This document shows, one piece after another, positions 1 through 64,000 of a stretch of 64,000 bases of DNA (within the stretch, counting starts at the first letter, position 1; each line of letters opens with the position of its first letter). Position numbers and translations under genes: made by a program. The stretch comes from Streptomyces sclerotialus. GTDB lineage: Bacteria; Actinomycetota; Actinomycetes; Streptomycetales; Streptomycetaceae. The DNA is taken from positions 3,124,501-3,188,500 of the forward strand of contig NZ_JBFOHP010000002.1 in assembly GCF_040907265.1 (NCBI RefSeq), read 5' to 3'. The notes below the pieces were generated by a model. That model was given only the letters and a program-made list of their open reading frames with translations, ran no database searches and had not been told where the DNA came from.

Positions 1-1
1 C

Positions 2-118
2 AATGCCCCCTTCGAGGGTTACTTCCCAGTCCGCCTGCCCCAGTTGAGGCGAGAATTCCGGTTCGTTTATGACGCTCATCACGCGAAGGGGGATTTTGGC
101 TTGTACCTGATCAACTAG
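2..118 (+). CDS. C-terminal tail of an unidentified protein (5' truncated by window edge)
   Basis: One frame is open from base 2 to a TAG at 116-118 and would encode 38 residues ending in GDFGLYLIN. The start lies outside the window. G or C at third positions (about two thirds) is lower than in the neighbouring genes, so it is either a gene of less biased composition or a chance open stretch. I do not recognise the tail. It would lie upstream of, and in the same direction as, the methyltransferase, with about 95 bases between them that contain a GC-rich inverted repeat (GGCCGG ... CCGGCC). Confidence 0.3.
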   Translation, partial: NAPFEGYFPVRLPQLRREFRFVYDAHHAKGDFGLYLIN

Positions 119-213
119 GGGCAGATCCTGTGCGCACTTGCGTGCAGGTCCCCACACCCCCTGGCCGGCCTCAGCATCTCGGCACCGGCCGGTTTCACGA
201 CCGGAGATGATTC

Positions 214-1119
214 ATGGACAACAACCTCGTCATCGAAGACGCCGCGACCGCCGGCTTCGACGAGGCACAAGTTCCCCTGTATTACTCACGGAAGACCGCG
301 GACATCCTGCATAAGTACGGCCCCGGTCCACGCATCCACTTCCACATGGGCATGTTCGAGGCGGGTGCCACGCCGAACACCACCGTCTCCCAACGCGTCA
401 TACGCCGCCGCCTCCTGGAGTCCCAGGAGGCCGTGCTGCACCACGCCGCCGCGTCCTGGGGTGTCCCTGCCGCGCCGCCCCGCGACCTCCTCGACATCGG
501 CTGCGGCGTCGGCGGCGGAGCGATCTACTGGGCCCAGGAGTACGGCACCCTGGTCAAAGGGCTGACGGTCACCGGCGAACACGTCCCGATCATGCGGGAC
601 CTCGTCCGCCGGGCCGGCATGCAGAACCGCGTCACCGCCGCGCTCGGCGACATCCACGATTTGCGCGAACAGCACGCGTACGACGCGGCCGTCGCCATCG
701 AGTCCTCCGGCTACATGGACCGCGAGCGGCTGTTCTCCGTCGTCGCCAAGGCGCTGCGACCCGGCGGCTGGTTCGGCATCCAGGAGCACTTCCTCTGCCG
801 GCCGGAGTGGACCGACTTCATCGACGGCTACTACAAGACCCGGCTGGGCACCCTCACCGAGTACATCAACGCGGCGCACGCCGCCGGCTTCGAGCTGGAG
901 CAGGACGAGGACATCACCGACCGGGTCGCGGAGTTCTGGGTGCAGTCCATGGCCTGGACCACCGCCGAACTGGAGAACGCCGACCGCACCGGGGTCCCCT
1001 CTCCCATCCGCCGTGAGCGCCTGATGGAGTCCGAGCGCACCCACGGCAAGCTCTTCCGCATATGGCGGGATCACGCTGTCGAGACCCGCCTGCTGCTCTT
1101 CCGTCTCGGGGACCGCTGA
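214..1119 (+). CDS. SAM-dependent C-methyltransferase, probably of a prenyl diphosphate or terpenoid
   Basis: A 301-residue class I methyltransferase. Motif I ([11 protein letters not shown], residues 92-102) is the SAM-binding glycine loop, GDIHDL (145-150) is the acidic loop, and [13 protein letters not shown] (181-193) is the post-motif. The N-terminal segment [18 protein letters not shown] resembles the entry of the isoprenoid methyltransferases that act on geranyl or farnesyl chains (GPP 2-methyltransferase, SodC and TleD type). That likeness is from memory and unaligned. GGAGATGATTC precedes the ATG as ribosome site. The stop is one base from the terpene synthase start, so the two are co-translated and very likely act in sequence: methylation first, cyclisation second. 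The exact substrate (C10 or C15 diphosphate) cannot be read from the sequence. Confidence 0.8.
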
Positions 1120-1120
1120 C

Positions 1121-2230
1121 ATGGCCACGATAACCGACCGCGGCCGCCCCTCGGCCATAGGCTGGCGGCTACCGCCGTTCTACTGCCCGGTCGAGCGCCG
1201 CACGGACCTGCACGCGCAGGCGGACCTGCTGGAGAAGCGGGCCGTCGAGTGGATCGACGCCTACGGCCTGTACCCCGACCACACCGAACGGGCCTGGGGA
1301 CTCGCCACCCACAGCGCGGAGTTCACCTGCCGGATCATCCCGCGCGGCGCCGAGGACGCCATGCTGCTGTTCATCCAGTGGAACTACTGGGCGAACGCGG
1401 TGGACGACTGGCACGACTCCGGCTCCGACGCCACGGGCACCGCGAAGATCGTCGACCACAGCGCCAGGCTGATCCGCGCCCTGGAGTACCCCGGCTCCGC
1501 CATGCTGCCCTCCAACCCCCTGACACGGGCCCTGGAGGACCTGGTCACCCGGACCCGGGCGCTGCTCACCCCGTACCAGCTCATGCGGTTCATGGACGGC
1601 ACCCGGGACTGGCTCTTCGGAGCGGGCTGGCAGACCTCCAACGCCGAGCGCGGCATCATGCCCTCCCTCAACGACTTCGCGGCCATGACCGTCTCGACCA
1701 ACGGGACGCGCTTCACGCTCGCCTGGTGCGACGCGGCCAACGCCATCGATGTACCCCCGGACGTGCTGTACTCCGCACCCGTGCAGGCCCTCACCGACGC
1801 GGCCGGGTTCGTCGTCAGCAGCGACAACGACCTCTTCTCATACGCCAAGGAGGACCACCTCGACCAGCCCGAGCAGAACCTGATCAACGTCATCGCCCAC
1901 GAGAAGGGCATCACCCCTCTGGAAGCCGTGCCGTACGCGGTAGGCATCCGGGACCGGGCGATGACACTGTTCCTGCGGCTGCGGGAGCAGCTGGGCCGGG
2001 ACGCGGACCCGATGCTGGCGCGCTACCTCGAATCGCTCGGGGACTACGTGTCCGGCTGCATCATCTGGCAGAACGACGCGCCGCGCTACGCCAGCCCGCG
2101 CAACCGCAACCCGCTGCCGGTGCCCGGCGCTTCGTACCACGTCACCTACCGGGACACCCCCAGCGACCTGGCGACGGCTCCGCCTGCCATCCCGTCGATC
2201 ACGTGGTGGTGGGACCAGCTGCGCGACTGA
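1121..2230 (+). CDS. class I terpene synthase (cyclase) partnered with the upstream methyltransferase
   Basis: A 369-residue bacterial terpene synthase. The metal-binding aspartate motif is DDWHD (residues 95-99). The NSE/DTE triad is NDLFSYAKE (236-244; N236, S240, E244), and an RY pair typical of the C-terminus follows in APRYASPRNR. All residues needed for Mg-dependent ionisation of a prenyl diphosphate are present. It lacks the long proline-rich N-terminus and the DDCYCEDHG-like motif of 2-methylisoborneol synthase, so I do not call it that. Pairing with a methyltransferase one base upstream suggests it cyclises a methylated C11 or C16 diphosphate. It converges with the conservon P450; a perfect hairpin separates them. 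Confidence 0.88.
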   Translation: MATITDRGRPSAIGWRLPPFYCPVERRTDLHAQADLLEKRAVEWIDAYGLYPDHTERAWGLATHSAEFTCRIIPRGAEDAMLLFIQWNYWANAVDDWHDSGSDATGTAKIVDHSARLIRALEYPGSAMLPSNPLTRALEDLVTRTRALLTPYQLMRFMDGTRDWLFGAGWQTSNAERGIMPSLNDFAAMTVSTNGTRFTLAWCDAANAIDVPPDVLYSAPVQALTDAAGFVVSSDNDLFSYAKEDHLDQPEQNLINVIAHEKGITPLEAVPYAVGIRDRAMTLFLRLREQLGRDADPMLARYLESLGDYVSGCIIWQNDAPRYASPRNRNPLPVPGASYHVTYRDTPSDLATAPPAIPSITWWWDQLRD

Positions 2231-2280
2231 ACCGCGCATGCCACCGACCGGTGTGCCTCGGCCGTACACCGGAACGGCCC

Positions 2281-2316
2281 GAGCCGGCCGTACGGTCTGC
2301 TCCGTACGGCCGGCTC
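2281..2316. terminator. bidirectional hairpin between terpene synthase and cvnE
   Basis: GAGCCGGCCGTACGG (2281-2295) pairs perfectly with CCGTACGGCCGGCTC (2302-2316) around a 6-base loop. It lies between two convergent genes, so it can stop transcription from both sides. There is no U tract, as is usual for Streptomyces terminators. Confidence 0.8.
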
Positions 2317-2329
2317 GCGCGCCGGGCCT

Positions 2330-3733
2330 TCAGTGACCGCCGAACAGCCGGGCGAGGAAACCGCGCTGCGGACGGTTCCCGGCCGGTGCCGGGGCGGCCT
2401 GCCGCGCGGGCGCGGCGGCCGGCAGCGGCTCGGAGTGGCGCTGCGCGGGCAGCGCTTCCCCGGTGCCCGCCGCCTTCGCCCCGCCCACCGGACGCGGCGT
2501 GAAGACCACCGGCAGCTCGACCAGGTGCCGGGACATCAGCGAGGAGACGTACTGCAGCTCCTCGCCCGGGATCGCCAGCCGGATGTCCGGCAAGCGGTTG
2601 AGCAGCGTGTCGATGCCGGTGTCGGCGATGGCACGGCCGACGTCCTGACCCGGGCACTCGTGCGGGCCGCCACTGAACGCGAGGTGCGAGCGATTGCCGT
2701 GCACGGGGGTGGTGAGGTCGGGTCGGATCTCCGGGTCGACGTTGCCGGCTGCAAGGCCCAGCAGAAGCAGGTCACCCGCCTTGATCTCACGTCCGCCCAG
2801 GGTGGTGTCACCGGTGGCCCAGCGGCCCAGGATCGTGGTGAACGGCGGTTCGTCCCACAGCACCTGCTCCAGCGCGTCCGGCAGCGTCATGTGACCGCCG
2901 GACAGGCTGGCACGGAACCGGCTGTCGGTGAGGACCACCTTCAGGGTGTTCGCGATCAGGTTCGAGGTGCTTTCGAACGCGGCGATCAGAACCAGCCGCA
3001 GATGCTGGACGATCTCCTCGTCGGACAGCTGCGAGGGATGCTCGATCAGCCAGGTGGCGAGATCGTGCCCGGACTGCCCGCGGCGCCGCGCCACCAGGTC
3101 GCGCAACCCCGACATGACGTACTCGTTGCTGGCCACCGCGGTCTCGGTGCCCTTGATCATGTCGCGGGCCGCTTCCACGAGCCGCGGCCCGTACGACTCG
3201 GGCATGCCCACCAGCTGCGTCATCACCAGCATCGGCAGGTGCTCGGCGAACCGGGAGACCAGGTCGGCCTGGCCCGCGCCGGCGAACTCGTCGATCAGCT
3301 GGCGCGCGAAGCGGGTCACGTACCGGCGGATACCGCGCCGGTCGAAGCGGGCCAGCGACTCCGTGACCGCCGTGCGCAGCCGCTCGTGGTCCGAACCGTC
3401 GACGAAGTTGCACACCGGCTGCCAGGCGGTGACCGGGGTCAGCGGGTGGTCGGCCGGCACCTTGCCCTCGCGCAGGGCGCGCCAGCGGCGGGAGTCGCGC
3501 GAGAAGCGGGACGGGGTGCGGGCCACGTCGAGGTTCTCGCGGTGGCCGAGCACCAGCCAGGCCGGCAGGTCCCCCTGCAACAGCACCGGGGCCACAGTGC
3601 CGTGCTCCGCGCGCAGCTTCTCGTACAGGCCCATCGGGTCGGCCTCTGCCTCGGGCCCGTACAGCCGGCGGACGCCGTCGGGTCCCAGACCGTGCGCGGG
3701 GCAGCCCGGGGGCGGGGTGGGGGGCGTGGTCAC
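2330..3733 (-). CDS. cvnE: cytochrome P450 of the conservon (CvnE; CYP157-like, no ExxR motif)
   Basis: A 467-residue P450. The heme-ligand loop FSGGPHECPGQDVG has its cysteine at residue 360, and the I-helix reads AAFESTSN (251-258). The K-helix ExxR that is nearly invariant in P450s is replaced by EQVLW (289-293), immediately before the usual DEPP. The CYP157 family of Streptomyces is known for exactly this change (EQSLW in CYP157C1), so this is a family trait and not damage. About 60 residues beyond the P450 fold are rich in Ala and Pro and end in basic residues. The start overlaps the stop of cvnD by 4 bases. In conservons the P450 is the last gene of a signalling set; its substrate is unknown. 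Confidence 0.9.
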   Translation of the reverse strand: MTTPPTPPPGCPAHGLGPDGVRRLYGPEAEADPMGLYEKLRAEHGTVAPVLLQGDLPAWLVLGHRENLDVARTPSRFSRDSRRWRALREGKVPADHPLTPVTAWQPVCNFVDGSDHERLRTAVTESLARFDRRGIRRYVTRFARQLIDEFAGAGQADLVSRFAEHLPMLVMTQLVGMPESYGPRLVEAARDMIKGTETAVASNEYVMSGLRDLVARRRGQSGHDLATWLIEHPSQLSDEEIVQHLRLVLIAAFESTSNLIANTLKVVLTDSRFRASLSGGHMTLPDALEQVLWDEPPFTTILGRWATGDTTLGGREIKAGDLLLLGLAAGNVDPEIRPDLTTPVHGNRSHLAFSGGPHECPGQDVGRAIADTGIDTLLNRLPDIRLAIPGEELQYVSSLMSRHLVELPVVFTPRPVGGAKAAGTGEALPAQRHSEPLPAAAPARQAAPAPAGNRPQRGFLARLFGGH

Positions 3734-4410
3734 GTTGCCTCCGAACTGACGGCGAGCTGGTGCAAGTAGTGCATGAGCGTCATCAGGACGTCGCGGCTGG
3801 AGGTGCGGAGCCGGGCGTCGCAGTCGACGATCGGGACCTCCGGGGGGAGGTCCAGGGCGCCGCGCAGTTCCTCGACGGGGTACTTCGGTGCCTCCGGGAA
3901 GGAGTTGACCGCGACGACGAAGGGCACGCCGCGCTCCTCAAGGCGGCCGATGACGTCGAAGCTGACCTCCAGGCGGCGGGTGTCGACCAGCACGACGGCG
4001 CCCAGTGCGCCGTCGAACAGGCCGTTCCACAGGAACCAGAAGCGCTGCTGGCCCGGGGTGCCGAAGAGGTACAGCACCAGTTCCTCGTTGAGGCTGATGC
4101 GCCCGAAGTCCATCGCGACGGTCGTGGAGGTCTTGCGTTCCACGCCCAGGGTGTCGTCGACGCCGACACCGGCCTGAGTCATCGTTTCTTCTGTGGTCAG
4201 CGGGCGGATCTCGCTGACCGCGCCCACCAGGGTCGTCTTGCCGACCCCGAAGCCGCCCACGATCACCACCTTGACCGCGGCCGTGGCCGAGTCCGGCAGC
4301 TCGTCCTCGCTCCGCGGCCCGGCGACCGGCTCCGCGGCGAGCGTCCGCCCGGCCACGGGCTGCCCGGCGAGCAGCTGGCCGGCAGTCGGCTCAGAGCTGT
4401 TGAAGTCCAT
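3730..4410 (-). CDS. cvnD: conservon small GTPase (CvnD)
   Basis: A 226-residue Ras-like ATP/GTP-binding protein of the MglA/CvnD family. The P-loop is GGFGVGKTT (52-60). The switch 2 region reads LFGTPGQQRF instead of the canonical DxxGQ, and the NKxD position is AVNSFPEAP, both typical of this divergent family. The first 45 residues are Ala/Gly/Pro-rich and variable. In conservons the GTPase interacts with the roadblock protein and is thought to couple the membrane sensor to an output. It overlaps cvnC by 20 bases and cvnE by 4. Confidence 0.93.
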   Translation of the reverse strand: MDFNSSEPTAGQLLAGQPVAGRTLAAEPVAGPRSEDELPDSATAAVKVVIVGGFGVGKTTLVGAVSEIRPLTTEETMTQAGVGVDDTLGVERKTSTTVAMDFGRISLNEELVLYLFGTPGQQRFWFLWNGLFDGALGAVVLVDTRRLEVSFDVIGRLEERGVPFVVAVNSFPEAPKYPVEELRGALDLPPEVPIVDCDARLRTSSRDVLMTLMHYLHQLAVSSEAT

Positions 4411-4750
4411 GGATCACCGCCTCGATAAGGGAACGGTCCGGAAGTTCTGCGGGCGGTACGGGGGCACGTGCCACCACCCGCCCGTCGGCCAGCAGGTCAC
4501 CCAGGAGCACGGTGACCACGCTGACCGGAAGCTTCAGGTAGGCGGAGAGTTCCGCCACCGACAGCGGGGAGTGGCACAGCCGCATGATCGCGGCGTGCTC
4601 GGGCTGCATGCCTGGTCTCGGCGCAGCCTTGGCCACGATCAGCGTGACCAGGTCGAGGGAGAAGGTGTGCGCGGCGCCGGTGCGCCCGCCGGTGATCACG
4701 TAGAGCCGCTCGGGGCTCTGGTCCTCCCAATCCTGGCCCGCTCCGCTCAT
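4391..4750 (-). CDS. cvnC: conservon DUF742 protein (CvnC)
   Basis: A 119-residue DUF742 protein with the family landmarks RLYVITGGRTGAA near the N-terminus, ALPHTF-like HTFSLDLVTLI, and a winged-helix-like segment (LCHSPLSVAELSAYLKLPVS). Its small size and its position between the roadblock and GTPase genes match CvnC of Streptomyces conservons. The function is thought to be as an adaptor in the CvnA-D complex. It overlaps cvnB by 4 bases (ATGA), so translation is coupled. Confidence 0.92.
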   Translation of the reverse strand: MSGAGQDWEDQSPERLYVITGGRTGAAHTFSLDLVTLIVAKAAPRPGMQPEHAAIMRLCHSPLSVAELSAYLKLPVSVVTVLLGDLLADGRVVARAPVPPAELPDRSLIEAVIHGLQQL

Positions 4751-5154
4751 GCGGCCGGTCCCTCGCCGCGCGGCGGGCTGCTGAGGTGCTCGCCGATCCG
4801 TGCCACGAGGTCGCGCATCTTCATCCCGATCAGCCCGGCGTCCACCCCTTCGTCGGCCAGCACCGCGAGGTAGGCGCCCGAACCGGCCGCCATCAAGTAG
4901 AAGAAGCCACCGTCCAGTTCGATGACGACCATGCGCATCTTGCCGTCACTGCGCGGGAATTCGGCGGAGACCGCGCCGGCCAGCGACTGCAGTCCGGCAC
5001 AGGCGGCGGCCAGCCGGTCGGCGGTGTCGGTGTCCGTGCCGTACTGGGCCATCCGCAGGCCGTCCGAGGACAGCACGACGACGTTGCGGGTCTGCGGGAC
5101 GCTCTCCGCCAGGTCCTTGAGCATCCAGTCCATGTTGGCCCGGTGCTGAATCAT
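4747..5154 (-). CDS. cvnB: conservon roadblock/LC7 protein (CvnB)
   Basis: A 135-residue roadblock/LC7-domain protein. The hallmark N-terminal helix (MLKDLAESVPQTRNVVVLSSDGL) is followed by alternating strands and helices to a C-terminal IGMKMRDLVARIGEHL helix. Roadblock proteins dimerise and regulate small GTPases; here the partner should be CvnD. It starts in the 4-base overlap with the stop of cvnA. Confidence 0.93.
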   Translation of the reverse strand: MIQHRANMDWMLKDLAESVPQTRNVVVLSSDGLRMAQYGTDTDTADRLAAACAGLQSLAGAVSAEFPRSDGKMRMVVIELDGGFFYLMAAGSGAYLAVLADEGVDAGLIGMKMRDLVARIGEHLSSPPRGEGPAA

Positions 5155-6707
5155 GGCAACTCACTCTTTTCCGACGACTCGTCACTCTTCGGCCCGGCGG
5201 CCCCGCCCGGTTCTCCGGAGAGGCCGCTCTGGAAGGCGGCCAGCCACATGCCGGGCTGCACCTCGGGGGCGGGCTCCGACGCGGAGGACCGGTGGTCTGC
5301 GGTGTCGGGGGCGGTGGGCGCCTGCGGCGCGGGCTGGGCCGGCGCGGTGGCGCGGGACTTGCGGCGCCGCTGCGGCAGCCCGTTGGCGGTCCGCTCGGTC
5401 ACCACCGGTACGTCCTCCTGGGTCTCCTCGGCCCGGGGCAGCACCGCGGGCACCGAGGGCACGGGGCCGGTGGGCTGCCGCGGGAGCGTCGGGTGCTCGG
5501 TGCGCTCGCTCACCGGCCCGGAGGAGGCGCCGATGCCGTGCGCCCGGCCGGTGGCGGGCGCGGTGGTGATCAGATCCTGCGGCACGATCAGGACGGCGCG
5601 GACGCCGCCGTACGCCGAGGGGCGCAGGGACACCTGGAAGTCGTACGCCTGGGCCAGCCGGCCGACGACCGCGAGGCCGAGCCGCGGGGTCTCCCCCAGG
5701 TCGTTGACGTCGATGCCCTCCTGGGCCTGCTGGAGCATCCGCTCGGCGCGCTTGCGGGCCTCCTCGCTCATGCTGACGCCGCCGTCCTCGATCTCGACGG
5801 CGATGCCGGACTGCACCTCGACCGCGGTCAGGTGGACGCGGGTCTGCGGCGGGGAGTAGCGGGTGGCGTTGTCCAGCAGCTCGGCGAGCGCGTGGATGAG
5901 CGGTTCGACGGCCGTGCCGACGACCGCGACCTCCGAGACGGAGTGCAGCTCGACGCGCTGGTAGTCGATGATCCGGGACATCGCGCCGCGGAGCACGCTG
6001 AACAGCGGGACGGCGCGGCTCCACTGGCGGCCGGGGCGGGCGCCGCCCAGTACGGCGATGGAGTCGGCGAGGCGGCCGATCAGTGCGGTGCCGTGGTCCA
6101 GCCGCAGCAGGTCGCCGAAGACCTCGTGGTTCTGGCCGTGCCGGTCCTCCATGCCGCGCAGCTCCTGCGCCTGCTGGTGGACGATGGCCTGCACGCGGCG
6201 GGCGATGTTCACGAACGCGCGCTGGGCGGACTCGCGCAGGTCCTCCTCGGCGACGACCGCCTCCAGGACCGAACGCAGCACCGCCTGGTGGGCCGCGGCG
6301 AACTCGGGGGTCAGCCGGGCCTCGCCGGCCTCCTGCTCCAGCCGCTCCGTCATCGAGGCGAGTACGTCCTCGGGGAACTCCTCCTGACCGAGCCGGGTGA
6401 CGACCTCGGGCAGCAGCTCGGCGGCGAGCCGTACGGTCGCGGCCTCCTGCCGGACGAGCACCTCGGCCTGCGTCCGGGAGTTCCGGCGGAGTTCCGCCAG
6501 GGCCCGGCCGCGGCGGGCGACCTCGGCGGAGAGGAGCGCCACCGCGACGGTGGCGACGCCTCCGGTCCACAGGACCGGCGTCAGCGCGTCGGAGGGGACC
6601 AGCACGGCGGCCACCACGGCGGCGATCACGGTGAGCGCCGCCGGCAGTATCCACACGAGCGCCGAAGCAGGTCGCAGGCCTCCGGGCGACGATCCTTCTC
6701 GAACCAT
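5151..6707 (-). CDS. cvnA: conservon membrane sensor with histidine-kinase-type ATPase domain (CvnA)
   Basis: 518 residues from the chosen start (MVREGSSPGG), preceded by GAGGG 7 bases upstream. Longer GTG/ATG starts exist in frame, but they lack a ribosome site and add a low-complexity leader. Two membrane helices (about 15-37 and 44-62) lead into a coiled region, a degenerate dimerisation motif (LLRLDHGTAL) and a GHKL ATPase domain (N box AELLDNATRYSPP, G1 IEDGGVSMS, G2 RLGLAVVGRLA). The last 150 residues are a Pro/Thr-rich tail. No response regulator is adjacent, as in other conservons, where signal output is via CvnB-D. First gene of the operon. Confidence 0.9.
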   Translation of the reverse strand: MVREGSSPGGLRPASALVWILPAALTVIAAVVAAVLVPSDALTPVLWTGGVATVAVALLSAEVARRGRALAELRRNSRTQAEVLVRQEAATVRLAAELLPEVVTRLGQEEFPEDVLASMTERLEQEAGEARLTPEFAAAHQAVLRSVLEAVVAEEDLRESAQRAFVNIARRVQAIVHQQAQELRGMEDRHGQNHEVFGDLLRLDHGTALIGRLADSIAVLGGARPGRQWSRAVPLFSVLRGAMSRIIDYQRVELHSVSEVAVVGTAVEPLIHALAELLDNATRYSPPQTRVHLTAVEVQSGIAVEIEDGGVSMSEEARKRAERMLQQAQEGIDVNDLGETPRLGLAVVGRLAQAYDFQVSLRPSAYGGVRAVLIVPQDLITTAPATGRAHGIGASSGPVSERTEHPTLPRQPTGPVPSVPAVLPRAEETQEDVPVVTERTANGLPQRRRKSRATAPAQPAPQAPTAPDTADHRSSASEPAPEVQPGMWLAAFQSGLSGEPGGAAGPKSDESSEKSELP

Positions 6708-7020
6708 CAGCACCCTCAACCAATCGAAAAAAGACGGGGAATCCTCGGGCGCAGCGGTGAGGGCAGCGTCGGCACGCACATCACCCGTGATAACTGCCCA
6801 GTACGCTGAGCCGGTCTCAGCATAACCGGACTTGATCACTCCTTGACGCCAGGTCATGTCGCCGCAGGTGAGGGGTGTTTCGGGTCGGTGAGCGGACATC
6901 TCCGTCCGAGTTCCGCACACCTCACGGCAGCCCGGACGACACCCCCTGTACGGCGCGCGGCGCGTCATCTTGCCGCGCGGGCAAGGGAGTTGACCGCGCG
7001 GCACCTCAACGGGCCGGATT
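6708..7020. other. conservon upstream region, no gene seen
   Basis: 313 bases between the cvnA start and the end of the mreB-like gene. It must hold the conservon promoter. An inverted repeat GCTGAG-CCGGT-CTCAGC (6805-6821) lies about 100 bases upstream of cvnA and could be an operator. A GC-rich imperfect repeat (TTGCCGCGCGGGCAA, 6972-6986) lies nearer the mreB-like stop. I see no convincing ORF on either strand. Confidence 0.4.
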
Positions 7021-8175
7021 TCAAAGGCGTACGGTCCGCCGCGGCTGCGTCCTGGCGTCCGCCAGCAGGCCGCTCATGGCGGCGAACTCGTCCACGCACC
7101 GGCCCGTGCCCGCCACGACGCAGTTCAGCGGGTCGTCGGCGACGACGACGGGCACGCCGGTCTCCCGCGCGAGCAGCCGGTCCAGGCCCCGCAGCAGCGC
7201 ACCGCCGCCGGTGAGCGCGATGCCGTGCTCGATGACGTCACCGGACAGCTCGGGCGGGCAGGCGTCCAGGGTCTGGCGGACGGCCTGGACGATCGCGTCG
7301 ACGGGCTCGGCGAGCGCCTGCCGGATCTCCTCCGCGGTGATCTCCTGGACCCGCGGCAGGCCGTTGACGTGGTCCCGGCCGCGGACGGTGCAGACGTCGA
7401 GGCGCACGGGCACCGTAGCCTCCGCGTCCGCGCCTCCCTCGTCCGCGCCCTCCTCGTCCGCGCCCTCGCCGGCGCCGTCGGCGGGCGGCCCCGGCACGCG
7501 GTCCTCCACCGGCGTCCACAGCGCCGAGCCGATCGCGATCTTGATGTCCTCGGCGGTGCGCTCCCCGATGTCCAGCGCATGCTTCTTCTTGACGTACGCC
7601 GTGATCGCCGCGTCCATCGCGTCGCCCGCGACCCGTACGGACCGGGCGGTGACCAGGCCGCCCAGCGAGACCACCGCGACCTCGGTCGTGCCGCCGCCGA
7701 TGTCCACCACCATGCAGCCCACCGGCTCCGCGACCGGCAGCCCCGCCCCGATGGCCGCCGCCATCGGCTCCTCGATCAGCTGCACCTCGCGGGCGCCCGC
7801 GCGCCTGGCGGAGTCGACGACCGCGCGCCGCTCGACGCCGGTGATGCCCGACGGTACGCAGATCACCACCCGCGGCCGGGACAGCCGGCGCCCCGGCAGC
7901 GCCTTCTTCATCAGGCCCCGCAGCATCCGTTCGGCGGCTTCGAAGTCGGCGATCACGCCTTCCTGGAGCGGCCGCATCGCCGTGATGCCGGAGGGGGTGC
8001 GGCCGATGGTGCGCTTGGCCTCCGCGCCGACCGCGATGACGTCGCCCGCCGCGTTGACGGCGACCACGGACGGCTCGTCGAGCACCACGCCCTTGCCGCG
8101 GGCGTACACCAGGGTGTTGGCGGTGCCCAGGTCGATGCCTATGTCGTACGTACCGCCGGAGGAAGTGCTGGCCAT
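7021..8175 (-). CDS. MreB/Mbl-like actin homologue
   Basis: 384 residues from ATG at 8175 (an in-frame ATG at 8250 adds 25 Arg-rich residues and cannot be excluded). The actin-fold signatures are present: phosphate-1 YDIGIDLGTANTLVY, phosphate-2 VVDIGGGTTEVAVVS, the adenosine loop TGGGALLRGLDRLL and the IEEPMAAAIGAG segment. It has an acidic Gly/Asp/Glu-rich insertion of about 25 residues (around GEGADEEGADEGG) that ordinary MreB lacks. It stands alone, without mreC, mreD, pbp2 or rodA, so it is more likely one of the extra MreB-like proteins of Streptomyces (Mbl type, linked to the spore wall) than the mre-operon MreB. Confidence 0.85.
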   Translation of the reverse strand: MASTSSGGTYDIGIDLGTANTLVYARGKGVVLDEPSVVAVNAAGDVIAVGAEAKRTIGRTPSGITAMRPLQEGVIADFEAAERMLRGLMKKALPGRRLSRPRVVICVPSGITGVERRAVVDSARRAGAREVQLIEEPMAAAIGAGLPVAEPVGCMVVDIGGGTTEVAVVSLGGLVTARSVRVAGDAMDAAITAYVKKKHALDIGERTAEDIKIAIGSALWTPVEDRVPGPPADGAGEGADEEGADEGGADAEATVPVRLDVCTVRGRDHVNGLPRVQEITAEEIRQALAEPVDAIVQAVRQTLDACPPELSGDVIEHGIALTGGGALLRGLDRLLARETGVPVVVADDPLNCVVAGTGRCVDEFAAMSGLLADARTQPRRTVRL

Positions 8176-8366
8176 GAGGAGTTCGCTCGCTCGCTTTCGG
8201 CTCGGACTGCGGGTACGCCCGTGGCGCGGCGCACGGATTCCCCCCGACATCGCGCCCCAGACGGCAGCAATGACGTCAATAACGGGCGATTACCTACCCT
8301 ACCGGCGACGCATAATTGCGCAGCGCGCGGCCCGGTGACGGACCCGCGTTCGACGCCGGCTCCGGT

Positions 8367-10436
8367 TCAGCGCCGGGTCCGGTTCAGCGCCTGCGCGAGA
8401 TCGTCCAGCGAGTCCACCAGCAGGCCCGCCGCGCGCAGCGCCACCCCCTGTCCCCCGCTCTCCGCCTCCCACTGCGCCAGCCGTGCCCGCAGCTCGCCCC
8501 AGTCCATGTCGCCGCCCTCCCTGACGGCCTCGGACGCGCGTTCCACGGCGGGCCCCAGCTCGGCGGCGAACGCCCCGGCACCGGGGGACGGTTCGGCGTC
8601 GGGCCCGGGCAGATGGGCCTCCATCAGCATGGTGACCCGGCCCATCGTGTTCAGGGCCGTCTCGGCGTCCTGCTCGGCGGCCTCCGAGAGCCCGCGGTGC
8701 CGGACGGGCTCCTTGCCGGCCCGCTCCCCGCTCTTCACCCAGGCCACGCGCGCGGCCCGCAGGTCGAGCAGGGCCTCACGCACCCGGCGCGGCCGGCGGT
8801 CGGCGGGCCGCGCGTAGATCTCCAGGACGGCGGTGGCGTACCGGCCGCCGGCCTGCAGCCAGTCCGCCAGCCGTGCGCGCAGCCGCGAGGTCTCCCAGGC
8901 CGGGAAGAGCGCGTACGAGAGGGTCGCCAGCACCCCGCCGAGCAGGGTGAGGACCACCCGCTCCTGGACGGTCTGCTCCCAGCCGGCGCCCGCGATGCCG
9001 AGCAGGAAGACGACGTAGGCGGCGACGCAGGCGGAGGTGACCGCGACGCCGGTGCGCAGCAGCAGGTACATCAGGAAGATGCAGACGACGGCCAGGCCCG
9101 CGTCGACGTACGGGCCGGGATGGAACAGCGCGAGCACGCCGCCGCCGACGGCGACGCCGAAGAGGGTGCCGATGAAACGGGCGATGCCGCGCTGGTAGGT
9201 CTGCGCGAAGTCCGGCCGCATGATCATCACGGAGGCGAGCGCCGCCCAGTAGCCGTGCCCGAACGGCAGTGCCGTGCCGATGAGGTAGCCGACCGCGGCG
9301 ACCGCCGCGACCCGCAGCGCGTGCCGCAGGACGAACGAGGACCAGCGCAGCTCCCGCCGTACGGCCCGCAGGACGACCGGGACCTGACGGTGGACGGCGG
9401 GGCGCAGCAGGTGGGGGCGGTCGCCGTCGGTGACGGGCCCGGTCGGCTCGACCGGTTCGTCGGCGGCCTCGACCGCGTCGGCCAGCAGGCTCAGCAGCCG
9501 GGTCGCCGAGCGGCGCGCCGGACCGGTCAGCAGGTCGCCGGTGGCCAGCACCTCCAGGGCGTCCATCACCTCGGAGGGAAGCCGGACCGGCCGGGCGTGC
9601 CGGATGGCGGAGGCCACCGCGTCCAGCACGGTGGCGGCGGCGCCGAGCAGTTCGCGTACGCGGTCCCGCTCGGGGCCTTCCATGGGGGCGCCGACGACCG
9701 GGTCGGCGAGCGAGGCGAGGACGGGGCGTACCTGTTCGGCGAGGGTGCGCGGGCCGTGCAGCTGCGCCGGCCGGCGCCGGGCCTGACGGGGCGTGACCCG
9801 GGAGGCGAGCCGGGCGTCCATCAGGGGCTGCGGGTCGAAGGGCGCCACCGGGTCGTGGCGCAGCCGGCGCGCGTAGTCGGCCTCGGCGGCGAGCGCGTCG
9901 GCCAGCGTGTCCCGCTGCCGCCCCCAGCGGCGGACCGGGAAGAGCACGATGAGCGCGGCCTGCACGCAGCCGCCGACCGCGATCAGCGCGGCGTGTTCCA
10001 GCGCGCCCAGTACGGAGGTGGGCAGGGTGACGGTCACCAGCATCACGGCGACCGTCTGGGTGCCGATCAGTCCGGAGACCGGGCCCACCGCCCAGCACAG
10101 CCCGGCGAGCAGGGTCCAGGCGCCGAGCAGCAGGACGAAGAGCACGGTGTGCGCCGCGGCGAGGTAGCCGAGGAAGGTGGAGACCGACAGGCCGCCCGCG
10201 ACGGCCAGGGCCAGCAGCGGGCGCGGCCGCCAGCTGCGCTGGAAGGTGGCGAGCGCGGCGGAGAAGGCCCCGAAGGCGGCGGAGACGGCGAGCATCGGGG
10301 AGCCCAGCCACAGGCAGCCCCCGATGACGAGTGCGACGCCCGCCGCGCCGCGGACCGCGATGAGCGGGGTCAGTTCGGCCCGTTCGACACTCAGTCCGGA
10401 GCGGGCGGTCTGCTTGAGCGCGCTCGTCCAGGTCAT
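8367..10436 (-). CDS. FUSC-family membrane protein (putative aromatic acid/small-molecule exporter)
   Basis: 689 residues in the two-halves plan of FUSC/YccS-like proteins. An N-terminal membrane block (about 25-170), a soluble Arg-rich central region, a second membrane block (about 385-510) containing the typical GHGYWAALASVMIMRPDFAQTYQRG segment, and a soluble helical C-terminus. The second block corresponds to FUSC_2. Relatives export hydroxylated aromatic acids, but the substrate here is unknown. It is monocistronic; a hairpin (10492-10532) separates it from the upstream gene in the same direction. Confidence 0.85.
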   Translation of the reverse strand: MTWTSALKQTARSGLSVERAELTPLIAVRGAAGVALVIGGCLWLGSPMLAVSAAFGAFSAALATFQRSWRPRPLLALAVAGGLSVSTFLGYLAAAHTVLFVLLLGAWTLLAGLCWAVGPVSGLIGTQTVAVMLVTVTLPTSVLGALEHAALIAVGGCVQAALIVLFPVRRWGRQRDTLADALAAEADYARRLRHDPVAPFDPQPLMDARLASRVTPRQARRRPAQLHGPRTLAEQVRPVLASLADPVVGAPMEGPERDRVRELLGAAATVLDAVASAIRHARPVRLPSEVMDALEVLATGDLLTGPARRSATRLLSLLADAVEAADEPVEPTGPVTDGDRPHLLRPAVHRQVPVVLRAVRRELRWSSFVLRHALRVAAVAAVGYLIGTALPFGHGYWAALASVMIMRPDFAQTYQRGIARFIGTLFGVAVGGGVLALFHPGPYVDAGLAVVCIFLMYLLLRTGVAVTSACVAAYVVFLLGIAGAGWEQTVQERVVLTLLGGVLATLSYALFPAWETSRLRARLADWLQAGGRYATAVLEIYARPADRRPRRVREALLDLRAARVAWVKSGERAGKEPVRHRGLSEAAEQDAETALNTMGRVTMLMEAHLPGPDAEPSPGAGAFAAELGPAVERASEAVREGGDMDWGELRARLAQWEAESGGQGVALRAAGLLVDSLDDLAQALNRTRR

Positions 10437-10491
10437 AACGAGAGAATACGTGGCGGATAACCGGAAAACGGGCGGCTGACCGCGTGCGGCA

Positions 10492-10532
10492 CCTCCGTAC
10501 CGGCCGCCCCCGAATGCGGGCCGGTACGGAGG
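10492..10532 (-). terminator. terminator of the small secreted-protein gene
   Basis: CCTCCGTACCGGCC (10492-10505) pairs with GGCCGGTACGGAGG (10519-10532) across a 13-base loop. It lies 13 bases beyond the stop of the gene at 10545-11009. Confidence 0.7.
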
Positions 10533-10544
10533 AAGGCGCGGCCG

Positions 10545-11009
10545 TCAGCCGCGGCCCGGGCTGCAGTCGATCTGGATGAGCTTGATCGGCTTCCTCGCGT
10601 CCAGGCCGACGTACGCGGTGAAGTGCTGATCCGGGCCGCGGTTCCACTTCGTGGTCACCGTCGCCCAGCCGACGCCGGCGGACTGCGCCGTGGTCACCCG
10701 GCCGATGGCGATGTCGCGCGGGTTGTTCTGGGCGCAGAGCAGGACGTCGTACTTCTTGTTCTTCTGGGCGCGCTTCTTGAGGTCGTCGCCGACCATGTGC
10801 ACCCGCTCCCACTGGCGGGGGCCGTGGTTGCCGTAGAACCCCTGCAGGAAGTGGTGGACCTGCTCGGCGTTGTAGCGAGCCGGCGCCTTCTGCTCGCCGG
10901 CCGCGGGCGTGGACGCGGCGGGCGCCGACGCGGCGAGGGTCAGGCCGCCGCCGAGCAGGGCGGCGCAGAGCGCGGAGACGGAGATGGCACGCGAACTCTT
11001 ACGGATCAT
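10545..11009 (-). CDS. small secreted protein of unknown function
   Basis: 154 residues from ATG at 11009, chosen because AAGAGGA lies 7 bases upstream and it gives a clean Sec signal peptide (MIRKSSRAISVSALCAALLGG, cleavage likely after the Ala-rich SAPAAS stretch). The mature part of about 115 residues has motifs such as HHFLQGFYGNHGPRQWERVH and two cysteines that may form a disulfide. I do not recognise the family. The mature sequence suggests a compact extracellular domain with an alpha helix followed by beta strands. Confidence 0.75.
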   Translation of the reverse strand: MIRKSSRAISVSALCAALLGGGLTLAASAPAASTPAAGEQKAPARYNAEQVHHFLQGFYGNHGPRQWERVHMVGDDLKKRAQKNKKYDVLLCAQNNPRDIAIGRVTTAQSAGVGWATVTTKWNRGPDQHFTAYVGLDARKPIKLIQIDCSPGRG

Positions 11010-11043
11010 CGGATGTCCTCTTCTTCCGGAATTCATCCGCATT

Positions 11044-11388
11044 ATGCGGACCTCACCCGAGCAGACCCGCCGCGCCGCGCGAGGGTTGCACGACCGGCGG
11101 CGCAAGCACCCGCCCGGCCCAACCGGGCTCCCGTACGCCACCACCGGAGGCGGACCGCCGGAGGGGGCCCGCCTGCCGGCGGCGGCCGTCCTCCAGACCG
11201 ACCGGGGCGAGGAGTTCGCCCGGCTGGTCGACGCCGCCTACCTGAGCGCGGGCGAGGACGGCTTCGATGCCGCGGAGCACGCCGCCCAGCTGCGCGAGGA
11301 ACTGGCCGCGCTGGGCATCGTCGTCCGCGAGGAGAAGAAGCAGCAGTACGTCCGACGCGCTCAGGGTGTCCCGGAGCCGGAAGCCTGA
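11044..11388 (+). CDS. hypothetical protein with helical C-terminus
   Basis: About 114 residues if ATG 11044 is used; no good ribosome site is seen and the start is uncertain. The first half is Arg/Pro-rich. The second half (FARLVDAAYLSAGEDGFDAAEHAAQLREELAALG) is amphipathic and has strongly biased third positions, the best sign that it is translated. It is divergent from the secreted-protein gene and ends 14 bases before the convergent permease gene. No family recognised. Confidence 0.45.
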   Translation: MRTSPEQTRRAARGLHDRRRKHPPGPTGLPYATTGGGPPEGARLPAAAVLQTDRGEEFARLVDAAYLSAGEDGFDAAEHAAQLREELAALGIVVREEKKQQYVRRAQGVPEPEA

Positions 11389-11401
11389 GCGTCCGGGTCC
11401 G

Positions 11402-12265
11402 TCACGACACCACGTCCTTGGTCCGGAAGCCGCGGAACGCCAGCGCGAAGAGGACCAGCGCGTAGGAGACCGAGACGGCCGCGCCCTGTGCCATGCCGGT
11501 CCACTCCAGCTGCGGCTGGAGCGCGTCCACCCAGGCGAACTGCCAGTGGGCCGGCAGCACGTCGCGCCAGTTGCCGAGCGCGGTGACCTGGTCCAGGACG
11601 TTGCCGACGATGGTGAGGCCGACCGCGCCGCCGACCGCGCCCAGCGGCGCGTCCGTCACCGTCGACAGCCAGAACGCCAGCGCGGCGGTCACCAGCTGGG
11701 AGACGAAGAGGTACGCGACGACCAGCGCCAGCCGCGGCACCGCGTCGCCGGCCGGCAGCACCCCGCCGCCCGGCAGCCGCAGCCCGTCCCAGCCGTACGC
11801 GTACGTGCCCACGGCCAGCGCGACCAGCGGCAGCAGCACCATCGCCGCCGCGCTGAACAGCAACGCCACGGTCAGCTTGCTCAGCAGCAGCCGGGTCCGC
11901 GGCACGGGCGCGGCCAGCAGGTACCGCAGCGAGGACCAGCTCGCCTCCGAGGCGACCGTGTCGCCGAAGAACAGCGCGACCGGCACCACCAGCAGGAAGC
12001 CGGCCGAGACGAACAGCGCGGTGGCCGCGAAGTTGGCGGCCGAGGCGGTCGCGGTGTCCATCAGGTTGACCCGGCTGTTCCGCCCGGCCGGGTCGCCGCC
12101 GATGGCGAAGGCCACGGCCAGCACGAACGGCAGCGCGGCCAGCACCACACCGACCACCAGCGTGCGGCGCCGCTTCAGCTGGCGCAGCGCCTCGACGCGC
12201 AGCGGCAGGGTGCGGCCCGCGCGGTAGCCGGCCGCGGGCCCGGCCGGGTGTGCGGCGGTACTCAT
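11402..12265 (-). CDS. ABC-2 type transporter permease
   Basis: A 287-residue permease with six predicted membrane helices. The cytoplasmic N-terminus RVEALRQLKRRRT precedes helix 1, and the SWSSLRYLLAAPVPRTRLLLSK coupling region is typical of ABC-2 (NatB/bacitracin-type) permeases. The start overlaps the stop of the fused hydrolase-ATPase gene by 4 bases, so the two form one transporter. The substrate is unknown. Confidence 0.88.
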   Translation of the reverse strand: MSTAAHPAGPAAGYRAGRTLPLRVEALRQLKRRRTLVVGVVLAALPFVLAVAFAIGGDPAGRNSRVNLMDTATASAANFAATALFVSAGFLLVVPVALFFGDTVASEASWSSLRYLLAAPVPRTRLLLSKLTVALLFSAAAMVLLPLVALAVGTYAYGWDGLRLPGGGVLPAGDAVPRLALVVAYLFVSQLVTAALAFWLSTVTDAPLGAVGGAVGLTIVGNVLDQVTALGNWRDVLPAHWQFAWVDALQPQLEWTGMAQGAAVSVSYALVLFALAFRGFRTKDVVS

Positions 12266-14967
12266 CGGTCCCCTCCGATCAGGGTGAGGAAGGCGTCCTC
12301 CAGGCGGCGGTGCGGCCCGACGCGCTCCACCGGCACGTCCAGCCGGAGGAGCTCGGCGAGCAGCTCCGGGGTGCCGGCGGTGCCGTCGAGGCGGACGAGC
12401 AGCCCGTCGTCACCGCCCGCGGCCGAGGCGACGAACGGCAGCGCGGCCACCTTCTCCACCACCCCGTCCGGTACCGGTCCGGCCGTGCCGACCAGCAGCG
12501 TGTCGCCGGTCCCGACGATCTCGGCGACCGGCCCGGCCTGCACCAGCCGGCCGCGGTCCATGACGACCAGATGCGTACAGGTCTGCTCGACCTCGGCCAG
12601 CAGATGGCTGGAGACGATCACGGTCCGCCCCGCGGCCGCGTAACGGGTCATCACGTCCCGCATCTCGCGGATCTGCGGCGGGTCCAGACCGTTGGTGGGC
12701 TCGTCCAGGATGAGCAGGTCCGGCAGGCCGAGCATGGCCTGTGCGATGGCCAGCCGCTGCCGCATGCCCTGGGAGTAGGTACGGACGGCGCGCTGCAGCG
12801 CCTCCCCGAGGCCCGCGATCTCCAGCGCCTCGTCGATGTGCGCGTCCTCGGCGGGGCGGCCGGTGGCCCGCCAGTACAGGTCCAAATTCTCCCGGCCCGT
12901 CAGATGCGGCAGGAAGCCCGCGCCCTCGACGAACGCGCCCACCCGGGAGAGCACCGGGGCGCCCGGCCGTACCGCGTGGCCGAAGACCCGGATCTCGCCC
13001 TCGTCCGGCGTGATCAGTCCCATCAGCATCCGCAGCGTGGTGGTCTTGCCCGCGCCGTTCGGCCCGAGCAGTCCGAGCACCTGGCCGCGCTCGACGCCGA
13101 AGGACAGGTCCCGTACGGCGTACCGGTCCACGGCGCCCGCGTACTTCTTCGTCAGGCCGGTGATCCGCAGCGGCACGTCCGCCAGGCCGTGGTCGGGCGC
13201 GGGCGGCGTCGTGCGGCGCCGCCCGGTCAGCAGCAGCAGGGCTGCGACCAGTAGGGCCGCGAGCGGCAGGCCCCACACCCACCAGGGCAGCGAGGTGGCC
13301 GCGGTGTGCACGCCGGGCGCGGTCGGCACGCTCAGCGCGTTCTTCCCGGCGAGCGCGACCTTGTGGACGGCGGGCTCGGCGGGCGACGCGTACGCCATGT
13401 CGGTGGCGGAGACCACCAGCCGCATCTGGTGCCCGGCCGCGAACTCGTGGTCGATGGCCGGGAGCCGGACGGAGACCGTACGGCCGTCCTTCGCGTCCGT
13501 CACCCGCAGCGGCGTGACGAGCTGGTGCGGCAGCAGCTGGCTGCGCCCGTCCGGCCCGACGTCGTAGACCTTGGCGAACAGCACGGCCTCGTCGTGGTCG
13601 CTGGTCACCCGCAGCTTCGCCGTCGGCGAGCCGGTGACCCGCACCGGGCTCTTCAGCGGCGCGGACTCGAACCGGGCGTACTGGCCGGGGAAGTCCAGCG
13701 ACGGGCCGTTGCCCAGCGCGCTCAGGCCGCCCAGCGCGGCGCCGATGCCGGGGACGGAGGAGATGGCGGGCGGGTCGCCGCCCGCGGGATTGGCGAGCAC
13801 CTGCTCGCGGCCGGCCAGCGGCACGGACCGCGGGTCGCCGCGCAGGCCCGGGTAGCTGTCGCCGCTCGCGCCGCGCAGCCGCGAGGTGCCGTCGGCGGTG
13901 TCCATGCCCCCGGTACGGCTGATCCGGAACGCCGGTCCGGTGTCGGTGCCGCGCTCACCCTTCAGGTAGCGCGCGAACCACGCTTCCGTACGGGCCAGGA
14001 CGCGGGCCTCCTCGCGGTCGCCGCCGTCGTGGCCGCCCTCGATCCAGTCCACCGCGACCGGCGCGCCGTTCTTCTTCAGCGCCCTGGCCATCTCGTCGGA
14101 CTGGTCGAGCGGGAACAGCGAGTCGGACTGGCCCTGGGCGATCAGGGTGGGGACCTTGATGCGGTCCGCGACGGCCTGCGGGCTGCGCCGCTCCAGCATC
14201 TTCCGGGCCGCGGCGTCCGGGCGGCCGGAGACCGCCACCCGCTCGTACATCTCGCACAGCTGCGCCTCGAAGCGGTTGCAGGCGACGCCGCGCGCGGGGT
14301 TGGGCACGGAGGTGGTGACGGGGGCCGAGCCGGTGGTGAAGAAGTAACCGGCCCACAGCTTCTTGAACACGCCGTCGGGGAAGAGCGCGTCGGCGAGGTT
14401 CCAGTACGTGATCTGCGGGGCGATGGCGTCCACGCGGCGGTCGTGGCCTGCCGTGAGCAACGCGACGGCGCCGCCGTACGAGGCGCCGGTCATCCCGACG
14501 CGTGGGTCGCCGGGCTTGTCCAGCTGCACGTCGGGACGTTTCGCCAGCCAGTCGATGAGCCCGCTGACGTCGGCGACCTCACCCTCCGGGTCGTTCAGCC
14601 CGATCTTGCCGGTGGAGTGTCCGAAGCCGCGCGCCGACCAGGTGAGGACGGCGTACCCGTCCCGCGCGAGCTGCTGCGCCTGGCCCTTGGCCGCGGCCTT
14701 GCTCGCGCCGAAGCCGTGGCCGACCAGCACGGCGGGGCGACGGCCCCGCACCGCCGTACTGGTGAAGTAGGACGTGTCGATCCGGACGGTGGACTTGCTG
14801 CCGGGCTTCTCGGGCAGCGTCAGGACGTGGTCCTCGCGGTGCACCGCGGGGGCCGCGTCGTCGGACGCGGCGACGGCCGCCCATGAGCCGCCGCCGAGCA
14901 GGACGCCCAGCACGGCCACGAGCGCGACCAGTCGCCGGCCGCGCGGCCGGGGAACCTTTACAGCCAT
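12262..14967 (-). CDS. fusion of membrane-anchored alpha/beta hydrolase (S15/CocE-like) and ABC transporter ATPase
   Basis: 901 residues. A signal/anchor helix (12-34) precedes an alpha/beta hydrolase of the X-Pro dipeptidyl-peptidase/CocE type (oxyanion GHGFGASK, nucleophile elbow GMTGASYGG with Ser163, and a late GGHDGG histidine). A jelly-roll C-terminal part (to about 545) follows, then a membrane helix (about 560-580) and a complete ABC ATPase (Walker A GPNGAGKTT, signature YSQGMRQRL, Walker B LLILDEPTNGLDP). The topology predicted is hydrolase outside and ATPase inside, joined by one helix. The reading frame is continuous with good codon use throughout, so this is a real fusion. The partner permease follows with a 4-base overlap. 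The hydrolase may process what the transporter moves. Confidence 0.9.
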   Translation of the reverse strand: MAVKVPRPRGRRLVALVAVLGVLLGGGSWAAVAASDDAAPAVHREDHVLTLPEKPGSKSTVRIDTSYFTSTAVRGRRPAVLVGHGFGASKAAAKGQAQQLARDGYAVLTWSARGFGHSTGKIGLNDPEGEVADVSGLIDWLAKRPDVQLDKPGDPRVGMTGASYGGAVALLTAGHDRRVDAIAPQITYWNLADALFPDGVFKKLWAGYFFTTGSAPVTTSVPNPARGVACNRFEAQLCEMYERVAVSGRPDAAARKMLERRSPQAVADRIKVPTLIAQGQSDSLFPLDQSDEMARALKKNGAPVAVDWIEGGHDGGDREEARVLARTEAWFARYLKGERGTDTGPAFRISRTGGMDTADGTSRLRGASGDSYPGLRGDPRSVPLAGREQVLANPAGGDPPAISSVPGIGAALGGLSALGNGPSLDFPGQYARFESAPLKSPVRVTGSPTAKLRVTSDHDEAVLFAKVYDVGPDGRSQLLPHQLVTPLRVTDAKDGRTVSVRLPAIDHEFAAGHQMRLVVSATDMAYASPAEPAVHKVALAGKNALSVPTAPGVHTAATSLPWWVWGLPLAALLVAALLLLTGRRRTTPPAPDHGLADVPLRITGLTKKYAGAVDRYAVRDLSFGVERGQVLGLLGPNGAGKTTTLRMLMGLITPDEGEIRVFGHAVRPGAPVLSRVGAFVEGAGFLPHLTGRENLDLYWRATGRPAEDAHIDEALEIAGLGEALQRAVRTYSQGMRQRLAIAQAMLGLPDLLILDEPTNGLDPPQIREMRDVMTRYAAAGRTVIVSSHLLAEVEQTCTHLVVMDRGRLVQAGPVAEIVGTGDTLLVGTAGPVPDGVVEKVAALPFVASAAGGDDGLLVRLDGTAGTPELLAELLRLDVPVERVGPHRRLEDAFLTLIGGDR

Positions 14968-15003
14968 GCGGTCACCCTACGGGGACCGTAGGTGAAGTCC
15001 CGG

Positions 15004-16272
15004 TCAGCTCTGCGGCGGCCCGAAACCGCCACCCGGCGGAACGGGCGGAACGGGCCCGGCGGGCGGAGCCGGCGGTGCGCCGTACGGCATGGCCGGAGCC
15101 TGCGGGGGTACCGGAGGGGCCTGCGGAGGCATCGGCGGGGCCTGCGGGGGCATGGCGGGCGGACCATAGCCGGGCTGCGGCTGCACCGGCGGCGCGTAAC
15201 CGGGCTGCGGCTGCGGCGGTCCGTAACCGGGCTGCGGGTGACCGGGCGCGCCGAACGGCGGCATGCCGGGGGCACCGTACGGCGCCGCACCGGGCATTCC
15301 GTGCATGCCCGGCTGCGCCGGCGGGAACCACTCCTCGGCGACGGGCTCGCCCCGGCGGCCCATCATGACCAGGAGCACGACCGAGCCGGCGAGTTCGAGT
15401 ACGACCTGGCTGTGGCTCAGCAGCACGGGAAAGGCCGGGCCCTGCTCGACCTTGAAGAAGATGCCGAACCGCAGCAGGGACACGGCGGTGAACAGCGTGA
15501 GGGGCAGCAGTGCGGACGCCACCCCCAGCGCGAGGCCGCGTGCGGACACCGCGCGCATGAGGCAGAGCACCGCGGCGACCGTAGCCAGCACGAGGAGGAC
15601 GACGGAGTTCCAGCCGGAGGAGACGCTCATCAGCGCGGGCAGGCTGCCATGACCGAGGTAGAACACCTCCAGCATGAAGGGCTCGTACTGCGTGAGCGTG
15701 TAGACGTTCCAGACGGCGCTGCACAGCGCGAGGACGCCGAGCACCACCGCGCCGGTCACCGCCGCCGTCCTCGCCGGACGCATCGGCGGGTCGCTGGGCC
15801 GGCGGGTGGGCCAGCTCCGCATCCCGGAGAGGAGCACCACGCCGCACGCGGCGGAGAGCAGGATGACGAAGGCGCTGACGATGAGGACGGCCTCGAAGAG
15901 GCTGCTGCTGTTGTCCACTTCGCCGAGGAACCAGCGGTTGTCACTGGTGTGCTGGCCGGTGCTGATGAAGACCTGAAGTGAGGAGGTGAACGTCAGCGTC
16001 GTCGCCGTGGCCAGGAGGCCGCCGGCCGCCCGGGCCGCGGTGAACGCCGCCCAGACCGCGGCGGTCTGCACGATCGCGAGCATAAGGGTGTAGAGGTCGG
16101 TCGCCATGACCGTGCCCCGCGATCCGATGCCCGTCCAGGCGTCCCAGAGCCCTCCGACGCCGTGCTCCGCGATGTCGATCGCCATCCATGTGGCGCTGTT
16201 CAGCAGGAAGAGTGTGCAGAACACCCCCGCGGTGATGCGCGCCCCCGTGCTGAGGACCGTACTGTGCGGCAT
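15004..16272 (-). CDS. multi-pass membrane protein with proline-rich tail
   Basis: 422 residues. About 7-8 membrane helices occupy residues 12-305. They are followed by a cytoplasmic tail of about 110 residues made of degenerate PQPGYGPP and MPPQAPP repeats. Such Pro/Gly/Tyr tails are common on actinobacterial membrane proteins and can drive protein-protein contacts. I do not recognise the membrane domain. It is divergent from the flavin monooxygenase, 157 bases apart, with no shared operator visible. Confidence 0.75.
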   Translation of the reverse strand: MPHSTVLSTGARITAGVFCTLFLLNSATWMAIDIAEHGVGGLWDAWTGIGSRGTVMATDLYTLMLAIVQTAAVWAAFTAARAAGGLLATATTLTFTSSLQVFISTGQHTSDNRWFLGEVDNSSSLFEAVLIVSAFVILLSAACGVVLLSGMRSWPTRRPSDPPMRPARTAAVTGAVVLGVLALCSAVWNVYTLTQYEPFMLEVFYLGHGSLPALMSVSSGWNSVVLLVLATVAAVLCLMRAVSARGLALGVASALLPLTLFTAVSLLRFGIFFKVEQGPAFPVLLSHSQVVLELAGSVVLLVMMGRRGEPVAEEWFPPAQPGMHGMPGAAPYGAPGMPPFGAPGHPQPGYGPPQPQPGYAPPVQPQPGYGPPAMPPQAPPMPPQAPPVPPQAPAMPYGAPPAPPAGPVPPVPPGGGFGPPQS

Positions 16273-16429
16273 CTCGCCCCCGTCTTTCCTTCTTGTCGTG
16301 CCGTGCGTGCCGTACCGCGATCATCGCTGTACCGCGCACGCACCGTAGCGGATCTGTACACCGCGCGCGCACCGCCAGTACAACTGAAGGAAGGGTCCGG
16401 CGCCGCACCGGGCCGCGGGGGGAGGCGGC

Positions 16430-17662
16430 ATGCGATCCATCGCGATCGTCGGAGCCGGGCAGGCAGGGCTGCAGCTCGCGCACGGTCTGCTCGCCGAGGG
16501 GTACGACGTGACCGTCGTCGCGGACCGCACGCCGGAGCAGATCCGCTCCGGCCGGGTGATGTCGACACAGCTCATGTTCGGTCCGGCACTGGGCCTCGAA
16601 CGGGCGGCGGGACTGAACGCCTGGGACGGCAAGGCCCCCGGCATCACGGCGCTGCAGGCCACCGTCTGGGACCCGCCGGGCACGGTCGCGCTGCGGTTCA
16701 CCGGACGCCTGGACGAGGAGGCCCAGTCCGTCGACCAGCGGGTGAAGATGGCCGACTGGCTCGACCTGTACGAGGCACGCGGCGGACGGGTGGAGTACGG
16801 CGCGGCCGACGTCCGGCGGCTGGCCGCGCTGGCCGGCTCGCACGACCTGACCCTGGTGGCCGCGGGCCGCGGCGACCTCGCCCGGCTCTTCCCGCGGGAC
16901 GGCGCGCGCTCCCCGTACGACCGGCCGCAGCGCACCCTGGCCTGCATCTACCTGCACGGCGTCGGGCACCCGCCGGAGTACCCCGCGCCGTACGCCCGCT
17001 CCCACCTCGCGCCCGGCACCGGTGAGGTGTTCGTGATCCCCGCGCTCACCACGGGCGGCCTGTGCGACATCGTGTTCTTCGAGGGGGTGCCGGGCGGCCC
17101 CTTCGACTGCTGGCAGGACCGCCCCGGCCCGGCCGGCTGCCTCACGCGCACGCTGGACCTGCTGCGGCGGTACGCGCCGGTGGAGTACGAGCTGTGCCGG
17201 AACGCCGAGCCGACCGACGCGCGCTGCACGCTCTACGGCGCGGTCACGCCGACGGTGCGGCGCCCGGTCGCCGAGGTGGCGACGGGCCGCCACGTCCTGG
17301 GGATGGCGGACACGGTCGTCGTCAACGACCCGGTCACCGGACAGGGTTCGAACAACGCGGCCCGCTGCGCCGCCCGTTACCTCCGCGCGATCAGGGAGCG
17401 CGGCAGCGCGCCCTTCGACCGGGCCTGGATGGAGTGGACCTTCGAGACCTTCTGGGACCACGCGCAGTACGCGACGGAGTTCACCAACGCCATGCTCCAG
17501 CCGCCCCCGGAGCATGTGCAGCGGCTGCTGGCGGCCGCCGCCCGCTGCCCGGCCGTCGCGCACCGCTTCATCAACGGCTACGCCGACCCCGCCGACTTCC
17601 GCCACTGGCTCACCGACCCGGAGGCGGCGGCCGCCTACCTGGCGGAGATCCGGGCACCGTGA
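16430..17662 (+). CDS. styrene/indole monooxygenase-like flavoprotein (StyA family)
   Basis: 410 residues with the FAD-binding GxGxxG dinucleotide motif at the N-terminus (IAIVGAGQAGLQLAHGL), the StyA landmark SGRVMSTQLMFG, and the second FAD motif GRHVLGMADTVVVNDPVTGQGSNNA. GGGGAGG precedes the ATG. Two-component StyA enzymes epoxidise styrene or indole using FADH2 from a StyB reductase. No StyB-like gene is in the window, so it must borrow reduced flavin or have another role. It is followed by a hairpin (17681-17706). Confidence 0.85.
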   Translation: MRSIAIVGAGQAGLQLAHGLLAEGYDVTVVADRTPEQIRSGRVMSTQLMFGPALGLERAAGLNAWDGKAPGITALQATVWDPPGTVALRFTGRLDEEAQSVDQRVKMADWLDLYEARGGRVEYGAADVRRLAALAGSHDLTLVAAGRGDLARLFPRDGARSPYDRPQRTLACIYLHGVGHPPEYPAPYARSHLAPGTGEVFVIPALTTGGLCDIVFFEGVPGGPFDCWQDRPGPAGCLTRTLDLLRRYAPVEYELCRNAEPTDARCTLYGAVTPTVRRPVAEVATGRHVLGMADTVVVNDPVTGQGSNNAARCAARYLRAIRERGSAPFDRAWMEWTFETFWDHAQYATEFTNAMLQPPPEHVQRLLAAAARCPAVAHRFINGYADPADFRHWLTDPEAAAAYLAEIRAP

Positions 17663-17680
17663 CGGACGGTGTGTGACACG

Positions 17681-17706
17681 CCCCTGCCGGTCCGCACCGG
17701 CAGGGG
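17681..17706. terminator. bidirectional terminator between monooxygenase and mmsA
   Basis: CCCCTGCCGGT (17681-17691) pairs with ACCGGCAGGGG (17696-17706) across CCGC, between two convergent genes. Confidence 0.75.
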
Positions 17707-17744
17707 CCGTCAGCGATCCCCCGCTTCCTCCCGGCCCCCGGGCG

Positions 17745-19238
17745 TCAGCTGTTGCTGGGGAAGCCCAGGTTGATGCCGCCGTCGGAGGGGTCCGGCCAGC
17801 GGGTGGTGACGACCTTGCCGCGGGTGTAGAAGTGCACGCCGTCGTTGCCGTAGATGTGGTGGTCGCCGAAGAGCGAGTCCTTCCAGCCGCCGAAGGAGTG
17901 GTAGCCCACCGGCACCGGGATCGGCACGTTCACGCCGACCATGCCGGCCTCGACCTCCAGCTGGAAGCGGCGGGCCGCACCGCCGTCCCGGGTGAAGATG
18001 GCGGTGCCGTTGCCCCACGGCGAGTTGTTCATCAGGGCGATGGCCTCGTCGTACGTCTCGACGCGGACGACGGAGAGCACCGGGCCGAAGATCTCGTCGC
18101 GGTAGCAGTCCATCTCGGGCGTGACGTGGTCCAGCAGCGAGACGCCGATCCAGTGGCCGTCCTCGTGGCCCTCGACCGTGAAGCCGGTGCCGTCGAGCGC
18201 GACGGTCGCACCCTGCGCCGCGGCACCGGTCACGTACGAGGCGACCTTGTCGCGGTGCACCTTGGTGATCAGCGGGCCCATCTCGGAGGCCGGGTCGTCA
18301 CCGGGGCCGATGCGCAGCGCGGCGGCCCGCTCCTTGACCTTCTCGATCAGCGGGTCGGCCGTGTCACCGACCGCGACCACGACGGAGATCGCCATGCAGC
18401 GCTCGCCCGCCGAGCCGTACGCCGCGTTGATCGCGGAGTCGGCCGCCAGGTCCAGGTCGGCGTCCGGCAGCACCAGCATGTGGTTCTTCGCGCCGCCCAG
18501 CGCCTGCACACGCTTGCCGTTGGCGGTGCCGGTGGTGTGGATGTACTTGGCGATCGGGGTGGAGCCGACGAAGGAGACCGCGGCGATGTCCGGGTGCTCC
18601 AGGATGCGGTCCACGGCGGTCTTGTCGCCGTTGACGACGTTCAGCACGCCGTCCGGCAGGCCCGCCTCGGCGGCCAGCTCGGCCAGCTTGAACGCGGCCG
18701 AGGGCACCTTCTCGCTGGGCTTGAGGACGAAGGTGTTGCCGCAGGCGATGGCGAGGGGGAACATCCACATCGGCACCATCGCGGGGAAGTTGAACGGCGT
18801 GATGCCGGCGACCACGCCCAGCGACTGGCGGATGGAGGAGACGTCCACGCGGGTGGAGACCTGGGTGGACAGCTCGCCCTTGAGCTTCTCGGAGATGCCG
18901 CAGGCCAGCTCGACGATCTCCAGGCCGCGGGCCACCTCGCCGAGGGCGTCGGAGTGCACCTTGCCGTGCTCGGCGGTGATCAGCCGCGCGATCTCCTCGC
19001 GGTGCGCGTCGACCAGCTCGCGGTACTTGAAGAGGACCGCGGTGCGCTTGGCGAGCGAGCTGGTGCCCCAGGTCCGGAAGGCCTCCTTGGCCGCGGCGAC
19101 CGCGGTGTCGACCTCGTCGACGGAGGCGAACGGGACCTGCTTCTCCTGAGCGCCGGTGGCGGGGTTGTAGACCGGACCGAAGTTGCCGGAGGTGCCCTCG
19201 ACGGGCTTGCCGCCGATCCAGTGGCTGAGGGTCTTCAT
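17745..19238 (-). CDS. mmsA: methylmalonate-semialdehyde dehydrogenase (CoA-acylating)
   Basis: A 497-residue aldehyde dehydrogenase of the MmsA/IolA subfamily. It carries the ITPFNFPAMVPMWMFPLA cofactor region, catalytic cysteine in GERCMAIS, and the VPIPVPVGYHSFGGWKDSLFGD signature that separates CoA-acylating MmsA from other ALDHs. It converts malonate or methylmalonate semialdehyde to acetyl- or propionyl-CoA, the last step of inositol breakdown. It is the last gene of the iolC-aldolase-iolB-iolD-mmsA operon, 37 bases after iolD. Confidence 0.95.
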   Translation of the reverse strand: MKTLSHWIGGKPVEGTSGNFGPVYNPATGAQEKQVPFASVDEVDTAVAAAKEAFRTWGTSSLAKRTAVLFKYRELVDAHREEIARLITAEHGKVHSDALGEVARGLEIVELACGISEKLKGELSTQVSTRVDVSSIRQSLGVVAGITPFNFPAMVPMWMFPLAIACGNTFVLKPSEKVPSAAFKLAELAAEAGLPDGVLNVVNGDKTAVDRILEHPDIAAVSFVGSTPIAKYIHTTGTANGKRVQALGGAKNHMLVLPDADLDLAADSAINAAYGSAGERCMAISVVVAVGDTADPLIEKVKERAAALRIGPGDDPASEMGPLITKVHRDKVASYVTGAAAQGATVALDGTGFTVEGHEDGHWIGVSLLDHVTPEMDCYRDEIFGPVLSVVRVETYDEAIALMNNSPWGNGTAIFTRDGGAARRFQLEVEAGMVGVNVPIPVPVGYHSFGGWKDSLFGDHHIYGNDGVHFYTRGKVVTTRWPDPSDGGINLGFPSNS

Positions 19239-19275
19239 GTGCGGGCCTTTCTGGGGACGAAAGCTTCAGCGGAGG

Positions 19276-21159
19276 TCAGAGATGGCGGCGGCGTCCGGCC
19301 GCCTGGCGGTCGTACTCCTCGCGGGCGAGCTGCGCCGCCTCGCGCGTCGCGGTCTCGGCAACGGGAACATCCCACCAGGCCTGGGCCGGCGGCGCGCCCG
19401 GCACAGTGTCAGCCGTTTCGGTCTCGACATAGACACATGTGGGGCGGTCCGAGGCGCGCGCAGCGGCCAGTGCGGAACGCACCTCGGCGACGGTCCCCGC
19501 GCGGATCACGTCCATGCCCAGCGAGGCGGCGTTCGCCGCCAGGTCCACCGGCAGCGGCTCACCGGTGTACGTGCCGTCCTTGGCGCGGAAGCGGTAGGCG
19601 GTGCCGAAACGCTCGGCGCCGGTCTCCTCCGAGAGGCCGCCGATGGAGGCGTAGCCGTGGTTCTGGAGGAGGACGAGGTTGATGTTGACGCCCTCCTGGA
19701 CCGCGGTGACGATCTCGGTGGGCATCATCAGGTACGTGCCGTCGCCGACCAGGGCCCACACCGGGCGGTCCGGGGCGGCCATCCGGACGCCGATCGCGGC
19801 CGGGATCTCGTACCCCATGCAGGAGTAGCCGTACTCCAGGTGGTACTGGCGGCGGGACCGGGCGCGCCACAGTTTGTGCAGGTCACCGGGGAGTGAGCCG
19901 GCCGCGTTGATGACCACGTCGTCATCGCCGACGGTCGCGTCCAGCAGGCCGAGCACCTGCGTCTGGCTGGGCCGCGCGTCCTCGGCACCGGTCCCGTACG
20001 CGGTGTCGACCAGCCGTTCCCACTCGGCCTTGGCCGCGCCGTACGCCTCCTCGTACGCCGCCTCCACCCGGTGTCCGCCGAGCTCCCGGGTCAGCGCCTC
20101 CAGGCCCGCGCGGGCGTCGGAGATCAGGGAGAGCGCGCCGAGCTTGTGGGAGTCGAACGAAGCGATGTTGAGGTTCACGAAGCGCACGCCGGGGCGGGCG
20201 AAGAGGGTCGCGGAGGCGGTGGTGAAGTCGGTGTAGCGGGTGCCGACTCCTATGATCAGGTCCGCCTCGCGGGCCAGGGCGTCCGCGGTCGCGGTGCCGG
20301 TGTGGCCGATGCCGCCCACGTCGGCGGGGTGGTCGTACCGCAGCGAGCCCTTGCCGGCCTGGGTGGAGGCGACCGGGATGCCGGTGGCGTCGGCGAACGC
20401 GCGCAAGGCGTCCTCGGCCTCGGAGTGGTGGATGCCGCCGCCCGCGACGAGCAGCGGCCGCTCGGCGGAGCGGATCGCGTGCACGGCCTCGGCGAGCTGC
20501 CCGGCGTCGGGCTGCGGCCGGGTGACGTGCCAGACCCGGTCGGCGAAGAAGTCCTCGGGCCAGTCGAACGCCTCGGCCTGGACGTCCTGCGGGAGGGCCA
20601 GGGTGACCGCGCCGGTCTCGACGGGGTCGGCGAGCACCCGCATGGCCTGGAGGGCCGCCGGGATCAGCGCCTCGGGGCGCGCCACCCGGTCGAAGTAGCG
20701 GGACACCGGGCGCAGCGCGTCGTTGACGGAGACGTCGCCCGCGTACGGCACCTCCAGCTGCTGGAGCACGGGCTCGGCCGGGCGGGTGGCGAAGGTGTCG
20801 CCGGGCAGCAGCAGGACCGGGAGGCGGTTGACCGTGGCCAGCGCCGCGCCGGTGACGAGGTTGGTGGCGCCGGGGCCGATGGAGGTGGTGACGGCCTGCG
20901 CGGAGAGCCGGTCGGACTGGCGGGCGTACCCGACGGCGGCGTGCACCATGGCCTGCTCGTTACGGCCCTGGAGATAGGGCATCGAGCCCTGGGACTCCAG
21001 CAGCGCCTGGCCCAGGCCCGCGACGTTGCCGTGCCCGAAGATCCCCCAGGTGGCGCTGATGAGGCGGTGCCGTACGCCGTCCCGCTCGGTGTACTGATGG
21101 GCGAGGAACTCGACCAGGGCCTGGGCGACCGTGAGGCGGCGCGTCGTCGGGGCGGTCAT
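19276..21159 (-). CDS. iolD: 3D-(3,5/4)-trihydroxycyclohexane-1,2-dione hydrolase (IolD)
   Basis: A 627-residue thiamine-diphosphate enzyme of the acetolactate-synthase fold. The N-terminal Pyr domain has GRNEQAMVHAAVGYARQ (Glu activating ThDP). The central domain reads LVAGGGIHHS, and the C-terminal PP domain has the GDGTYLMMPTEIVTAVQEGVNINLVLLQNHGYASIGGL metal/ThDP region. It opens the cyclohexane ring to give 5-deoxy-glucuronate. ATG 21159 is chosen because it overlaps the iolB stop by 4 bases and matches the family N-terminus; upstream in-frame residues are iolB shadow. Confidence 0.95.
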   Translation of the reverse strand: MTAPTTRRLTVAQALVEFLAHQYTERDGVRHRLISATWGIFGHGNVAGLGQALLESQGSMPYLQGRNEQAMVHAAVGYARQSDRLSAQAVTTSIGPGATNLVTGAALATVNRLPVLLLPGDTFATRPAEPVLQQLEVPYAGDVSVNDALRPVSRYFDRVARPEALIPAALQAMRVLADPVETGAVTLALPQDVQAEAFDWPEDFFADRVWHVTRPQPDAGQLAEAVHAIRSAERPLLVAGGGIHHSEAEDALRAFADATGIPVASTQAGKGSLRYDHPADVGGIGHTGTATADALAREADLIIGVGTRYTDFTTASATLFARPGVRFVNLNIASFDSHKLGALSLISDARAGLEALTRELGGHRVEAAYEEAYGAAKAEWERLVDTAYGTGAEDARPSQTQVLGLLDATVGDDDVVINAAGSLPGDLHKLWRARSRRQYHLEYGYSCMGYEIPAAIGVRMAAPDRPVWALVGDGTYLMMPTEIVTAVQEGVNINLVLLQNHGYASIGGLSEETGAERFGTAYRFRAKDGTYTGEPLPVDLAANAASLGMDVIRAGTVAEVRSALAAARASDRPTCVYVETETADTVPGAPPAQAWWDVPVAETATREAAQLAREEYDRQAAGRRRHL

Positions 21160-22070
21160 CGGGCTTCTCCTGCGGGTGCGCTGTAGAGGGGGAGGCGGGG
21201 GTCGACGGGCTGCTCGGGCCAGGTGCCCCGGATCCAGCCGTGGTCCGGGTGGTCGCAGATGAGCCACTCGCGCTTCTCGCCGGGGCCCGCCATGACGTTG
21301 AGGTAGTACATGTCGTGGCCGGGCGCGGCGATGGACGGGCCGTGCCAGCCGTCGGGGATGAGGACGACGTCACCGCTGCGGACCTCGGCGAGCACGTCGG
21401 TGTCCCGGCCGTGGCCGGAGGGGGTCACGCGCTGGTAGCCGAGGCCGGGCTTGGCATCGCCGTTCTCGTCCGTCGCCGACGCGATCTCGAAGTAGTAGAT
21501 CTCTTCGAGCTCGGACTCCTCGCCCGGGCGGCACTCGTCGTGCTTGTGCGGCGGATACGAGGACCAGTTGCCGCCCGGCGTGATCACCTCGACCGCGATG
21601 AGCTTGTCGCATGCGAAGACGCCTGCCGCGCCGAAGTTGTTGACCTGGCGCGAGCAGTTGCCCGTGCCCCGCAGCTCGACGGGGACGGACGAGGCGGGGC
21701 CATACCGGGCGGGAAGGCGCTGCGAGCAGCGCGCGCCGGTGAGCGCGAAGCGGCCGCCGGACTCGCTGGCGATGCCCACGTGCGCGTCGCGCGGGACGTA
21801 CGCGAAGTCCGTGACACCGCTGAACACGCTGTCCCGGCCGGTCAGCGCGAACTCCTCGCCCGAGTCGACCGCCACCGTGCAGCCGCCGGAGAGCGGCAGC
21901 ACGATCCACTCGCTCTCGCCGGTCGCGAAGGAGTGGTGACCGCCGGGCGGGAGCTCCAGCACGCGGAGGGAGGAGTAACCCCAGCCCGCGTTCTTGGGGT
22001 GGATGTCGAGGGCGTACGGGCCGTCGGCGGCGGTGCCCGCCGGGCGGTGGAAGGTGGATTCGGCGTTCAT
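21156..22070 (-). CDS. iolB: 5-deoxy-glucuronate isomerase (IolB)
   Basis: A 304-residue bicupin protein of the KduI/IolB family. The metal-site region SSYPPHKHDECRPGEESELEEIYYF holds the histidines and glutamate expected of IolB, and the C-terminal DVVLIPDGWHGPSIAAPGHDMYYLNVMAGP is the second signature. It isomerises 5-deoxy-glucuronate to 2-deoxy-5-keto-gluconate. It overlaps iolD by 4 bases and lies 68 bases after the aldolase gene. Confidence 0.95.
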   Translation of the reverse strand: MNAESTFHRPAGTAADGPYALDIHPKNAGWGYSSLRVLELPPGGHHSFATGESEWIVLPLSGGCTVAVDSGEEFALTGRDSVFSGVTDFAYVPRDAHVGIASESGGRFALTGARCSQRLPARYGPASSVPVELRGTGNCSRQVNNFGAAGVFACDKLIAVEVITPGGNWSSYPPHKHDECRPGEESELEEIYYFEIASATDENGDAKPGLGYQRVTPSGHGRDTDVLAEVRSGDVVLIPDGWHGPSIAAPGHDMYYLNVMAGPGEKREWLICDHPDHGWIRGTWPEQPVDPRLPLYSAPAGEAR

Positions 22071-22138
22071 GACGTCAAGTCTCCTACTGAACACTGACGG
22101 TGACAGGACCCTGTGGACAACTTCCGCGTCATCCGCGG

Positions 22139-23032
22139 CTACAGGAGGCTGACGGCGGTATCCACAGCCCCCGCCACGTCCCCGTCCACGGGGTAGAGCA
22201 GCGAGCGCCCGGCGACCAGCCCCTGGACGGTCGGCAGGTGCAGGGCCTTGCGCCACTTCTCGTACGTCGTGTCCTGGTCGGCGGCCGAGATGTCGCCGCC
22301 GAGCAGGACGGTCGGCAGTGTGGAGGTCTCGCAGACCTGCGCCATGTCCTCGGGGTCCTCGGTGACCGGCAGTTTGAGCCAGGTGTACGCGGAGGTCCCG
22401 CCGAGCCCGGAGGCGATGGCGACGGACGTGGTCACGGCCTCGGCGCTCAGGTCGTTCCTGACCTTGCCGTCGATCCGGCGCGAGATGAACGGCTCGACGA
22501 AGGTGGGCAGTTCCCGCTCGGCCATGGCGTCGATGGCGCGCGCTGTGGACTCCATGGTGTCCAGGGACCCGGCGTCGCTGTAGTCGATGCGCATCAGCAG
22601 CTTCCCGCAGTCGAAGCGGAGCCGGGCGATGTCCTGCGGGCGGTGGCCGGTGAACCGGTCGTCCATCTCGAAGGAGGCCCCGGCGATACCGCCGCGGTTC
22701 ATCGAACCCATCACGACCTTGCCCTCCAGCGCACCCATGAGGAGCAGGTCCTCCAGGATGTCGGCGGTGGCGAGGACGCCGTCGACACCGGGCCGGGACA
22801 GCGCGAGCGAGAGGCGTTCGAGCAGGTCGAAGCGGTCCGCCATGGCCAGCTTGCGGTCCCCGACGGCCAGGGCGCCGCGCGCGGGGTGGTCGGCGGCGAC
22901 GATCATCAGCCGGCCGCTGTCGCCGATGAGGGGGCGGCGGGTGCGGCGGGCAGCGGCTTCCGCGACGGCTTCGGGGTGCCGGGCCCGCAGCCGCGCGAGG
23001 TCGGAGAGCGGTGTGGTCAAGGCGTAACTCAC
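22139..23032 (-). CDS. class I aldolase-like protein of the inositol operon (Cgl0159 family)
   Basis: 297 residues forming a (beta/alpha)8 barrel, related to the deoxyribose-phosphate/fructose-bisphosphate class I aldolase superfamily and to the actinobacterial Cgl0159 family that sits in iol clusters. Visible landmarks are LMIVAADHPARGAL, DGVLATADILEDLLLMGAL, TGHRPQDIARLRFDCGKLLMRIDY, and TAYTWLKLPV with a lysine that could be the Schiff base. No class II IolJ is present, so this protein probably takes the 2-deoxy-5-keto-gluconate-6-phosphate cleavage step. The start is GTG with an AAGAAG directly next to it, so the true start may be slightly different. Confidence 0.8.
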   Translation of the reverse strand: MSYALTTPLSDLARLRARHPEAVAEAAARRTRRPLIGDSGRLMIVAADHPARGALAVGDRKLAMADRFDLLERLSLALSRPGVDGVLATADILEDLLLMGALEGKVVMGSMNRGGIAGASFEMDDRFTGHRPQDIARLRFDCGKLLMRIDYSDAGSLDTMESTARAIDAMAERELPTFVEPFISRRIDGKVRNDLSAEAVTTSVAIASGLGGTSAYTWLKLPVTEDPEDMAQVCETSTLPTVLLGGDISAADQDTTYEKWRKALHLPTVQGLVAGRSLLYPVDGDVAGAVDTAVSLL

Positions 23033-23080
23033 CTTCTTGAGCGCCCGCGGGACGGCCGCGGGCGGAGTGCGGCGGTGTGG

Positions 23081-24088
23081 TCAGCGCTCCGCGAGGAACG
23101 CTTCGACCTCGGAGGTGGTGGGCATGGCCGACGAGCAGGCCAGGCGCGCTGCGACGATGGCCCCGGCGGCGTTGGCGTAGCGCATCATGGGCTCCAGTTC
23201 CCAGCCGGAGAGCAGGCCGTGCACGAGGGCGCCGCCGAAGGAGTCGCCCGCGCCGAGGCCGTTGACGACCTCGACCGGAGTGGGCGGTACCTCGGCGGTG
23301 CGGCCGTCGCGGTGCACGGCGAGCACGCCCTTGGGGCCCTGCTTGATGACGGCCAGCTCGACGCCCATGTCCAGCAACGCCTGGGCGCAGGCCTTGGGGT
23401 CGCGCAGCCCGGTGGCGACCTCGGCCTCGTCGACGTTGCCGACCGCCACGGTGGCGTGCGCCAGCGCCGCCTCGTAGTACGGACGGGCGTTGGCCATGGC
23501 CTGCGGGCCGGTCTCGCCGCCGTCGCCGGAGGCGCCGCCCCGGCCGCCCCAGAACATCGGCCGCCAGTCCAGGTCGAAGACGGTGGTGCCGGACTTGCCG
23601 CGCGCTTCCAGGGCGGCGAGCGTCGCGGAGCGGCTGGGCTCCTCGCACAGGCCGGTGCCGGTGATCCAGAAGACCCGCGCGGCCCGGATCGCGTCCTGGT
23701 CCAGCTCTTCGGGGCGGATGACCAGGTCAGGGGCCTTGGGGCGGCGGTAGAAGTACAGCGGGAAGTCGTCCGGCGGGAAGATCTCGCAGAAGGTGACCGG
23801 GGTCGGGTACTGCGCGACGGGGGTCACCCAGCGGTCGTCCACGCCGAACTCGCGCAGCGCCTTGTGGAGGTACGCGCCGAAGGGGTCGTCACCGGTACGG
23901 CTGATCACGGCGGTGCGGCGGCCCTGACGCGCCGCGGCGACCGCGACGTTGGTGGCCGAGCCGCCCAGGAACTTCCCGAACGTCTCCACGTCGGCCAGCG
24001 AGACGCCGGTCTGCAGCGGGTAGATGTCCACCCCGATGCGGCCCATGGTGATCAGGTCAAAGCGGCCGGTGTCGGTCGGCTCGGTCAT
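23081..24088 (-). CDS. iolC: 5-dehydro-2-deoxygluconokinase (IolC)
   Basis: A 335-residue PfkB-family kinase. The sugar-binding GGSATNVAVAAARQG motif follows the N-terminus, and the C-terminal signature VEVVNGLGAGDSFGGALVHGLL contains the catalytic Asp in GAGDSF. It phosphorylates 2-deoxy-5-keto-gluconate. The ATG at 24088 has GAAGGGG at the right spacing; a longer in-frame start would place the gene over its own -10 region. First gene of the minus-strand iol operon, with a clear promoter at 24149-24177. Confidence 0.94.
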   Translation of the reverse strand: MTEPTDTGRFDLITMGRIGVDIYPLQTGVSLADVETFGKFLGGSATNVAVAAARQGRRTAVISRTGDDPFGAYLHKALREFGVDDRWVTPVAQYPTPVTFCEIFPPDDFPLYFYRRPKAPDLVIRPEELDQDAIRAARVFWITGTGLCEEPSRSATLAALEARGKSGTTVFDLDWRPMFWGGRGGASGDGGETGPQAMANARPYYEAALAHATVAVGNVDEAEVATGLRDPKACAQALLDMGVELAVIKQGPKGVLAVHRDGRTAEVPPTPVEVVNGLGAGDSFGGALVHGLLSGWELEPMMRYANAAGAIVAARLACSSAMPTTSEVEAFLAER

Positions 24089-24148
24089 GTGCGCCCCTTC
24101 GCTACGGCCGGTCTCGGGAAGCGCCGGCCAGGTCGGCTCCGACCACAG

Positions 24149-24177
24149 GTCTAACGGGGCGACTCTCACCCTGTCAA
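24149..24177 (-). promoter_or_regulatory. sigma-70-type promoter of iolC
   Basis: On the minus strand TTGACA (24172-24177) is separated by 17 bases from TTAGAC (24149-24154). Transcription would start near 24142, giving a leader of about 55 bases to the iolC ATG. This is one of the few near-consensus promoters in the window. Confidence 0.7.
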
Positions 24178-24182
24178 CAGTT

Positions 24183-24278
24183 TGTCCTTACATTCTGACG
24201 TCGACGATGCGATGATGGCCGAGTCACCGCGGGTTACAAAGTCCTTAAGTCCTTATGTCAGGACGAAGTCTTGACAGG
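24183..24278. promoter_or_regulatory. iolC/iolE divergent regulatory region with GTCCTTA boxes
   Basis: Within 100 bases there are TGTCCTTACA (24183-24192), directly upstream of the iolC -35, GTCCTTA at 24241-24247 and again at 24249-24255, and a perfect inverted repeat GTCCT-TATGTC-AGGAC (24249-24264). A TTGACA (24271-24276) points towards iolE and could be its -35. The boxes are well placed for a regulator that controls both iol operons. The regulator itself is not identified; GntR-type IolR is a candidate by analogy and none is encoded in the window. Confidence 0.65.
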
Positions 24279-24365
24279 CTCGGTGCGCCGATGAAGGCTG
24301 AGCGCACCACAACCCCACCCCGTCCCTTCCCGGTCATCGCCGACCGGTGAGAGGAGAGCCGCACC

Positions 24366-25286
24366 ATGCCCGTACCCAGCGCGAACGTCCCCCGTCTGGA
24401 CCGGCTCCGGGTCGGATCGGCACCCGATTCCTGGGGCGTCTGGTTCCCCGACGACGACCAGCAGGTCCCCTGGGAACGCTTCCTGGACGAGGTCAGCGAG
24501 GCCGGTTACGAGTGGATCGAGCTGGGGCCGTACGGCTACCTGCCCACCGACCCTGCCGTACTCCACGGCGAGATCGCCAAGCGTGACCTGAAGGTGTCGG
24601 CCGGCACGATCTTCACCTCGATGCACCGCGGCCCCGAGAACTGGGACGCGACCTGGCAGCACGTGAGCGAGGTCGCCACGCTGACCAAGGCGATGGACGC
24701 CAAGCACCTCGTCGTGATCCCGTCCTTCTGGCGCGACGACAAGACCGCCGAGCTGATCGAGCCGAGCGAGCTGACCACCGAGCAGTGGAAGCACCTCACC
24801 GGCGGTATGGAGCGGCTGGCGAAGCAGGTACGCGACGAGTTCGGCCTGGACATCGTCGTGCACCCGCACGCCGACACCCACATCGACACCGAGGAGCACG
24901 TCGAACGCTTCCTCGACGGCACCGACTCCGACCTGGTCAACCTCTGCCTGGACACCGGCCACTACGCGTACTGCGGCGGCGACAGCGTCAAGCTGATCAA
25001 GACCTACGGCGAGCGGATCGGCTACCTCCACCTCAAGCAGGTCGACCCCGACATCCTCGCCGACGTCCAGGCCAACGGCACCCCCTTCGGGCCCGCCGTG
25101 AAGCAGGGCGTGATGTGCGAGCCGCCGCTCGGCGTACCGGCCCTGCCGCCCGTCCTGGAGGCCGCGCAGGCCCTGGACGTGGACCTGTTCGCCATCGTCG
25201 AGCAGGACATGTACCCCTGCCCGCCCACCCAGCCGTACCCGATCGCCGAGCGCACCCGCCGCTTCCTGCGCTCCTGCGGCGCGTAG
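24366..25286 (+). CDS. iolE: myo-inosose-2 dehydratase (IolE)
   Basis: A 306-residue TIM-barrel protein of the xylose-isomerase-like/AP endonuclease 2 superfamily. The N-terminus RVGSAPDSWGVWFPDDDQQVPWERFLDEV and the segments VVHPHADTHIDTEEHVERFL and NLCLDTGHYAYCGGD (metal-binding His/Asp/Glu) identify inosose dehydratase. It converts 2-keto-myo-inositol to the diketone substrate of IolD. GAGAGGAGAG precedes the ATG. First gene of the plus-strand operon iolE-iolG-iolH-iolT. Confidence 0.94.
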   Translation: MPVPSANVPRLDRLRVGSAPDSWGVWFPDDDQQVPWERFLDEVSEAGYEWIELGPYGYLPTDPAVLHGEIAKRDLKVSAGTIFTSMHRGPENWDATWQHVSEVATLTKAMDAKHLVVIPSFWRDDKTAELIEPSELTTEQWKHLTGGMERLAKQVRDEFGLDIVVHPHADTHIDTEEHVERFLDGTDSDLVNLCLDTGHYAYCGGDSVKLIKTYGERIGYLHLKQVDPDILADVQANGTPFGPAVKQGVMCEPPLGVPALPPVLEAAQALDVDLFAIVEQDMYPCPPTQPYPIAERTRRFLRSCGA

Positions 25287-25325
25287 CCCCGTCCCCCTCC
25301 CGCACCGAACACGAGGAGCACGACC

Positions 25326-26345
25326 ATGACGCAGCACGGAACGCTCGGGGTGGCGGTCATCGGCACCGGCCGGATGGGCGCGGACCACGTACGCCGCATC
25401 AACGACGTCATCAGCGGCGCGCGGGTCGCCGCCGTGGTGGACATCGACGCCGACCGCGCGAAGACCATCGCCGACGGCATCGAGGGCTGTACGCCCTGCA
25501 CCGACCCGGCCGCCGCGATGGACGACCCGGCCGTCGACGCCGTACTGATCGCCTCGCCGGGGCCGGCCCACGAGGCCACCCTGCTCGCCGCGTTCGAACG
25601 GGACCTGCCGGTGCTCTGCGAGAAGCCGCTCACCCCGGACGCCGCCTCCGCGCTGCGCGTCCTGGAGGCCGAGCAGCGGCTCGGCCACCGCCGCGTCCAG
25701 GTCGGCTTCATGCGCCGCTACGACGCCGAGTACAGGAAGCTCAAGGCGCAGCTGGACCAGGGCGCCTACGGCCGGCCGCTGATGCTGCACCACCAGCACC
25801 GCAACCCCGATTGCCCGCCCGGCTTCACCGACGCGATGATGATCAACGACTCGGCCGTGCACGAGATCGACGTCACCCGCTGGCTGCTGGACGAGGAGAT
25901 CACCGCCGTCCGCGTGCTCTTCCCGAACGCCACCGACAAGGCGCCCGAGGGCCTGCGCGACCCGCAGCTCATCCTCTTCGAGACCGCGTCGGGCCGGGTC
26001 GTGGACACCGAACTGTTCGTCAACTGCGGCTTCGGCTACCAGGTGAGGTGCGAGGCGGTCTGCACCGACGGTACCGCCCGCATCGGTGACGACCGCGGCG
26101 TCTTCGCCAACACGGCCAACGGCTGGGGCGGCACCATCGCCCCCGGCTTCGAGGACCGTTTCGCCGACGCCTACGACCTCCAGGTCCAGCGCTGGGTCGA
26201 CGCCACCCGCCGCGGCGAGGTCGAGGGCCCCGGCGCCTGGGACGGTTACGCCGCCGCCGCGGTCTGCGAGGCCGGCGTACGCGCCCAGGAGACCGGCGAG
26301 CGCGTCACGGTCGAGCTGGCCGAGCGCCCGGCCCTGTACCGCTGA
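25326..26345 (+). CDS. iolG: myo-inositol 2-dehydrogenase (IolG)
   Basis: A 339-residue Gfo/Idh/MocA dehydrogenase with NAD-binding GTGRMGADH at the N-terminus, CEKPLTPD (the catalytic-region EKP motif), and [16 protein letters not shown] and [14 protein letters not shown] (Asp/His of the active site) as in IolG. It oxidises myo-inositol to 2-inosose. ACGAGGAGCACGACC provides the ribosome site. It lies 39 bases after iolE and 50 before iolH. Confidence 0.93.
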
Positions 26346-26395
26346 GAACCACTCCCTCCGGACCCCTTCCCGTACACCGAAAGGCTGCCCCTCCC

Positions 26396-27256
26396 GTGAA
26401 GATCGCTCTTGATCCGTACATGTTCCGGAACGTTCCGCTGCTCGAACTCCCCGGTGTCGTCGCCGAGCTGGGCTTCGAATGGATCGAGCTGTCGCCGCGC
26501 GAGGACTTCAACCCCTTCTTCCTCCACCCGCGCGTGGACGACGGCACCGTGCAGAAGTTCCGCAAGGAACTGAGCGCGGCGGGCGTCGGCATCTCCTCCG
26601 TCCTCCCCCTCTACAAGTGGTCCTCCCCGGACGAGGACGAGCGGCAGGCCGCCGTCCGCTACTGGAAGCGGGCCATCCAGATCACCTCCGACCTCGGCGT
26701 CTCCGCGATGAACTCGGAGTTCAACGGCCGCCCCGAGAAGGCCGACACCAGTGAGGGCCAGTTCTGGCGCTCCCTGGAGGAGCTGCTGCCGGTCTTCGAA
26801 CGGGAGGGCATCACGCTCGCCCTGGAACCGCACCCGGACGACTTCATCGAGGACGGGCACGCCGCCGTCGACATGATCCGCGGCATCAACAACCCGCTGG
26901 TGTCCTTCCTGTACTGCGCGCCGCACACCTTCCACCAGGGCAACGACGCGCCGGGCATCCTGAAGCACGCGGGCGGTCTGACCACCGCCGTCCACCTGGC
27001 CGACTCCTTCGACCACACCGGCTCCTCCGGGCTGCGCTACATCGTCAACCCGCCCGGCTCGGCCGTACGCATCCACCAGCACCTGGACATCGGCCAGGGC
27101 GAGGTCGACTTCGACGAGCTCTTCCGCGAGCTGGCCGCCAACGGCTTCGACGGCACCCTGGTCTCCTCCGTCTTCGCCTGGGAGGAGCGCGCCAAGGAGT
27201 CGTCCCGCTTCATGCGGGCCAAGATCGACGAGTACGTCACCCGGCACTGGAGCTGA
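26396..27256 (+). CDS. iolH: sugar phosphate isomerase/epimerase of the iol operon (IolH-like)
   Basis: A 286-residue TIM-barrel protein beginning MKIALDPYMFRNVPLLELP from a GTG start with GAAAGG upstream. That opening, and the segments LALEPHPDDFIEDG, DMIRGINNPLVSFLYCAPHTFH and TTAVHLADSFDHTGS, fit the IolH group. IolH genes accompany iol operons, but their reaction is poorly defined; a role with an inositol isomer or an intermediate is likely. It is clearly distinct from IolE in the same operon. Confidence 0.75.
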   Translation: MKIALDPYMFRNVPLLELPGVVAELGFEWIELSPREDFNPFFLHPRVDDGTVQKFRKELSAAGVGISSVLPLYKWSSPDEDERQAAVRYWKRAIQITSDLGVSAMNSEFNGRPEKADTSEGQFWRSLEELLPVFEREGITLALEPHPDDFIEDGHAAVDMIRGINNPLVSFLYCAPHTFHQGNDAPGILKHAGGLTTAVHLADSFDHTGSSGLRYIVNPPGSAVRIHQHLDIGQGEVDFDELFRELAANGFDGTLVSSVFAWEERAKESSRFMRAKIDEYVTRHWS

Positions 27257-27260
27257 GCCC

Positions 27261-28676
27261 GTGGCCGCCGCACCGACCAGACCGGGCGCGTCGGCACGCG
27301 AGGGCGAATCCCTCGCGTCCGCGCGCCGCGCCAAGCGCTTCATCACGGGCATCGCCGCCATCGCCGCCATCGGCGGTGCCCTGTTCGGCTACGACACCGG
27401 AGTGGTCTCCGGAGCGCTCCCCTTCATGGAGGAGCACTTCGGACTCACCTCCCTCGGGGAAGGCATCATCACCAGCGCCCTGCTGATCGGCGCGGCCTTC
27501 GGCTCGCTGGCCGGCGGGCGCATGTCCGACCGGCTCGGCCGCCGCAACTCCCTGCTGTGGGCCGGCGCGGTGTTCATCGCGGGCGCGGTCGCCGTCGCGG
27601 TCGCGCCCTCGGTCCCCTTCATGGTGGTGGCGCGCTTCGTCCTCGGCCTCGCCGTGGGCAGCGCGTCCGTCATCACCCCGCTGTACCTGTCGGAGATCGC
27701 CCCGCCGCACATCCGCGGCCGGCTGGTCTCCTTCAACTCCCTGATGATCGTCAGCGGTCAGCTGCTGGCGTACCTCATCAACGCGGTGCTCGCGCACTGG
27801 GAGGCGTGGCGCTGGATGCTCGGCCTCGCCGCGCTGCCCGCCGTCGCCCTCTTCATCGGCCTGTTCTTCCTGCCGGACACCCCGCGCTGGTACATGAGCA
27901 AGGGGCGTACGGAGGAGGCGGGCGCCGTGCTGCGGCGCACCCTGCCGGCCGGTGAAGTGGACGACGAGCTGGCACGCATCGAGCAGGCCCGCACCCTGGA
28001 GGAGAACGCCCAGCGCGGCGCCTGGCAGGAGCTGCGCACCCCCTGGGTGCGCCGCATCCTCCTGGTCGGCATCGGCCTGTCGGTCGTCCAGCAGATCACC
28101 GGCGTCAACGCGGTCATCTACTTCGCCCCGAAGATCCTGCTGACCACCGGCCTCGGCACCAACGCCGCGATCACCGCCACCATCGCGGTCGGCGCGGTCT
28201 CCGTGCTCGCCACCGCGGTCGGCATGTCACTGATCGACAAGGTCGGCCGCCGCCCGATGTTGATCTGGGGCCTGACCGGGATGACCGCCTCCCTGGTGCT
28301 GCTCGGCGCGTCCTTCCACCTCCCGCAGTCCACCGGCGTCAGCTACCTCGTACTCGCCCTGATGGTGCTCTACATGGCCTTCATGCAGGCCACGCTGAAC
28401 ACCGGGGTGTGGCTGCTGCTCGCCGAGATGTTCCCGCTGAAGGTGCGCGGACTGGCCATGGGCGCGGCGGTGTTCGTGATGTGGCTCGTCAACTTCGCGG
28501 TGGCGCTGCTCTTCCCGGTCCTGCTGGATGCGGCCGGCGCCGCGCTCACGTTCTGGACCTTCGGCGTGATGTGCGTACTGTCGCTGGTCTTCTGCAAGCG
28601 GTACGCGCCGGAGACCAAGGGCATGGCCCTGGAGGACCTGGAACACGAACTGCGCAAGGCCGCGGCCGGCGGCTGA
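27261..28676 (+). CDS. iolT: sugar-porter MFS transporter, probable myo-inositol permease (IolT-like)
   Basis: 471 residues with 12 membrane helices. It has the sugar-porter signatures GYDTGVVSGALPF in helix 1, RxGRR-type DRLGRRN after helix 2, PLYLSEIAPPHIRGRLVS, PDTPRWY at the end of helix 6, QQITGVNAVIYFAP, and PETKG near the C-terminus. GTG start 4 bases after the iolH stop. Position in the iol operon makes inositol the likely substrate. The last gene before a strong terminator. Confidence 0.9.
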   Translation: MAAAPTRPGASAREGESLASARRAKRFITGIAAIAAIGGALFGYDTGVVSGALPFMEEHFGLTSLGEGIITSALLIGAAFGSLAGGRMSDRLGRRNSLLWAGAVFIAGAVAVAVAPSVPFMVVARFVLGLAVGSASVITPLYLSEIAPPHIRGRLVSFNSLMIVSGQLLAYLINAVLAHWEAWRWMLGLAALPAVALFIGLFFLPDTPRWYMSKGRTEEAGAVLRRTLPAGEVDDELARIEQARTLEENAQRGAWQELRTPWVRRILLVGIGLSVVQQITGVNAVIYFAPKILLTTGLGTNAAITATIAVGAVSVLATAVGMSLIDKVGRRPMLIWGLTGMTASLVLLGASFHLPQSTGVSYLVLALMVLYMAFMQATLNTGVWLLLAEMFPLKVRGLAMGAAVFVMWLVNFAVALLFPVLLDAAGAALTFWTFGVMCVLSLVFCKRYAPETKGMALEDLEHELRKAAAGG

Positions 28677-28700
28677 CCGGGCGGACGCGGAGCGGGACGG

Positions 28701-28735
28701 GACGGGGCCGGGCGAGGCGATCGCCCGGCCCCGTC
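28701..28735 (+). terminator. terminator of the iolEGHT operon
   Basis: GACGGGGCCGGGCGA (28701-28715) pairs perfectly with TCGCCCGGCCCCGTC (28721-28735) around GGCGA, 25 bases after the transporter stop. Confidence 0.85.
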
Positions 28736-28960
28736 CGCGTACGGCAGCCCGGCCCGTCCGCGTACGGCAACGGCCGTCCGGGCCGTGTCACGGGCGTCAC
28801 CGTTACGCGGGTCTTCCGTCACAGGGCTTCTACAGACTGTCCCCGTCACTCAAGGACCTCGTTGCACCAGGCACAGGGTGAGTGATCACCAAGCCGTGCG
28901 CAGTTCCCCCGCGGGCTCCTCCGGGCCGCCTGCGTACGGCTCCAGGGAGGTGCGCAGAAC

Positions 28961-29167
28961 ATGACCGACCGAAGACTCTGGTCGTACAAGGAGATCGCCG
29001 CACACATCCGGGTCCAGCCGGACACCGTGCGCTCCTACCGGAAGCACGGGCTGCTGCCACCACCCGACCTCGTGGAGGGCGGCAAGCCGTACTGGTACGC
29101 CGACACCGTACGGGAATGGGTGGCCCGGCGGCCGGGCCACCGCGGCCGGCGCGACCGCGAGGCCTGA
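28961..29167 (+). CDS. very small HTH DNA-binding protein
   Basis: 68 residues containing little beyond one winged or MerR/AlpA-like helix-turn-helix (WSYKEIAAHIRVQPDTVRSYRKHGLLPPPDLVEGGKPYWYADTVREWV). GGGAGGTG 9 bases before the ATG is a strong ribosome site. There is no dimerisation or ligand domain. It could be an excisionase-like regulator or a general small DNA-binding protein; such proteins are common in Streptomyces outside phage. An inverted repeat GGTGA-GTGA-TCACC (28877-28890) lies in its upstream region and could be its own operator. It is followed by a hairpin terminator. Confidence 0.85.
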   Translation: MTDRRLWSYKEIAAHIRVQPDTVRSYRKHGLLPPPDLVEGGKPYWYADTVREWVARRPGHRGRRDREA

Positions 29168-29188
29168 GCAGCCGCCGGCCTTGCCTCC

Positions 29189-29214
29189 GGCCCCGCATCA
29201 TCGGGTGCGGGGCC
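29189..29214 (+). terminator. terminator of the small HTH gene
   Basis: GGCCCCGCA (29189-29197) pairs with TGCGGGGCC (29206-29214) across an 8-base loop, followed by GTTTCA. It begins 22 bases after the stop. Confidence 0.75.
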
Positions 29215-29225
29215 GTTTCAGTACC

Positions 29226-29303
29226 TCGGTACGGGTGCGCGCTTCGGTACGGGTGCGCGCCTCAGTACGGGCCTGCGTCTCAGTGCGGGACTTCCGCTGT
29301 GCC
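29226..29303. repeat. degenerate 18-bp tandem repeats at the 3' end of the lacI gene
   Basis: Units TCGGTACGGGTGCGCGCT (29226-29243), TCGGTACGGGTGCGCGCC (29244-29261) and TCAGTACGGGCCTGCGTC (29262-29279) are followed by a diverged unit TCAGTGCGGGACTTCCGC plus six bases. The last TCAGTACGG is the end of the lacI coding region. The first two units differ at one base. Confidence 0.75.
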
Positions 29304-30413
29304 TCAGTACGGGGCCGTCGCTGTGCCCCGGATCTCCAGCGAGGGCTCCACGAGCTGCCGTTCGGCCGGGCGGGACGGGCGGTCCATCCGGTCCAGGAGA
29401 CAGCGCGCAGCCCGCCGCCCCACCTCGTAGCCGGCGTTGTTCACCGTCGTCAGCCACAGGTGCCGGATCCGGGCGAGGTAGGTGTTGTCGCAGCCGACGA
29501 GGGAGAGGTCGCGCGGTACGTCGAGGCCCAGCTCCTGCGCCGCGGAGAGCACGCCGACGGCCGCGATGTCGTTGAACGCGAAGACGGCGGTGGGGCGTTC
29601 GCCGCCACGCCGGCCGCCGAGCAGCCGTACGGCCGCGCGGTAACCGCCCTCCTCCGTCGCGTCGCCGGGCGCCATCACCACCCCGCCTTCGAGGCCGTGC
29701 TCGCGCATCGCCGCCTCGTAACCGCGCCGCCGCAGCGCTCCGACGCTGCCCGGGCCCATGATGTGGGCGATCCGGCGGTGGCCGAGGCCGATGAGGTGCT
29801 CGGTGGCGAGCCGGGCACCCCGCTCGTCGTCGTTGGCGACGGTGTCCACCCGGGGCAGTTCCGGGTCGTGAGTGCCCGCGACGACGGTCGGCAGCCGGCC
29901 GGCGGCCTCGGCGAGTGCGCCGCTGTCCGGCAGCGTGCCCACCGCGACCAGGCCGTCCACCCGCAGCTCGGCGAACGTACGGGTGAAGTCCTCCCCCGTA
30001 TGCCGGTCGAGCCTGCCGTCGGCCATCAGCATCCGCAGGCCGTGCGCGTGCAGCACCGCGTTCAGGCCGTCCAGCAGCTCCACGAACCACGGGTTGCGCA
30101 TGTCGTTGAGCAGCACGCCGACGGTGTGCGTACGACGCGCCACGAGGCTGCGCGCGGCGGCGTTGGGCCGGTAGTCCAGCTCCCGGACCGCGTCCAGGAC
30201 GGCGGCCCGCTTGGCGTCGCTCACCTGCGGCGCGCCCCGGAGCACGAGGGAGACCAGTGACTTGGAGACACCCGCGCGCTCGGCGACGCTGCGGATCGTC
30301 GGCGGCCTGCCGGCCACGTCCGCGGCCCGCGCCGTGCGCCCCGCACGCCTGGCACGCCCTGCCGGCTCTTCGGCGGGCGCAGGCGCACCAGGCCGCTTGT
30401 TGGACCGTTCCAT
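29304..30413 (-). CDS. LacI-family transcriptional regulator of the inositol locus
   Basis: 369 residues from ATG 30413 (GTG 30431 is possible but would sit within the GGAAGG that serves as ribosome site). A 40-residue Ala/Arg/Pro-rich extension precedes the HTH (PTIRSVAERAGVSKSLVSLVLRGAPQVS) and hinge helix (NAAARSLVARRT). The effector domain of periplasmic-binding type follows (VGVLLNDMRNPWFVELLDGLN ... LVGCDNTYLARIRHLWLTTV). Its N-terminal codons contain an operator-like sequence identical over 13 bases to one before the divergent dehydrogenase gene, which suggests autoregulation and control of that gene. The ligand is probably a sugar or cyclitol. Confidence 0.9.
   Translation of the reverse strand: MERSNKRPGAPAPAEEPAGRARRAGRTARAADVAGRPPTIRSVAERAGVSKSLVSLVLRGAPQVSDAKRAAVLDAVRELDYRPNAAARSLVARRTHTVGVLLNDMRNPWFVELLDGLNAVLHAHGLRMLMADGRLDRHTGEDFTRTFAELRVDGLVAVGTLPDSGALAEAAGRLPTVVAGTHDPELPRVDTVANDDERGARLATEHLIGLGHRRIAHIMGPGSVGALRRRGYEAAMREHGLEGGVVMAPGDATEEGGYRAAVRLLGGRRGGERPTAVFAFNDIAAVGVLSAAQELGLDVPRDLSLVGCDNTYLARIRHLWLTTVNNAGYEVGRRAARCLLDRMDRPSRPAERQLVEPSLEIRGTATAPY
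30400..30413. promoter_or_regulatory. LacI-type operator copy overlapping the lacI start codon
   Basis: TTGGACCGTTCCAT (30400-30413) covers the ATG of the lacI gene (CAT on the plus strand). It is identical over TTGGACCGTTCCA to the copy at 30573. The central CG and near-dyad TTGGAxC/GxTCCAA layout is that of LacI-family operators. Confidence 0.6.
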
Positions 30414-30450
30414 GTCCGGAAATCCTTCCACCCACCCGCGAACCCGTCAA

Positions 30451-30498
30451 CGCATCCGTCGGCGCACCCGTCGACGCATCCGTCGGCGCATCCGTCGA
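30451..30498. repeat. four 12-bp tandem repeats in the lacI leader
   Basis: CGCATCCGTCGG, CGCACCCGTCGA, CGCATCCGTCGG, CGCATCCGTCGA follow one another without gaps, ending in CGTGCG. They alternate as a 24-bp higher-order unit. They lie between the lacI start and the TTGACA at 30530. Confidence 0.85.
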
Positions 30499-30541
30499 CG
30501 TGCGAACAAGCCGCGTCGTCCCGCAGGGGTTGACACGACTA

Positions 30542-30551
30542 TGTAAGGACA
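30542..30551. promoter_or_regulatory. TGTAAGGACA box shared with the iolC/iolE region
   Basis: TGTAAGGACA is the exact reverse complement of TGTCCTTACA at 24183-24192. A TTGACA (30530-30535) lies just upstream and could be a -35 element reading towards the dehydrogenase gene. The sharing suggests one regulator controls both places. Confidence 0.55.
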
Positions 30552-30572
30552 TGCAGGGTTCCTGGACGTGCG

Positions 30573-30586
30573 TTGGACCGTTCCAA
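30573..30586. promoter_or_regulatory. LacI-type operator before the second dehydrogenase
   Basis: TTGGACCGTTCCAA is a near-perfect 14-bp dyad (one mismatch pair) with central CG, 56 bases before the start of the plus-strand dehydrogenase. A copy identical over 13 bases lies at 30400. Confidence 0.65.
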
Positions 30587-30641
30587 ACCGCGGCCGTCCC
30601 GCCTCACCGGCGGCCGTGCCCACCACAAAGGAGTGGCAGCA

Positions 30642-31643
30642 ATGAAGCTCGGCCTCATCGGCACCGGCCGCATCGGCGCGTTCCACGCCGAGACCCTGAA
30701 GCGCGTCCCCGGCGTGCACGGGATCGTCGTCGCGGACGCGGACACCGCACGCGCCCGGGACCTCGCGGACAAGCTCGGCCTCCAGGCGGCGCCCACCATC
30801 GAGGACCTGTACGCGGACGGCGCCGACGGCGTGGTGATCACCGCGGCCACCAGCGCCCACGCCGCCCTCCTCCACCAGGCCCTGGACCACGGCGTCCCGG
30901 TCTTCTGCGAGAAGCCGGTGGCCCTGGACGTCCCCGGCACCGTCAGCGTCGTCGAGCGCGCCGCCCACAGCCCCGTCCCCGTACAGATCGGCTTCCAGCG
31001 CCGCTTCGACGCGGGCTACCGCGCCGCCCGCGAGGCGCTCCGCTCCGGCGAACTGGGCTGGCTGCACACCCTGCGCGCCTGCACCTCCGATCAGACGCCG
31101 CCGCCCGCCGCGTACATCCCCACCTCCGGCGGCCTCTTCCGTGACTGCTCCATCCACGACTTCGACATCCTGCGCTGGCTGACCGGGCGCGAGGTCGTCT
31201 CCGTCTTCGCCCAGGGCGCGAACAAGGGCGAGCCCTTCTTCGCCGACGGCGACGACGTCGACACCTGCGCCGCGCTGCTCCGCTTCGACGACGACACCCT
31301 GGCCACCGTCACCGCCACCCGTTACAACGGCGCGGGCCACGACGTACGCCTGGAGGTCTGCGGCTCCCAGGGCGCCCGCGTCGTCGGCCTGGACGACCGT
31401 GCACCGCTGCCCACCGCCGAGGCCCGGCTCTCCTGGCAGCAGGACACCCCGTACGCGACCTTCATGGAGCGCTTCCACGACGCGTACGTCACCGAGCTGA
31501 CCGCCTTCACCGAGGTCGCGGCGGGCCGCGCGGAGAACCCCTGCACCGCCGCCGACGCCCTGGAGGCGCTCTACATCGCCGAGGCCTGCGAGCGCTCACG
31601 CCGCACCGGCGAACCGGTCGCGGTCGCCGACGTCCGCGCCTGA
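30642..31643 (+). CDS. Gfo/Idh/MocA-family dehydrogenase, second inositol-type dehydrogenase
   Basis: A 333-residue NAD(P)-dependent oxidoreductase. It has GTGRIGAFHAETL at the N-terminus, CEKPVALD, QIGFQRRFDAGYRAAREAL and CSIHDFDILRWL (active-site Asp/His), matching IolG/IolX-like enzymes. AAGGAG lies 8 bases before the ATG. It probably oxidises another inositol isomer (scyllo- or D-chiro-) or a related sugar. It is transcribed away from the LacI gene, with an operator and a TGTAAGGACA box in between. Confidence 0.88.
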   Translation: MKLGLIGTGRIGAFHAETLKRVPGVHGIVVADADTARARDLADKLGLQAAPTIEDLYADGADGVVITAATSAHAALLHQALDHGVPVFCEKPVALDVPGTVSVVERAAHSPVPVQIGFQRRFDAGYRAAREALRSGELGWLHTLRACTSDQTPPPAAYIPTSGGLFRDCSIHDFDILRWLTGREVVSVFAQGANKGEPFFADGDDVDTCAALLRFDDDTLATVTATRYNGAGHDVRLEVCGSQGARVVGLDDRAPLPTAEARLSWQQDTPYATFMERFHDAYVTELTAFTEVAAGRAENPCTAADALEALYIAEACERSRRTGEPVAVADVRA

Positions 31644-31892
31644 GCCACGCCGTCACACCCTCTCCGGCATCAACCTGCTCCGCTGACCGGGCCGCCGGGC
31701 GCGGGCCGGGGTGCCGAAGCGGCGGGCGGCCAGGGGAAGGCTGCCCCCGTGCGTTCCAGGTTTCCTGTCCGCATCCGTTCCGGCCAGTTCTCCCCGTTTT
31801 CCCGTCTTTCCGCCTTTCCTCGTCTTTCCTCGCCTTTTCCGGGCGGCCCCGGTGCTGCCGGGGGCAGTATTTCCGGAGCGGTGTGAGGGGTT

Positions 31893-31921
31893 TTGCCGTT
31901 AATACCCCCTAGGGGTATACA
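31893..31921 (+). promoter_or_regulatory. copZ promoter with CsoR-like operator
   Basis: TTGCCG (31893-31898), 17 bases, then TATACA (31916-31921). The spacer and -10 contain ATACCCCCTAGGGGTAT (31902-31918), the G-tract dyad recognised by CsoR. Copper binding would release CsoR and open the promoter. No csoR gene is in the window. The rest of the 331-base gap (31644-31974) is pyrimidine-rich with no ORF I trust. Confidence 0.8.
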
Positions 31922-31974
31922 GTGGGTTACGGAAATCCGGAACACCTCATGCCACTCGGTACAAGGAGAGTCCC

Positions 31975-32208
31975 ATGACCGCACCGGCCGGCCAGCCTGT
32001 CACCACTACCTACAAGGTCACCGGGATGACCTGCGGCCACTGCGAGGGGGCGGTGAAGGAGGAGGTCTCGGCGATCCCCGGCGTCGTCTCCGTCGAGGCC
32101 GCGGCCACCACCGGGATCGTGACCGTCGTCTCGCAGGCACCGCTCGACGAGGAAGCCGTGCGCGCCGCCGTCGACGAGGCGGGGTACGAGCTCGTGGGCC
32201 AGGCCTGA
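31975..32208 (+). CDS. copZ: copper chaperone CopZ (HMA domain)
   Basis: A 77-residue single heavy-metal-associated domain with the metal-binding loop GMTCGHC and a ferredoxin-like fold pattern, ending in [17 protein letters not shown] precedes the ATG. It delivers Cu(I) to CopA, encoded 4 bases downstream. Confidence 0.95.
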
Positions 32209-32212
32209 TCCC

Positions 32213-34519
<2,307 letters not shown>

Positions 34520-34699
34520 GTCCGTCCCTTTACGCCCCACGGTCGGGCGGAGTTCCCTCCACCGCCTGGCAATTACGTGGGGTTCTTCACCTGATTAGGG
34601 ACCTTCACACAGTTCTCACAACCCGCACCGCACCCATACACTGGGGCCCCGATCTCCTGACCGGGACCCTTGACCGTATTCGCCCGATATGGCAAGAGA

Positions 34700-34850
34700 C
34701 CCAGATCACAGAGGTTCGGACGTAACCATTCGAGGGGGTCGTGAGTCTAACCGTGCAGTACAAGCACCCCGGCGGGGCTTGTACTCGACAACCGGACCGG
34801 TCTTGGGGGACTTCGTCCGGTTACGCGTAGCCGGGGCGACGTGCCCGGGG
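34700..34850 (+). ncRNA. candidate structured RNA (three stacked hairpins)
   Basis: Hairpin 1: GTACAAGC (34758-34765) with GCTTGTAC (34777-34784), extended inside by CCC/GGG. Hairpin 2: AACCGGAC (34790-34797) with GTCCGGTT (34815-34822). Hairpin 3: CCGGG (34831-34835) with CCCGG (34844-34848). They follow a TTGACC-like -35 near 34670. Ends and strand are inferred. I recall, without being able to check, that small RNAs have been reported beside citrate synthase in Streptomyces. A leader or sRNA is likely, but a DNA-binding role of the dyads is possible. Confidence 0.35.
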
Positions 34851-34968
34851 AGCTTTGAGCGGCCCTCCCGTACGTGCGCGTCCCGGCAGATCGCGTAAGG
34901 CAGTAGAGCAGGGTGCCCTCAATGGACGCCCGGACGGATCCCGTGGGGGGAATCCGACCCGGGAAAAG

Positions 34969-35023
34969 GGAAGCGCCCCCCGCTCCGGACCCGTGGGGGG
35001 ATCTGGAGCGAGGGGCGCTTTCC
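34969..35023 (-). terminator. terminator of the citrate synthase gene
   Basis: GGAAGCGCCCCCCGCTCC (34969-34986) pairs with GGAGCGAGGGGCGCTTTCC (35005-35023), with small mismatches, 71 bases beyond the citrate synthase stop. Read on the minus strand it ends in TTCCCTTTTCCC. Confidence 0.7.
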
Positions 35024-35093
35024 GCTGTGTACGGCCGGCCGCCGCCGGCCCTGGACCGGCCCGCCGGGCGGGCCGGTGCCTGAGCGACCGGTG

Positions 35094-36383
<1,290 letters not shown>

Positions 36384-36490
36384 GTCATCCCTCACCGACG
36401 TTGTGCCTCTTCTTCGAGGTGCCCTGACTGCCTATACCTTCCCCCATTTGGACCTTGCGTGTGCACTCGGGGTCGGCCATAGGGCCTTTA

Positions 36491-36509
36491 GGCGGCACTC
36501 AGTGCCGCC
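36491..36509 (-). terminator. hairpin after the recD2 gene
   Basis: GGCGGCA (36491-36497) pairs with TGCCGCC (36503-36509) across CTCAG, 51 bases beyond the recD2 stop and upstream of citrate synthase. Confidence 0.55.
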
Positions 36510-36559
36510 CAGCTGCCCATCTTGCGCCCCTTCGCCCCAAAGAGGAAAGGGGTGACACC

Positions 36560-38785
36560 TCACATCGTGCCGCCGAGCCGGTGATCCAGCGCGGTGTGCC
36601 TGCGACCCGCCGATATCGTCCGCACCGCTTGGCCCAATGCCTTGCGGGACCCCACCAGCACCACCAATCTCTTTGCCCGGGTTACTGCCGTATAGAGAAG
36701 GTTGCGCTGTAGCATCATCCACGCGCCCGTCGTGACGGGAATCACCACTGCCGGGTACTCACTTCCCTGCGAACGGTGGATCGTCACGGCGTACGCGTGC
36801 GCCAGCTCGTCCAGTTCGTCGAAGTCGTACGGCACCTCCTCGTCCTCGTCGGTGCGGACGGTCAGCCGCTGCTCCTCGGCGCTCAGGGACGTGACCACGC
36901 CGACCGTGCCGTTGAAGACGCCGTTGCGGCCCTTCTCGTAGTTGTTCCGTATCTGGGTGACCTTGTCGCCCACGCGGAAAACCCGGCCGCCGAAGCGGCG
37001 CTCGGGGAGGTCGGGGCGGGCGGGGGTGACCGCCTGCTGCAACAGGCCGTTCAGCGCCCCGGCGCCGGCCGGGCCGCGGTGCATCGGGGCCAGCACCTGC
37101 ACGTCCCGCCGGGGGTCGAGGCCGAACTTCGCCGGGATCCGGCGGGCCGCCACGTCGACCGTCAGCCGTCCGGCCTCCTCGGTGTCCTCCTCCGGGAAGA
37201 GGAAGAAGTCCGTCAGCCCGGTCGTCACCGGCGGCGTCCCGGCGTTGATGCGGTGCGCGTTGGTCACCACACCCGAGTGCTGCGCCTGCCGGAAGATCCG
37301 GGTCAGCCGTACGGCCGGCACCGGGCCGCCCTCCGCGAGCAGGTCCCGCAGCACCTCCCCCGCTCCCACGGACGGCAGCTGGTCCACATCGCCCACGAGG
37401 AGCAGGTGCGCGCCCGGCGGCACGGCCTTGACCAGCTTGTTGGCGAGCAGCAGGTCCAGCATCGACGCCTCGTCGACCACCACGAGGTCGGCGTCCAGCG
37501 GGCGGTCCTGGTCGTACGCGGCGTCCCCGCCGGGCTTCAGCTCCAGCAGCCGGTGCACCGTGGCGGCCTCCGCGCCGGTCAGCTCTGCCAGCCGCTTGGC
37601 GGCCCGCCCGGTCGGCGCCGCCAGCACCACCTTGGCCTTCTTGGCGCGGGCCAGCTCCACCACCGAGCGGACCGTGAAGGACTTGCCGCAGCCGGGGCCG
37701 CCGGTGAGCACCGCGGCCTTCTCGGTCAGCGCCAGCTTCACGGCCGCCTCCTGCTCGGGCGCCAGCTGCGCGCCCGTCCGGTCCGCGAGCCAGGCCAGGG
37801 CCTTGTCCCAGGCGACGTCGCGGAAGGCCGGCATCCGGTCCTCCTCGGTGCGCAGCAGCCTCCGCAGCCGCCCGGCCAGGGACAGCTCGGCGCGGTGGAA
37901 GGGGACCAGGTACACGGCGGTGACCGGGTCGCCGCCGTCGGCTGCGGGCACCGTCTCCCGCACGACGCCCTCCGGGTCCTCGGCCAGCTCGGCCAGGCAG
38001 TCGATGACCAGCCCGGTGTCCACCTGGAGCAGCTTCACGGAATCGGCGATCAGCTGCTCCTGGGGCAGGAAGCAGTGGCCCTGATCGGTGGACTGGGACA
38101 GCGCGTACTGCAGGCCGGCCTTGACCCGGTCCGGACTGTCGTGCGGGATGCCGACCGACTGGGCGATGCGGTCGGCGGTCAGGAAGCCGATGCCCCAGAC
38201 GTCGGCCGCGAGGCGGTAGGGCTGGTTGCGTACGACGGAGATGGAGGCGTCGCCGTACTTCTTGTAGATGCGCACGGCGATGGACGTGGACACGCCGACG
38301 CCCTGGAGGAAGACCATGACCTCCTTGATGGCCTTCTGCTCCTCCCAGGCCGCGCCGATCATCTTCGTCCGCTTGGGCCCGAGGCCCGGCACCTCGATGA
38401 GCCGCTTCGGGTCCTGCTCGATGACGTCGAGGGTGTCCGTGCCGAAGTGCTCGGTGATGCGGTCGGCGATCCGGGGGCCGATGCCCTTGATCAGGCCGGA
38501 GCCGAGATAGCGGCGGATGCCCTGGACGGTGGCGGGCAGGACCGTGCGGTAGTTCTCGACGGTGAACTGGCGGCCGTACTGGGGGTGGGAGCCCCAGCGG
38601 CCCTCCATGCGCAGCGATTCGCCCGGCTGGGCGCCGAGCAGCGCCCCGACGACCGTGAGCAGGTCGTTGCCCCCGCGTCCCGTGTCGACGCGCGCGACGG
38701 TGTAGCCGTTGTCCTCGTTGGCGTACGTGATCCGCTCCAGGACGCCATGCAATTCAACCAACGCCGGACGGTTTGACTGCTCCAC
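36560..38785 (-). CDS. recD2: RecD2-type ATP-dependent DNA helicase
   Basis: A 741-residue SF1B helicase. The N-terminal OB-like domain and helix-hairpin-helix repeats (GIGPRIADRITEHFG, VPGLGPKRTKMIG, GIGFLTADRIAQSVG) distinguish RecD2 from RecBCD RecD. Walker A is GGPGCGKSFT, Walker B DLVVVDEASMLD, then LVGDVDQLPSVGAGEVL and TRIFRQAQ, and the C-terminal motif VI region TIHRSQGSEYPAVVIPV and LLYTAVTRAKRLVVLVGS. It is a 5'-3' helicase in DNA repair and replication stress. GTG start with GGGGGTGG upstream. Confidence 0.95.
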   Translation of the reverse strand: MEQSNRPALVELHGVLERITYANEDNGYTVARVDTGRGGNDLLTVVGALLGAQPGESLRMEGRWGSHPQYGRQFTVENYRTVLPATVQGIRRYLGSGLIKGIGPRIADRITEHFGTDTLDVIEQDPKRLIEVPGLGPKRTKMIGAAWEEQKAIKEVMVFLQGVGVSTSIAVRIYKKYGDASISVVRNQPYRLAADVWGIGFLTADRIAQSVGIPHDSPDRVKAGLQYALSQSTDQGHCFLPQEQLIADSVKLLQVDTGLVIDCLAELAEDPEGVVRETVPAADGGDPVTAVYLVPFHRAELSLAGRLRRLLRTEEDRMPAFRDVAWDKALAWLADRTGAQLAPEQEAAVKLALTEKAAVLTGGPGCGKSFTVRSVVELARAKKAKVVLAAPTGRAAKRLAELTGAEAATVHRLLELKPGGDAAYDQDRPLDADLVVVDEASMLDLLLANKLVKAVPPGAHLLLVGDVDQLPSVGAGEVLRDLLAEGGPVPAVRLTRIFRQAQHSGVVTNAHRINAGTPPVTTGLTDFFLFPEEDTEEAGRLTVDVAARRIPAKFGLDPRRDVQVLAPMHRGPAGAGALNGLLQQAVTPARPDLPERRFGGRVFRVGDKVTQIRNNYEKGRNGVFNGTVGVVTSLSAEEQRLTVRTDEDEEVPYDFDELDELAHAYAVTIHRSQGSEYPAVVIPVTTGAWMMLQRNLLYTAVTRAKRLVVLVGSRKALGQAVRTISAGRRHTALDHRLGGTM

Positions 38786-38955
38786 GTCACCACCCCCTAG
38801 CGACGCAGGTCACTTTTGTTTGGTGATGTGGGATCCGCTCCAGGACGCCTTCGACGACGGCCAGGCCTCCGGGCTGTCCGGGTCCTCCCCCATGCGATCG
38901 CTGCATGGTCCGACGGTACCGCCGGGCCCTGACACCGCCGGAGGCCTGTGGAAAA

Positions 38956-38987
38956 CCCCGCTCAGGCTCCGCGGAGCCTGAGCGGGG
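38956..38987 (-). terminator. 32-bp perfect palindrome (likely terminator of the downstream-strand operon)
   Basis: CCCCGCTCAGGCTCC (38956-38970), GC, GGAGCCTGAGCGGGG (38973-38987): the whole 32 bases read the same on both strands. It lies beyond the 39262-42379 operon, in its direction of transcription. Confidence 0.75.
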
Positions 38988-39009
38988 CCTGAGCGGGGCC
39001 TGAGCGGGG
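38977..39009. repeat. three exact 11-bp tandem repeats
   Basis: CCTGAGCGGGG occurs at 38977-38987, 38988-38998 and 38999-39009. The first unit is the right arm of the palindrome, so the arm has been tandemly duplicated. Confidence 0.9.
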
Positions 39010-39020
39010 CCAGGGCACTT

Positions 39021-39051
39021 CGAGGGGCCCGGCGCGCTGCCGGGCCCCTCG
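39021..39051 (-). terminator. second terminator hairpin of the DUF993 operon
   Basis: CGAGGGGCCCGGC (39021-39033) pairs perfectly with GCCGGGCCCCTCG (39039-39051) around GCGCT. The remaining sequence in the 476-base gap 38786-39261 shows no convincing gene. Confidence 0.8.
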
Positions 39052-39261
39052 ATTCCCCCTCGGGTTCCCCCTCCTCATCGCCGCCTGACCATTCCCCCGG
39101 ATCTCCCCCTCAGGCACCGATGCCCTGTACGACCCTTCAGGGGCCGGAACGGTTGCGTCGCTCCGTTCCTCTTTCGGCGCAGTTCTCCGCACGGCCCGCG
39201 CCCGTACGCACGGCGCACACGGCGCGTTCACCGGGGCTGCGGAATCCCCACGCGCCCCATG

Positions 39262-40119
39262 TCATTCCGGATCCAGTACGTGCTCCCGGTAGCGGGCGAT
39301 CACCTCGGCCAGCACCTCGGCCCCGTCCCGGGCCCACAGCCCCGGATGGAAGATCTCGACCTCGACGGGCCCGGTGTGCCCCGCCGCCTCGGTCCGCTCG
39401 CGGAACCACCGCAGGTCCACCGCGCCGTCCCCGAGCTGCCCGCGCCCCAGCAGCACCCCTTCGGGCAGCGGGGTCACCCAGTCCGCGAGCTGGAACGCCG
39501 CGAGCCGCCCGCCGCGCCCCGCCCGGTCGATGCCCGCGCCGACCGTGTCGTCCCACCACAGGTGGTACGTGTCCACGACCACCCCGACCTGCTCGGCGGG
39601 GAAGCGTTCGGCGAGGTCCAGCGCCTGGGCGAGCGTGGAGACGACACAGCGGTCCGACGCGTACATGGGATGCAGCGGCTCGATGGCCAGCCGTACGCCC
39701 CGCTCCGCGGCGTACGGCCCCAGCTCGGCCAGCGCCTCGGCGACCCGCTCCCGGGCCCCGTGCAGGTCCCGGCTGCCGGGCGGGAGCCCGCCGGACACCA
39801 GGACGAGCGTGTCCGTCCCGAGGGCCGCGGCCTCGTCGACCGCGGCCCGGTTGTCGTCCAGCGCGGCGGCGCGCGCCACGGGGTCGGCGGCGGTGAAGAA
39901 GCCGCCGCGGCACAGGCTGGTGACGGTCAGCCCGGCGTCCCGTACGAGCTTGGCGGCCGCCTCGACGCCGTACTTCTGCACGGGCTCGCGCCACAGGCCC
40001 ACGTGGCGCAGCCCGGCCGCCGCGCAGCCGTCCGCGAGCTCCGGGAGCGACCACTGCTTGACGGTCTCCTGGTTGAGGCTCAGGCGCGCGAGGTCGTCCT
40101 GGGCAGCGGGCCCCGTCAT
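39262..40119 (-). CDS. sugar phosphate isomerase/epimerase (TIM barrel)
   Basis: A 285-residue xylose-isomerase-like TIM barrel (AP endonuclease 2 superfamily). Metal-site segments are LAIEPLHPMYASDRCVV (Glu/His), VGVVVDTYHLWWDDTVG (Asp/His) and GPVEVEIFHPGLWARDG. The N-terminus LSLNQETVKQWSLPELADGCAAAGLRHVGLWREPV is typical of the family. It probably isomerises or epimerises a keto-sugar in this operon. ATG 40119 overlaps the stop of the DUF993 gene by 4 bases. Last gene of a three-gene operon. Confidence 0.88.
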   Translation of the reverse strand: MTGPAAQDDLARLSLNQETVKQWSLPELADGCAAAGLRHVGLWREPVQKYGVEAAAKLVRDAGLTVTSLCRGGFFTAADPVARAAALDDNRAAVDEAAALGTDTLVLVSGGLPPGSRDLHGARERVAEALAELGPYAAERGVRLAIEPLHPMYASDRCVVSTLAQALDLAERFPAEQVGVVVDTYHLWWDDTVGAGIDRAGRGGRLAAFQLADWVTPLPEGVLLGRGQLGDGAVDLRWFRERTEAAGHTGPVEVEIFHPGLWARDGAEVLAEVIARYREHVLDPE

Positions 40120-41231
40120 GCGTCTCCTCCCAGTACGGCGGTCAGCTTCGCCATCCGGTGCCGGGCCAGCTCGGGGTCCGGGAACAGGCCGAGCCCGTCG
40201 GCCAGTTCGTACGCCCGGCGCAGGTGCGGCAGCGAGCGCGCCGACTGCAGGCCGCCGGCCATCGTGAAGTGCGACTGGTGCCCCGAGAGCCAGGCGAGCA
40301 GGACGACGCCGGTCTTGTAGTAGCGGGTCGGCGCTTCGAAGAGGTGCCGGGACAGCTCCACAGTGGGGTCCAGCACCTTGTGGAACGCGGCGGTGTTCCC
40401 GGTGTCGAGCAGCCGCACCGCCTCGGCGGCCAGCGGGGCGAGCGGGTCGAAGATGCCCAGCAGGGCGTGGCTGAAGCCGCGCTGGTCGCCGGCGATCAGT
40501 TCGGGGTAGTGGAAGTCGTCCCCCGTGTAGCACCGCACCCCGTCCGGAAGGCGGCGGCGGAGCGCGACCTCACGGTCCGCGTCGAGCAGCGAGACCTTCA
40601 CGCCGTCCACCTTGTCCGGGTGTTCGGCGATGATCTGCAGGAACGTATCGGTGGCCGCGTCGAGGTCGTCGCTGCCCCAGTAGCCCTCCAGGGCCGGGTC
40701 GAACATGGGCCCGAGCCAGTGCAGGATGACCGGCTCGCTGCTCTGCCGGAGCAGGTGGCCGTACAGCTCCGCGTACGTCTCGGGGCCGGTCGCGGCCGCC
40801 GCCAGCTGCCGGGACGCCATCAGGATCGGCTGTCCGCCGGCCTCCTCCACGAGGGCGAGCTGCTCCTCGTAGGCGCCGCGCACGTCCGTCAGGTCCGCTC
40901 CGGTGGACGGGAGCTGGTCGGTGCCGACGCCGCAGGCGATCCGGCCACCGACGGACCGGGCCTCCGCCGCCGACCGCCGGATCAGCTCGGCGGCGGTCGC
41001 CCAGTCCAGGCCCATGCCGCGCTGTGCGGTGTCCATGGCCTCGGCGACGCCCAGGCCGTGCGACCACAGGTGGCGCCGGAAGGCGAGGGTGGCGTCCCAG
41101 TCGAGGACGGCCGGGCCGTCGGGGGTGGTGTCGGCGTGCGGGTCGGCGACCACGTGCGCGGCGGCGAAGACGGTACGGGAGGTGAAGGGGGCGGCGCCTC
41201 CGGACGCGGTCCCTCCGGGCGCGGCGCTCAC
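40116..41231 (-). CDS. DUF993 family protein (dihydrodipicolinate-synthase-like aldolase)
   Basis: 371 residues from GTG 41231, which overlaps the previous stop by 4 bases (GTGA). It matches my memory of DUF993, a TIM-barrel group related to the N-acetylneuraminate lyase/DapA superfamily. Landmarks are DWDATLAFRRHLWSHGLGVAEAMDTAQRGMGLDW, IACGVGTDQLPSTGADL, LHWLGPMFDPALEGYWG, KVDGVKVSLLDADREVALRR (Lys that could form the Schiff base) and CYTGDDFHYPELIAGD. The reaction is unknown. In the operon between a dehydrogenase and an epimerase it would supply C-C cleavage or dehydration. Confidence 0.85.
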   Translation of the reverse strand: MSAAPGGTASGGAAPFTSRTVFAAAHVVADPHADTTPDGPAVLDWDATLAFRRHLWSHGLGVAEAMDTAQRGMGLDWATAAELIRRSAAEARSVGGRIACGVGTDQLPSTGADLTDVRGAYEEQLALVEEAGGQPILMASRQLAAAATGPETYAELYGHLLRQSSEPVILHWLGPMFDPALEGYWGSDDLDAATDTFLQIIAEHPDKVDGVKVSLLDADREVALRRRLPDGVRCYTGDDFHYPELIAGDQRGFSHALLGIFDPLAPLAAEAVRLLDTGNTAAFHKVLDPTVELSRHLFEAPTRYYKTGVVLLAWLSGHQSHFTMAGGLQSARSLPHLRRAYELADGLGLFPDPELARHRMAKLTAVLGGDA

Positions 41232-42379
41232 AGGCTCAGCTCCGGTACGTCCAGGCGGCGGCCCTGTTCGGCCGAGCGGATGCCCAGCTCGGCCAGCTGT
41301 ACGCCGCGCGCACCGGCCAGGAGGTCCCAGCGCCACGGCTCGTCGAGCACCACATGGCGCAGGAAGAGCGACCACTGCTCCTTGAAGCCGTTGTCGAACT
41401 CCGCGTTGTCGGGCACCTCCTGCCACTGCGCCCTGAAGTCCTCCGTGGCCGGCAGGTCCGGGTTCCAGACCGGCTTCGGGGTCGCCGAGCGGTGCTGGAC
41501 CCGGCAGCGGCGCAGGCCGGCGACGGCCGACCCCTCCGTGCCGTCCACCTGGAACTCCACCAGCTCGTCCCGGTTGACGCGCACGGCCCAGGAGGAGTTG
41601 ATCTGGGCGACGGCGCCACTCTCCAGCTGGAAGATCCCGTACGCGGCGTCGTCGGCGGTCGCCTCGTACGGCTTCCCGTCCTCGTCCCAGCGGCGCGGGA
41701 TGTGGGTGGCGAGGTGGGCCTGGACGGTACGCACCGGCCCGAACAGCTCGTGGAGCACGTACTCCCAGTGCGGGAACATGTCCGTCGCGATGCCGCCGCC
41801 GTCCTCGGCCCGGTAGTTCCACGAGGGGCGCTGCGCCTCCTGCCAGTCGCCCTCGAAGACCCAGTAGCCGAACTCCCCGCGGACGGAGAGGACGCGGCCG
41901 AAGAAGCCGCCCTCGACCAGCCGCTTCAGCTTCAGCAGGCCGGGCAGGAAGATCTTGTCCTGGACGACGCCGTGCTTGATGCCGGCCTCGCGGGCCAGGC
42001 GCGCCAGTTCGAGGGCGCCGGCCAGCCCGGTGGCGGTGGGCTTCTCCACGTAGAGGTGCTTGCCGGCGGCGATCGCCTTCTTGACCGCCTCCTCACGTGC
42101 GGCGGTGACCTGCGCGTCGAAGTAGATGTCGATGCTGTCGTCGGCCAGCACGGCGTCCAGGTCGGTGGTCCACTCCGTGAGGCCGTGCCGGCCGGCGAGG
42201 GCCGCGAGCTTGTGCTCCGCGCGCCCCACCAGTACCGGTTCCGGCCAGATCACCGTGCCGCCGCCCGCGTCCAGGCCGCCCTGCTCGCGCAGGGCGAGGA
42301 TCGAGCGGAGGAGGTGCTGGCGGTATCCCATGCGCCCGGTCACGCCGTTCATGGCGATCCGTACGGTCCTGCGTGTCAC
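41228..42379 (-). CDS. Gfo/Idh/MocA-family oxidoreductase
   Basis: 383 residues from GTG 42379 (GAGGGG about 8 bases upstream; GTG 42394 is a weaker alternative). The NAD-binding start is unusual, AMNGVTGRMGYRQHLLRSI instead of GxGxxG at once. EKPTATGLAGALELA gives the EKP motif, and DGGGIATDMFPHWEYVLHELFG is the active-site region. It is longer than IolG and belongs to a separate subgroup. It is the first gene of the three-gene operon and probably the first oxidation of the substrate. Confidence 0.87.
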   Translation of the reverse strand: MTRRTVRIAMNGVTGRMGYRQHLLRSILALREQGGLDAGGGTVIWPEPVLVGRAEHKLAALAGRHGLTEWTTDLDAVLADDSIDIYFDAQVTAAREEAVKKAIAAGKHLYVEKPTATGLAGALELARLAREAGIKHGVVQDKIFLPGLLKLKRLVEGGFFGRVLSVRGEFGYWVFEGDWQEAQRPSWNYRAEDGGGIATDMFPHWEYVLHELFGPVRTVQAHLATHIPRRWDEDGKPYEATADDAAYGIFQLESGAVAQINSSWAVRVNRDELVEFQVDGTEGSAVAGLRRCRVQHRSATPKPVWNPDLPATEDFRAQWQEVPDNAEFDNGFKEQWSLFLRHVVLDEPWRWDLLAGARGVQLAELGIRSAEQGRRLDVPELSL

Positions 42380-42538
42380 AACCCGACCCCTCACTTCAAC
42401 CGGTGGTACCTGTCGCGGCCCGGGTGGTCCGCGAACGGACAGCGCGCGGGAAAGCGCGGGCGGACGTGTGTGCGGCGCTCCGTGGCGTTCCGGTCAGCGC
42501 GGCCGGACACGTGCGCGCACACATGGACGTCCGGCGTT

Positions 42539-42572
42539 CGGAGTTGCTCGTCCGGACGGAGTTGCTCATCCG
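42539..42572. repeat. two 16-bp direct repeats before the LacI-type gene
   Basis: CGGAGTTGCTCGTCCG (42539-42554) and CGGAGTTGCTCATCCG (42557-42572) differ at one base and start 18 bases apart, 10 bases from the GAAAGCGCTTTC palindrome. Confidence 0.85.
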
Positions 42573-42581
42573 CTGTGCGTA

Positions 42582-42593
42582 GAAAGCGCTTTC
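42582..42593. promoter_or_regulatory. perfect GAAAGCGCTTTC palindrome, LacI-family operator
   Basis: A 12-bp perfect dyad with central GC (A and C flanks), the classic half-site style of GalR/LacI-family repressors. It lies 90 bases before the plus-strand LacI gene and 200 bases from the start of the divergent oxidoreductase. It should bind the adjacent LacI protein and control both directions. The surrounding 303-base gap holds no gene. Confidence 0.75.
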
Positions 42594-42682
42594 CATCGCG
42601 AGAGAAGCTAGCCTGCGACGCGAGACGCCACAAGAGGGGCGACGCCGTGCGTGGCGCCGCGGGACCCGGACGGGGAGTGATC

Positions 42683-43771
42683 ATGACCGTGACACTGGCG
42701 GACGTCGCGGCGCGGGCGGGGGTCTCCGCGGCGACCGTCTCGCGCGTGCTGAACAGCAACTACCCGGTGGCCGAGGCCACCCGTGACCGAGTGCTGCGCG
42801 CGGTCGCGGACCTGGAGTACGTCGCGAACGGGCCGGCCAGCGCGCTCGCCGCGGCCACCTCCGACCTGGTCGGCATCCTGGTGAACGACGTCGCCGACCC
42901 GTTCTTCGGCGTGCTCGCGAGCGCGGTGCAGTCCGAGATGAGCGACGGCGGCGGCCCCGGCGGGGAGAAGCTCGCCGTGGTCTGCAACACCGGCGGCTCC
43001 CCGGAGCGCGAGCTGACCTACCTCACGCTGCTGCACCGGCAGCGGGCCGGCGCCGTGGTGCTGACCGGCGGCTCGGTCGAGGACCCCGCGCACACGGCGG
43101 CACTGACGGCCCGGGTCGTACGGCTGGCCGCCGCGGGCACCCAGGTGGTGCTGTGCGGCCGCCCGCCGCTGCCGGCGGAGGTACCGGCGGGCAGCCGCCC
43201 GGCGGGGGCGCGGGCCGCCGACGCGGGGCCCGCGCCGCTGACCGTCGCGTTCGACAACCGGGGCGGCGCCCGGGCGCTGACGGAACATCTGATCGAGCTG
43301 GGCCACCGCCGCATCGGATGCGTCGCGGGCCCCGAACGCCTCACCACCACCCGGCACCGCTTGGAGGGCCACCGCGCCGCGCTCGCCGCGCACGGCGTCG
43401 AGGACGTGCACGGGCGCACGGTGCACGGCGCCTACGACCGGGCCTCCGGTTACGCGGCGGCCCACGAACTGCTCCGCCGCGACGACCGCCTGACGGCCGT
43501 CGTCGCGGCCAACGACACGGTCGCGCTCGGCGTCTGCGCGGCGCTGCGCGAGCGCGGGCTGCGCGTCCCCGCCGACGTCTCGGTCGCCGGCTTCGACGAC
43601 CTGCCGTTCAGCGCGGATGCGGTACCGGCGCTGACGACCGTACGGCTGCCGCTGGGCGAGGCCGGGGCGCTGGCCGGACGGCTGGCCATGGGCCGGGAGC
43701 CGGCGCCGCGAGGCGGCGTGACGCTGCTCCCGTCCGAACTGGTGGTACGCCATTCGACGGCACCGGTCTGA
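42683..43771 (+). CDS. LacI-family transcriptional regulator of the DUF993 module
   Basis: 362 residues from ATG 42683 (GGGGAG upstream). The HTH is LADVAARAGVSAATVSRVLN and the hinge region NGPASALAAATSD. The effector domain has VGILVNDVADPFFGVLASAV, IELGHRRIGCVAGPERLTTTRHRLEGHRAAL, and VAGFDDLPFSADAVPALTTVRLP. A Gly/Ala-rich insertion (AEVPAGSRPAGARAADAG) lies in the middle. The upstream GAAAGCGCTTTC is its probable site. It likely represses the divergent operon and responds to its substrate. Confidence 0.9.
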   Translation: MTVTLADVAARAGVSAATVSRVLNSNYPVAEATRDRVLRAVADLEYVANGPASALAAATSDLVGILVNDVADPFFGVLASAVQSEMSDGGGPGGEKLAVVCNTGGSPERELTYLTLLHRQRAGAVVLTGGSVEDPAHTAALTARVVRLAAAGTQVVLCGRPPLPAEVPAGSRPAGARAADAGPAPLTVAFDNRGGARALTEHLIELGHRRIGCVAGPERLTTTRHRLEGHRAALAAHGVEDVHGRTVHGAYDRASGYAAAHELLRRDDRLTAVVAANDTVALGVCAALRERGLRVPADVSVAGFDDLPFSADAVPALTTVRLPLGEAGALAGRLAMGREPAPRGGVTLLPSELVVRHSTAPV

Positions 43772-43945
43772 CCCGGCTCCGCTCCCGCGGCGCGGCGGAC
43801 GGCCGCGCCGCCGTCTCCCGGACGGCTGCGGCGGCATCCTGGACGGCGGGACGGGAAAGGTGCGTGAGGGGGTACCCGGTGAGGTACCGGAGCCAGGGGG
43901 GCCGGAGCTTTCTCGAAGTGCTGCGAAAGGTAGGGCTGTAGGGCT

Positions 43946-44755
43946 ATGCGATTCGCCTTCTCGACGCTGGGCGTGCCCGGGATGCCGGTACACGACGTGG
44001 CCCGGCTCGCCGCCGGAGCCGGGTACCACGGGGTGGAGCTGCGCGCCCATCCGGAGGAACCGGTGCACCCCGGGCTCAGCGCCCGGGACCGGGCCGAGGT
44101 GGTCCGGGAGTTCGCGGACGCCGGGGTGGAGATCCTGACCGTCGCCGGGTACGCCAAGGTCGCCGAGGCCCAGGACGGAACGGGCGAGGCGGCGCTCGCG
44201 GACGAGCTGGCGGGACTGGTCGGCCTGGCGGCGGACCTGGGCGCCTCGTACGTCCGGGTGTTCCCCGGTGGCGGCGACCGGCCTGCCGCCGAGGCCGACG
44301 CGGACGCCGCCCGCCGGCTCGGCGCCGTCGCCCCGCTCGCGGCGGACCGCGGGGTGACCGTCCTGCTGGAGACGCACGACTCGCACCGCACGGGCGCCGC
44401 TGCGGCGCGGGTGGTCGGGCCGGTGGGCCACGGGTCGGTCGGGGCGTTGTGGGACGTCATGCACACCTGGCTGGGCGGTGAGGACCCGGCCGCCACGCAG
44501 GCCGTGCTCGCGCCGCACCTGGGCTACGTCCAGGTCAAGGACGTCGCCTCGGCCGAGGACAGAACGCCGCTGCCGCTCGGCGCCGGGGTGCTGCCGCTGG
44601 CCGGCTGCCTGGGCGCGCTCGTCGCGGACGGCTGGGACGGGTGGCTGTGCTGGGAGTACGAGAAGCGCTGGTACCCGGCTGCCGCACCGCTCCCCGACCT
44701 GCTCGGCGCCGGCCGGGAACACCTGGAGCACCTGCTGCGCGCCGCCGGGAGGTGA
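43946..44755 (+). CDS. sugar phosphate isomerase/epimerase (TIM barrel), second of the module
   Basis: A 269-residue TIM-barrel protein with metal-site segments LLETHDSHRTG, GALWDVMHTWLGGEDP and HLGYVQVKDVASAEDRTPLPLGAGVLP. It belongs to the same superfamily as IolE/IolH, and is distinct from the epimerase at 39262. It is 174 bases downstream of the LacI gene in the same direction, with AAAGG-GTAGGGC near the ATG, and may be co-transcribed with it. A role in the same sugar or cyclitol pathway is inferred from context. Confidence 0.85.
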   Translation: MRFAFSTLGVPGMPVHDVARLAAGAGYHGVELRAHPEEPVHPGLSARDRAEVVREFADAGVEILTVAGYAKVAEAQDGTGEAALADELAGLVGLAADLGASYVRVFPGGGDRPAAEADADAARRLGAVAPLAADRGVTVLLETHDSHRTGAAAARVVGPVGHGSVGALWDVMHTWLGGEDPAATQAVLAPHLGYVQVKDVASAEDRTPLPLGAGVLPLAGCLGALVADGWDGWLCWEYEKRWYPAAAPLPDLLGAGREHLEHLLRAAGR

Positions 44756-44922
44756 CGCGGCGGCGGGGGCGCCTTCCCCCGCGCGCCCGCGTGTCCGTCC
44801 CCGCCGGGCAGCGCATCCGGCCCACCGTGCGTCAGTGGTTTCCCTCCGTACCAATCTCGCGCCGTGGCGGCCGTTCCGGGGAACCCGGTGCGTCGTCGCT
44901 CCGTCACACCGACGTACTGCCG

Positions 44923-45075
44923 GTGAGTCTCCGCAAAGCGGTGTCGGCCTCGCTGCTGGCTGCGTCGCTGACCACCCTCTCCACCGCCTGCGGCCGGCAG
45001 CACACCGCCACCGGCGCACCCCCCTCCTCACGCGCCGGTGGCGGATCCCTCACCCGGTTGGCGTGCGGGCATTGA
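44923..45075 (+). pseudogene. lipoprotein signal peptide with a short tail; remnant or tiny lipoprotein
   Basis: GTG at 44923 opens a 50-residue frame beginning VSLRKAVSASLLAASLTTLS and continuing TACGRQHT: a near-perfect lipoprotein signal with the lipobox LSTAC. Only about 28 residues follow the cysteine, Ser/Gly/Ala-rich, ending in GH at TGA 45075. Sugar-binding lipoproteins start this way, and a sugar module lies just upstream, so this may be the 5' end of a lost substrate-binding gene. A real micro-lipoprotein is the alternative. The rest of the gap 44756-45238 shows no gene. Confidence 0.4.
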
Positions 45076-45238
45076 CCGGCAATTGTTTTCCGGATATCCG
45101 TGTCTCCTTGGCACTTTCCTTCAATACGCCCATATGCCTGGTCCTGGACGGGCCGGAGCGGCCCGTGCCGCGCCCGGGTCCCTCGGGGCCGCCGGCACCG
45201 AGGAAGTCCTCCGAGGAAGCCCTCCGGAAGGAGCGCAC

Positions 45239-47098
45239 GTGCACTCCAGACGCCAGCCGCACTCCAGACCTCACTCGCACTCCAGACGTACCGTCCTGAC
45301 CGCTGCCGCCGCCGCGGCCGCCGCGGCCGCCACCGCCGGTCCCGCCGGTCCCGCCGGCACCGCGTACGCCGCCCCCGCCGCTCCCCGCGGCTCCCACGAC
45401 CGCCTGCGTGCGCTCATCGCACGGATGAGCCTGGAGGAGAAGGTCGGCCAGCTCTTCGTGATGCGGGTCTACGGGCACTCCGCCACCGCGCCGGACCCCG
45501 CCGACGCCGAGTCCAACCGCAAGGAGATCGGCGTCTCGAACGCCGCCGAGCTGATCGCCAAGTACCACGTCGGCGGCATCATCTACTTCGCCTGGGCGCA
45601 CAACACCCGCGACCCGCACCAGATCGCCGACCTCTCGAACGGCATCCAGAAGGCGGGCGCCGCCCAGCGCGTCCCCGTACCGCTGCTGATCGCCACGGAC
45701 CAGGAACACGGGATAGTGGCCCGGATCGGCGCGCCCGCCACGCTCTTCCCCGGGGCGATGGCCCTGGCGGCGGGCGGTTCGCGCGAGGACGTGGAGACGG
45801 TGGGCCGGCTCTCCGGTGCCGAGCTGTACGCCATGGGCATCCGCCAGGACTACGCGCCCGACGCCGACGTCAACGTCAACCCCGCGAACCCGGTCATCGG
45901 CGTACGGTCCTTCGGTGCCGACCCGCGGGCCGTGGCGCGGTACGTCGCCGCTCAGGTGAGGGGCTATCAGGCGGCCGGCGTGGCCGCGACCGCCAAGCAC
46001 TTCCCCGGCCACGGTGACACCGACACCGACAGCCACGTCGGCCTGCCGTACATCCACCACACCGCCGAGGAGTGGGAGCGGCTGGACGCACCGCCCTTCA
46101 GGGCGGCCATCGCGGCGGGCATCGACTCGATCATGACGGCGCACATCGTCGTGCCCGCGTTCGACAAGAGCGAGGACCCCGCGACGCTCTCCCGCCCGAT
46201 CCTCACCGGCATCCTCCGCGAACGCCTGGGCTACAAGGGCGTGGTGGTCACCGACTCGCTCGGCATGGAGGGCGTGCGGAAGAAGTACGGCGACGACCGG
46301 GTGGCGGTGCTCGCCCTGAAGGCCGGCGTGGACCAGCTCCTGAACCCGCCGAATCTGAAGGCCGCGTACGACGGCGTGCTCACCGCGGTGGACAGGGGCG
46401 AGATCCGCGAGCCGGAGCTCGACGAGAAGCTGCTGCGCATCCTGGCGCTGAAGGAGCGCCGCGGGCTGTTCGCGAACCCGTACACCTCGCACCGCGCGGT
46501 GGACCGTACGGTCGGCACCCGCCGGCACCTGAAGACCGCCGACCGGATCGCCGACCGCACCACCACGCTGCTGGTCAACGAGGGCGGACTGCTGCCGCTC
46601 TCCCGGCGCCGCACCCGCCGCGTCCTGGTGGTCGGCGCGGACCCGGCAGCCCCCTCGGGCACCGGCGGCCCGCCCACCGGCGTCCTTGCCCGCACCCTGG
46701 GCGAGCTGGGCTTCACCACCACCGCGCTGTCCACGGGCTCCGCGCCCACCCAGGCGCAGACGGACGCGGCGGTGGCCGCGCTGGCGGAGCACGACGCGGT
46801 GGTCGTCGCGACGTACAACGTCACCGCCGCGTCCCCGCAGCGGAAGCTGGTGCGGGCGCTGCTGGACTCCGGCAAGCCGGTGGTCCAGCTGGCGATCCGC
46901 AACCCGTACGACATCGCCCAGCTCGACGGCGTGCAGGCGGCACTGGCGAGCTGTTCGTGGACCGATGTGGAGCTGCGGGCCGCGGCCCGGGTGATCGCGG
47001 GCCGCCGGGAGCCGAAGGGCAGGCTGCCGGTCCCGGTCATGCGCGCCGACGCGCCGGGCAGCGAGCTCTTCCCGATCGGCCACGGTCTGTCGTACTGA
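45239..47098 (+). CDS. secreted glycoside hydrolase family 3, NagZ-like beta-N-acetylhexosaminidase
   Basis: 619 residues from GTG 45239 with GGAAGGAG upstream. The N-terminus has a Tat signal (SRRTVLTAAA, residues 15-23), then an Ala-rich h-region. The GH3 barrel has KHFPGHGDTDTDSH (253-266), containing the Asp264-x-His266 dyad characteristic of NagZ-type enzymes, and nucleophile Asp339 in VVTDSLGMEG. A second domain of the GH3_C type follows to the C-terminal FPIGHGLSY. It should release N-acetylglucosamine from muropeptide or chitin fragments outside the cell. No sugar permease is adjacent. Confidence 0.92.
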   Translation: MHSRRQPHSRPHSHSRRTVLTAAAAAAAAAATAGPAGPAGTAYAAPAAPRGSHDRLRALIARMSLEEKVGQLFVMRVYGHSATAPDPADAESNRKEIGVSNAAELIAKYHVGGIIYFAWAHNTRDPHQIADLSNGIQKAGAAQRVPVPLLIATDQEHGIVARIGAPATLFPGAMALAAGGSREDVETVGRLSGAELYAMGIRQDYAPDADVNVNPANPVIGVRSFGADPRAVARYVAAQVRGYQAAGVAATAKHFPGHGDTDTDSHVGLPYIHHTAEEWERLDAPPFRAAIAAGIDSIMTAHIVVPAFDKSEDPATLSRPILTGILRERLGYKGVVVTDSLGMEGVRKKYGDDRVAVLALKAGVDQLLNPPNLKAAYDGVLTAVDRGEIREPELDEKLLRILALKERRGLFANPYTSHRAVDRTVGTRRHLKTADRIADRTTTLLVNEGGLLPLSRRRTRRVLVVGADPAAPSGTGGPPTGVLARTLGELGFTTTALSTGSAPTQAQTDAAVAALAEHDAVVVATYNVTAASPQRKLVRALLDSGKPVVQLAIRNPYDIAQLDGVQAALASCSWTDVELRAAARVIAGRREPKGRLPVPVMRADAPGSELFPIGHGLSY

Positions 47099-47204
47099 GC
47101 GGTCTGCCGTACTGAACGGTCCGTCGTACCGAGCGGATCGGCACCCTTGCCGGTCCCTCCGTACGGCGCGTACCGCACGGCCCGTACCGCAGCACACGTA
47201 CCGC

Positions 47205-47975
47205 ATGCGCAATACGCCGCCTCCGCCTGGCGTGTGCCCGTCACGGCGGGCCACGCTGGGCCGGTGTGTCCTTGAACGCCGGCCGCCGACGGCCGTCGCA
47301 CCGCTGCTGGGCGCCGTGCTCGCGCTCGTCCTTTTCCTGACCGGGTGCCAGGAGGCGTCCGGCACCGGGCCGGGCGCCGCCGGCAGCGCCCGCCCGACGG
47401 GGTACGGCGCGGTCTACCTGGACCGCGGCGAGTGCAGCACCCGGGGGCGCGGCGCGGCCTTCCACGAGGTGGGCTGCGCGGACGGGAGGGCCGCTGCGCG
47501 GGTGCTGGCGCGGCACTCCGGGCGGCAGTCCCGGGGCGTGCCCTGTCCGGCCCGCACCGACTTCGTCCTGCACATCAGCGCGCACCGGCCGGACGCCGAC
47601 GAGGACGGCGACGGCGCGGTGCCGCAGGGGTACGCCTGCATGCGCAACCTGCGCGCGCCGCACCCCGGCGACCCGGGACAGGGCGGCGGCCCGCGCACCG
47701 TGCCCGGCGACTGCGTCTACCTCGCCGACGGGCTGCAGGCCCGCGAGACCCCCTGCGGTGGGACGCGGCCGGGGGCGCGGCACCAGCCCGAGTACGGGGT
47801 GACGGCGACGGTCCGGAACCGCTCCTCGTGTCCCTCCGGCACGGCCCTGTACCTCCGTCTCCCCGACCGCACCACGGGCTGTGCCCGCCGTCTCGGCGCG
47901 GTGCCCCGGCCGCCTCTTCACCCTCCGGTCACCTCTCCTCCGCCCGCGTTCCTTCCCCGCGACGGCGATCCGTGA
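47205..47975 (+). CDS. putative lipoprotein of unknown function
   Basis: 256 residues from ATG 47205; GTG 47232 is an alternative and neither has a good ribosome site. A hydrophobic segment ends in the lipobox LFLTGC, then a mature part with eight or so cysteines (ECS, GCA, PCP, ACMR, DCV, PCGG, SCPS, GCAR) whose spacing suggests disulfides in two similar halves (xCVYLADGLQARETPC resembles AVYLDRGECSTRG...GC). I do not recognise the family. Confidence 0.65.
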   Translation: MRNTPPPPGVCPSRRATLGRCVLERRPPTAVAPLLGAVLALVLFLTGCQEASGTGPGAAGSARPTGYGAVYLDRGECSTRGRGAAFHEVGCADGRAAARVLARHSGRQSRGVPCPARTDFVLHISAHRPDADEDGDGAVPQGYACMRNLRAPHPGDPGQGGGPRTVPGDCVYLADGLQARETPCGGTRPGARHQPEYGVTATVRNRSSCPSGTALYLRLPDRTTGCARRLGAVPRPPLHPPVTSPPPAFLPRDGDP

Positions 47976-48027
47976 TGCCATCCGGGTGCCCCGCCACCCC
48001 CTCCCGCCCCGCCCCGAAGGAGCCCCG

Positions 48028-49674
48028 GTGCCGCACCCCCGCCCCGCCCTGCGCGCCTCCCTCCCCCCGTCCCCCGCGCTCTCCCCCGCCCTCGCCGCGG
48101 TCCTGGCCACCGCCCTCGCCGCCACCTTCGCGATCCCCGGGTCCGCCGCCCACCGGCAGGCCTCCGCCGCGGCACCCGCCGCCTTCACGCAGCCGGTGCG
48201 GGCAGCGCAGCCGGGCGGGTTCGCCCTGCCTGAAACGCTCACCGACTGGCGGCACGACCGGCTCGCCGCCGGTGTCGACCTGTACCAGGGCGTGCTTTCC
48301 GGGCGGCCCGGCGCCGACCGCTGGACGGCCACCGTGCGGAAGGACGGCGCGGTGCTGCACGGCCGGGAGACGGCCGACGGACTGGCCCGCGCGCTGCGTG
48401 CCGCCGGCTTCACACCGCGGGCCGAGGAGGTGTCCTGGCCGGCCGGGTCGGCACGGCGGGGCACGGTCGGCGTCCGGGTACGCGTCGGTACGTACGGCGA
48501 CCAGGGCCGGGCCGACACCACGCGCAAAGCGCTGGTGGCTGCCGGCTTCGACGCGGTGAGCGAGTGGACCGGCGCCGACGGCACGCCCGGTACGGGACTG
48601 GCCCGGGTCAAGGTCGCGGTCGTCGACCCCCGGGCGTACCACGGGCGGCTGGACGCCGGTCACGGTACGGCGGTCGCCGGGCGGGAGAAGGTCACCGACC
48701 TCGCCGCCCGGTCGGGCGCGCTGCTCGCGGTGAACGCCGGGTTCTTCGTGATGGAGGAGAAGGACGGCGTACCGGGTGCCGCGGCCGGCATCGCCGCGTA
48801 CGACGGGAAGCTGCAGAGCGCCGCCACGAACGGCCGGGTCGCCGCGGTCCTCCGGGGCGACGGCCTGCACCCCGAATTCCGCCGGCTGCGGACGGAGCTG
48901 AAGGTCACGGCGGGCGGCGCCACCGAACTGGTGGACGGCGTCAACCGGGTGCCGGGGAAGGTGCGCAACTGCGGCGGCGTCGGCGGTGACTCGCCTACGG
49001 AGCGGCCGCTGCACGACGTCACCTGCACCGACCCGGACGAGATCGTCCGCTTCACCCCGGAGCTGGGGGCCGGCACTCCCGCGGGGCCGGGCGTGGAGGC
49101 GGTGCTGGACGGCACGGACCGGGTCCGGGAGCTGCGCCCGCGCGGCGGTCCGGTGCCGGCGGGCGGCACCGTGCTGGCGGGTGTCGGGGCGGGCGAGCGG
49201 TGGCTGCGGGAGCACGCCGGGCCCGGCTCGGCGGTGCGGCTGCACGAGCGGATCACCGACGCCGACGGCCGCACCGTCCGTCTCGGCCGCCACGACGACA
49301 TCGTCAACGGCGGCCCGCAGCTGGTCCGCGACGGCAAGGTGGCCGTGGACCTCGCCGGGGACGGCGTCGAGCACCCCGGTGACCGTTCGTTCGCGTACGC
49401 CTGGGGCATCAAGCGCAACCCGCGCATGGTGCTCGGCACCGACCGGGCCGGGCGCGTGATCCTGCTGGCCGCCGAGGGCCGCCGGCCCGGCCACAGCGAC
49501 GGCCTCGGCCTGGCCGAGGCCGGTGCGCTCATCAGGTCCCTGGGCGCCACCCAGGCCATGAACCTCGACGGCGGCGGCTCGGTGGGCATGGCCGTCGACG
49601 GCCGGCTGATCACCACCCCGTCCGACGCCACCGGCGAACGTGCCGTCGGTGACGCCCTGTTGCTGCGGCGCTGA
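48028..49674 (+). CDS. secreted phosphodiester glycosidase (NAGPA domain)
   Basis: 548 residues from GTG 48028 (GAAGGAG 6 bases upstream). A signal peptide ends near the Ala-rich IPGSAAHRQA. A repeat of SPOR-like character (VGVRVRVGTYGDQGRADTTRKALVAAGF, 147-175 approximately) precedes the NAGPA/DUF2233 domain (LLAVNAGFFVMEEKDGVPG ... RVILLAAEGRRPGHSDGLGLAEAGALIRSLGATQAMNLDGGGSVGMAV). The NLDGGGS motif is the family signature. Such enzymes hydrolyse GlcNAc-1-phosphodiesters or act on cell-wall and exopolysaccharide glycans. A cysteine pair in NCGGVGGDSPTERPLHDVTC may form a disulfide. Confidence 0.87.
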   Translation: MPHPRPALRASLPPSPALSPALAAVLATALAATFAIPGSAAHRQASAAAPAAFTQPVRAAQPGGFALPETLTDWRHDRLAAGVDLYQGVLSGRPGADRWTATVRKDGAVLHGRETADGLARALRAAGFTPRAEEVSWPAGSARRGTVGVRVRVGTYGDQGRADTTRKALVAAGFDAVSEWTGADGTPGTGLARVKVAVVDPRAYHGRLDAGHGTAVAGREKVTDLAARSGALLAVNAGFFVMEEKDGVPGAAAGIAAYDGKLQSAATNGRVAAVLRGDGLHPEFRRLRTELKVTAGGATELVDGVNRVPGKVRNCGGVGGDSPTERPLHDVTCTDPDEIVRFTPELGAGTPAGPGVEAVLDGTDRVRELRPRGGPVPAGGTVLAGVGAGERWLREHAGPGSAVRLHERITDADGRTVRLGRHDDIVNGGPQLVRDGKVAVDLAGDGVEHPGDRSFAYAWGIKRNPRMVLGTDRAGRVILLAAEGRRPGHSDGLGLAEAGALIRSLGATQAMNLDGGGSVGMAVDGRLITTPSDATGERAVGDALLLRR

Positions 49675-49710
49675 GAGGCTGCCGGTCGGGGCGTGGGCGC
49701 TGAGACGGCA

Positions 49711-49743
49711 GTGGGCCCGGGCGGTCGTGCCGCCCGGGCCCAC
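49711..49743. terminator. bidirectional terminator between NAGPA and S37 peptidase genes
   Basis: GTGGGCCCGGGCGG (49711-49724) pairs perfectly with CCGCCCGGGCCCAC (49730-49743) around TCGTG, between convergent genes. Confidence 0.85.
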
Positions 49744-49777
49744 GCCGGGGATCACGCTGTCGCGGAACCGCCCGTCC

Positions 49778-51220
49778 TCACGGACGCAGCAGCGGCATCC
49801 GCTGGACCTGCTGCTTGTCCAGCTTCTTGTCGTACGGCGCGGACGGCGCCGGTTCGCCCGCCGCCGGGGCCACGCCGGCCCACTTCAGGAGGCGCGCGGT
49901 GGCCTTGGTGCGGTCGGCTTCCTTGAGCTTGGCGATGTTGGAGCCGTGGTTGCCGCCGGGGACGGAGAAGACGTAGGAGTCCTTCGCGCCCTTGCCGACC
50001 CGGAAGTGCTCGGAACTCCAGGGGTCGTACTGGCCGTTGACGAACATCATGCGCTCGGCGTGGTGGCGCACCCAGCGGTCCACGTCCGGCATGGCCTTCT
50101 TGTCGAAGGACATGGGGATGTCACGGGGGACGAAGGTGCGGGAGTTGTTGATACCCGGGTAGCGGAGCAGGTCCGCGACGTTCGGGTAGGAGTAACCGGG
50201 CTCACCGAGCTGGGTGCCGGCCTGGTAGTAGTACGGCAGGTAGGGCTCCATGCCCTGGTCGGTGTAGCTGGCGAAGCCGCCGACCTCGTCCATCCAGTTC
50301 CACAGCGCGTCGGTGGTGGCGGTGGGCTCGGGGACCTTGGCGCAGGCGGTGTCGGCGGGCTGGTACTGCCAGAAGCCGAAGACCAGGTCGGTGACCATGA
50401 TTTCGTACGCACGGTCGGTGTTGCCGGCGAGCTCGAAGGTCCAGCCCTCGGCGGCGGCCTTCTTCTGGAAGCGGTCGACCATCTCGCCGCGGCGCTTGAG
50501 CGCCTCCCGCTCGACGGCGGCGAGGTCCTTGCGGCACTCGGCGGTGCCGACGGTGGCGAAGAAGCGGTCGTACGCCGAGTCCTCGTCGTTCCGTACGTCG
50601 TTGGGCGCGACGTAGGCGACGGTGCCGTCCATGTCGTGCGGGTAGAAGCGGCGGTAGTAGGTCGCGGTCATGCCGCCCTTGCTGCCGCCGGTGGCGATCC
50701 AGTTCTTGCTGTAGATCCGGTTCAGCGCCTTGAAGATGCGGTGCTGGTCGGCGGCGGCCTGCTGGATGTCGAGCTTCTTCCAGTCGGCGGGCTCGGGCCG
50801 GGACGGGGTGAAGTAGCGGTACTCCATCGAGACCTGGTTGCCGTCGATGATCTTCGTGGGCTCGCTGCGCGTCGGCGACGTGGAGACGTTGTAGCCGGAG
50901 GTGAAGAAGACGGTGGGGCGGTCGGTCGCCTTGTGCAGCACGGTGATGCGCTGCTGGAAGGTGCCCTTGCCCGGATGCCGGTGGTCGACCGGCTGGGTGT
51001 ACTTCAGGACGAAGAAGCGGTAGCCGTCGACCGGCTTCTCCTCGACGAGGCTCATTCCCGGTATCGCGAGGAGGCGGTCCTTGATGTCCGCCCCCGCGCG
51101 GCTGTCCGCGGTCGTACCGGCCGGCCCGGCGGCGGTGGCCGCCCCTGCCGTGGCGGTTCCCGCGCCGAGCGTGCCTATGAGCACCACGAGCGACAACAGC
51201 CATCTGAGCGTTCTGCGCAT
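49778..51220 (-). CDS. secreted peptidase of family S37 (PS-10 type)
   Basis: 480 residues from ATG 51220 with GGGGAGG upstream, giving a Sec signal peptide (MRRTLRWLLSLVVLIGTLGAG). The nucleophile elbow is IATGGSKGGMTATYYRRFYP (Ser in GGSKGG). The rest of the alpha/beta hydrolase has NGQYDPWSSEHFR (Asp) and VPGGNHGSNIAKL (His). Family S37 is a Streptomyces group of secreted aminopeptidases related to S28 proline-specific enzymes. It would act on extracellular peptides. Confidence 0.88.
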   Translation of the reverse strand: MRRTLRWLLSLVVLIGTLGAGTATAGAATAAGPAGTTADSRAGADIKDRLLAIPGMSLVEEKPVDGYRFFVLKYTQPVDHRHPGKGTFQQRITVLHKATDRPTVFFTSGYNVSTSPTRSEPTKIIDGNQVSMEYRYFTPSRPEPADWKKLDIQQAAADQHRIFKALNRIYSKNWIATGGSKGGMTATYYRRFYPHDMDGTVAYVAPNDVRNDEDSAYDRFFATVGTAECRKDLAAVEREALKRRGEMVDRFQKKAAAEGWTFELAGNTDRAYEIMVTDLVFGFWQYQPADTACAKVPEPTATTDALWNWMDEVGGFASYTDQGMEPYLPYYYQAGTQLGEPGYSYPNVADLLRYPGINNSRTFVPRDIPMSFDKKAMPDVDRWVRHHAERMMFVNGQYDPWSSEHFRVGKGAKDSYVFSVPGGNHGSNIAKLKEADRTKATARLLKWAGVAPAAGEPAPSAPYDKKLDKQQVQRMPLLRP

Positions 51221-51304
51221 GCGCCCTCCCCTGGGGTTCGCAAAGGTCGCGCTGAACCTATCGGTACGACCTGCCACCGGCCACCCCCCGGCCGGCGGTT
51301 CCGG

Positions 51305-54300
51305 TCACACCCGTACGCGCTCCTCCTCTCCGGTGAAGGACCGCCACAGTTCGGCGTAGCGGCCGCCGCGGGCGAGGAGTTCGGCGTGCGGTCCGTCCTC
51401 GGCGACGCGGCCGCGGTCGAGGACCACGACCCGGTCGGCGCGGGCCGCCGTGGTGAGGCGGTGGGCCACCACCAGGGTGGTGCGGCGGCCGGCGAGCCGG
51501 TCCGTGGCGTGGTTGACGACGGACTCGGTGGCGAGGTCGAGGGCCGCGGTCGCCTCGTCGAGCAACAGCACGTCGGGGTCGACCAGTTCGGCACGGGCCA
51601 GGGCGAGCAGCTGGCGCTGGCCCGCGGAGAGGTTGCGGCCGCGCTCGGCGACCTCGTGGAGGTAGCCGCCGTCGAGCGTGGCGATCATGTCGTGCGCGCC
51701 CACCGCCCGGGCCGCGGCCTCCACTTCGGCGTCGGTCGCGTCGGGACGTCCGTAGGCGATGGCGTCGCGGACCGTGCCGGGGAAGAGGTACGACTCCTGG
51801 GGAACGACGCCGAGGCGGTGGCGGTAGCCGGTCAGGTCCAGGTCGCGCAGGTCGGTGCCGTCCACCCGGACCGCTCCGGACGTCGGGTCGTAGAAGCGGG
51901 CGACCAGCTTGACGAGCGTGGACTTGCCGGCGCCGGTCTCGCCGACGAACGCGACGGTCTGGCCCGCCGGGATGGTCAGGTCGATGCCGGACAGCGCCTC
52001 GGTCGGCTCGCCGTCGGCGCCCGCGTACCGGAAGTGGACGTCGTCGAAGGTGATCTCGCCCGTCAGCTCCCGGACCGGGCGCGGCTCAGCGGCCTGCGGG
52101 GTGGTGGTCGGCTCACGCAGCAGTTCCTGGATGCGGCCCAGGGACACGGACGCCTGCTGGTAGCCGTCGAAGACCTGGGAGAGCTGCTGCACGGGGGCGA
52201 AGAAGAGGTCGATGTAGAGCAGGTAGGCGACCAGCGCGCCCGCGGTGAGGGTGCCGGCGGAGACCCGGCCGGCGCCCACGATCAGGACGAGCGCCGCGGC
52301 GACCGAGGACAGCAGCTGCACGAACGGGAAGTAGACGGAGATCAGGAACTGGCCGCGGGTGCGGGCCTGCCGGTAGGCGGCGCTGCGCTCGGTGAAACGG
52401 TCGATGCCGCTGCGCTCGCGGCGGAAGGCCTGGACGATGCGGAGTCCGGCGACGCTCTCCTGGAGGTCGCCGTTGACGGCGCTGATCCGTTCGCGCGCCA
52501 GCTCGTACGCCTTCACGCTCTGCTTGCGGAAGAAGTACGTACCGATGATCAACGGCGGCAGCGTGGCGAAGACGACCAGGGCCAGCTGGACGTCGATGAC
52601 CAGCAGCGCGACCAGGATGCCGAAGAAGGTGAGGACGGAGACGACGGCGGTGACCAGGCCGGTCTGGAGGAAGGTGGAGAGCGCGTCGACGTCCGTGGTC
52701 ATCCGGGTCATGATCCGGCCGGTCAGCTCGCGCTCGTAGTAGTCCAGGCCGAGGCGCTGGAGCTGGGCGAAGATCTTGACGCGGAGCGCGTACAGGACGC
52801 GTTCGCCGGTACGGCCCGTCATCCGGTTGGAGCCGATCTGGGCGGCCCACTGGGCGAGCACGACGAGCAGGGCGGCGGCGGACGCGGCCCAGACGCCGTT
52901 GACCGCGGCGCGCTGTACGCCGTCGTCGATGCCGTGCCGGATCAGTACGGGCAGCAGCAGCCCGGCGACCGCGTCCACGGCGACCAGCAGCAGCGCGAGC
53001 AGCAGCGGACGGCCGAAGCCGCGCAGCAGGCGGCGCAGGCCGTAGGAGCTCTCCGGCCGCGCGGCCTGCTCCTCGTCGATGTCAGGGGTGTCGGTGGCCG
53101 GGGGCAGGGCCGCGACCTTGTCGAGGAGTTCCGGGGTGGCGGGCGTGCCGGCGAGGGCACCGGCCATGCCGCCGGGGCGGCCGGCGAGCGCGGCGGCGGA
53201 GGCGCCGGCGCCCTCGCCCGGCCCTGCGCCGTCCGCCTCCTGGCCGGTGCGGATCCAGAGCTCGGGGGTGATGCCGTCGCGGCGGGAGTCCGTGGCGTCC
53301 GTGGTGACCGTGGTCGCCGGGTCCAGCAGCCCGGTGGCCGCCGCCTCACCGGAGAAGGCCCCGGCCGTCGCGGTCTGTCCGGCCGGGTCCCGTTCCACGC
53401 CGCCCAGCTCGTCCGGGTCGGTGAGCAGCCTGCGGTACAGCGCGCAGCGCTCCTCCAGCTCCTCACGGGTACCGATGTCCAGCAGCCGGCCGCCGTCGAG
53501 GACCGCTACCCGGTCGGCGAGCGCCAGGGTGGAGGCGCGGTGCGCGATGAGCAGGGTCGTACGGCCCGCCATGACACTGCGCAGCGCCTCGTGGATCTCG
53601 TGCTCGACCCGGGCGTCGACGGCGGAGGTCGCGTCGTCCAGGACCAGGACGCGGGGGTCGGTGAGGATGGCGCGGGCCAGGGCCACGCGCTGCCGCTGGC
53701 CGCCGGACAGGCTCAGGCCCTGCTCACCGACCTCGGTGTCGTACCCGTCGGGCAGGGCCGAGATGAAGCCGTCGGCCTGGGCGGCCCGGGCGGCCGCGCG
53801 GATCTGCTCGTCGGTGGCGTCCGGGGCGCCGTAGGCGATGTTGTCCCGGATCGAGTCGGAGAAGAGGAAGCTGGTCTCGGGGACCAGGCCGATGGCGCCG
53901 CGCAGCGAGTCGGCGGTCAGATCGCGCACGTCCCGGCCGCCGACGAGCACCCGCCCGGCGCTCACGTCGTAGAAGCGCGGCAGCAGCAGGGAGACGGTGG
54001 ACTTGCCGCTGCCGGAGGTGCCGACGACGGCGACGGTCTCGCCGGGTTCGATGCGCAGCGAGAAGTCGTCCAGGACGGGCCGGCCGGCCGGGTCGTCGCC
54101 GTAGCCGAAGGTGACGTGCTCGAACTCGACCGTGGCGGGCGCATCGGCGGGCAGCGGCACCGCGTCCGGGCGTTCCTCGATGACGGGCTCGGTGTCGATC
54201 AGCTCGAAGACCCGCTCGACGCCGGCACGGGCCTGCTGGCCCACGGTCAGCATCATGGCGAGCATCCGGACCGGGCCGACGAGCTGCGCGAGGTAGGTGG

Positions 54301-55153
54301 AGAAGGCGACGAAGGTGCCCAGCGAGACCTGGCCGCGGGTGGCCATCCAGCCGCCGAGCGCGAGCATCGCGACCTGGCCGAGGGAGGGGACGGCCTGGAG
54401 CGCGGGGGTGTAGCGGGCGTTGAGGCGTACGGTGCGCAGCCGCCCGGCGAACAGCCGCCGGCTGACCTCGCGGAGCTTGCCGGTCTCCTGCTCCTCCTGG
54501 CCGAAGCCCTTCACGACGCGGACGCCGGAGACCGAGCCGTCCACCACGCCCGCCACGGCCGCCGCCTGGCTCTGCGCGTACCAGGTCGCCGGGAAGAGCC
54601 GGGTGCGGCTGCGCTTGGCGATCCACCACAGGGCGGGGGCGACGGCGAGGGCGACGACGGTGAGCAGCGGGGACAGCATCACCATGATCACCAGCGAGAT
54701 GGCGAACAGCAGGACGTTGCCCAGCATCATCGGCACCATGAACAGCAGTGACTGCACGAGCTGCAGGTCGCTGGTGCCGCGGCCGACCACCTGGCCGGTG
54801 GACAGGTCGTCCTGGCGCCGCCCGTCCAGCCGGGTGATCGCGCGGTACATCCGGGTACGCAGGTCGTGCTGGACGTCCAGGGCGAGCCGGCCGCCGTAGA
54901 ACCGGCGGATGTAGGTGAGGACGTAGACGGCGAGCGCGGCGACGATCAGCAGGGTGGCCCAGGGGGCGAGGGACCGTTCGTGCCGGACGATGACGTCATC
55001 GATGATCAGCTTCGGTACGAGCGGGACCAGTGCCATGACGGCCATCCCGGCGAGCGAGGAGCCGAGCGCGAGCAGTACGTCCTTCCTGTACTGCCAGCAT
55101 GTGCGCGTCAGCCGCCGCGCCCAGCCCTCTTGTGCCGTGTCCGTGCCCGCCAC
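51305..55153 (-). CDS. fused heterodimeric ABC exporter, two TMD-NBD halves in one protein
   Basis: 1282 residues from GTG 55153 (GGGAGG upstream). Two complete type IV exporter halves are joined head to tail. Half 1 has a membrane domain (about 30-330) and an NBD with Walker A GTSGSGKST, signature LSGGQ and Walker B VLVLDDATSAVD, where the catalytic Glu is replaced by Asp. An Ala/Thr/Gly-rich linker of about 100 residues follows. Half 2 has a membrane domain (about 700-1010) and an NBD with GETGAGKST, signature LSAGQ, and intact VLLLDEATAALD. One ATP site is therefore non-canonical, as in TM287/288-type heterodimers. Substrate unknown (drug, lipid or peptide). The frame is unbroken. Confidence 0.95.
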   Translation of the reverse strand: MAGTDTAQEGWARRLTRTCWQYRKDVLLALGSSLAGMAVMALVPLVPKLIIDDVIVRHERSLAPWATLLIVAALAVYVLTYIRRFYGGRLALDVQHDLRTRMYRAITRLDGRRQDDLSTGQVVGRGTSDLQLVQSLLFMVPMMLGNVLLFAISLVIMVMLSPLLTVVALAVAPALWWIAKRSRTRLFPATWYAQSQAAAVAGVVDGSVSGVRVVKGFGQEEQETGKLREVSRRLFAGRLRTVRLNARYTPALQAVPSLGQVAMLALGGWMATRGQVSLGTFVAFSTYLAQLVGPVRMLAMMLTVGQQARAGVERVFELIDTEPVIEERPDAVPLPADAPATVEFEHVTFGYGDDPAGRPVLDDFSLRIEPGETVAVVGTSGSGKSTVSLLLPRFYDVSAGRVLVGGRDVRDLTADSLRGAIGLVPETSFLFSDSIRDNIAYGAPDATDEQIRAAARAAQADGFISALPDGYDTEVGEQGLSLSGGQRQRVALARAILTDPRVLVLDDATSAVDARVEHEIHEALRSVMAGRTTLLIAHRASTLALADRVAVLDGGRLLDIGTREELEERCALYRRLLTDPDELGGVERDPAGQTATAGAFSGEAAATGLLDPATTVTTDATDSRRDGITPELWIRTGQEADGAGPGEGAGASAAALAGRPGGMAGALAGTPATPELLDKVAALPPATDTPDIDEEQAARPESSYGLRRLLRGFGRPLLLALLLVAVDAVAGLLLPVLIRHGIDDGVQRAAVNGVWAASAAALLVVLAQWAAQIGSNRMTGRTGERVLYALRVKIFAQLQRLGLDYYERELTGRIMTRMTTDVDALSTFLQTGLVTAVVSVLTFFGILVALLVIDVQLALVVFATLPPLIIGTYFFRKQSVKAYELARERISAVNGDLQESVAGLRIVQAFRRERSGIDRFTERSAAYRQARTRGQFLISVYFPFVQLLSSVAAALVLIVGAGRVSAGTLTAGALVAYLLYIDLFFAPVQQLSQVFDGYQQASVSLGRIQELLREPTTTPQAAEPRPVRELTGEITFDDVHFRYAGADGEPTEALSGIDLTIPAGQTVAFVGETGAGKSTLVKLVARFYDPTSGAVRVDGTDLRDLDLTGYRHRLGVVPQESYLFPGTVRDAIAYGRPDATDAEVEAAARAVGAHDMIATLDGGYLHEVAERGRNLSAGQRQLLALARAELVDPDVLLLDEATAALDLATESVVNHATDRLAGRRTTLVVAHRLTTAARADRVVVLDRGRVAEDGPHAELLARGGRYAELWRSFTGEEERVRV

Positions 55154-55267
55154 GCGACGCCTCCCGCCGGTCGACTCCCTGCCGCAAGGCACCAACATCG
55201 CCGGCCGGTGATTTCATCCCACCGCAACAATTCCCGTGGCCGTGGGCGGCACGCACGGACAGTTACG

Positions 55268-56329
55268 TCAGATACGGACGGTCATGTCGTACAGCCGGGT
55301 GATCTGCTTCGGGTTCTGGTTGTCGTCGCTGACCAGCAGGACGTGCAGCCGGCCGGCGCGCCGCTCCAGCACCGTCATGCCCTCGATGTTGTCCAGGAGG
55401 GGATTGAGCTGCGGCTGCTTGGCCGGGGCGCCGAGGGAGGGGCAGCGCGTGAGGTCGGCGAGCAAGGTCTTGCGCGCGGGGCGTACGGCCTCCGAGAGGC
55501 GCTCGACGCGGCTGGTGTCGCTCGCGCGGCGCGGATCGGCGAGGTAGAGGCGGACGATGTTGCCCTGCGGGGTGAAGGTGCGCTCCAGGACGAGCAGGCG
55601 GCCGTCGCCGAGCGCGGTGATCTCGGGGACGGTCATGCCCTCGTCGACCGGGTACGCGTACTGGCGGCCGAGCGCGTGGCCGCCGTGCGGCCGCCGCTCC
55701 CAGGTCTGGAAACGGTGCAGGGCACGGCCCCGCGCGTCGGTCCCGTCGCCGCTGAGCGCGCCCTCCATGGACGCGGTGAGCGTACGGCCGCCGGGGCCCG
55801 CGGTCAGGCCCTCGAAGGTCTGGTTGCCGGTGGACCGGCCGGCCGGGGCGACCCGCAGCGCGTCGGGGACCGGGAGGCGGCCGCGCGGGTGGCCGGACCG
55901 GTCGTAGCGCCGGACCGACGGTTCGGTCTCGGAGGCCAGGAGCCGGTCGCCGTTCGCCTCGACGACCAGTCCCTCGGAGTCCAGCGGGGCGCCGTCCTCG
56001 CCGGCGAGCGGTACGGCCCGCAGCGGCTCCCGGGTCCGGCCGTCGAGGGTGACCAGCGCCGACCGGTCGGAGAGGGCGAGCAGAGTGCCGTCGGTGTCGC
56101 GGGCGAGCGCGGAGAAGTTCCCCACGTAGGTGCCGTCGACGGACCGCTTGTCCAGCGCGTCGGACCAGCGGTCGACGGAGACGCGGGGCGAGCAGGCGTG
56201 GCCGGTGGCGCGCGGGCCGGGCGGGGCCGCGGCCGTGCGGTCACCGGACGGGGCGGCGGCGGCCGGGAGCGTGCCGGTGACGAGCAGCGCGGCGGCGAGG
56301 GCGGCGGGTACGGCGGCAGGGAGACGCAC
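55268..56329 (-). CDS. secreted phytase-like/esterase-like beta-propeller protein
   Basis: 353 residues from GTG 56329 (GGAAGGACC upstream). The N-terminus is a signal peptide (VRLPAAVPAALAAALLVTG). The body has the pattern of the esterase-like-activity-of-phytase family: NFSALARDTDGTLLALSDRSALVTL, PLDSEGLVVEANGDRLLASETEPSVRRYD, NQTFEGLTAGPGGRTLTASMEG and NIEGMTVLERRAGRLHVLLVSDDNQNPKQITRLY. Relatives are extracellular Ca-dependent propellers of uncertain substrate. Monocistronic. Confidence 0.85.
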   Translation of the reverse strand: MRLPAAVPAALAAALLVTGTLPAAAAPSGDRTAAAPPGPRATGHACSPRVSVDRWSDALDKRSVDGTYVGNFSALARDTDGTLLALSDRSALVTLDGRTREPLRAVPLAGEDGAPLDSEGLVVEANGDRLLASETEPSVRRYDRSGHPRGRLPVPDALRVAPAGRSTGNQTFEGLTAGPGGRTLTASMEGALSGDGTDARGRALHRFQTWERRPHGGHALGRQYAYPVDEGMTVPEITALGDGRLLVLERTFTPQGNIVRLYLADPRRASDTSRVERLSEAVRPARKTLLADLTRCPSLGAPAKQPQLNPLLDNIEGMTVLERRAGRLHVLLVSDDNQNPKQITRLYDMTVRI

Positions 56330-56360
56330 GGGTGGTCCTTCCGGTCGGCAGGGCGGCAAC

Positions 56361-56401
56361 GGGCGGGGCACCCGGGGTTCCTTCCCCCGGGTGCCCCGCC
56401 C
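56361..56401 (-). terminator. terminator of the GH65 gene
   Basis: GGGCGGGGCACCCGGGG (56361-56377) pairs perfectly over 17 bases with CCCCGGGTGCCCCGCCC (56385-56401) around TTCCTTC. Confidence 0.85.
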
Positions 56402-56448
56402 GCATCATGCGTTCCGTCCCGTGGAACGCCCGGCGTCGGTGCCCGGCG

Positions 56449-59211
56449 TCAGTCCTTCGCCTCGGCCACCGTCAGCTCCGTGATGCCCGGACGGGTCTTC
56501 GCGTCCTCCTTGCCGCGCACGGTGACCTTGACGTACCGGGCCGGCGACTTCCCGGCGTAGCCGGTGCCGGTCCAGTGGCGCCCGTCGCGGGAGACCTGGA
56601 TCCGGTACGACTCGGGCTTCGTGCCGGTCCAGTGCGGGGTGACCGTGCCGATGCGGCGGACGCTCCCCAGGTCGGCGGTGAGGGTGCCGGTGGCGGCGTC
56701 GGGCACCCAGGCGGTGGTGGTGTTGCCGTCCACCGCGGCGCCCGCGTACATCCCGGGCTCCTCCGACGAGGCCTTCGCCGGCCGGCAGCGGGCCGCGTTG
56801 TCCGTCGGCTCCTGGTCGGGCCGGCGGGTCTTCAGCGTGAGCGGCGACTCCTCGCTCACGACCCGCTCGCCCTCAGGGGTGGCGACGGTCATCGGCGCAC
56901 CGCTGGTCAGCCGGACCTCGGTGTGGTGCGCGCCCAGCGCCACGTCGTACGTACGGCCCTGCCAGCGCAGGCCGCGCAGGGTGACGCCGTCGGCGAGCTG
57001 CGGCGGCAGCATCGGGTCCAGGGTGATCCGGTCCTCGCCCAGCCGCAGGCCGGTCAGGCCGTGGGTGAAGACCTGGAGGAAGCCGCCCTTGCCGGTCACG
57101 AAGTCCTGCGTCGGCGAGCCGGCGAGCGGGTCATGGGCACCGGCCTTCTCGCCGCGCGCCTCGGAGAAGAGGTGGAACGGGCCGCGCATGAACGGCCGCA
57201 CGGACCGCTGGAGGTAGGTGTACGTCGCGCAGCCGGGCTCGCCGATCTCGGCGGCGTCGACGGCGTGCACCGAGTCGGTCATCGCCGGGCCGTCGGGGTC
57301 GGTGTGCGCGGCGTAGTAGTCCAGCGTCTTCGTCTTCGCCGCTTCGGACATCGGCCACTGCAGCGGGTACTGGAGCAGGACGGTGTCCGCCTGCTTGATG
57401 GTCGTGCCCTTGTAGCCGTCGTACTGCTGGAAGACCTGCTTCTTCTTGTCGTATGGGATGCGCAGCTTGCCGGCGACGGTCTTCCAGGAGGCGGGCGCGT
57501 CCTTGCCGAGGACGGCGGCGGCGCGGGTGGCGTGGCGGAGCGCGGTGGCGGCGCCCGCGTTGGTGAAGACGCCGTCGTCGACGCCGTTGCTGTACTCGTC
57601 CGGGCCCGCGACGTTCTTGACCGAGTAGCTGCCGTCGCCGTTCTCGGTGACGCGGGAGGTCCAGAACTTCGCGATGCCCTGCATGACGGGCCAGCCCCGC
57701 TCACGCAGCCACTGCTTGTCGCCGGTGGCCAGGTAGTACTGCCAGGCGGCCAGCGAGACGTCGCCCATCAGGTGGTTCTGGGTCCTGCAGTGCGGCGGGT
57801 CCCAGCTGTGGCACTCCTTCCACAGGTCGCCCTTGCCGCCGCTGGTCCACGGGTAGAACAGGCCGTCGTAGCCCAGCTTCTCGGCGTTGGCGCGGGCACC
57901 GGCCCGGGTCTTGTAGCGGTACTCGACGATCGACCTGGCGAGCTCCGGATGGGCGGCCAGCAGCCCCGGATACATCCAGGTCTCGGCGTCCCAGAAGATC
58001 TCGCCCGCGTAGTTGTCGCTGGTCAGACCGGCCGGGGCGATGCTGTCCGAGGAGCCTTCACGGGAGTTGGCGAGCAGCCCGTACTGTGCCGAGCGCACCC
58101 ATGCCTGAAGGTCGCGCTGCTCGCGGCCGCGCACCTCGACGTCGGAGCGCCACAGCTGCTGCCAGGCGGTGGCGTGCGCGCGGTAGAGGTGGTCCCAGCC
58201 GAGGCGGGCGGCCTGCTGGGAGGCACGGGTGGCGGCGGCTCTGGGGTCGTCGGAGGTGAGCGCGGTGTCCACGCCGACGTACTTGGAGACCTCGTACGTC
58301 CGGCCCTTCTGCACGGAGAAGCTGACGCCTTGATGAGCCGTCAGCTTCTCCGGCGCCTTGGCCTTCTGTTCACTTTCCGAACGAATGCCCGGGCCCGTGC
58401 GGAGCGTGGAGGCCACCGCTCCCGCCGTCTTCGTCCCGTCGGTGCGGAAGGTGACGTCCTGCGTGCGGTCGCCGGCGCGCGCACCGCCGCCGGTCTGCGA
58501 GATCCGGCGGGCGCCCCGCCCGTCGAGGGTGTCGGTGACGGTCGCCGGGCCGCTCCAGTGCGGCGTCATCCGCAGCCGGACGGCGCCGGTGTGCGCGCGG
58601 GTGCGGTCCGCGAGCACGTCGAAGACCAGGTCGGTGGCGCGGCCGTCGGCGGCGGTCCAGGTCAGCGACGTACGGACCAGGCCGCAGCGCAGCAGGAGGG
58701 ACTGCCGGTAGTGCGAGATCCGGCCGGGCTTCGTGGCGGAGCTGAAGGTCTCGGCGCCGGGGCCGCCGGTGGCCACGTCCAGCGTGGACCAGGTGGGCAG
58801 CGCGGCGATGGCCTGCCGCTTCTTCACCGAATTGGGCCCTTCGGCGTACAGGCCCGCCACGAACGCACCGTCGTAGCGCGGGGTGTAGAGCGGGAAGCCG
58901 GTCTTCTCGCCGGTCGCCGCGTACCCGGTCCCGTTGGCCGGCACGCGCTGTCCGAGGTAGCCGTTGCCGACGTACGGGTGGTGGCTGTCCTCGGGGTCGA
59001 TGCGGGTGGACGTGGACCGCCAGCCCGGGCCGTCGGTGGCACACGAACCGTCGGCGGCCGGGGTGGCGCCCGCCGCCGGTCCCGTGGCGCGGGCGCCGTC
59101 CGGTGCCGCGGCGGAGGACACAGGGGGTACGGCCGCAATGAGCGCGCCCGCGAGCAGGGGGACGAGCAGCCGCCGGCCGGCACGCGGCAGCGGACGTGGG
59201 GAGTACGTCAT
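56449..59211 (-). CDS. secreted glycoside hydrolase family 65 (trehalase/kojibiose-type) with discoidin-like C-terminal domain
   Basis: 920 residues with a Sec signal peptide (RRLLVPLLAGALIAAVPPVSSAAA). An N-terminal beta-sandwich (about 60-340) leads into an (alpha/alpha)6 barrel with GEIFWDAETWMYPGLLAAHPE and the catalytic acid in VAGPDEYSNGVDDGVFTNAGA. GH65_C strands (to about 765) follow. The last 140 residues (DNAARCRPAKASSEEPGMYAGAAVDGNTTTAWVPD ... ITELTVAEA) form an F5/8 type C carbohydrate-binding module. It would split alpha-glucosides such as trehalose outside the cell; whether it is hydrolase or phosphorylase is not decided by the sequence, but an exported enzyme suggests hydrolase. 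GGAG precedes the ATG. Confidence 0.9.
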   Translation of the reverse strand: MTYSPRPLPRAGRRLLVPLLAGALIAAVPPVSSAAAPDGARATGPAAGATPAADGSCATDGPGWRSTSTRIDPEDSHHPYVGNGYLGQRVPANGTGYAATGEKTGFPLYTPRYDGAFVAGLYAEGPNSVKKRQAIAALPTWSTLDVATGGPGAETFSSATKPGRISHYRQSLLLRCGLVRTSLTWTAADGRATDLVFDVLADRTRAHTGAVRLRMTPHWSGPATVTDTLDGRGARRISQTGGGARAGDRTQDVTFRTDGTKTAGAVASTLRTGPGIRSESEQKAKAPEKLTAHQGVSFSVQKGRTYEVSKYVGVDTALTSDDPRAAATRASQQAARLGWDHLYRAHATAWQQLWRSDVEVRGREQRDLQAWVRSAQYGLLANSREGSSDSIAPAGLTSDNYAGEIFWDAETWMYPGLLAAHPELARSIVEYRYKTRAGARANAEKLGYDGLFYPWTSGGKGDLWKECHSWDPPHCRTQNHLMGDVSLAAWQYYLATGDKQWLRERGWPVMQGIAKFWTSRVTENGDGSYSVKNVAGPDEYSNGVDDGVFTNAGAATALRHATRAAAVLGKDAPASWKTVAGKLRIPYDKKKQVFQQYDGYKGTTIKQADTVLLQYPLQWPMSEAAKTKTLDYYAAHTDPDGPAMTDSVHAVDAAEIGEPGCATYTYLQRSVRPFMRGPFHLFSEARGEKAGAHDPLAGSPTQDFVTGKGGFLQVFTHGLTGLRLGEDRITLDPMLPPQLADGVTLRGLRWQGRTYDVALGAHHTEVRLTSGAPMTVATPEGERVVSEESPLTLKTRRPDQEPTDNAARCRPAKASSEEPGMYAGAAVDGNTTTAWVPDAATGTLTADLGSVRRIGTVTPHWTGTKPESYRIQVSRDGRHWTGTGYAGKSPARYVKVTVRGKEDAKTRPGITELTVAEAKD

Positions 59212-59268
59212 TGTTCTCCGTCGACGAGTCGTCGGGCACGGGAGGCAGACCTGTCGCTGCCCGCAGCG

Positions 59269-59297
59269 AACCTAAAGTTATGAACAGATCACGTCAA
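59269..59297 (-). promoter_or_regulatory. promoter of the GH65 gene
   Basis: On the minus strand TTGACG (59292-59297), 17 bases, then TAGGTT (59269-59274). The start would be near 59262, about 50 bases before the ATG. Confidence 0.65.
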
Positions 59298-59309
59298 CGG
59301 TCCACGCGT

Positions 59310-59321
59310 TTTGTTAACTTT
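59310..59321. promoter_or_regulatory. AAAGTTAACAAA candidate operator upstream of GH65
   Basis: TTTGTTAACTTT (59310-59321) is a near-perfect dyad directly upstream of the -35. A half-site AAAGTTATGAACA (59274-59286) overlaps the -10 region. The AT content is unusual for the window. Confidence 0.4.
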
Positions 59322-59694
59322 CCGAACTCGAGAAATCCCCCAGATGGGTCGGCGCGCCCATCCGTAGCCGGGCCGGGAGCACCACCACGGAGGACCCCGG
59401 AGCCGCCGGCGCCGCTCGACGCCGCCATGACTGAATTACCGCGCGGATTTGCGGACATGCCCCTTTTCGCCGGACTCCCGGGAAATTCACCAAGCCTTGC
59501 CCCATTCCGCCGATCCACGTCCGACATCGGCGGTATCGGCAGCCAAAACCGCACTTCACCAAGCATGTGGCGGGCCATTCCCGACGTAATGCACCAGGCC
59601 CCGAAGGGAATTTGCCTTACGGGCCCCGCCCCGGCAGCATTCCCCGCGTCACCCCCCGTTCTTCCGCGTCCCCCGTTTTGAAAGGAAGAAAGTC
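59322..59694. other. gene-free region upstream of the 68-aa peptide
   Basis: About 370 bases without a convincing gene. TTCACCAAGC occurs twice (59486-59495 and 59555-59564), 69 bases apart. An open frame on the minus strand (59294-59578) has no biased third positions and no ribosome site, and I do not accept it. The sequence next to the peptide gene (GAAAGGAAGAAAG) is its ribosome site. Confidence 0.35.
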
Positions 59695-59901
59695 ATGCGT
59701 GACTTCATCGAGACCGCCGAGCTCTCCGACACCGAGCTGGACGGCATCGCCGCCGGTGCGGTCGCCGCCGGCGCCGGCGTCGCCGGTTACGACGCCACCG
59801 TGACCGTCGACGGCACCGCCGTCCAGGCCGTCGAGGGCCTCGCCCAGGGCACGCTGGCCAAGGCCGACGGCCTGGCCTCCACGCTGCCCGTCGGCCTCTG
59901 A
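59695..59901 (+). CDS. 68-residue peptide with RiPP/bacteriocin-like leader, orphan
   Basis: The leader-like part MRDFIETAELSDTELDGIAA fits the pattern E-L-(S/T)-D-x-E-L-D-x-I/V-x-G that precedes double-glycine cleavage sites in lanthipeptide and bacteriocin precursors. Here the site reads GIAAG. The rest (AVAAGAGVAGYDATVTVDGTAVQAVEGLAQGTLAKADG...PVGL) is Ala/Gly/Val-rich, has GxxxG-like spacing, and contains no cysteine, so it is not a lanthipeptide core. GGAAGAAAG lies 6 bases upstream of the ATG. No modification enzyme, peptidase or immunity gene is adjacent, and a strong terminator follows. It might be a class II-type bacteriocin, a peptide modified by enzymes elsewhere, or an unrelated small protein. 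Confidence 0.75.
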   Translation: MRDFIETAELSDTELDGIAAGAVAAGAGVAGYDATVTVDGTAVQAVEGLAQGTLAKADGLASTLPVGL

Positions 59902-59925
59902 GCGAGCCGCTTCACAGCAGCACGG

Positions 59926-59962
59926 CCAGGGCCCCGGAACGTTCTCCGTTCCGGGGCCCTGG
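59926..59962. terminator. bidirectional terminator after the 68-aa peptide
   Basis: CCAGGGCCCCGGAACG (59926-59941) pairs perfectly over 16 bases with CGTTCCGGGGCCCTGG (59947-59962) around TTCTC. It separates the peptide gene from the convergent ureohydrolase gene. Confidence 0.9.
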
Positions 59963-59980
59963 CGCGTTCCGCGCGGCGGG

Positions 59981-60961
59981 TCAGCCGCGCGCGGCCGCGA
60001 TCTGACGGCTCATGATCGTGGTGAGCTCGTACGCGGTGTGCGAGGCGGCGACCGAGGTCATCTCGGCGTGGTCGTACGCCGGGGCCACCTCGACCAGGTC
60101 GGCGGAGACCAGGTTGCAGGAGGCCAGGCCGCGCAGGATCTCCAGCAGCTCGCGCGAGGTGAGGCCGCCGGCCTCCGGGGTGCCGGTGCCGGGCGCGTGC
60201 GCCGGGTCCAGCACGTCGATGTCGATGGAGATGTAGAGCGGGCGGTCGCCGATGCGCTGGCGGAGCTGGTCGGCGACCTCGTCCACGCCGCGGCGCATGA
60301 CGTCCGCCGAGGTGACGATGCCGAAGCCCATCTTCTCGTCGTCGGTGAGGTCCTTCTTGCCGTACAGCGGACCGCGGGTGCCGACGTGCGAGAGCGCGGA
60401 GGTGTCGAGGATGCCCTCCTCCACCGCGCGGCGGAACGGCGTGCCGTGCGTGTACTCGGCGCCGAAGTACGTGTCCCAGGTGTCCAGGTGCGCGTCGAAG
60501 TGCAGCAGCGCCACCGGGCCGTGCTTCTTGGCGACCGAGCGGAGCAGCGGCAGCGCGATGGTGTGGTCGCCGCCGAGGGTCATCAGGCGGGCGCCGGTGC
60601 CGAGGAGGTCGTCGGCCGCGGCCTCGACCGTCTCGACCGCCTCGTTGATGTTGAACGGGTTGGCGGCGATGTCGCCCGCATCGGCGACCTGGGCCAGCGC
60701 GAACGGCGAGGCGTCCTGCGCCGGGTTGTACGGGCGCAGCAGGCGGGAGGCCTCGCGGATGGCGTTGCCGCCGAAGCGGGCGCCGGGGCGGTAGGAGACA
60801 CCGGTGTCGAAGGGCACGCCGACGACGGCCACATCGGCGCGGCCGCCGACCTCGTCGACGCGCGGCAGCCGGGCGAAGGTGGCCGGGCCGGCGTAGCGCG
60901 GGACGCGGGAGGAGTCGACGGGGCCGACGGGCTCTGAGGAAGCGGCAGATGCGGTGGTCAT
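59981..60961 (-). CDS. speB: ureohydrolase of the agmatinase family
   Basis: A 326-residue Mn-dependent ureohydrolase. All metal ligands are present: [21 protein letters not shown], and [27 protein letters not shown]. The N-terminal [22 protein letters not shown] and SLLRPYNP-like segments fit agmatinase, which makes putrescine and urea. Guanidinobutyrase or guanidinopropionase activity cannot be excluded from sequence. Divergent from the phosphatase-like gene, 193 bases apart. Confidence 0.88.
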
Positions 60962-61154
60962 GGCGCCGAGCGTAGGGTCGGTACGGCGATCGCCCCATGG
61001 ACATTTCTGCGAGTGGCGATGGCGCCGTTCGACACGGCGTCCATGCCGGGCGGGCCCGTGAGGCTTGCCGTGTTGCCTCCCGGCGCCCGGGCCGGGCGTC
61101 CAGGCAGCGGAACTCCTCCGCCCCGGACTGATCGGCCCCGGCACAATGGGCTTC

Positions 61155-61946
61155 ATGCCGATAACCACCGCCCCCAGCCGCGCCGAACTGGTCGACCACC
61201 TCGTCCGCACCCGGATCGCCGGCGACGTCGCCACGCCCCGCGAGAACAACCTCGACCACTACCGCAAGCTCGCCAACGGTGACCGCCACTACTGGTTCGG
61301 CCTGGAACTGGGCGACCGGTGGAGAGACGAGCAGGACGTGCTCGCCGTGATGGCCGAGCGCTGCGGCGTCAGCGACGACCCGGACCACCGCCACGGCCAG
61401 GACACCATCGACCCCGAGCTGACCGTGTCGGCGCTGGAGCGGATGGCGGCGGTACTGCGCAAGGCGGCCGCCGGGCGGCGGCGGGTGCTGCTCGCGACCG
61501 GCCACCCGGGCGGGCTGCTGGACGTGCACATCGCCACGGCCGCCGCGCTGCGGGCGCGCGGCTGCGACATCGTGGTCGTCCCGGACGGGCTGACCGCCGA
61601 CGAGGGCGTGGTCTTCCAGTTCGGCCAGGTCGCGATGTTGGAGCGGGGCGCGACGCTGTGGCACACGCACTCGCCGGCGCCGATGGCGGCGATCCTGGAC
61701 GGTCTGGAGCGGGCGGGGCAGCCGCTGCCGGACCTGGTGGTCGCCGACCACGGCTGGGCGGGCTGCGCGGGCCAGCGCGGCATCGACGCGGTCGGTTACG
61801 CGGACTCCAACGACCCGGCGCTCTTCCTGGCCGAGTCGGAGGGCACGCTCCAGGTCACCGTCCCCCTCGACGACCACGTCCGCAGCCCGCGCTACTACGA
61901 CCCGCTGACGGCGTACCTGCTGCACGCTGCGGGGCTGGCGGACTGA
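61155..61946 (+). CDS. phosphatase-like protein conserved in Streptomyces
   Basis: 263 residues from ATG 61155 (ATG 61146 is an alternative; neither has a clear ribosome site). It contains [64 protein letters not shown], and [40 protein letters not shown]. Close relatives in Streptomyces are usually annotated simply as phosphatase; I cannot name catalytic residues beyond the conserved His and Asp in [11 protein letters not shown]. It converges with the thioesterase gene, 21 bases from its stop, with no clear hairpin. Confidence 0.7.
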
Positions 61947-61967
61947 CCCCGCAGTACGCCCGGTTCG

Positions 61968-62855
61968 TCACCGGGGCGTGCGGATCACGCCCTCCTGGAT
62001 CACCGAGACCGCGAGCTGCCCCTCGGCGGTGAAGATCCGCCCCTTGCCCAGGCCCCGGCCGCCCTGCGCGGTCGGTGACTCCTGGTCGTACAGCAGCCAC
62101 TCGTCGGCCCGCACCGGCCGGTGGAACCACATCGCGTGGTCCAGGCTCGCGCCCACCACGTCGCCGACCGCCCAGCCGCCGCGCCCGTGGGCGAGCAGCA
62201 CGGAGTCCAGCAGCGTCATGTCGGACACGTAGGTGACCAGGCAGATGTCGAGCAGCGGCCGGGGGATGCCGGTGTCGCCGTCGAGCTTGCCCTGGGTACG
62301 GAACCAGACCTGCGACCGGGGCTCGCGGACCTCGCCGGCGGTGGCGAACGGCGGCGCGTCCACGTACCGCAGGTCCACCGCGGCCCTGGCCTCCAGCAGC
62401 CGCTGGACCACGCCCTCGTCGACGAACCGGTCGGCGTACCCCGGCAGCATCTCGGCTGCGGTGGGCAGGGTGAGCGGGTCCGGCACGGCCGGCATCGGCT
62501 CCTGGTGCTCCAGCCCCTCCTCGTGCCCGTGGAAGGACGCGGTGAGGTGGAAGATCTGCTGGCCGTGCTGGACGGCGACGACCCGGCGGGTGGTGAAGGA
62601 CCGGCCGTCGCGGATGCGGTCGACGGTGTAGACGATGGGCGCGCCGGGGTCCCCGGGGCGCAGGAAGTACGCGTGCAGGGAGTGCGGCGGGCGCTGGGCG
62701 GGGACCGTACGGCCCGCCGCTACCAGGGCCTGCGCGGCGACCTGCCCGCCGAAGACCCGGGGGACGACGGCGGGACGGGACTGCCCGCGGTAGATGTCCT
62801 CCTCGATCTGCTCCAGGGTGAGCAGGTCGAGGAGGGCTGCCAGTGCGTCGTTCAC
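61968..62855 (-). CDS. tesB: acyl-CoA thioesterase II
   Basis: A 295-residue double-hotdog thioesterase of the TesB family. Landmarks are PRVFGGQVAAQALVAAGRTVPAQRPPHSLHAYFLRPGDP, DGRSFTTRRVVAVQHGQQIFHLTASFH, and, in the second half, DMTLLDSVLLAH and GASLDHAMWFHRPVRADEWLLYDQESPTAQGGRGLGKGRIFTAEG, with the TesB catalytic Asp/Thr/Gln triad (D in SLDHAMWFH). It hydrolyses medium- to long-chain acyl-CoA. It lies 19 bases after the acyl-CoA dehydrogenase gene on the same strand, so the pair is an operon for fatty-acid metabolism. Confidence 0.93.
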   Translation of the reverse strand: MNDALAALLDLLTLEQIEEDIYRGQSRPAVVPRVFGGQVAAQALVAAGRTVPAQRPPHSLHAYFLRPGDPGAPIVYTVDRIRDGRSFTTRRVVAVQHGQQIFHLTASFHGHEEGLEHQEPMPAVPDPLTLPTAAEMLPGYADRFVDEGVVQRLLEARAAVDLRYVDAPPFATAGEVREPRSQVWFRTQGKLDGDTGIPRPLLDICLVTYVSDMTLLDSVLLAHGRGGWAVGDVVGASLDHAMWFHRPVRADEWLLYDQESPTAQGGRGLGKGRIFTAEGQLAVSVIQEGVIRTPR

Positions 62856-62874
62856 GGACGTCAGCCTAGAAGGA

Positions 62875-64000
62875 TCAGAGGCCCATCGACTTGGCGATGA
62901 TCGACTTCATGACCTCGTTGGTGCCGCCGTAGATGCGGTTGACGCGGTTGTCGGCGTACAGGCGGGCGATCGGGTACTCGTTCATGTAGCCGTAGCCGCC
63001 GTGCAGCTGGAGGCAGCGGTCGATGACGCGGTGCGCGACCTCGGTGCAGAAGAGCTTGGCGGAGGCGGCCTCGGCGGCGGTCAGCTCGCCGGCGTCCAGG
63101 GCCTCCAGGGCGCGGTCGGCGACGGCCTCGGCGGCGTCCACCTCGGCCTGGCAGGCGGCCAGCTCGAACTTGGTGTTCTGGAAGGACGCGACGGTCTTGC
63201 CGAAGACGGTGCGGTCCTGCACGTACTGCTGGGCGAACCGGACCGCGGCCTTGGCCTGCGCGTACGCGCCGTAGGCGATGCCCCAGCGCTCGGACGGCAG
63301 GTTCTGGCCGAGGTAGGAGAAGCCCTTGTTCTCCTCGCCGAGCAGGTCCTCGGCCGGCACCTTCACGTCGACGAACGCCAGCTCGGCGGTGTCGGAGGTG
63401 CGCAGGCCCAGCTTGTCCAGCTTGCGGCCGACGGAGTAGCCCTCGGACGTGGTGTCGACGGCGAAGAGGGAGATGCCGAAGCGGCGGTCGTCCTCCTTCG
63501 GCGGGGAGGTACGGGCGCAGACGATCACGCGGTCGGCGTGCACGCCGCCGGTGATGAAGGTCTTGGCGCCGTTGAGGACGTAATGCGTGCCGTCCTCGGA
63601 GAGCTTGGCGGTGGTCTTCATGCCCGCGAGGTCGGAGCCGGTGCCCGGCTCGGTCATGGCGAGGGCCCACATCTCCTCGGCGGAGACGAACTTCGGGAGG
63701 TAGCGCTTCTTCTGCTCGTCGGTGGCGAGCATCTTGATGTACGGCAGGGCGAGCAGCACGTGCACGCCGGAGCCGCCGAAGGTGACGCCGGCGCGGGCGG
63801 TCTCCTCGTACTGGACGGCCTCGAACTTGTGCGAGTCGATGCCGGCGCCGCCGAACTCCTCGGGCACGTTGATGCCGAAGAGGCCCAGCTCGGCGAGCTT
63901 GTAATAGAACTCGCGCGGCACCTGGCCGGCCTGGAACCACTCGTCGTAGACGGGGACGACCTCGGCCTCGATGAAGGCGCGGATGGTGTCCCGGAACGCC
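62875..64000 (-). CDS. acyl-CoA dehydrogenase (N-terminus beyond the window)
   Basis: The frame is open to the right edge and reads FRDTIRAFIEAEVVPVYDEW just inside it, so the true start is outside. The visible 375 residues hold the acyl-CoA dehydrogenase signatures: EEFGGAGID, MTEPGTGSDLAGMKTTAKL (FAD/substrate loop), NGAKTFITGG, GISLFAVDTTSEGYSVGRKLDKLGLRTSDTAELAFVDVKVP, and the C-terminal RCLQLHGGYGYMNEYPIARLYADNRVNRIYGGTNEVMKSIIAKSMGL. The catalytic-base position is in YGGTNEVMK. It oxidises acyl-CoA at the alpha-beta position with FAD. Upstream of tesB in the same operon. Confidence 0.95.
   Translation of the reverse strand, partial: AFRDTIRAFIEAEVVPVYDEWFQAGQVPREFYYKLAELGLFGINVPEEFGGAGIDSHKFEAVQYEETARAGVTFGGSGVHVLLALPYIKMLATDEQKKRYLPKFVSAEEMWALAMTEPGTGSDLAGMKTTAKLSEDGTHYVLNGAKTFITGGVHADRVIVCARTSPPKEDDRRFGISLFAVDTTSEGYSVGRKLDKLGLRTSDTAELAFVDVKVPAEDLLGEENKGFSYLGQNLPSERWGIAYGAYAQAKAAVRFAQQYVQDRTVFGKTVASFQNTKFELAACQAEVDAAEAVADRALEALDAGELTAAEAASAKLFCTEVAHRVIDRCLQLHGGYGYMNEYPIARLYADNRVNRIYGGTNEVMKSIIAKSMGL

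What the first reader, a model, noticed from the sequence alone, without database searches (positions are those of the whole stretch)
214..2230. Methyltransferase-terpene synthase pair that should make a non-canonical (C11 or C16) terpenoid
The two genes are one base apart. The synthase has intact DDWHD and NDLFSYAKE motifs and the methyltransferase has intact SAM motifs. Known precedents (GPP 2-methyltransferase with 2-methylisoborneol synthase; SodC with SodD) combine these activities to make methylated terpenes. This synthase lacks the 2-MIB synthase N-terminus and motif, so the product is probably different.
Basis: partly seen in the sequence, partly recalled or inferred. Interest (0 to 1): 0.75.

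Follow-up and report, generated by a model that had tools for sequence, protein, structure and literature searches.

The report
C16 terpene genes beside signalling operon
A Streptomyces-type soil bacterium carries a two-gene pathway that very probably adds a methyl group to a common terpene precursor and folds it into a 16-carbon terpene, a recently described pathway; what looks new is that in the relatives examined these genes sit next to a G-protein-like signalling operon, which suggests that the terpene may be a signal.

Summary
Both genes are real, intact and one base apart. The methyltransferase is a close relative (72% identity, 11 of 11 published pocket residues kept) of the crystallised C6-FPP methyltransferase SvaMT, not of GPP 2-methyltransferase. 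The cyclase falls in the SvaTC/SluTC clade. So the pair should turn FPP into prekantenol diphosphate and then a C16 germacrane- or eudesmane-type product: a known pathway, here in a subclade without a characterised product. Its nearest relative (S. violens, 91%) appears to be an enzyme reported inactive on GPP, FPP, GGPP and GFPP, as expected if the true substrate is methylated.

In 21 of 21 Streptomyces loci with enough sequence the pair lies beside a conservon (CvnA-D, a Ras-like GTPase operon) with an EXXR-less CYP157-like P450 (CvnE). In 18 genomes, CvnE-type conservons lie within 5 kb of a terpene synthase in 9 of 45 cases, other conservons in 1 of 105; several synthase clades are involved. 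I infer that CvnE senses, or oxidises, the terpene made next door. I found no report of this, but the key homoterpene paper was not available.

The parts
214..1119 (+). SvaMT-type C6-FPP methyltransferase (301 aa)
   Evidence: 485.8 bits to PDB 9TB4 'C6-FPP methytransferase'; 217 of 301 positions identical to S. varsoviensis P0177; 11 of 11 published pocket/catalytic residues identical
1121..2230 (+). SvaTC/SluTC-clade class I terpene cyclase (369 aa), DDWHD at 95, NDLFSYAKE at 236
   Evidence: Pfam PF19086; ML tree clade with SvaTC and SluTC, SH-aLRT 99; beside an SvaMT-type MT at 22 of 22 places, window included
2277..2320 (.). inverted repeat (19-nt arms, 95% complementary, 6-nt loop) between the convergent cyclase and P450 genes, probable two-way terminator
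   Evidence: the terminator role is inference
2330..3733 (-). CvnE: CYP157-like cytochrome P450, EQVLW in place of EXXR, haem Cys present (FSGGPHECPG)
   Evidence: Pfam p450; no Arg at the EXXR position (W) in 80 of 80 CvnE aligned, haem Cys in 80 of 80; CYP157 EQSLW/EQILW precedent in PMC3599690 (passages)
3730..4410 (-). CvnD: small Ras-like GTPase of the conservon
   Evidence: Pfam ATP_bind_1, Ras
4391..4750 (-). CvnC: DUF742 protein
   Evidence: Pfam PF05331
4747..5154 (-). CvnB: roadblock/LC7 protein
   Evidence: Pfam PF03259
5151..7004 (-). CvnA: histidine-kinase-like protein without an extracellular sensor domain (start codon uncertain)
   Evidence: Pfam HATPase_c only, no NIT domain; two adjoining hydrophobic segments at about residues 110-162 with almost nothing between them

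Best explanation
The two genes are a homosesquiterpene pathway of the SvaMT/SvaTC family. The methyltransferase transfers CH3 from SAM to C6 of FPP and a glutamate (E163 here) takes a proton from C8, giving prekantenol diphosphate (C16). The cyclase ionises this substrate and closes it to a germacrane- or eudesmane-type C16 product (mass about 218 as a hydrocarbon, 236 as an alcohol). Shown here: gene integrity, family membership by tree, kept pocket residues, constant pairing. Inferred from characterised homologues: substrate, regiochemistry, skeleton. The exact product is unknown. The pair forms one conserved locus with a CvnE-type conservon (shown); that CvnE and CvnA-D sense or process the terpene is inference, with a separate confidence of about 0.5 for any direct functional link.
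For: Methyltransferase: top PDB hit 9TB4, full length; 72.1% identity to S. varsoviensis P0177; Y37, F45, M47, E165, Q192, H194, I205, Y209, T211, F243, W244 all kept, whereas BezA (C6-GPP-MT) differs at six of the eleven. Y37, E165, H194, Y209, T211, F243 and W244 are invariant in 121 of 121 aligned proteins; published F45, E165, H194, Y209 and W244 variants made almost no or no product (PMC12929941, parts 1-3 of 4 read). Cyclase: 52 sampled family rows including SvaTC (P0258) and SluTC (P0031) form one side of a branch, SH-aLRT 99; gap between family members (51% or more, each beside an MT) and the next synthase found (39%). S. violens cyclase reported inactive and S. morookaense enzyme weak on FPP (PMC10509563 passages), the latter reported to cyclise the methylated substrate (PMC12929941). 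Locus: all five conservon genes beside the pair in 21 of 21 loci with enough contig, in 12 unrelated flanking groups of 20 loci on each side.
Against: No activity was measured. The window cyclase sits in a subclade with no member known to me to act on prekantenol diphosphate; the nearest tested member was inactive on all substrates tried, which could also mean a dead enzyme, as its authors proposed. The primary paper (Reuter 2024) was not held. The tree is a quick ML tree with long outgroup branches and warnings about them. M47 is kept in only 49 of 121, so it is not diagnostic.
Confidence: 0.87

Rival explanations
1. The methyltransferase acts on GPP (C2 like GPPMT, or C6 like BezA) and the pair makes a C11 terpene.
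For: Same superfamily; BezA is the second PDB hit (201.6 bits) and the GPPMT model matches weakly (40.6 bits).
Against: GPPMT cut-off is 400 bits. F45, Q192, H194, I205 and Y209, which shape the FPP pocket, are kept here and changed in BezA. The cyclase is in the SvaTC clade, not near the genome's own 2-MIB-type synthase.
Confidence: 0.05
2. The cyclase is a decaying gene with no useful activity, as was suggested for this branch in 2023.
For: S. violens and S. natalensis relatives inactive with GPP, FPP, GGPP and GFPP, and motifs deviate in the branch (PMC10509563 passages).
Against: Window copy intact with both metal motifs; an MT partner is kept at 22 of 22 places; the methylated substrate was not among those tested in that work, and the S. 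morookaense enzyme of that branch is reported to cyclise it (PMC12929941).
Confidence: 0.06
3. The link to the conservon is only neighbourhood: terpene genes tend to settle beside this operon, or both ride on the same mobile segments.
For: MT, cyclase, P450, CvnD and CvnA distances are correlated (Mantel r 0.74-0.88), which linked inheritance alone would give; 29 of 40 CvnE places in an unselected sample have no terpene synthase in the stretch seen, and 20 of those sit beside an RluA-type gene with shared neighbours.
Against: Terpene synthases of several clades sit in the same spot, the linkage persists in different chromosomal contexts (12 groups of 20 loci) and through one rearrangement (L045), and it is specific to CvnE-type conservons at short range (9 of 45 against 1 of 105 within 5 kb).
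Confidence: 0.4
4. CvnE is a tailoring oxygenase that hydroxylates the C16 terpene, and the conservon merely shares its transcript.
For: Haem Cys kept in 80 of 80, and Glu plus Thr at the I-helix acid-alcohol positions in at least 58 of 80, window included. Some close CvnE-like P450s beside a terpene synthase show no conservon genes in the stretch fetched (L149, L177, L182), as expected of a tailoring enzyme rather than of a conservon subunit.
Against: EXXR Arg missing in 80 of 80; here the P450 gene overlaps cvnD by 4 bases and is convergent with the cyclase; CvnE is present at many conservons without a terpene synthase nearby.
Confidence: 0.33

Closest known systems
SvaMT / C6-FPP-MT with SvaTC, SmoTC, SluTC ('humanists homoterpenes', Actinomycetota)
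   Same: Same MT family and pocket residues, same cyclase clade, same gene pairing
   Different: Window cyclase lies in an S. violens/S. gobiensis subclade with no product known to me; SmoTC itself was not in the tree
BezA (C6-GPP methyltransferase, benzastatin)
   Same: Second closest solved structure, same catalytic Glu and Trp
   Different: 43% identity over 251 positions; six of eleven FPP-pocket positions differ
GPP 2-methyltransferase with 2-MIB synthase
   Same: Same logic: methylate the diphosphate, then cyclise
   Different: Far below the family cut-off; separate branch; a separate pair of this type is in the same genome
SodC/SodD (sodorifen)
   Same: Methylated FPP-derived precursor, C16 product (PMC12723460, part 1 of 3 and passages)
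   Different: Described there as methylation with precyclisation; not compared directly here
CvnE-type conservon (actinobacterial G protein system; cvn9-12 of S. coelicolor, PMC8510531 passages)
   Same: CvnA-D order, sensor-less CvnA, EXXR-less CYP157-like CvnE
   Different: Here flanked by a terpene pathway; the accounts seen in passages leave CvnE's role open
Indole prenyltransferase clusters with conservons (PMC3617294, passages)
   Same: Small prenyl-derived metabolite genes tied to a conservon, some with a P450
   Different: Prenylated indole, not a terpene; its authors already speculated on signalling

Membership tests
SvaMT (C6-FPP methyltransferase) | Sequence family of 9TB4 | tested here: met
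   485.8 bits, full length; 72.1% identity
SvaMT (C6-FPP methyltransferase) | Catalytic Glu165-His194 and aromatic FPP pocket | tested here: met
   11 of 11 residues identical
SvaMT (C6-FPP methyltransferase) | Makes prekantenol diphosphate from FPP | not testable with these tools
   needs enzyme assay
SvaTC family | Clade with SvaTC and SluTC | tested here: met
   SH-aLRT 99, 52 sampled rows; SvaTC and SluTC identified by species and clade, not by accession
SvaTC family | Encoded beside an SvaMT-type MT | tested here: met
   window, and 22 of 22 cyclase places with the window counted
SvaTC family | Cyclises prekantenol diphosphate | not testable with these tools
   needs enzyme assay
GPPMT/2-MIB synthase | MT passes the GPPMT model | tested here: not met
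   40.6 bits, cut-off 400
GPPMT/2-MIB synthase | Cyclase clusters with 2-MIB synthase | tested here: not met
   genome's own 2-MIB-type synthase is a far branch
BezA (C6-GPP-MT) | BezA-type substrate pocket | tested here: not met
   six of eleven pocket positions differ
SodC/SodD | Sequence clade of SodC | not tested
   no SodC sequence was in hand
CvnE-type conservon | cvnA-B-C-D operon with P450 accessory | tested here: met
CvnE-type conservon | CvnA lacks extracellular NIT sensor | tested here: met
   no NIT hit; no room between hydrophobic segments
CvnE-type conservon | CYP157-type P450 without EXXR, haem Cys present | tested here: met
   CYP157 description from PMC3599690 (passages)

The most novel reading that the evidence does not exclude
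CvnE is not a tailoring enzyme but a haem-thiolate terpene receptor: an EXXR-less P450 that binds the (homo)sesquiterpene made by its neighbour and reports it to the sensor-less CvnA, so that MT-TC plus CvnA-E is a complete volatile-signal circuit (maker and receiver). The extra methyl group would make the signal specific to strains that carry the pair, and the other synthases found beside CvnE, among them named eudesmane makers, would be other dialects of the same system.
Probability: 0.2. Interest if true: 0.88.

Novelty: new member of a known kind. Interest (0 to 1): 0.5.

Why it matters
The pair itself adds an uncharacterised subclade to a recently described pathway and offers a reason why its nearest tested relative looked dead: the methylated substrate was not among those offered. 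The linkage matters more: how CvnE works and what feeds the sensory input of conservons is said to be unknown or largely unexplored in a 2026 paper (PMC13343842, passages). A terpene made next door is a concrete candidate ligand that can be tested with a binding assay and two deletions.

Tried and rejected
C11 product and GPPMT membership: rejected on model score, pocket residues and tree. BezA membership: rejected on pocket residues. Upstream genes as part of the pathway: rejected, since the flanks beyond the MT fall into 12 groups of 20 loci. An earlier flank comparison with my own gene caller gave more groups (18 and 20 of 22) but missed the MT gene in 7 loci; I use instead. A first terpene-synthase HMM was contaminated by fused reading frames and was rebuilt from trimmed domains. 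The idea that every CvnE has a terpene synthase beside it: rejected, 11 of 40 in the unselected sample. The first P450 sample that was answered (37 genomes) was partly chosen from genomes with a synthase hit, so its loci (L164-L183) serve as examples, not for rates. The one genome-contig scan found a single locus (S. violens). No row named S. morookaense appears among the 120 proteins listed by either cyclase search, so SmoTC is not in the tree. No structure was predicted: the MT has a 72% identical solved homologue.

Full report
OBSERVATION. Pfam calls a class I SAM methyltransferase and a class I terpene synthase.

METHYLTRANSFERASE. The best solved-structure match is 9TB4, 'C6-FPP methytransferase', over the whole length (485.8 bits); BezA follows with 201.6 bits and GPP 2-methyltransferase with 35.9 bits or less. 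Against the GPPMT NCBIfam model it scores 40.6 bits with a cut-off of 400. The structure paper (PMC12929941; outline and parts 1-3 of 4 read) names the residues that hold FPP and do the chemistry. All eleven that I checked are identical here: Y35, F43, M45, E163, Q190, H192, I203, Y207, T209, F241, W242 in window numbering. BezA differs at six of them. In 121 aligned proteins (window plus the 120 listed homologues of 500 found) Tyr37, Glu165, His194, Tyr209, Thr211, Phe243 and Trp244 are invariant; Phe45 is kept in 117, Gln192 in 115, Ile205 in 110, while Met47 is kept in only 49 (61 have Val).

CYCLASE. In a quick ML tree of 87 rows (52 family rows, the window included, chosen from 150 listed relatives; 22 synthases near CvnE; 13 others) the family is one side of a branch with SH-aLRT 99, holds SvaTC (P0258) and SluTC (P0031), and excludes the genome's 2-MIB-type and geosmin-type synthases. 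The program warned of long outgroup branches. P0031 and P0258 are identified with SluTC and SvaTC by species and clade, not by accession. The window protein pairs with S. violens (P0001), then with P0004 and P0010, and lies near S. gobiensis; I know of no product for these. PMC10509563 (passages) tested S. violens NRRL ISP-5597 WP_030249874 from one branch with S. natalensis, S. subrutilus, S. ficellus and S. morookaense enzymes, found it inactive on GPP, FPP, GGPP and GFPP, reported weak hedycaryol or germacrene A formation for others, and proposed pseudogenisation. I take WP_030249874 to be P0001 because strain and branch agree; the accession could not be checked. PMC12929941 reports that the S. 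morookaense enzyme cyclises methylated FPP to jaegerol. The simplest reading is that the natural substrate was missing from the 2023 assays.

PAIRING. Among 392 sampled Streptomyces genomes (window's included; five candidates scored per genome), the SvaMT query gave 23 places in 22 genomes at E 1e-60 or better, and the window cyclase gave 22 places of 51% identity or more in 21 genomes, then nothing until 39%. All 22 cyclases lie next to one of those methyltransferases (and the window). The one methyltransferase without this cyclase (G337, 53% identity, L063) is in another gene neighbourhood.

CONSERVON. Beside the cyclase, convergent and separated by an inverted repeat (2277-2320), lies an operon CvnA-B-C-D-E (7004 down to 2330). 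CvnE is a P450 with EQVLW where EXXR is expected and an intact haem cysteine; W instead of Arg and the Cys are found in 80 of 80 CvnE aligned. PMC3599690 (passages) describes the missing EXXR as a CYP157 trait and these genes as linked to conservons. CvnA shows no NIT domain and almost no extracellular loop, which fits the pattern in PMC13343842 (passages) that CvnE and CvnF accompany sensor-less CvnA and may be the sensory input. All five conservon genes are present in 21 of 21 MT-TC loci with enough sequence (window plus L042-L062 without L053, whose contig ends); 20 are convergent, L045 is rearranged. Flanks of up to 6 kb beyond the unit fall into 12 groups of 20 loci on either side, so the unit has stayed together in different chromosomal settings. 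Cyclase and CvnE identities correlate (Mantel r 0.88, 21 loci), which shows co-inheritance but not function.

IS IT GENERAL? In 40 consecutive unselected genomes, P450s at E 1e-100 or better gave 50 places; I fetched 40 of these (not G137's MT-TC locus, already in hand, and not the nine weakest). A class I terpene synthase lies within about 9.5 kb, or within the contig where that ends sooner, in 11 of 40, against roughly 1% expected for random 10-kb neighbourhoods. Conservon genes are visible in 36 of the 40; among these 36 a synthase is near in 9. Of the four without, L143's contig ends, while L133, L145 and L149 show none, and L149 has a synthase. Of the 29 places without a synthase, 20 lie beside an RluA-type pseudouridine synthase and 9 beside other genes.

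CONTROL. I took 18 genomes of at most three contigs (all 17 such genomes of the unselected 40, and the window's own): 150 CvnD genes are listed of 200 matches, the weakest being cut, 98 terpene-synthase domain hits in 78 genes, and CvnE-like P450s. Conservons with CvnE are within 5 kb of a synthase in 9 of 45, those without in 1 of 105 (Fisher p 8e-5); within 10 kb 9 of 45 and 3 of 105 (p 0.001), where random placement gives 0.41 of 45 and 1.0 of 105. Leaving out by hand the window's genome and G137, both with the MT-TC pair, 7 of 40 against 1 of 94 within 5 kb (p 9e-4). At 25 kb the difference is no longer significant (10 of 45 against 11 of 105, p 0.07), partly because two-domain (geosmin-type) synthases lie 7-25 kb from conservons; the link is one of direct neighbours. 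These loci are not phylogenetically independent, so the p-values are optimistic.

CLADES AND CHEMOTYPE. The 22 synthases near CvnE (11 unselected, 11 from the biased sample) need 6 label changes on the tree, at least 3 forced by starred branches, so several synthase clades have come to lie there. The CvnE of MT-TC loci cluster (3 changes against a shuffled mean of 19.0), as do others by neighbour type. I scanned 17 of these 22 and L087. Passing an NCBIfam cut-off are selina-4(15),7(11)-diene synthases (L087, L167, L174, L177, L182) and 7-epi-alpha-eudesmol synthases (L161, L163; L159 misses by 0.1 bit); the other ten pass none. All the selinadiene synthases come from loci picked through similarity to the window cyclase, so their number says nothing about rates; in the unselected sample only the eudesmol synthases are named. 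L177 and L182 show no conservon genes in the stretch fetched, L167 and L174 do; L087 and L088 show CvnE and L092 CvnD in their short flanks. That both named families and the SvaTC family make eudesmane-type skeletons is from PMC12929941 for the last and recalled chemistry for the other two. The genome's own second CvnE conservon sits beside an indole prenyltransferase (PF11991), as in the clusters of PMC3617294 (passages), whose authors already suggested signalling.

MECHANISM. Shown: sequence relations, kept residues, pairing, linkage. Inferred from homologues: C6 methylation of FPP, C16 cyclisation. Inferred with less certainty: CvnE handles the terpene, either as sensor or as oxygenase. Against the sensor reading stand the orphan CvnE-like P450s beside synthases and the many CvnE conservons without one.

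NOVELTY. The pathway is known (Reuter 2024, nothing seen; cited in PMC12929941 and in PMC12723460, of which part 1 of 3 and passages were read). Searches for conservons with terpenes showed no report of the linkage; searches list only 20 of many papers. Of the 11 papers that hold both words anywhere I looked at passages of five (PMC8510531; PMC13343842; PMC6428758; PMC3617294; PMC13367870) and did not open the other six. Subscription literature and Reuter 2024 may describe it.

Noticed in passing
G000 C2:242830-245381 (locus L038): A separate GPPMT-like methyltransferase and 2-MIB-synthase-like pair in the same genome, a useful internal control.
   Followed up: partly
G000 C2:7457598-7459618 (locus L164): Second close CvnE-type conservon of the genome, beside an indole prenyltransferase (PF11991).
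   Followed up: partly
L160 and L162, gene convergent with CvnE (636 and 576 aa as called): A protein family (the L160 copy has no Pfam match) occupies the terpene-synthase position beside CvnE that are sisters of the 7-epi-alpha-eudesmol-linked ones; possibly an undescribed enzyme.
   Followed up: no
L149, L177, L182 (also L133, L145, L172, L178): Close CvnE-like P450s with no conservon genes in the stretch fetched; the first three lie near a terpene synthase.
   Followed up: no
L063 (G337 C26): A 53% identical methyltransferase without the usual cyclase or conservon; neighbours are a 23% similar synthase-like frame and a distant P450.
   Followed up: no
G129 C1:5673279-5674906: A terpene synthase lies directly after CvnD with no CvnE between, as if it had taken the P450's place; L092 looks similar.
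   Followed up: no
P0252: A cyclase relative (64% to P0241) is attributed to Paraburkholderia on a 4.6 kb contig: transfer or contamination.
   Followed up: no
G118, G136 and further genomes: Two-domain (geosmin-type) synthases often lie 7-25 kb from a conservon, mostly one without CvnE.
   Followed up: no
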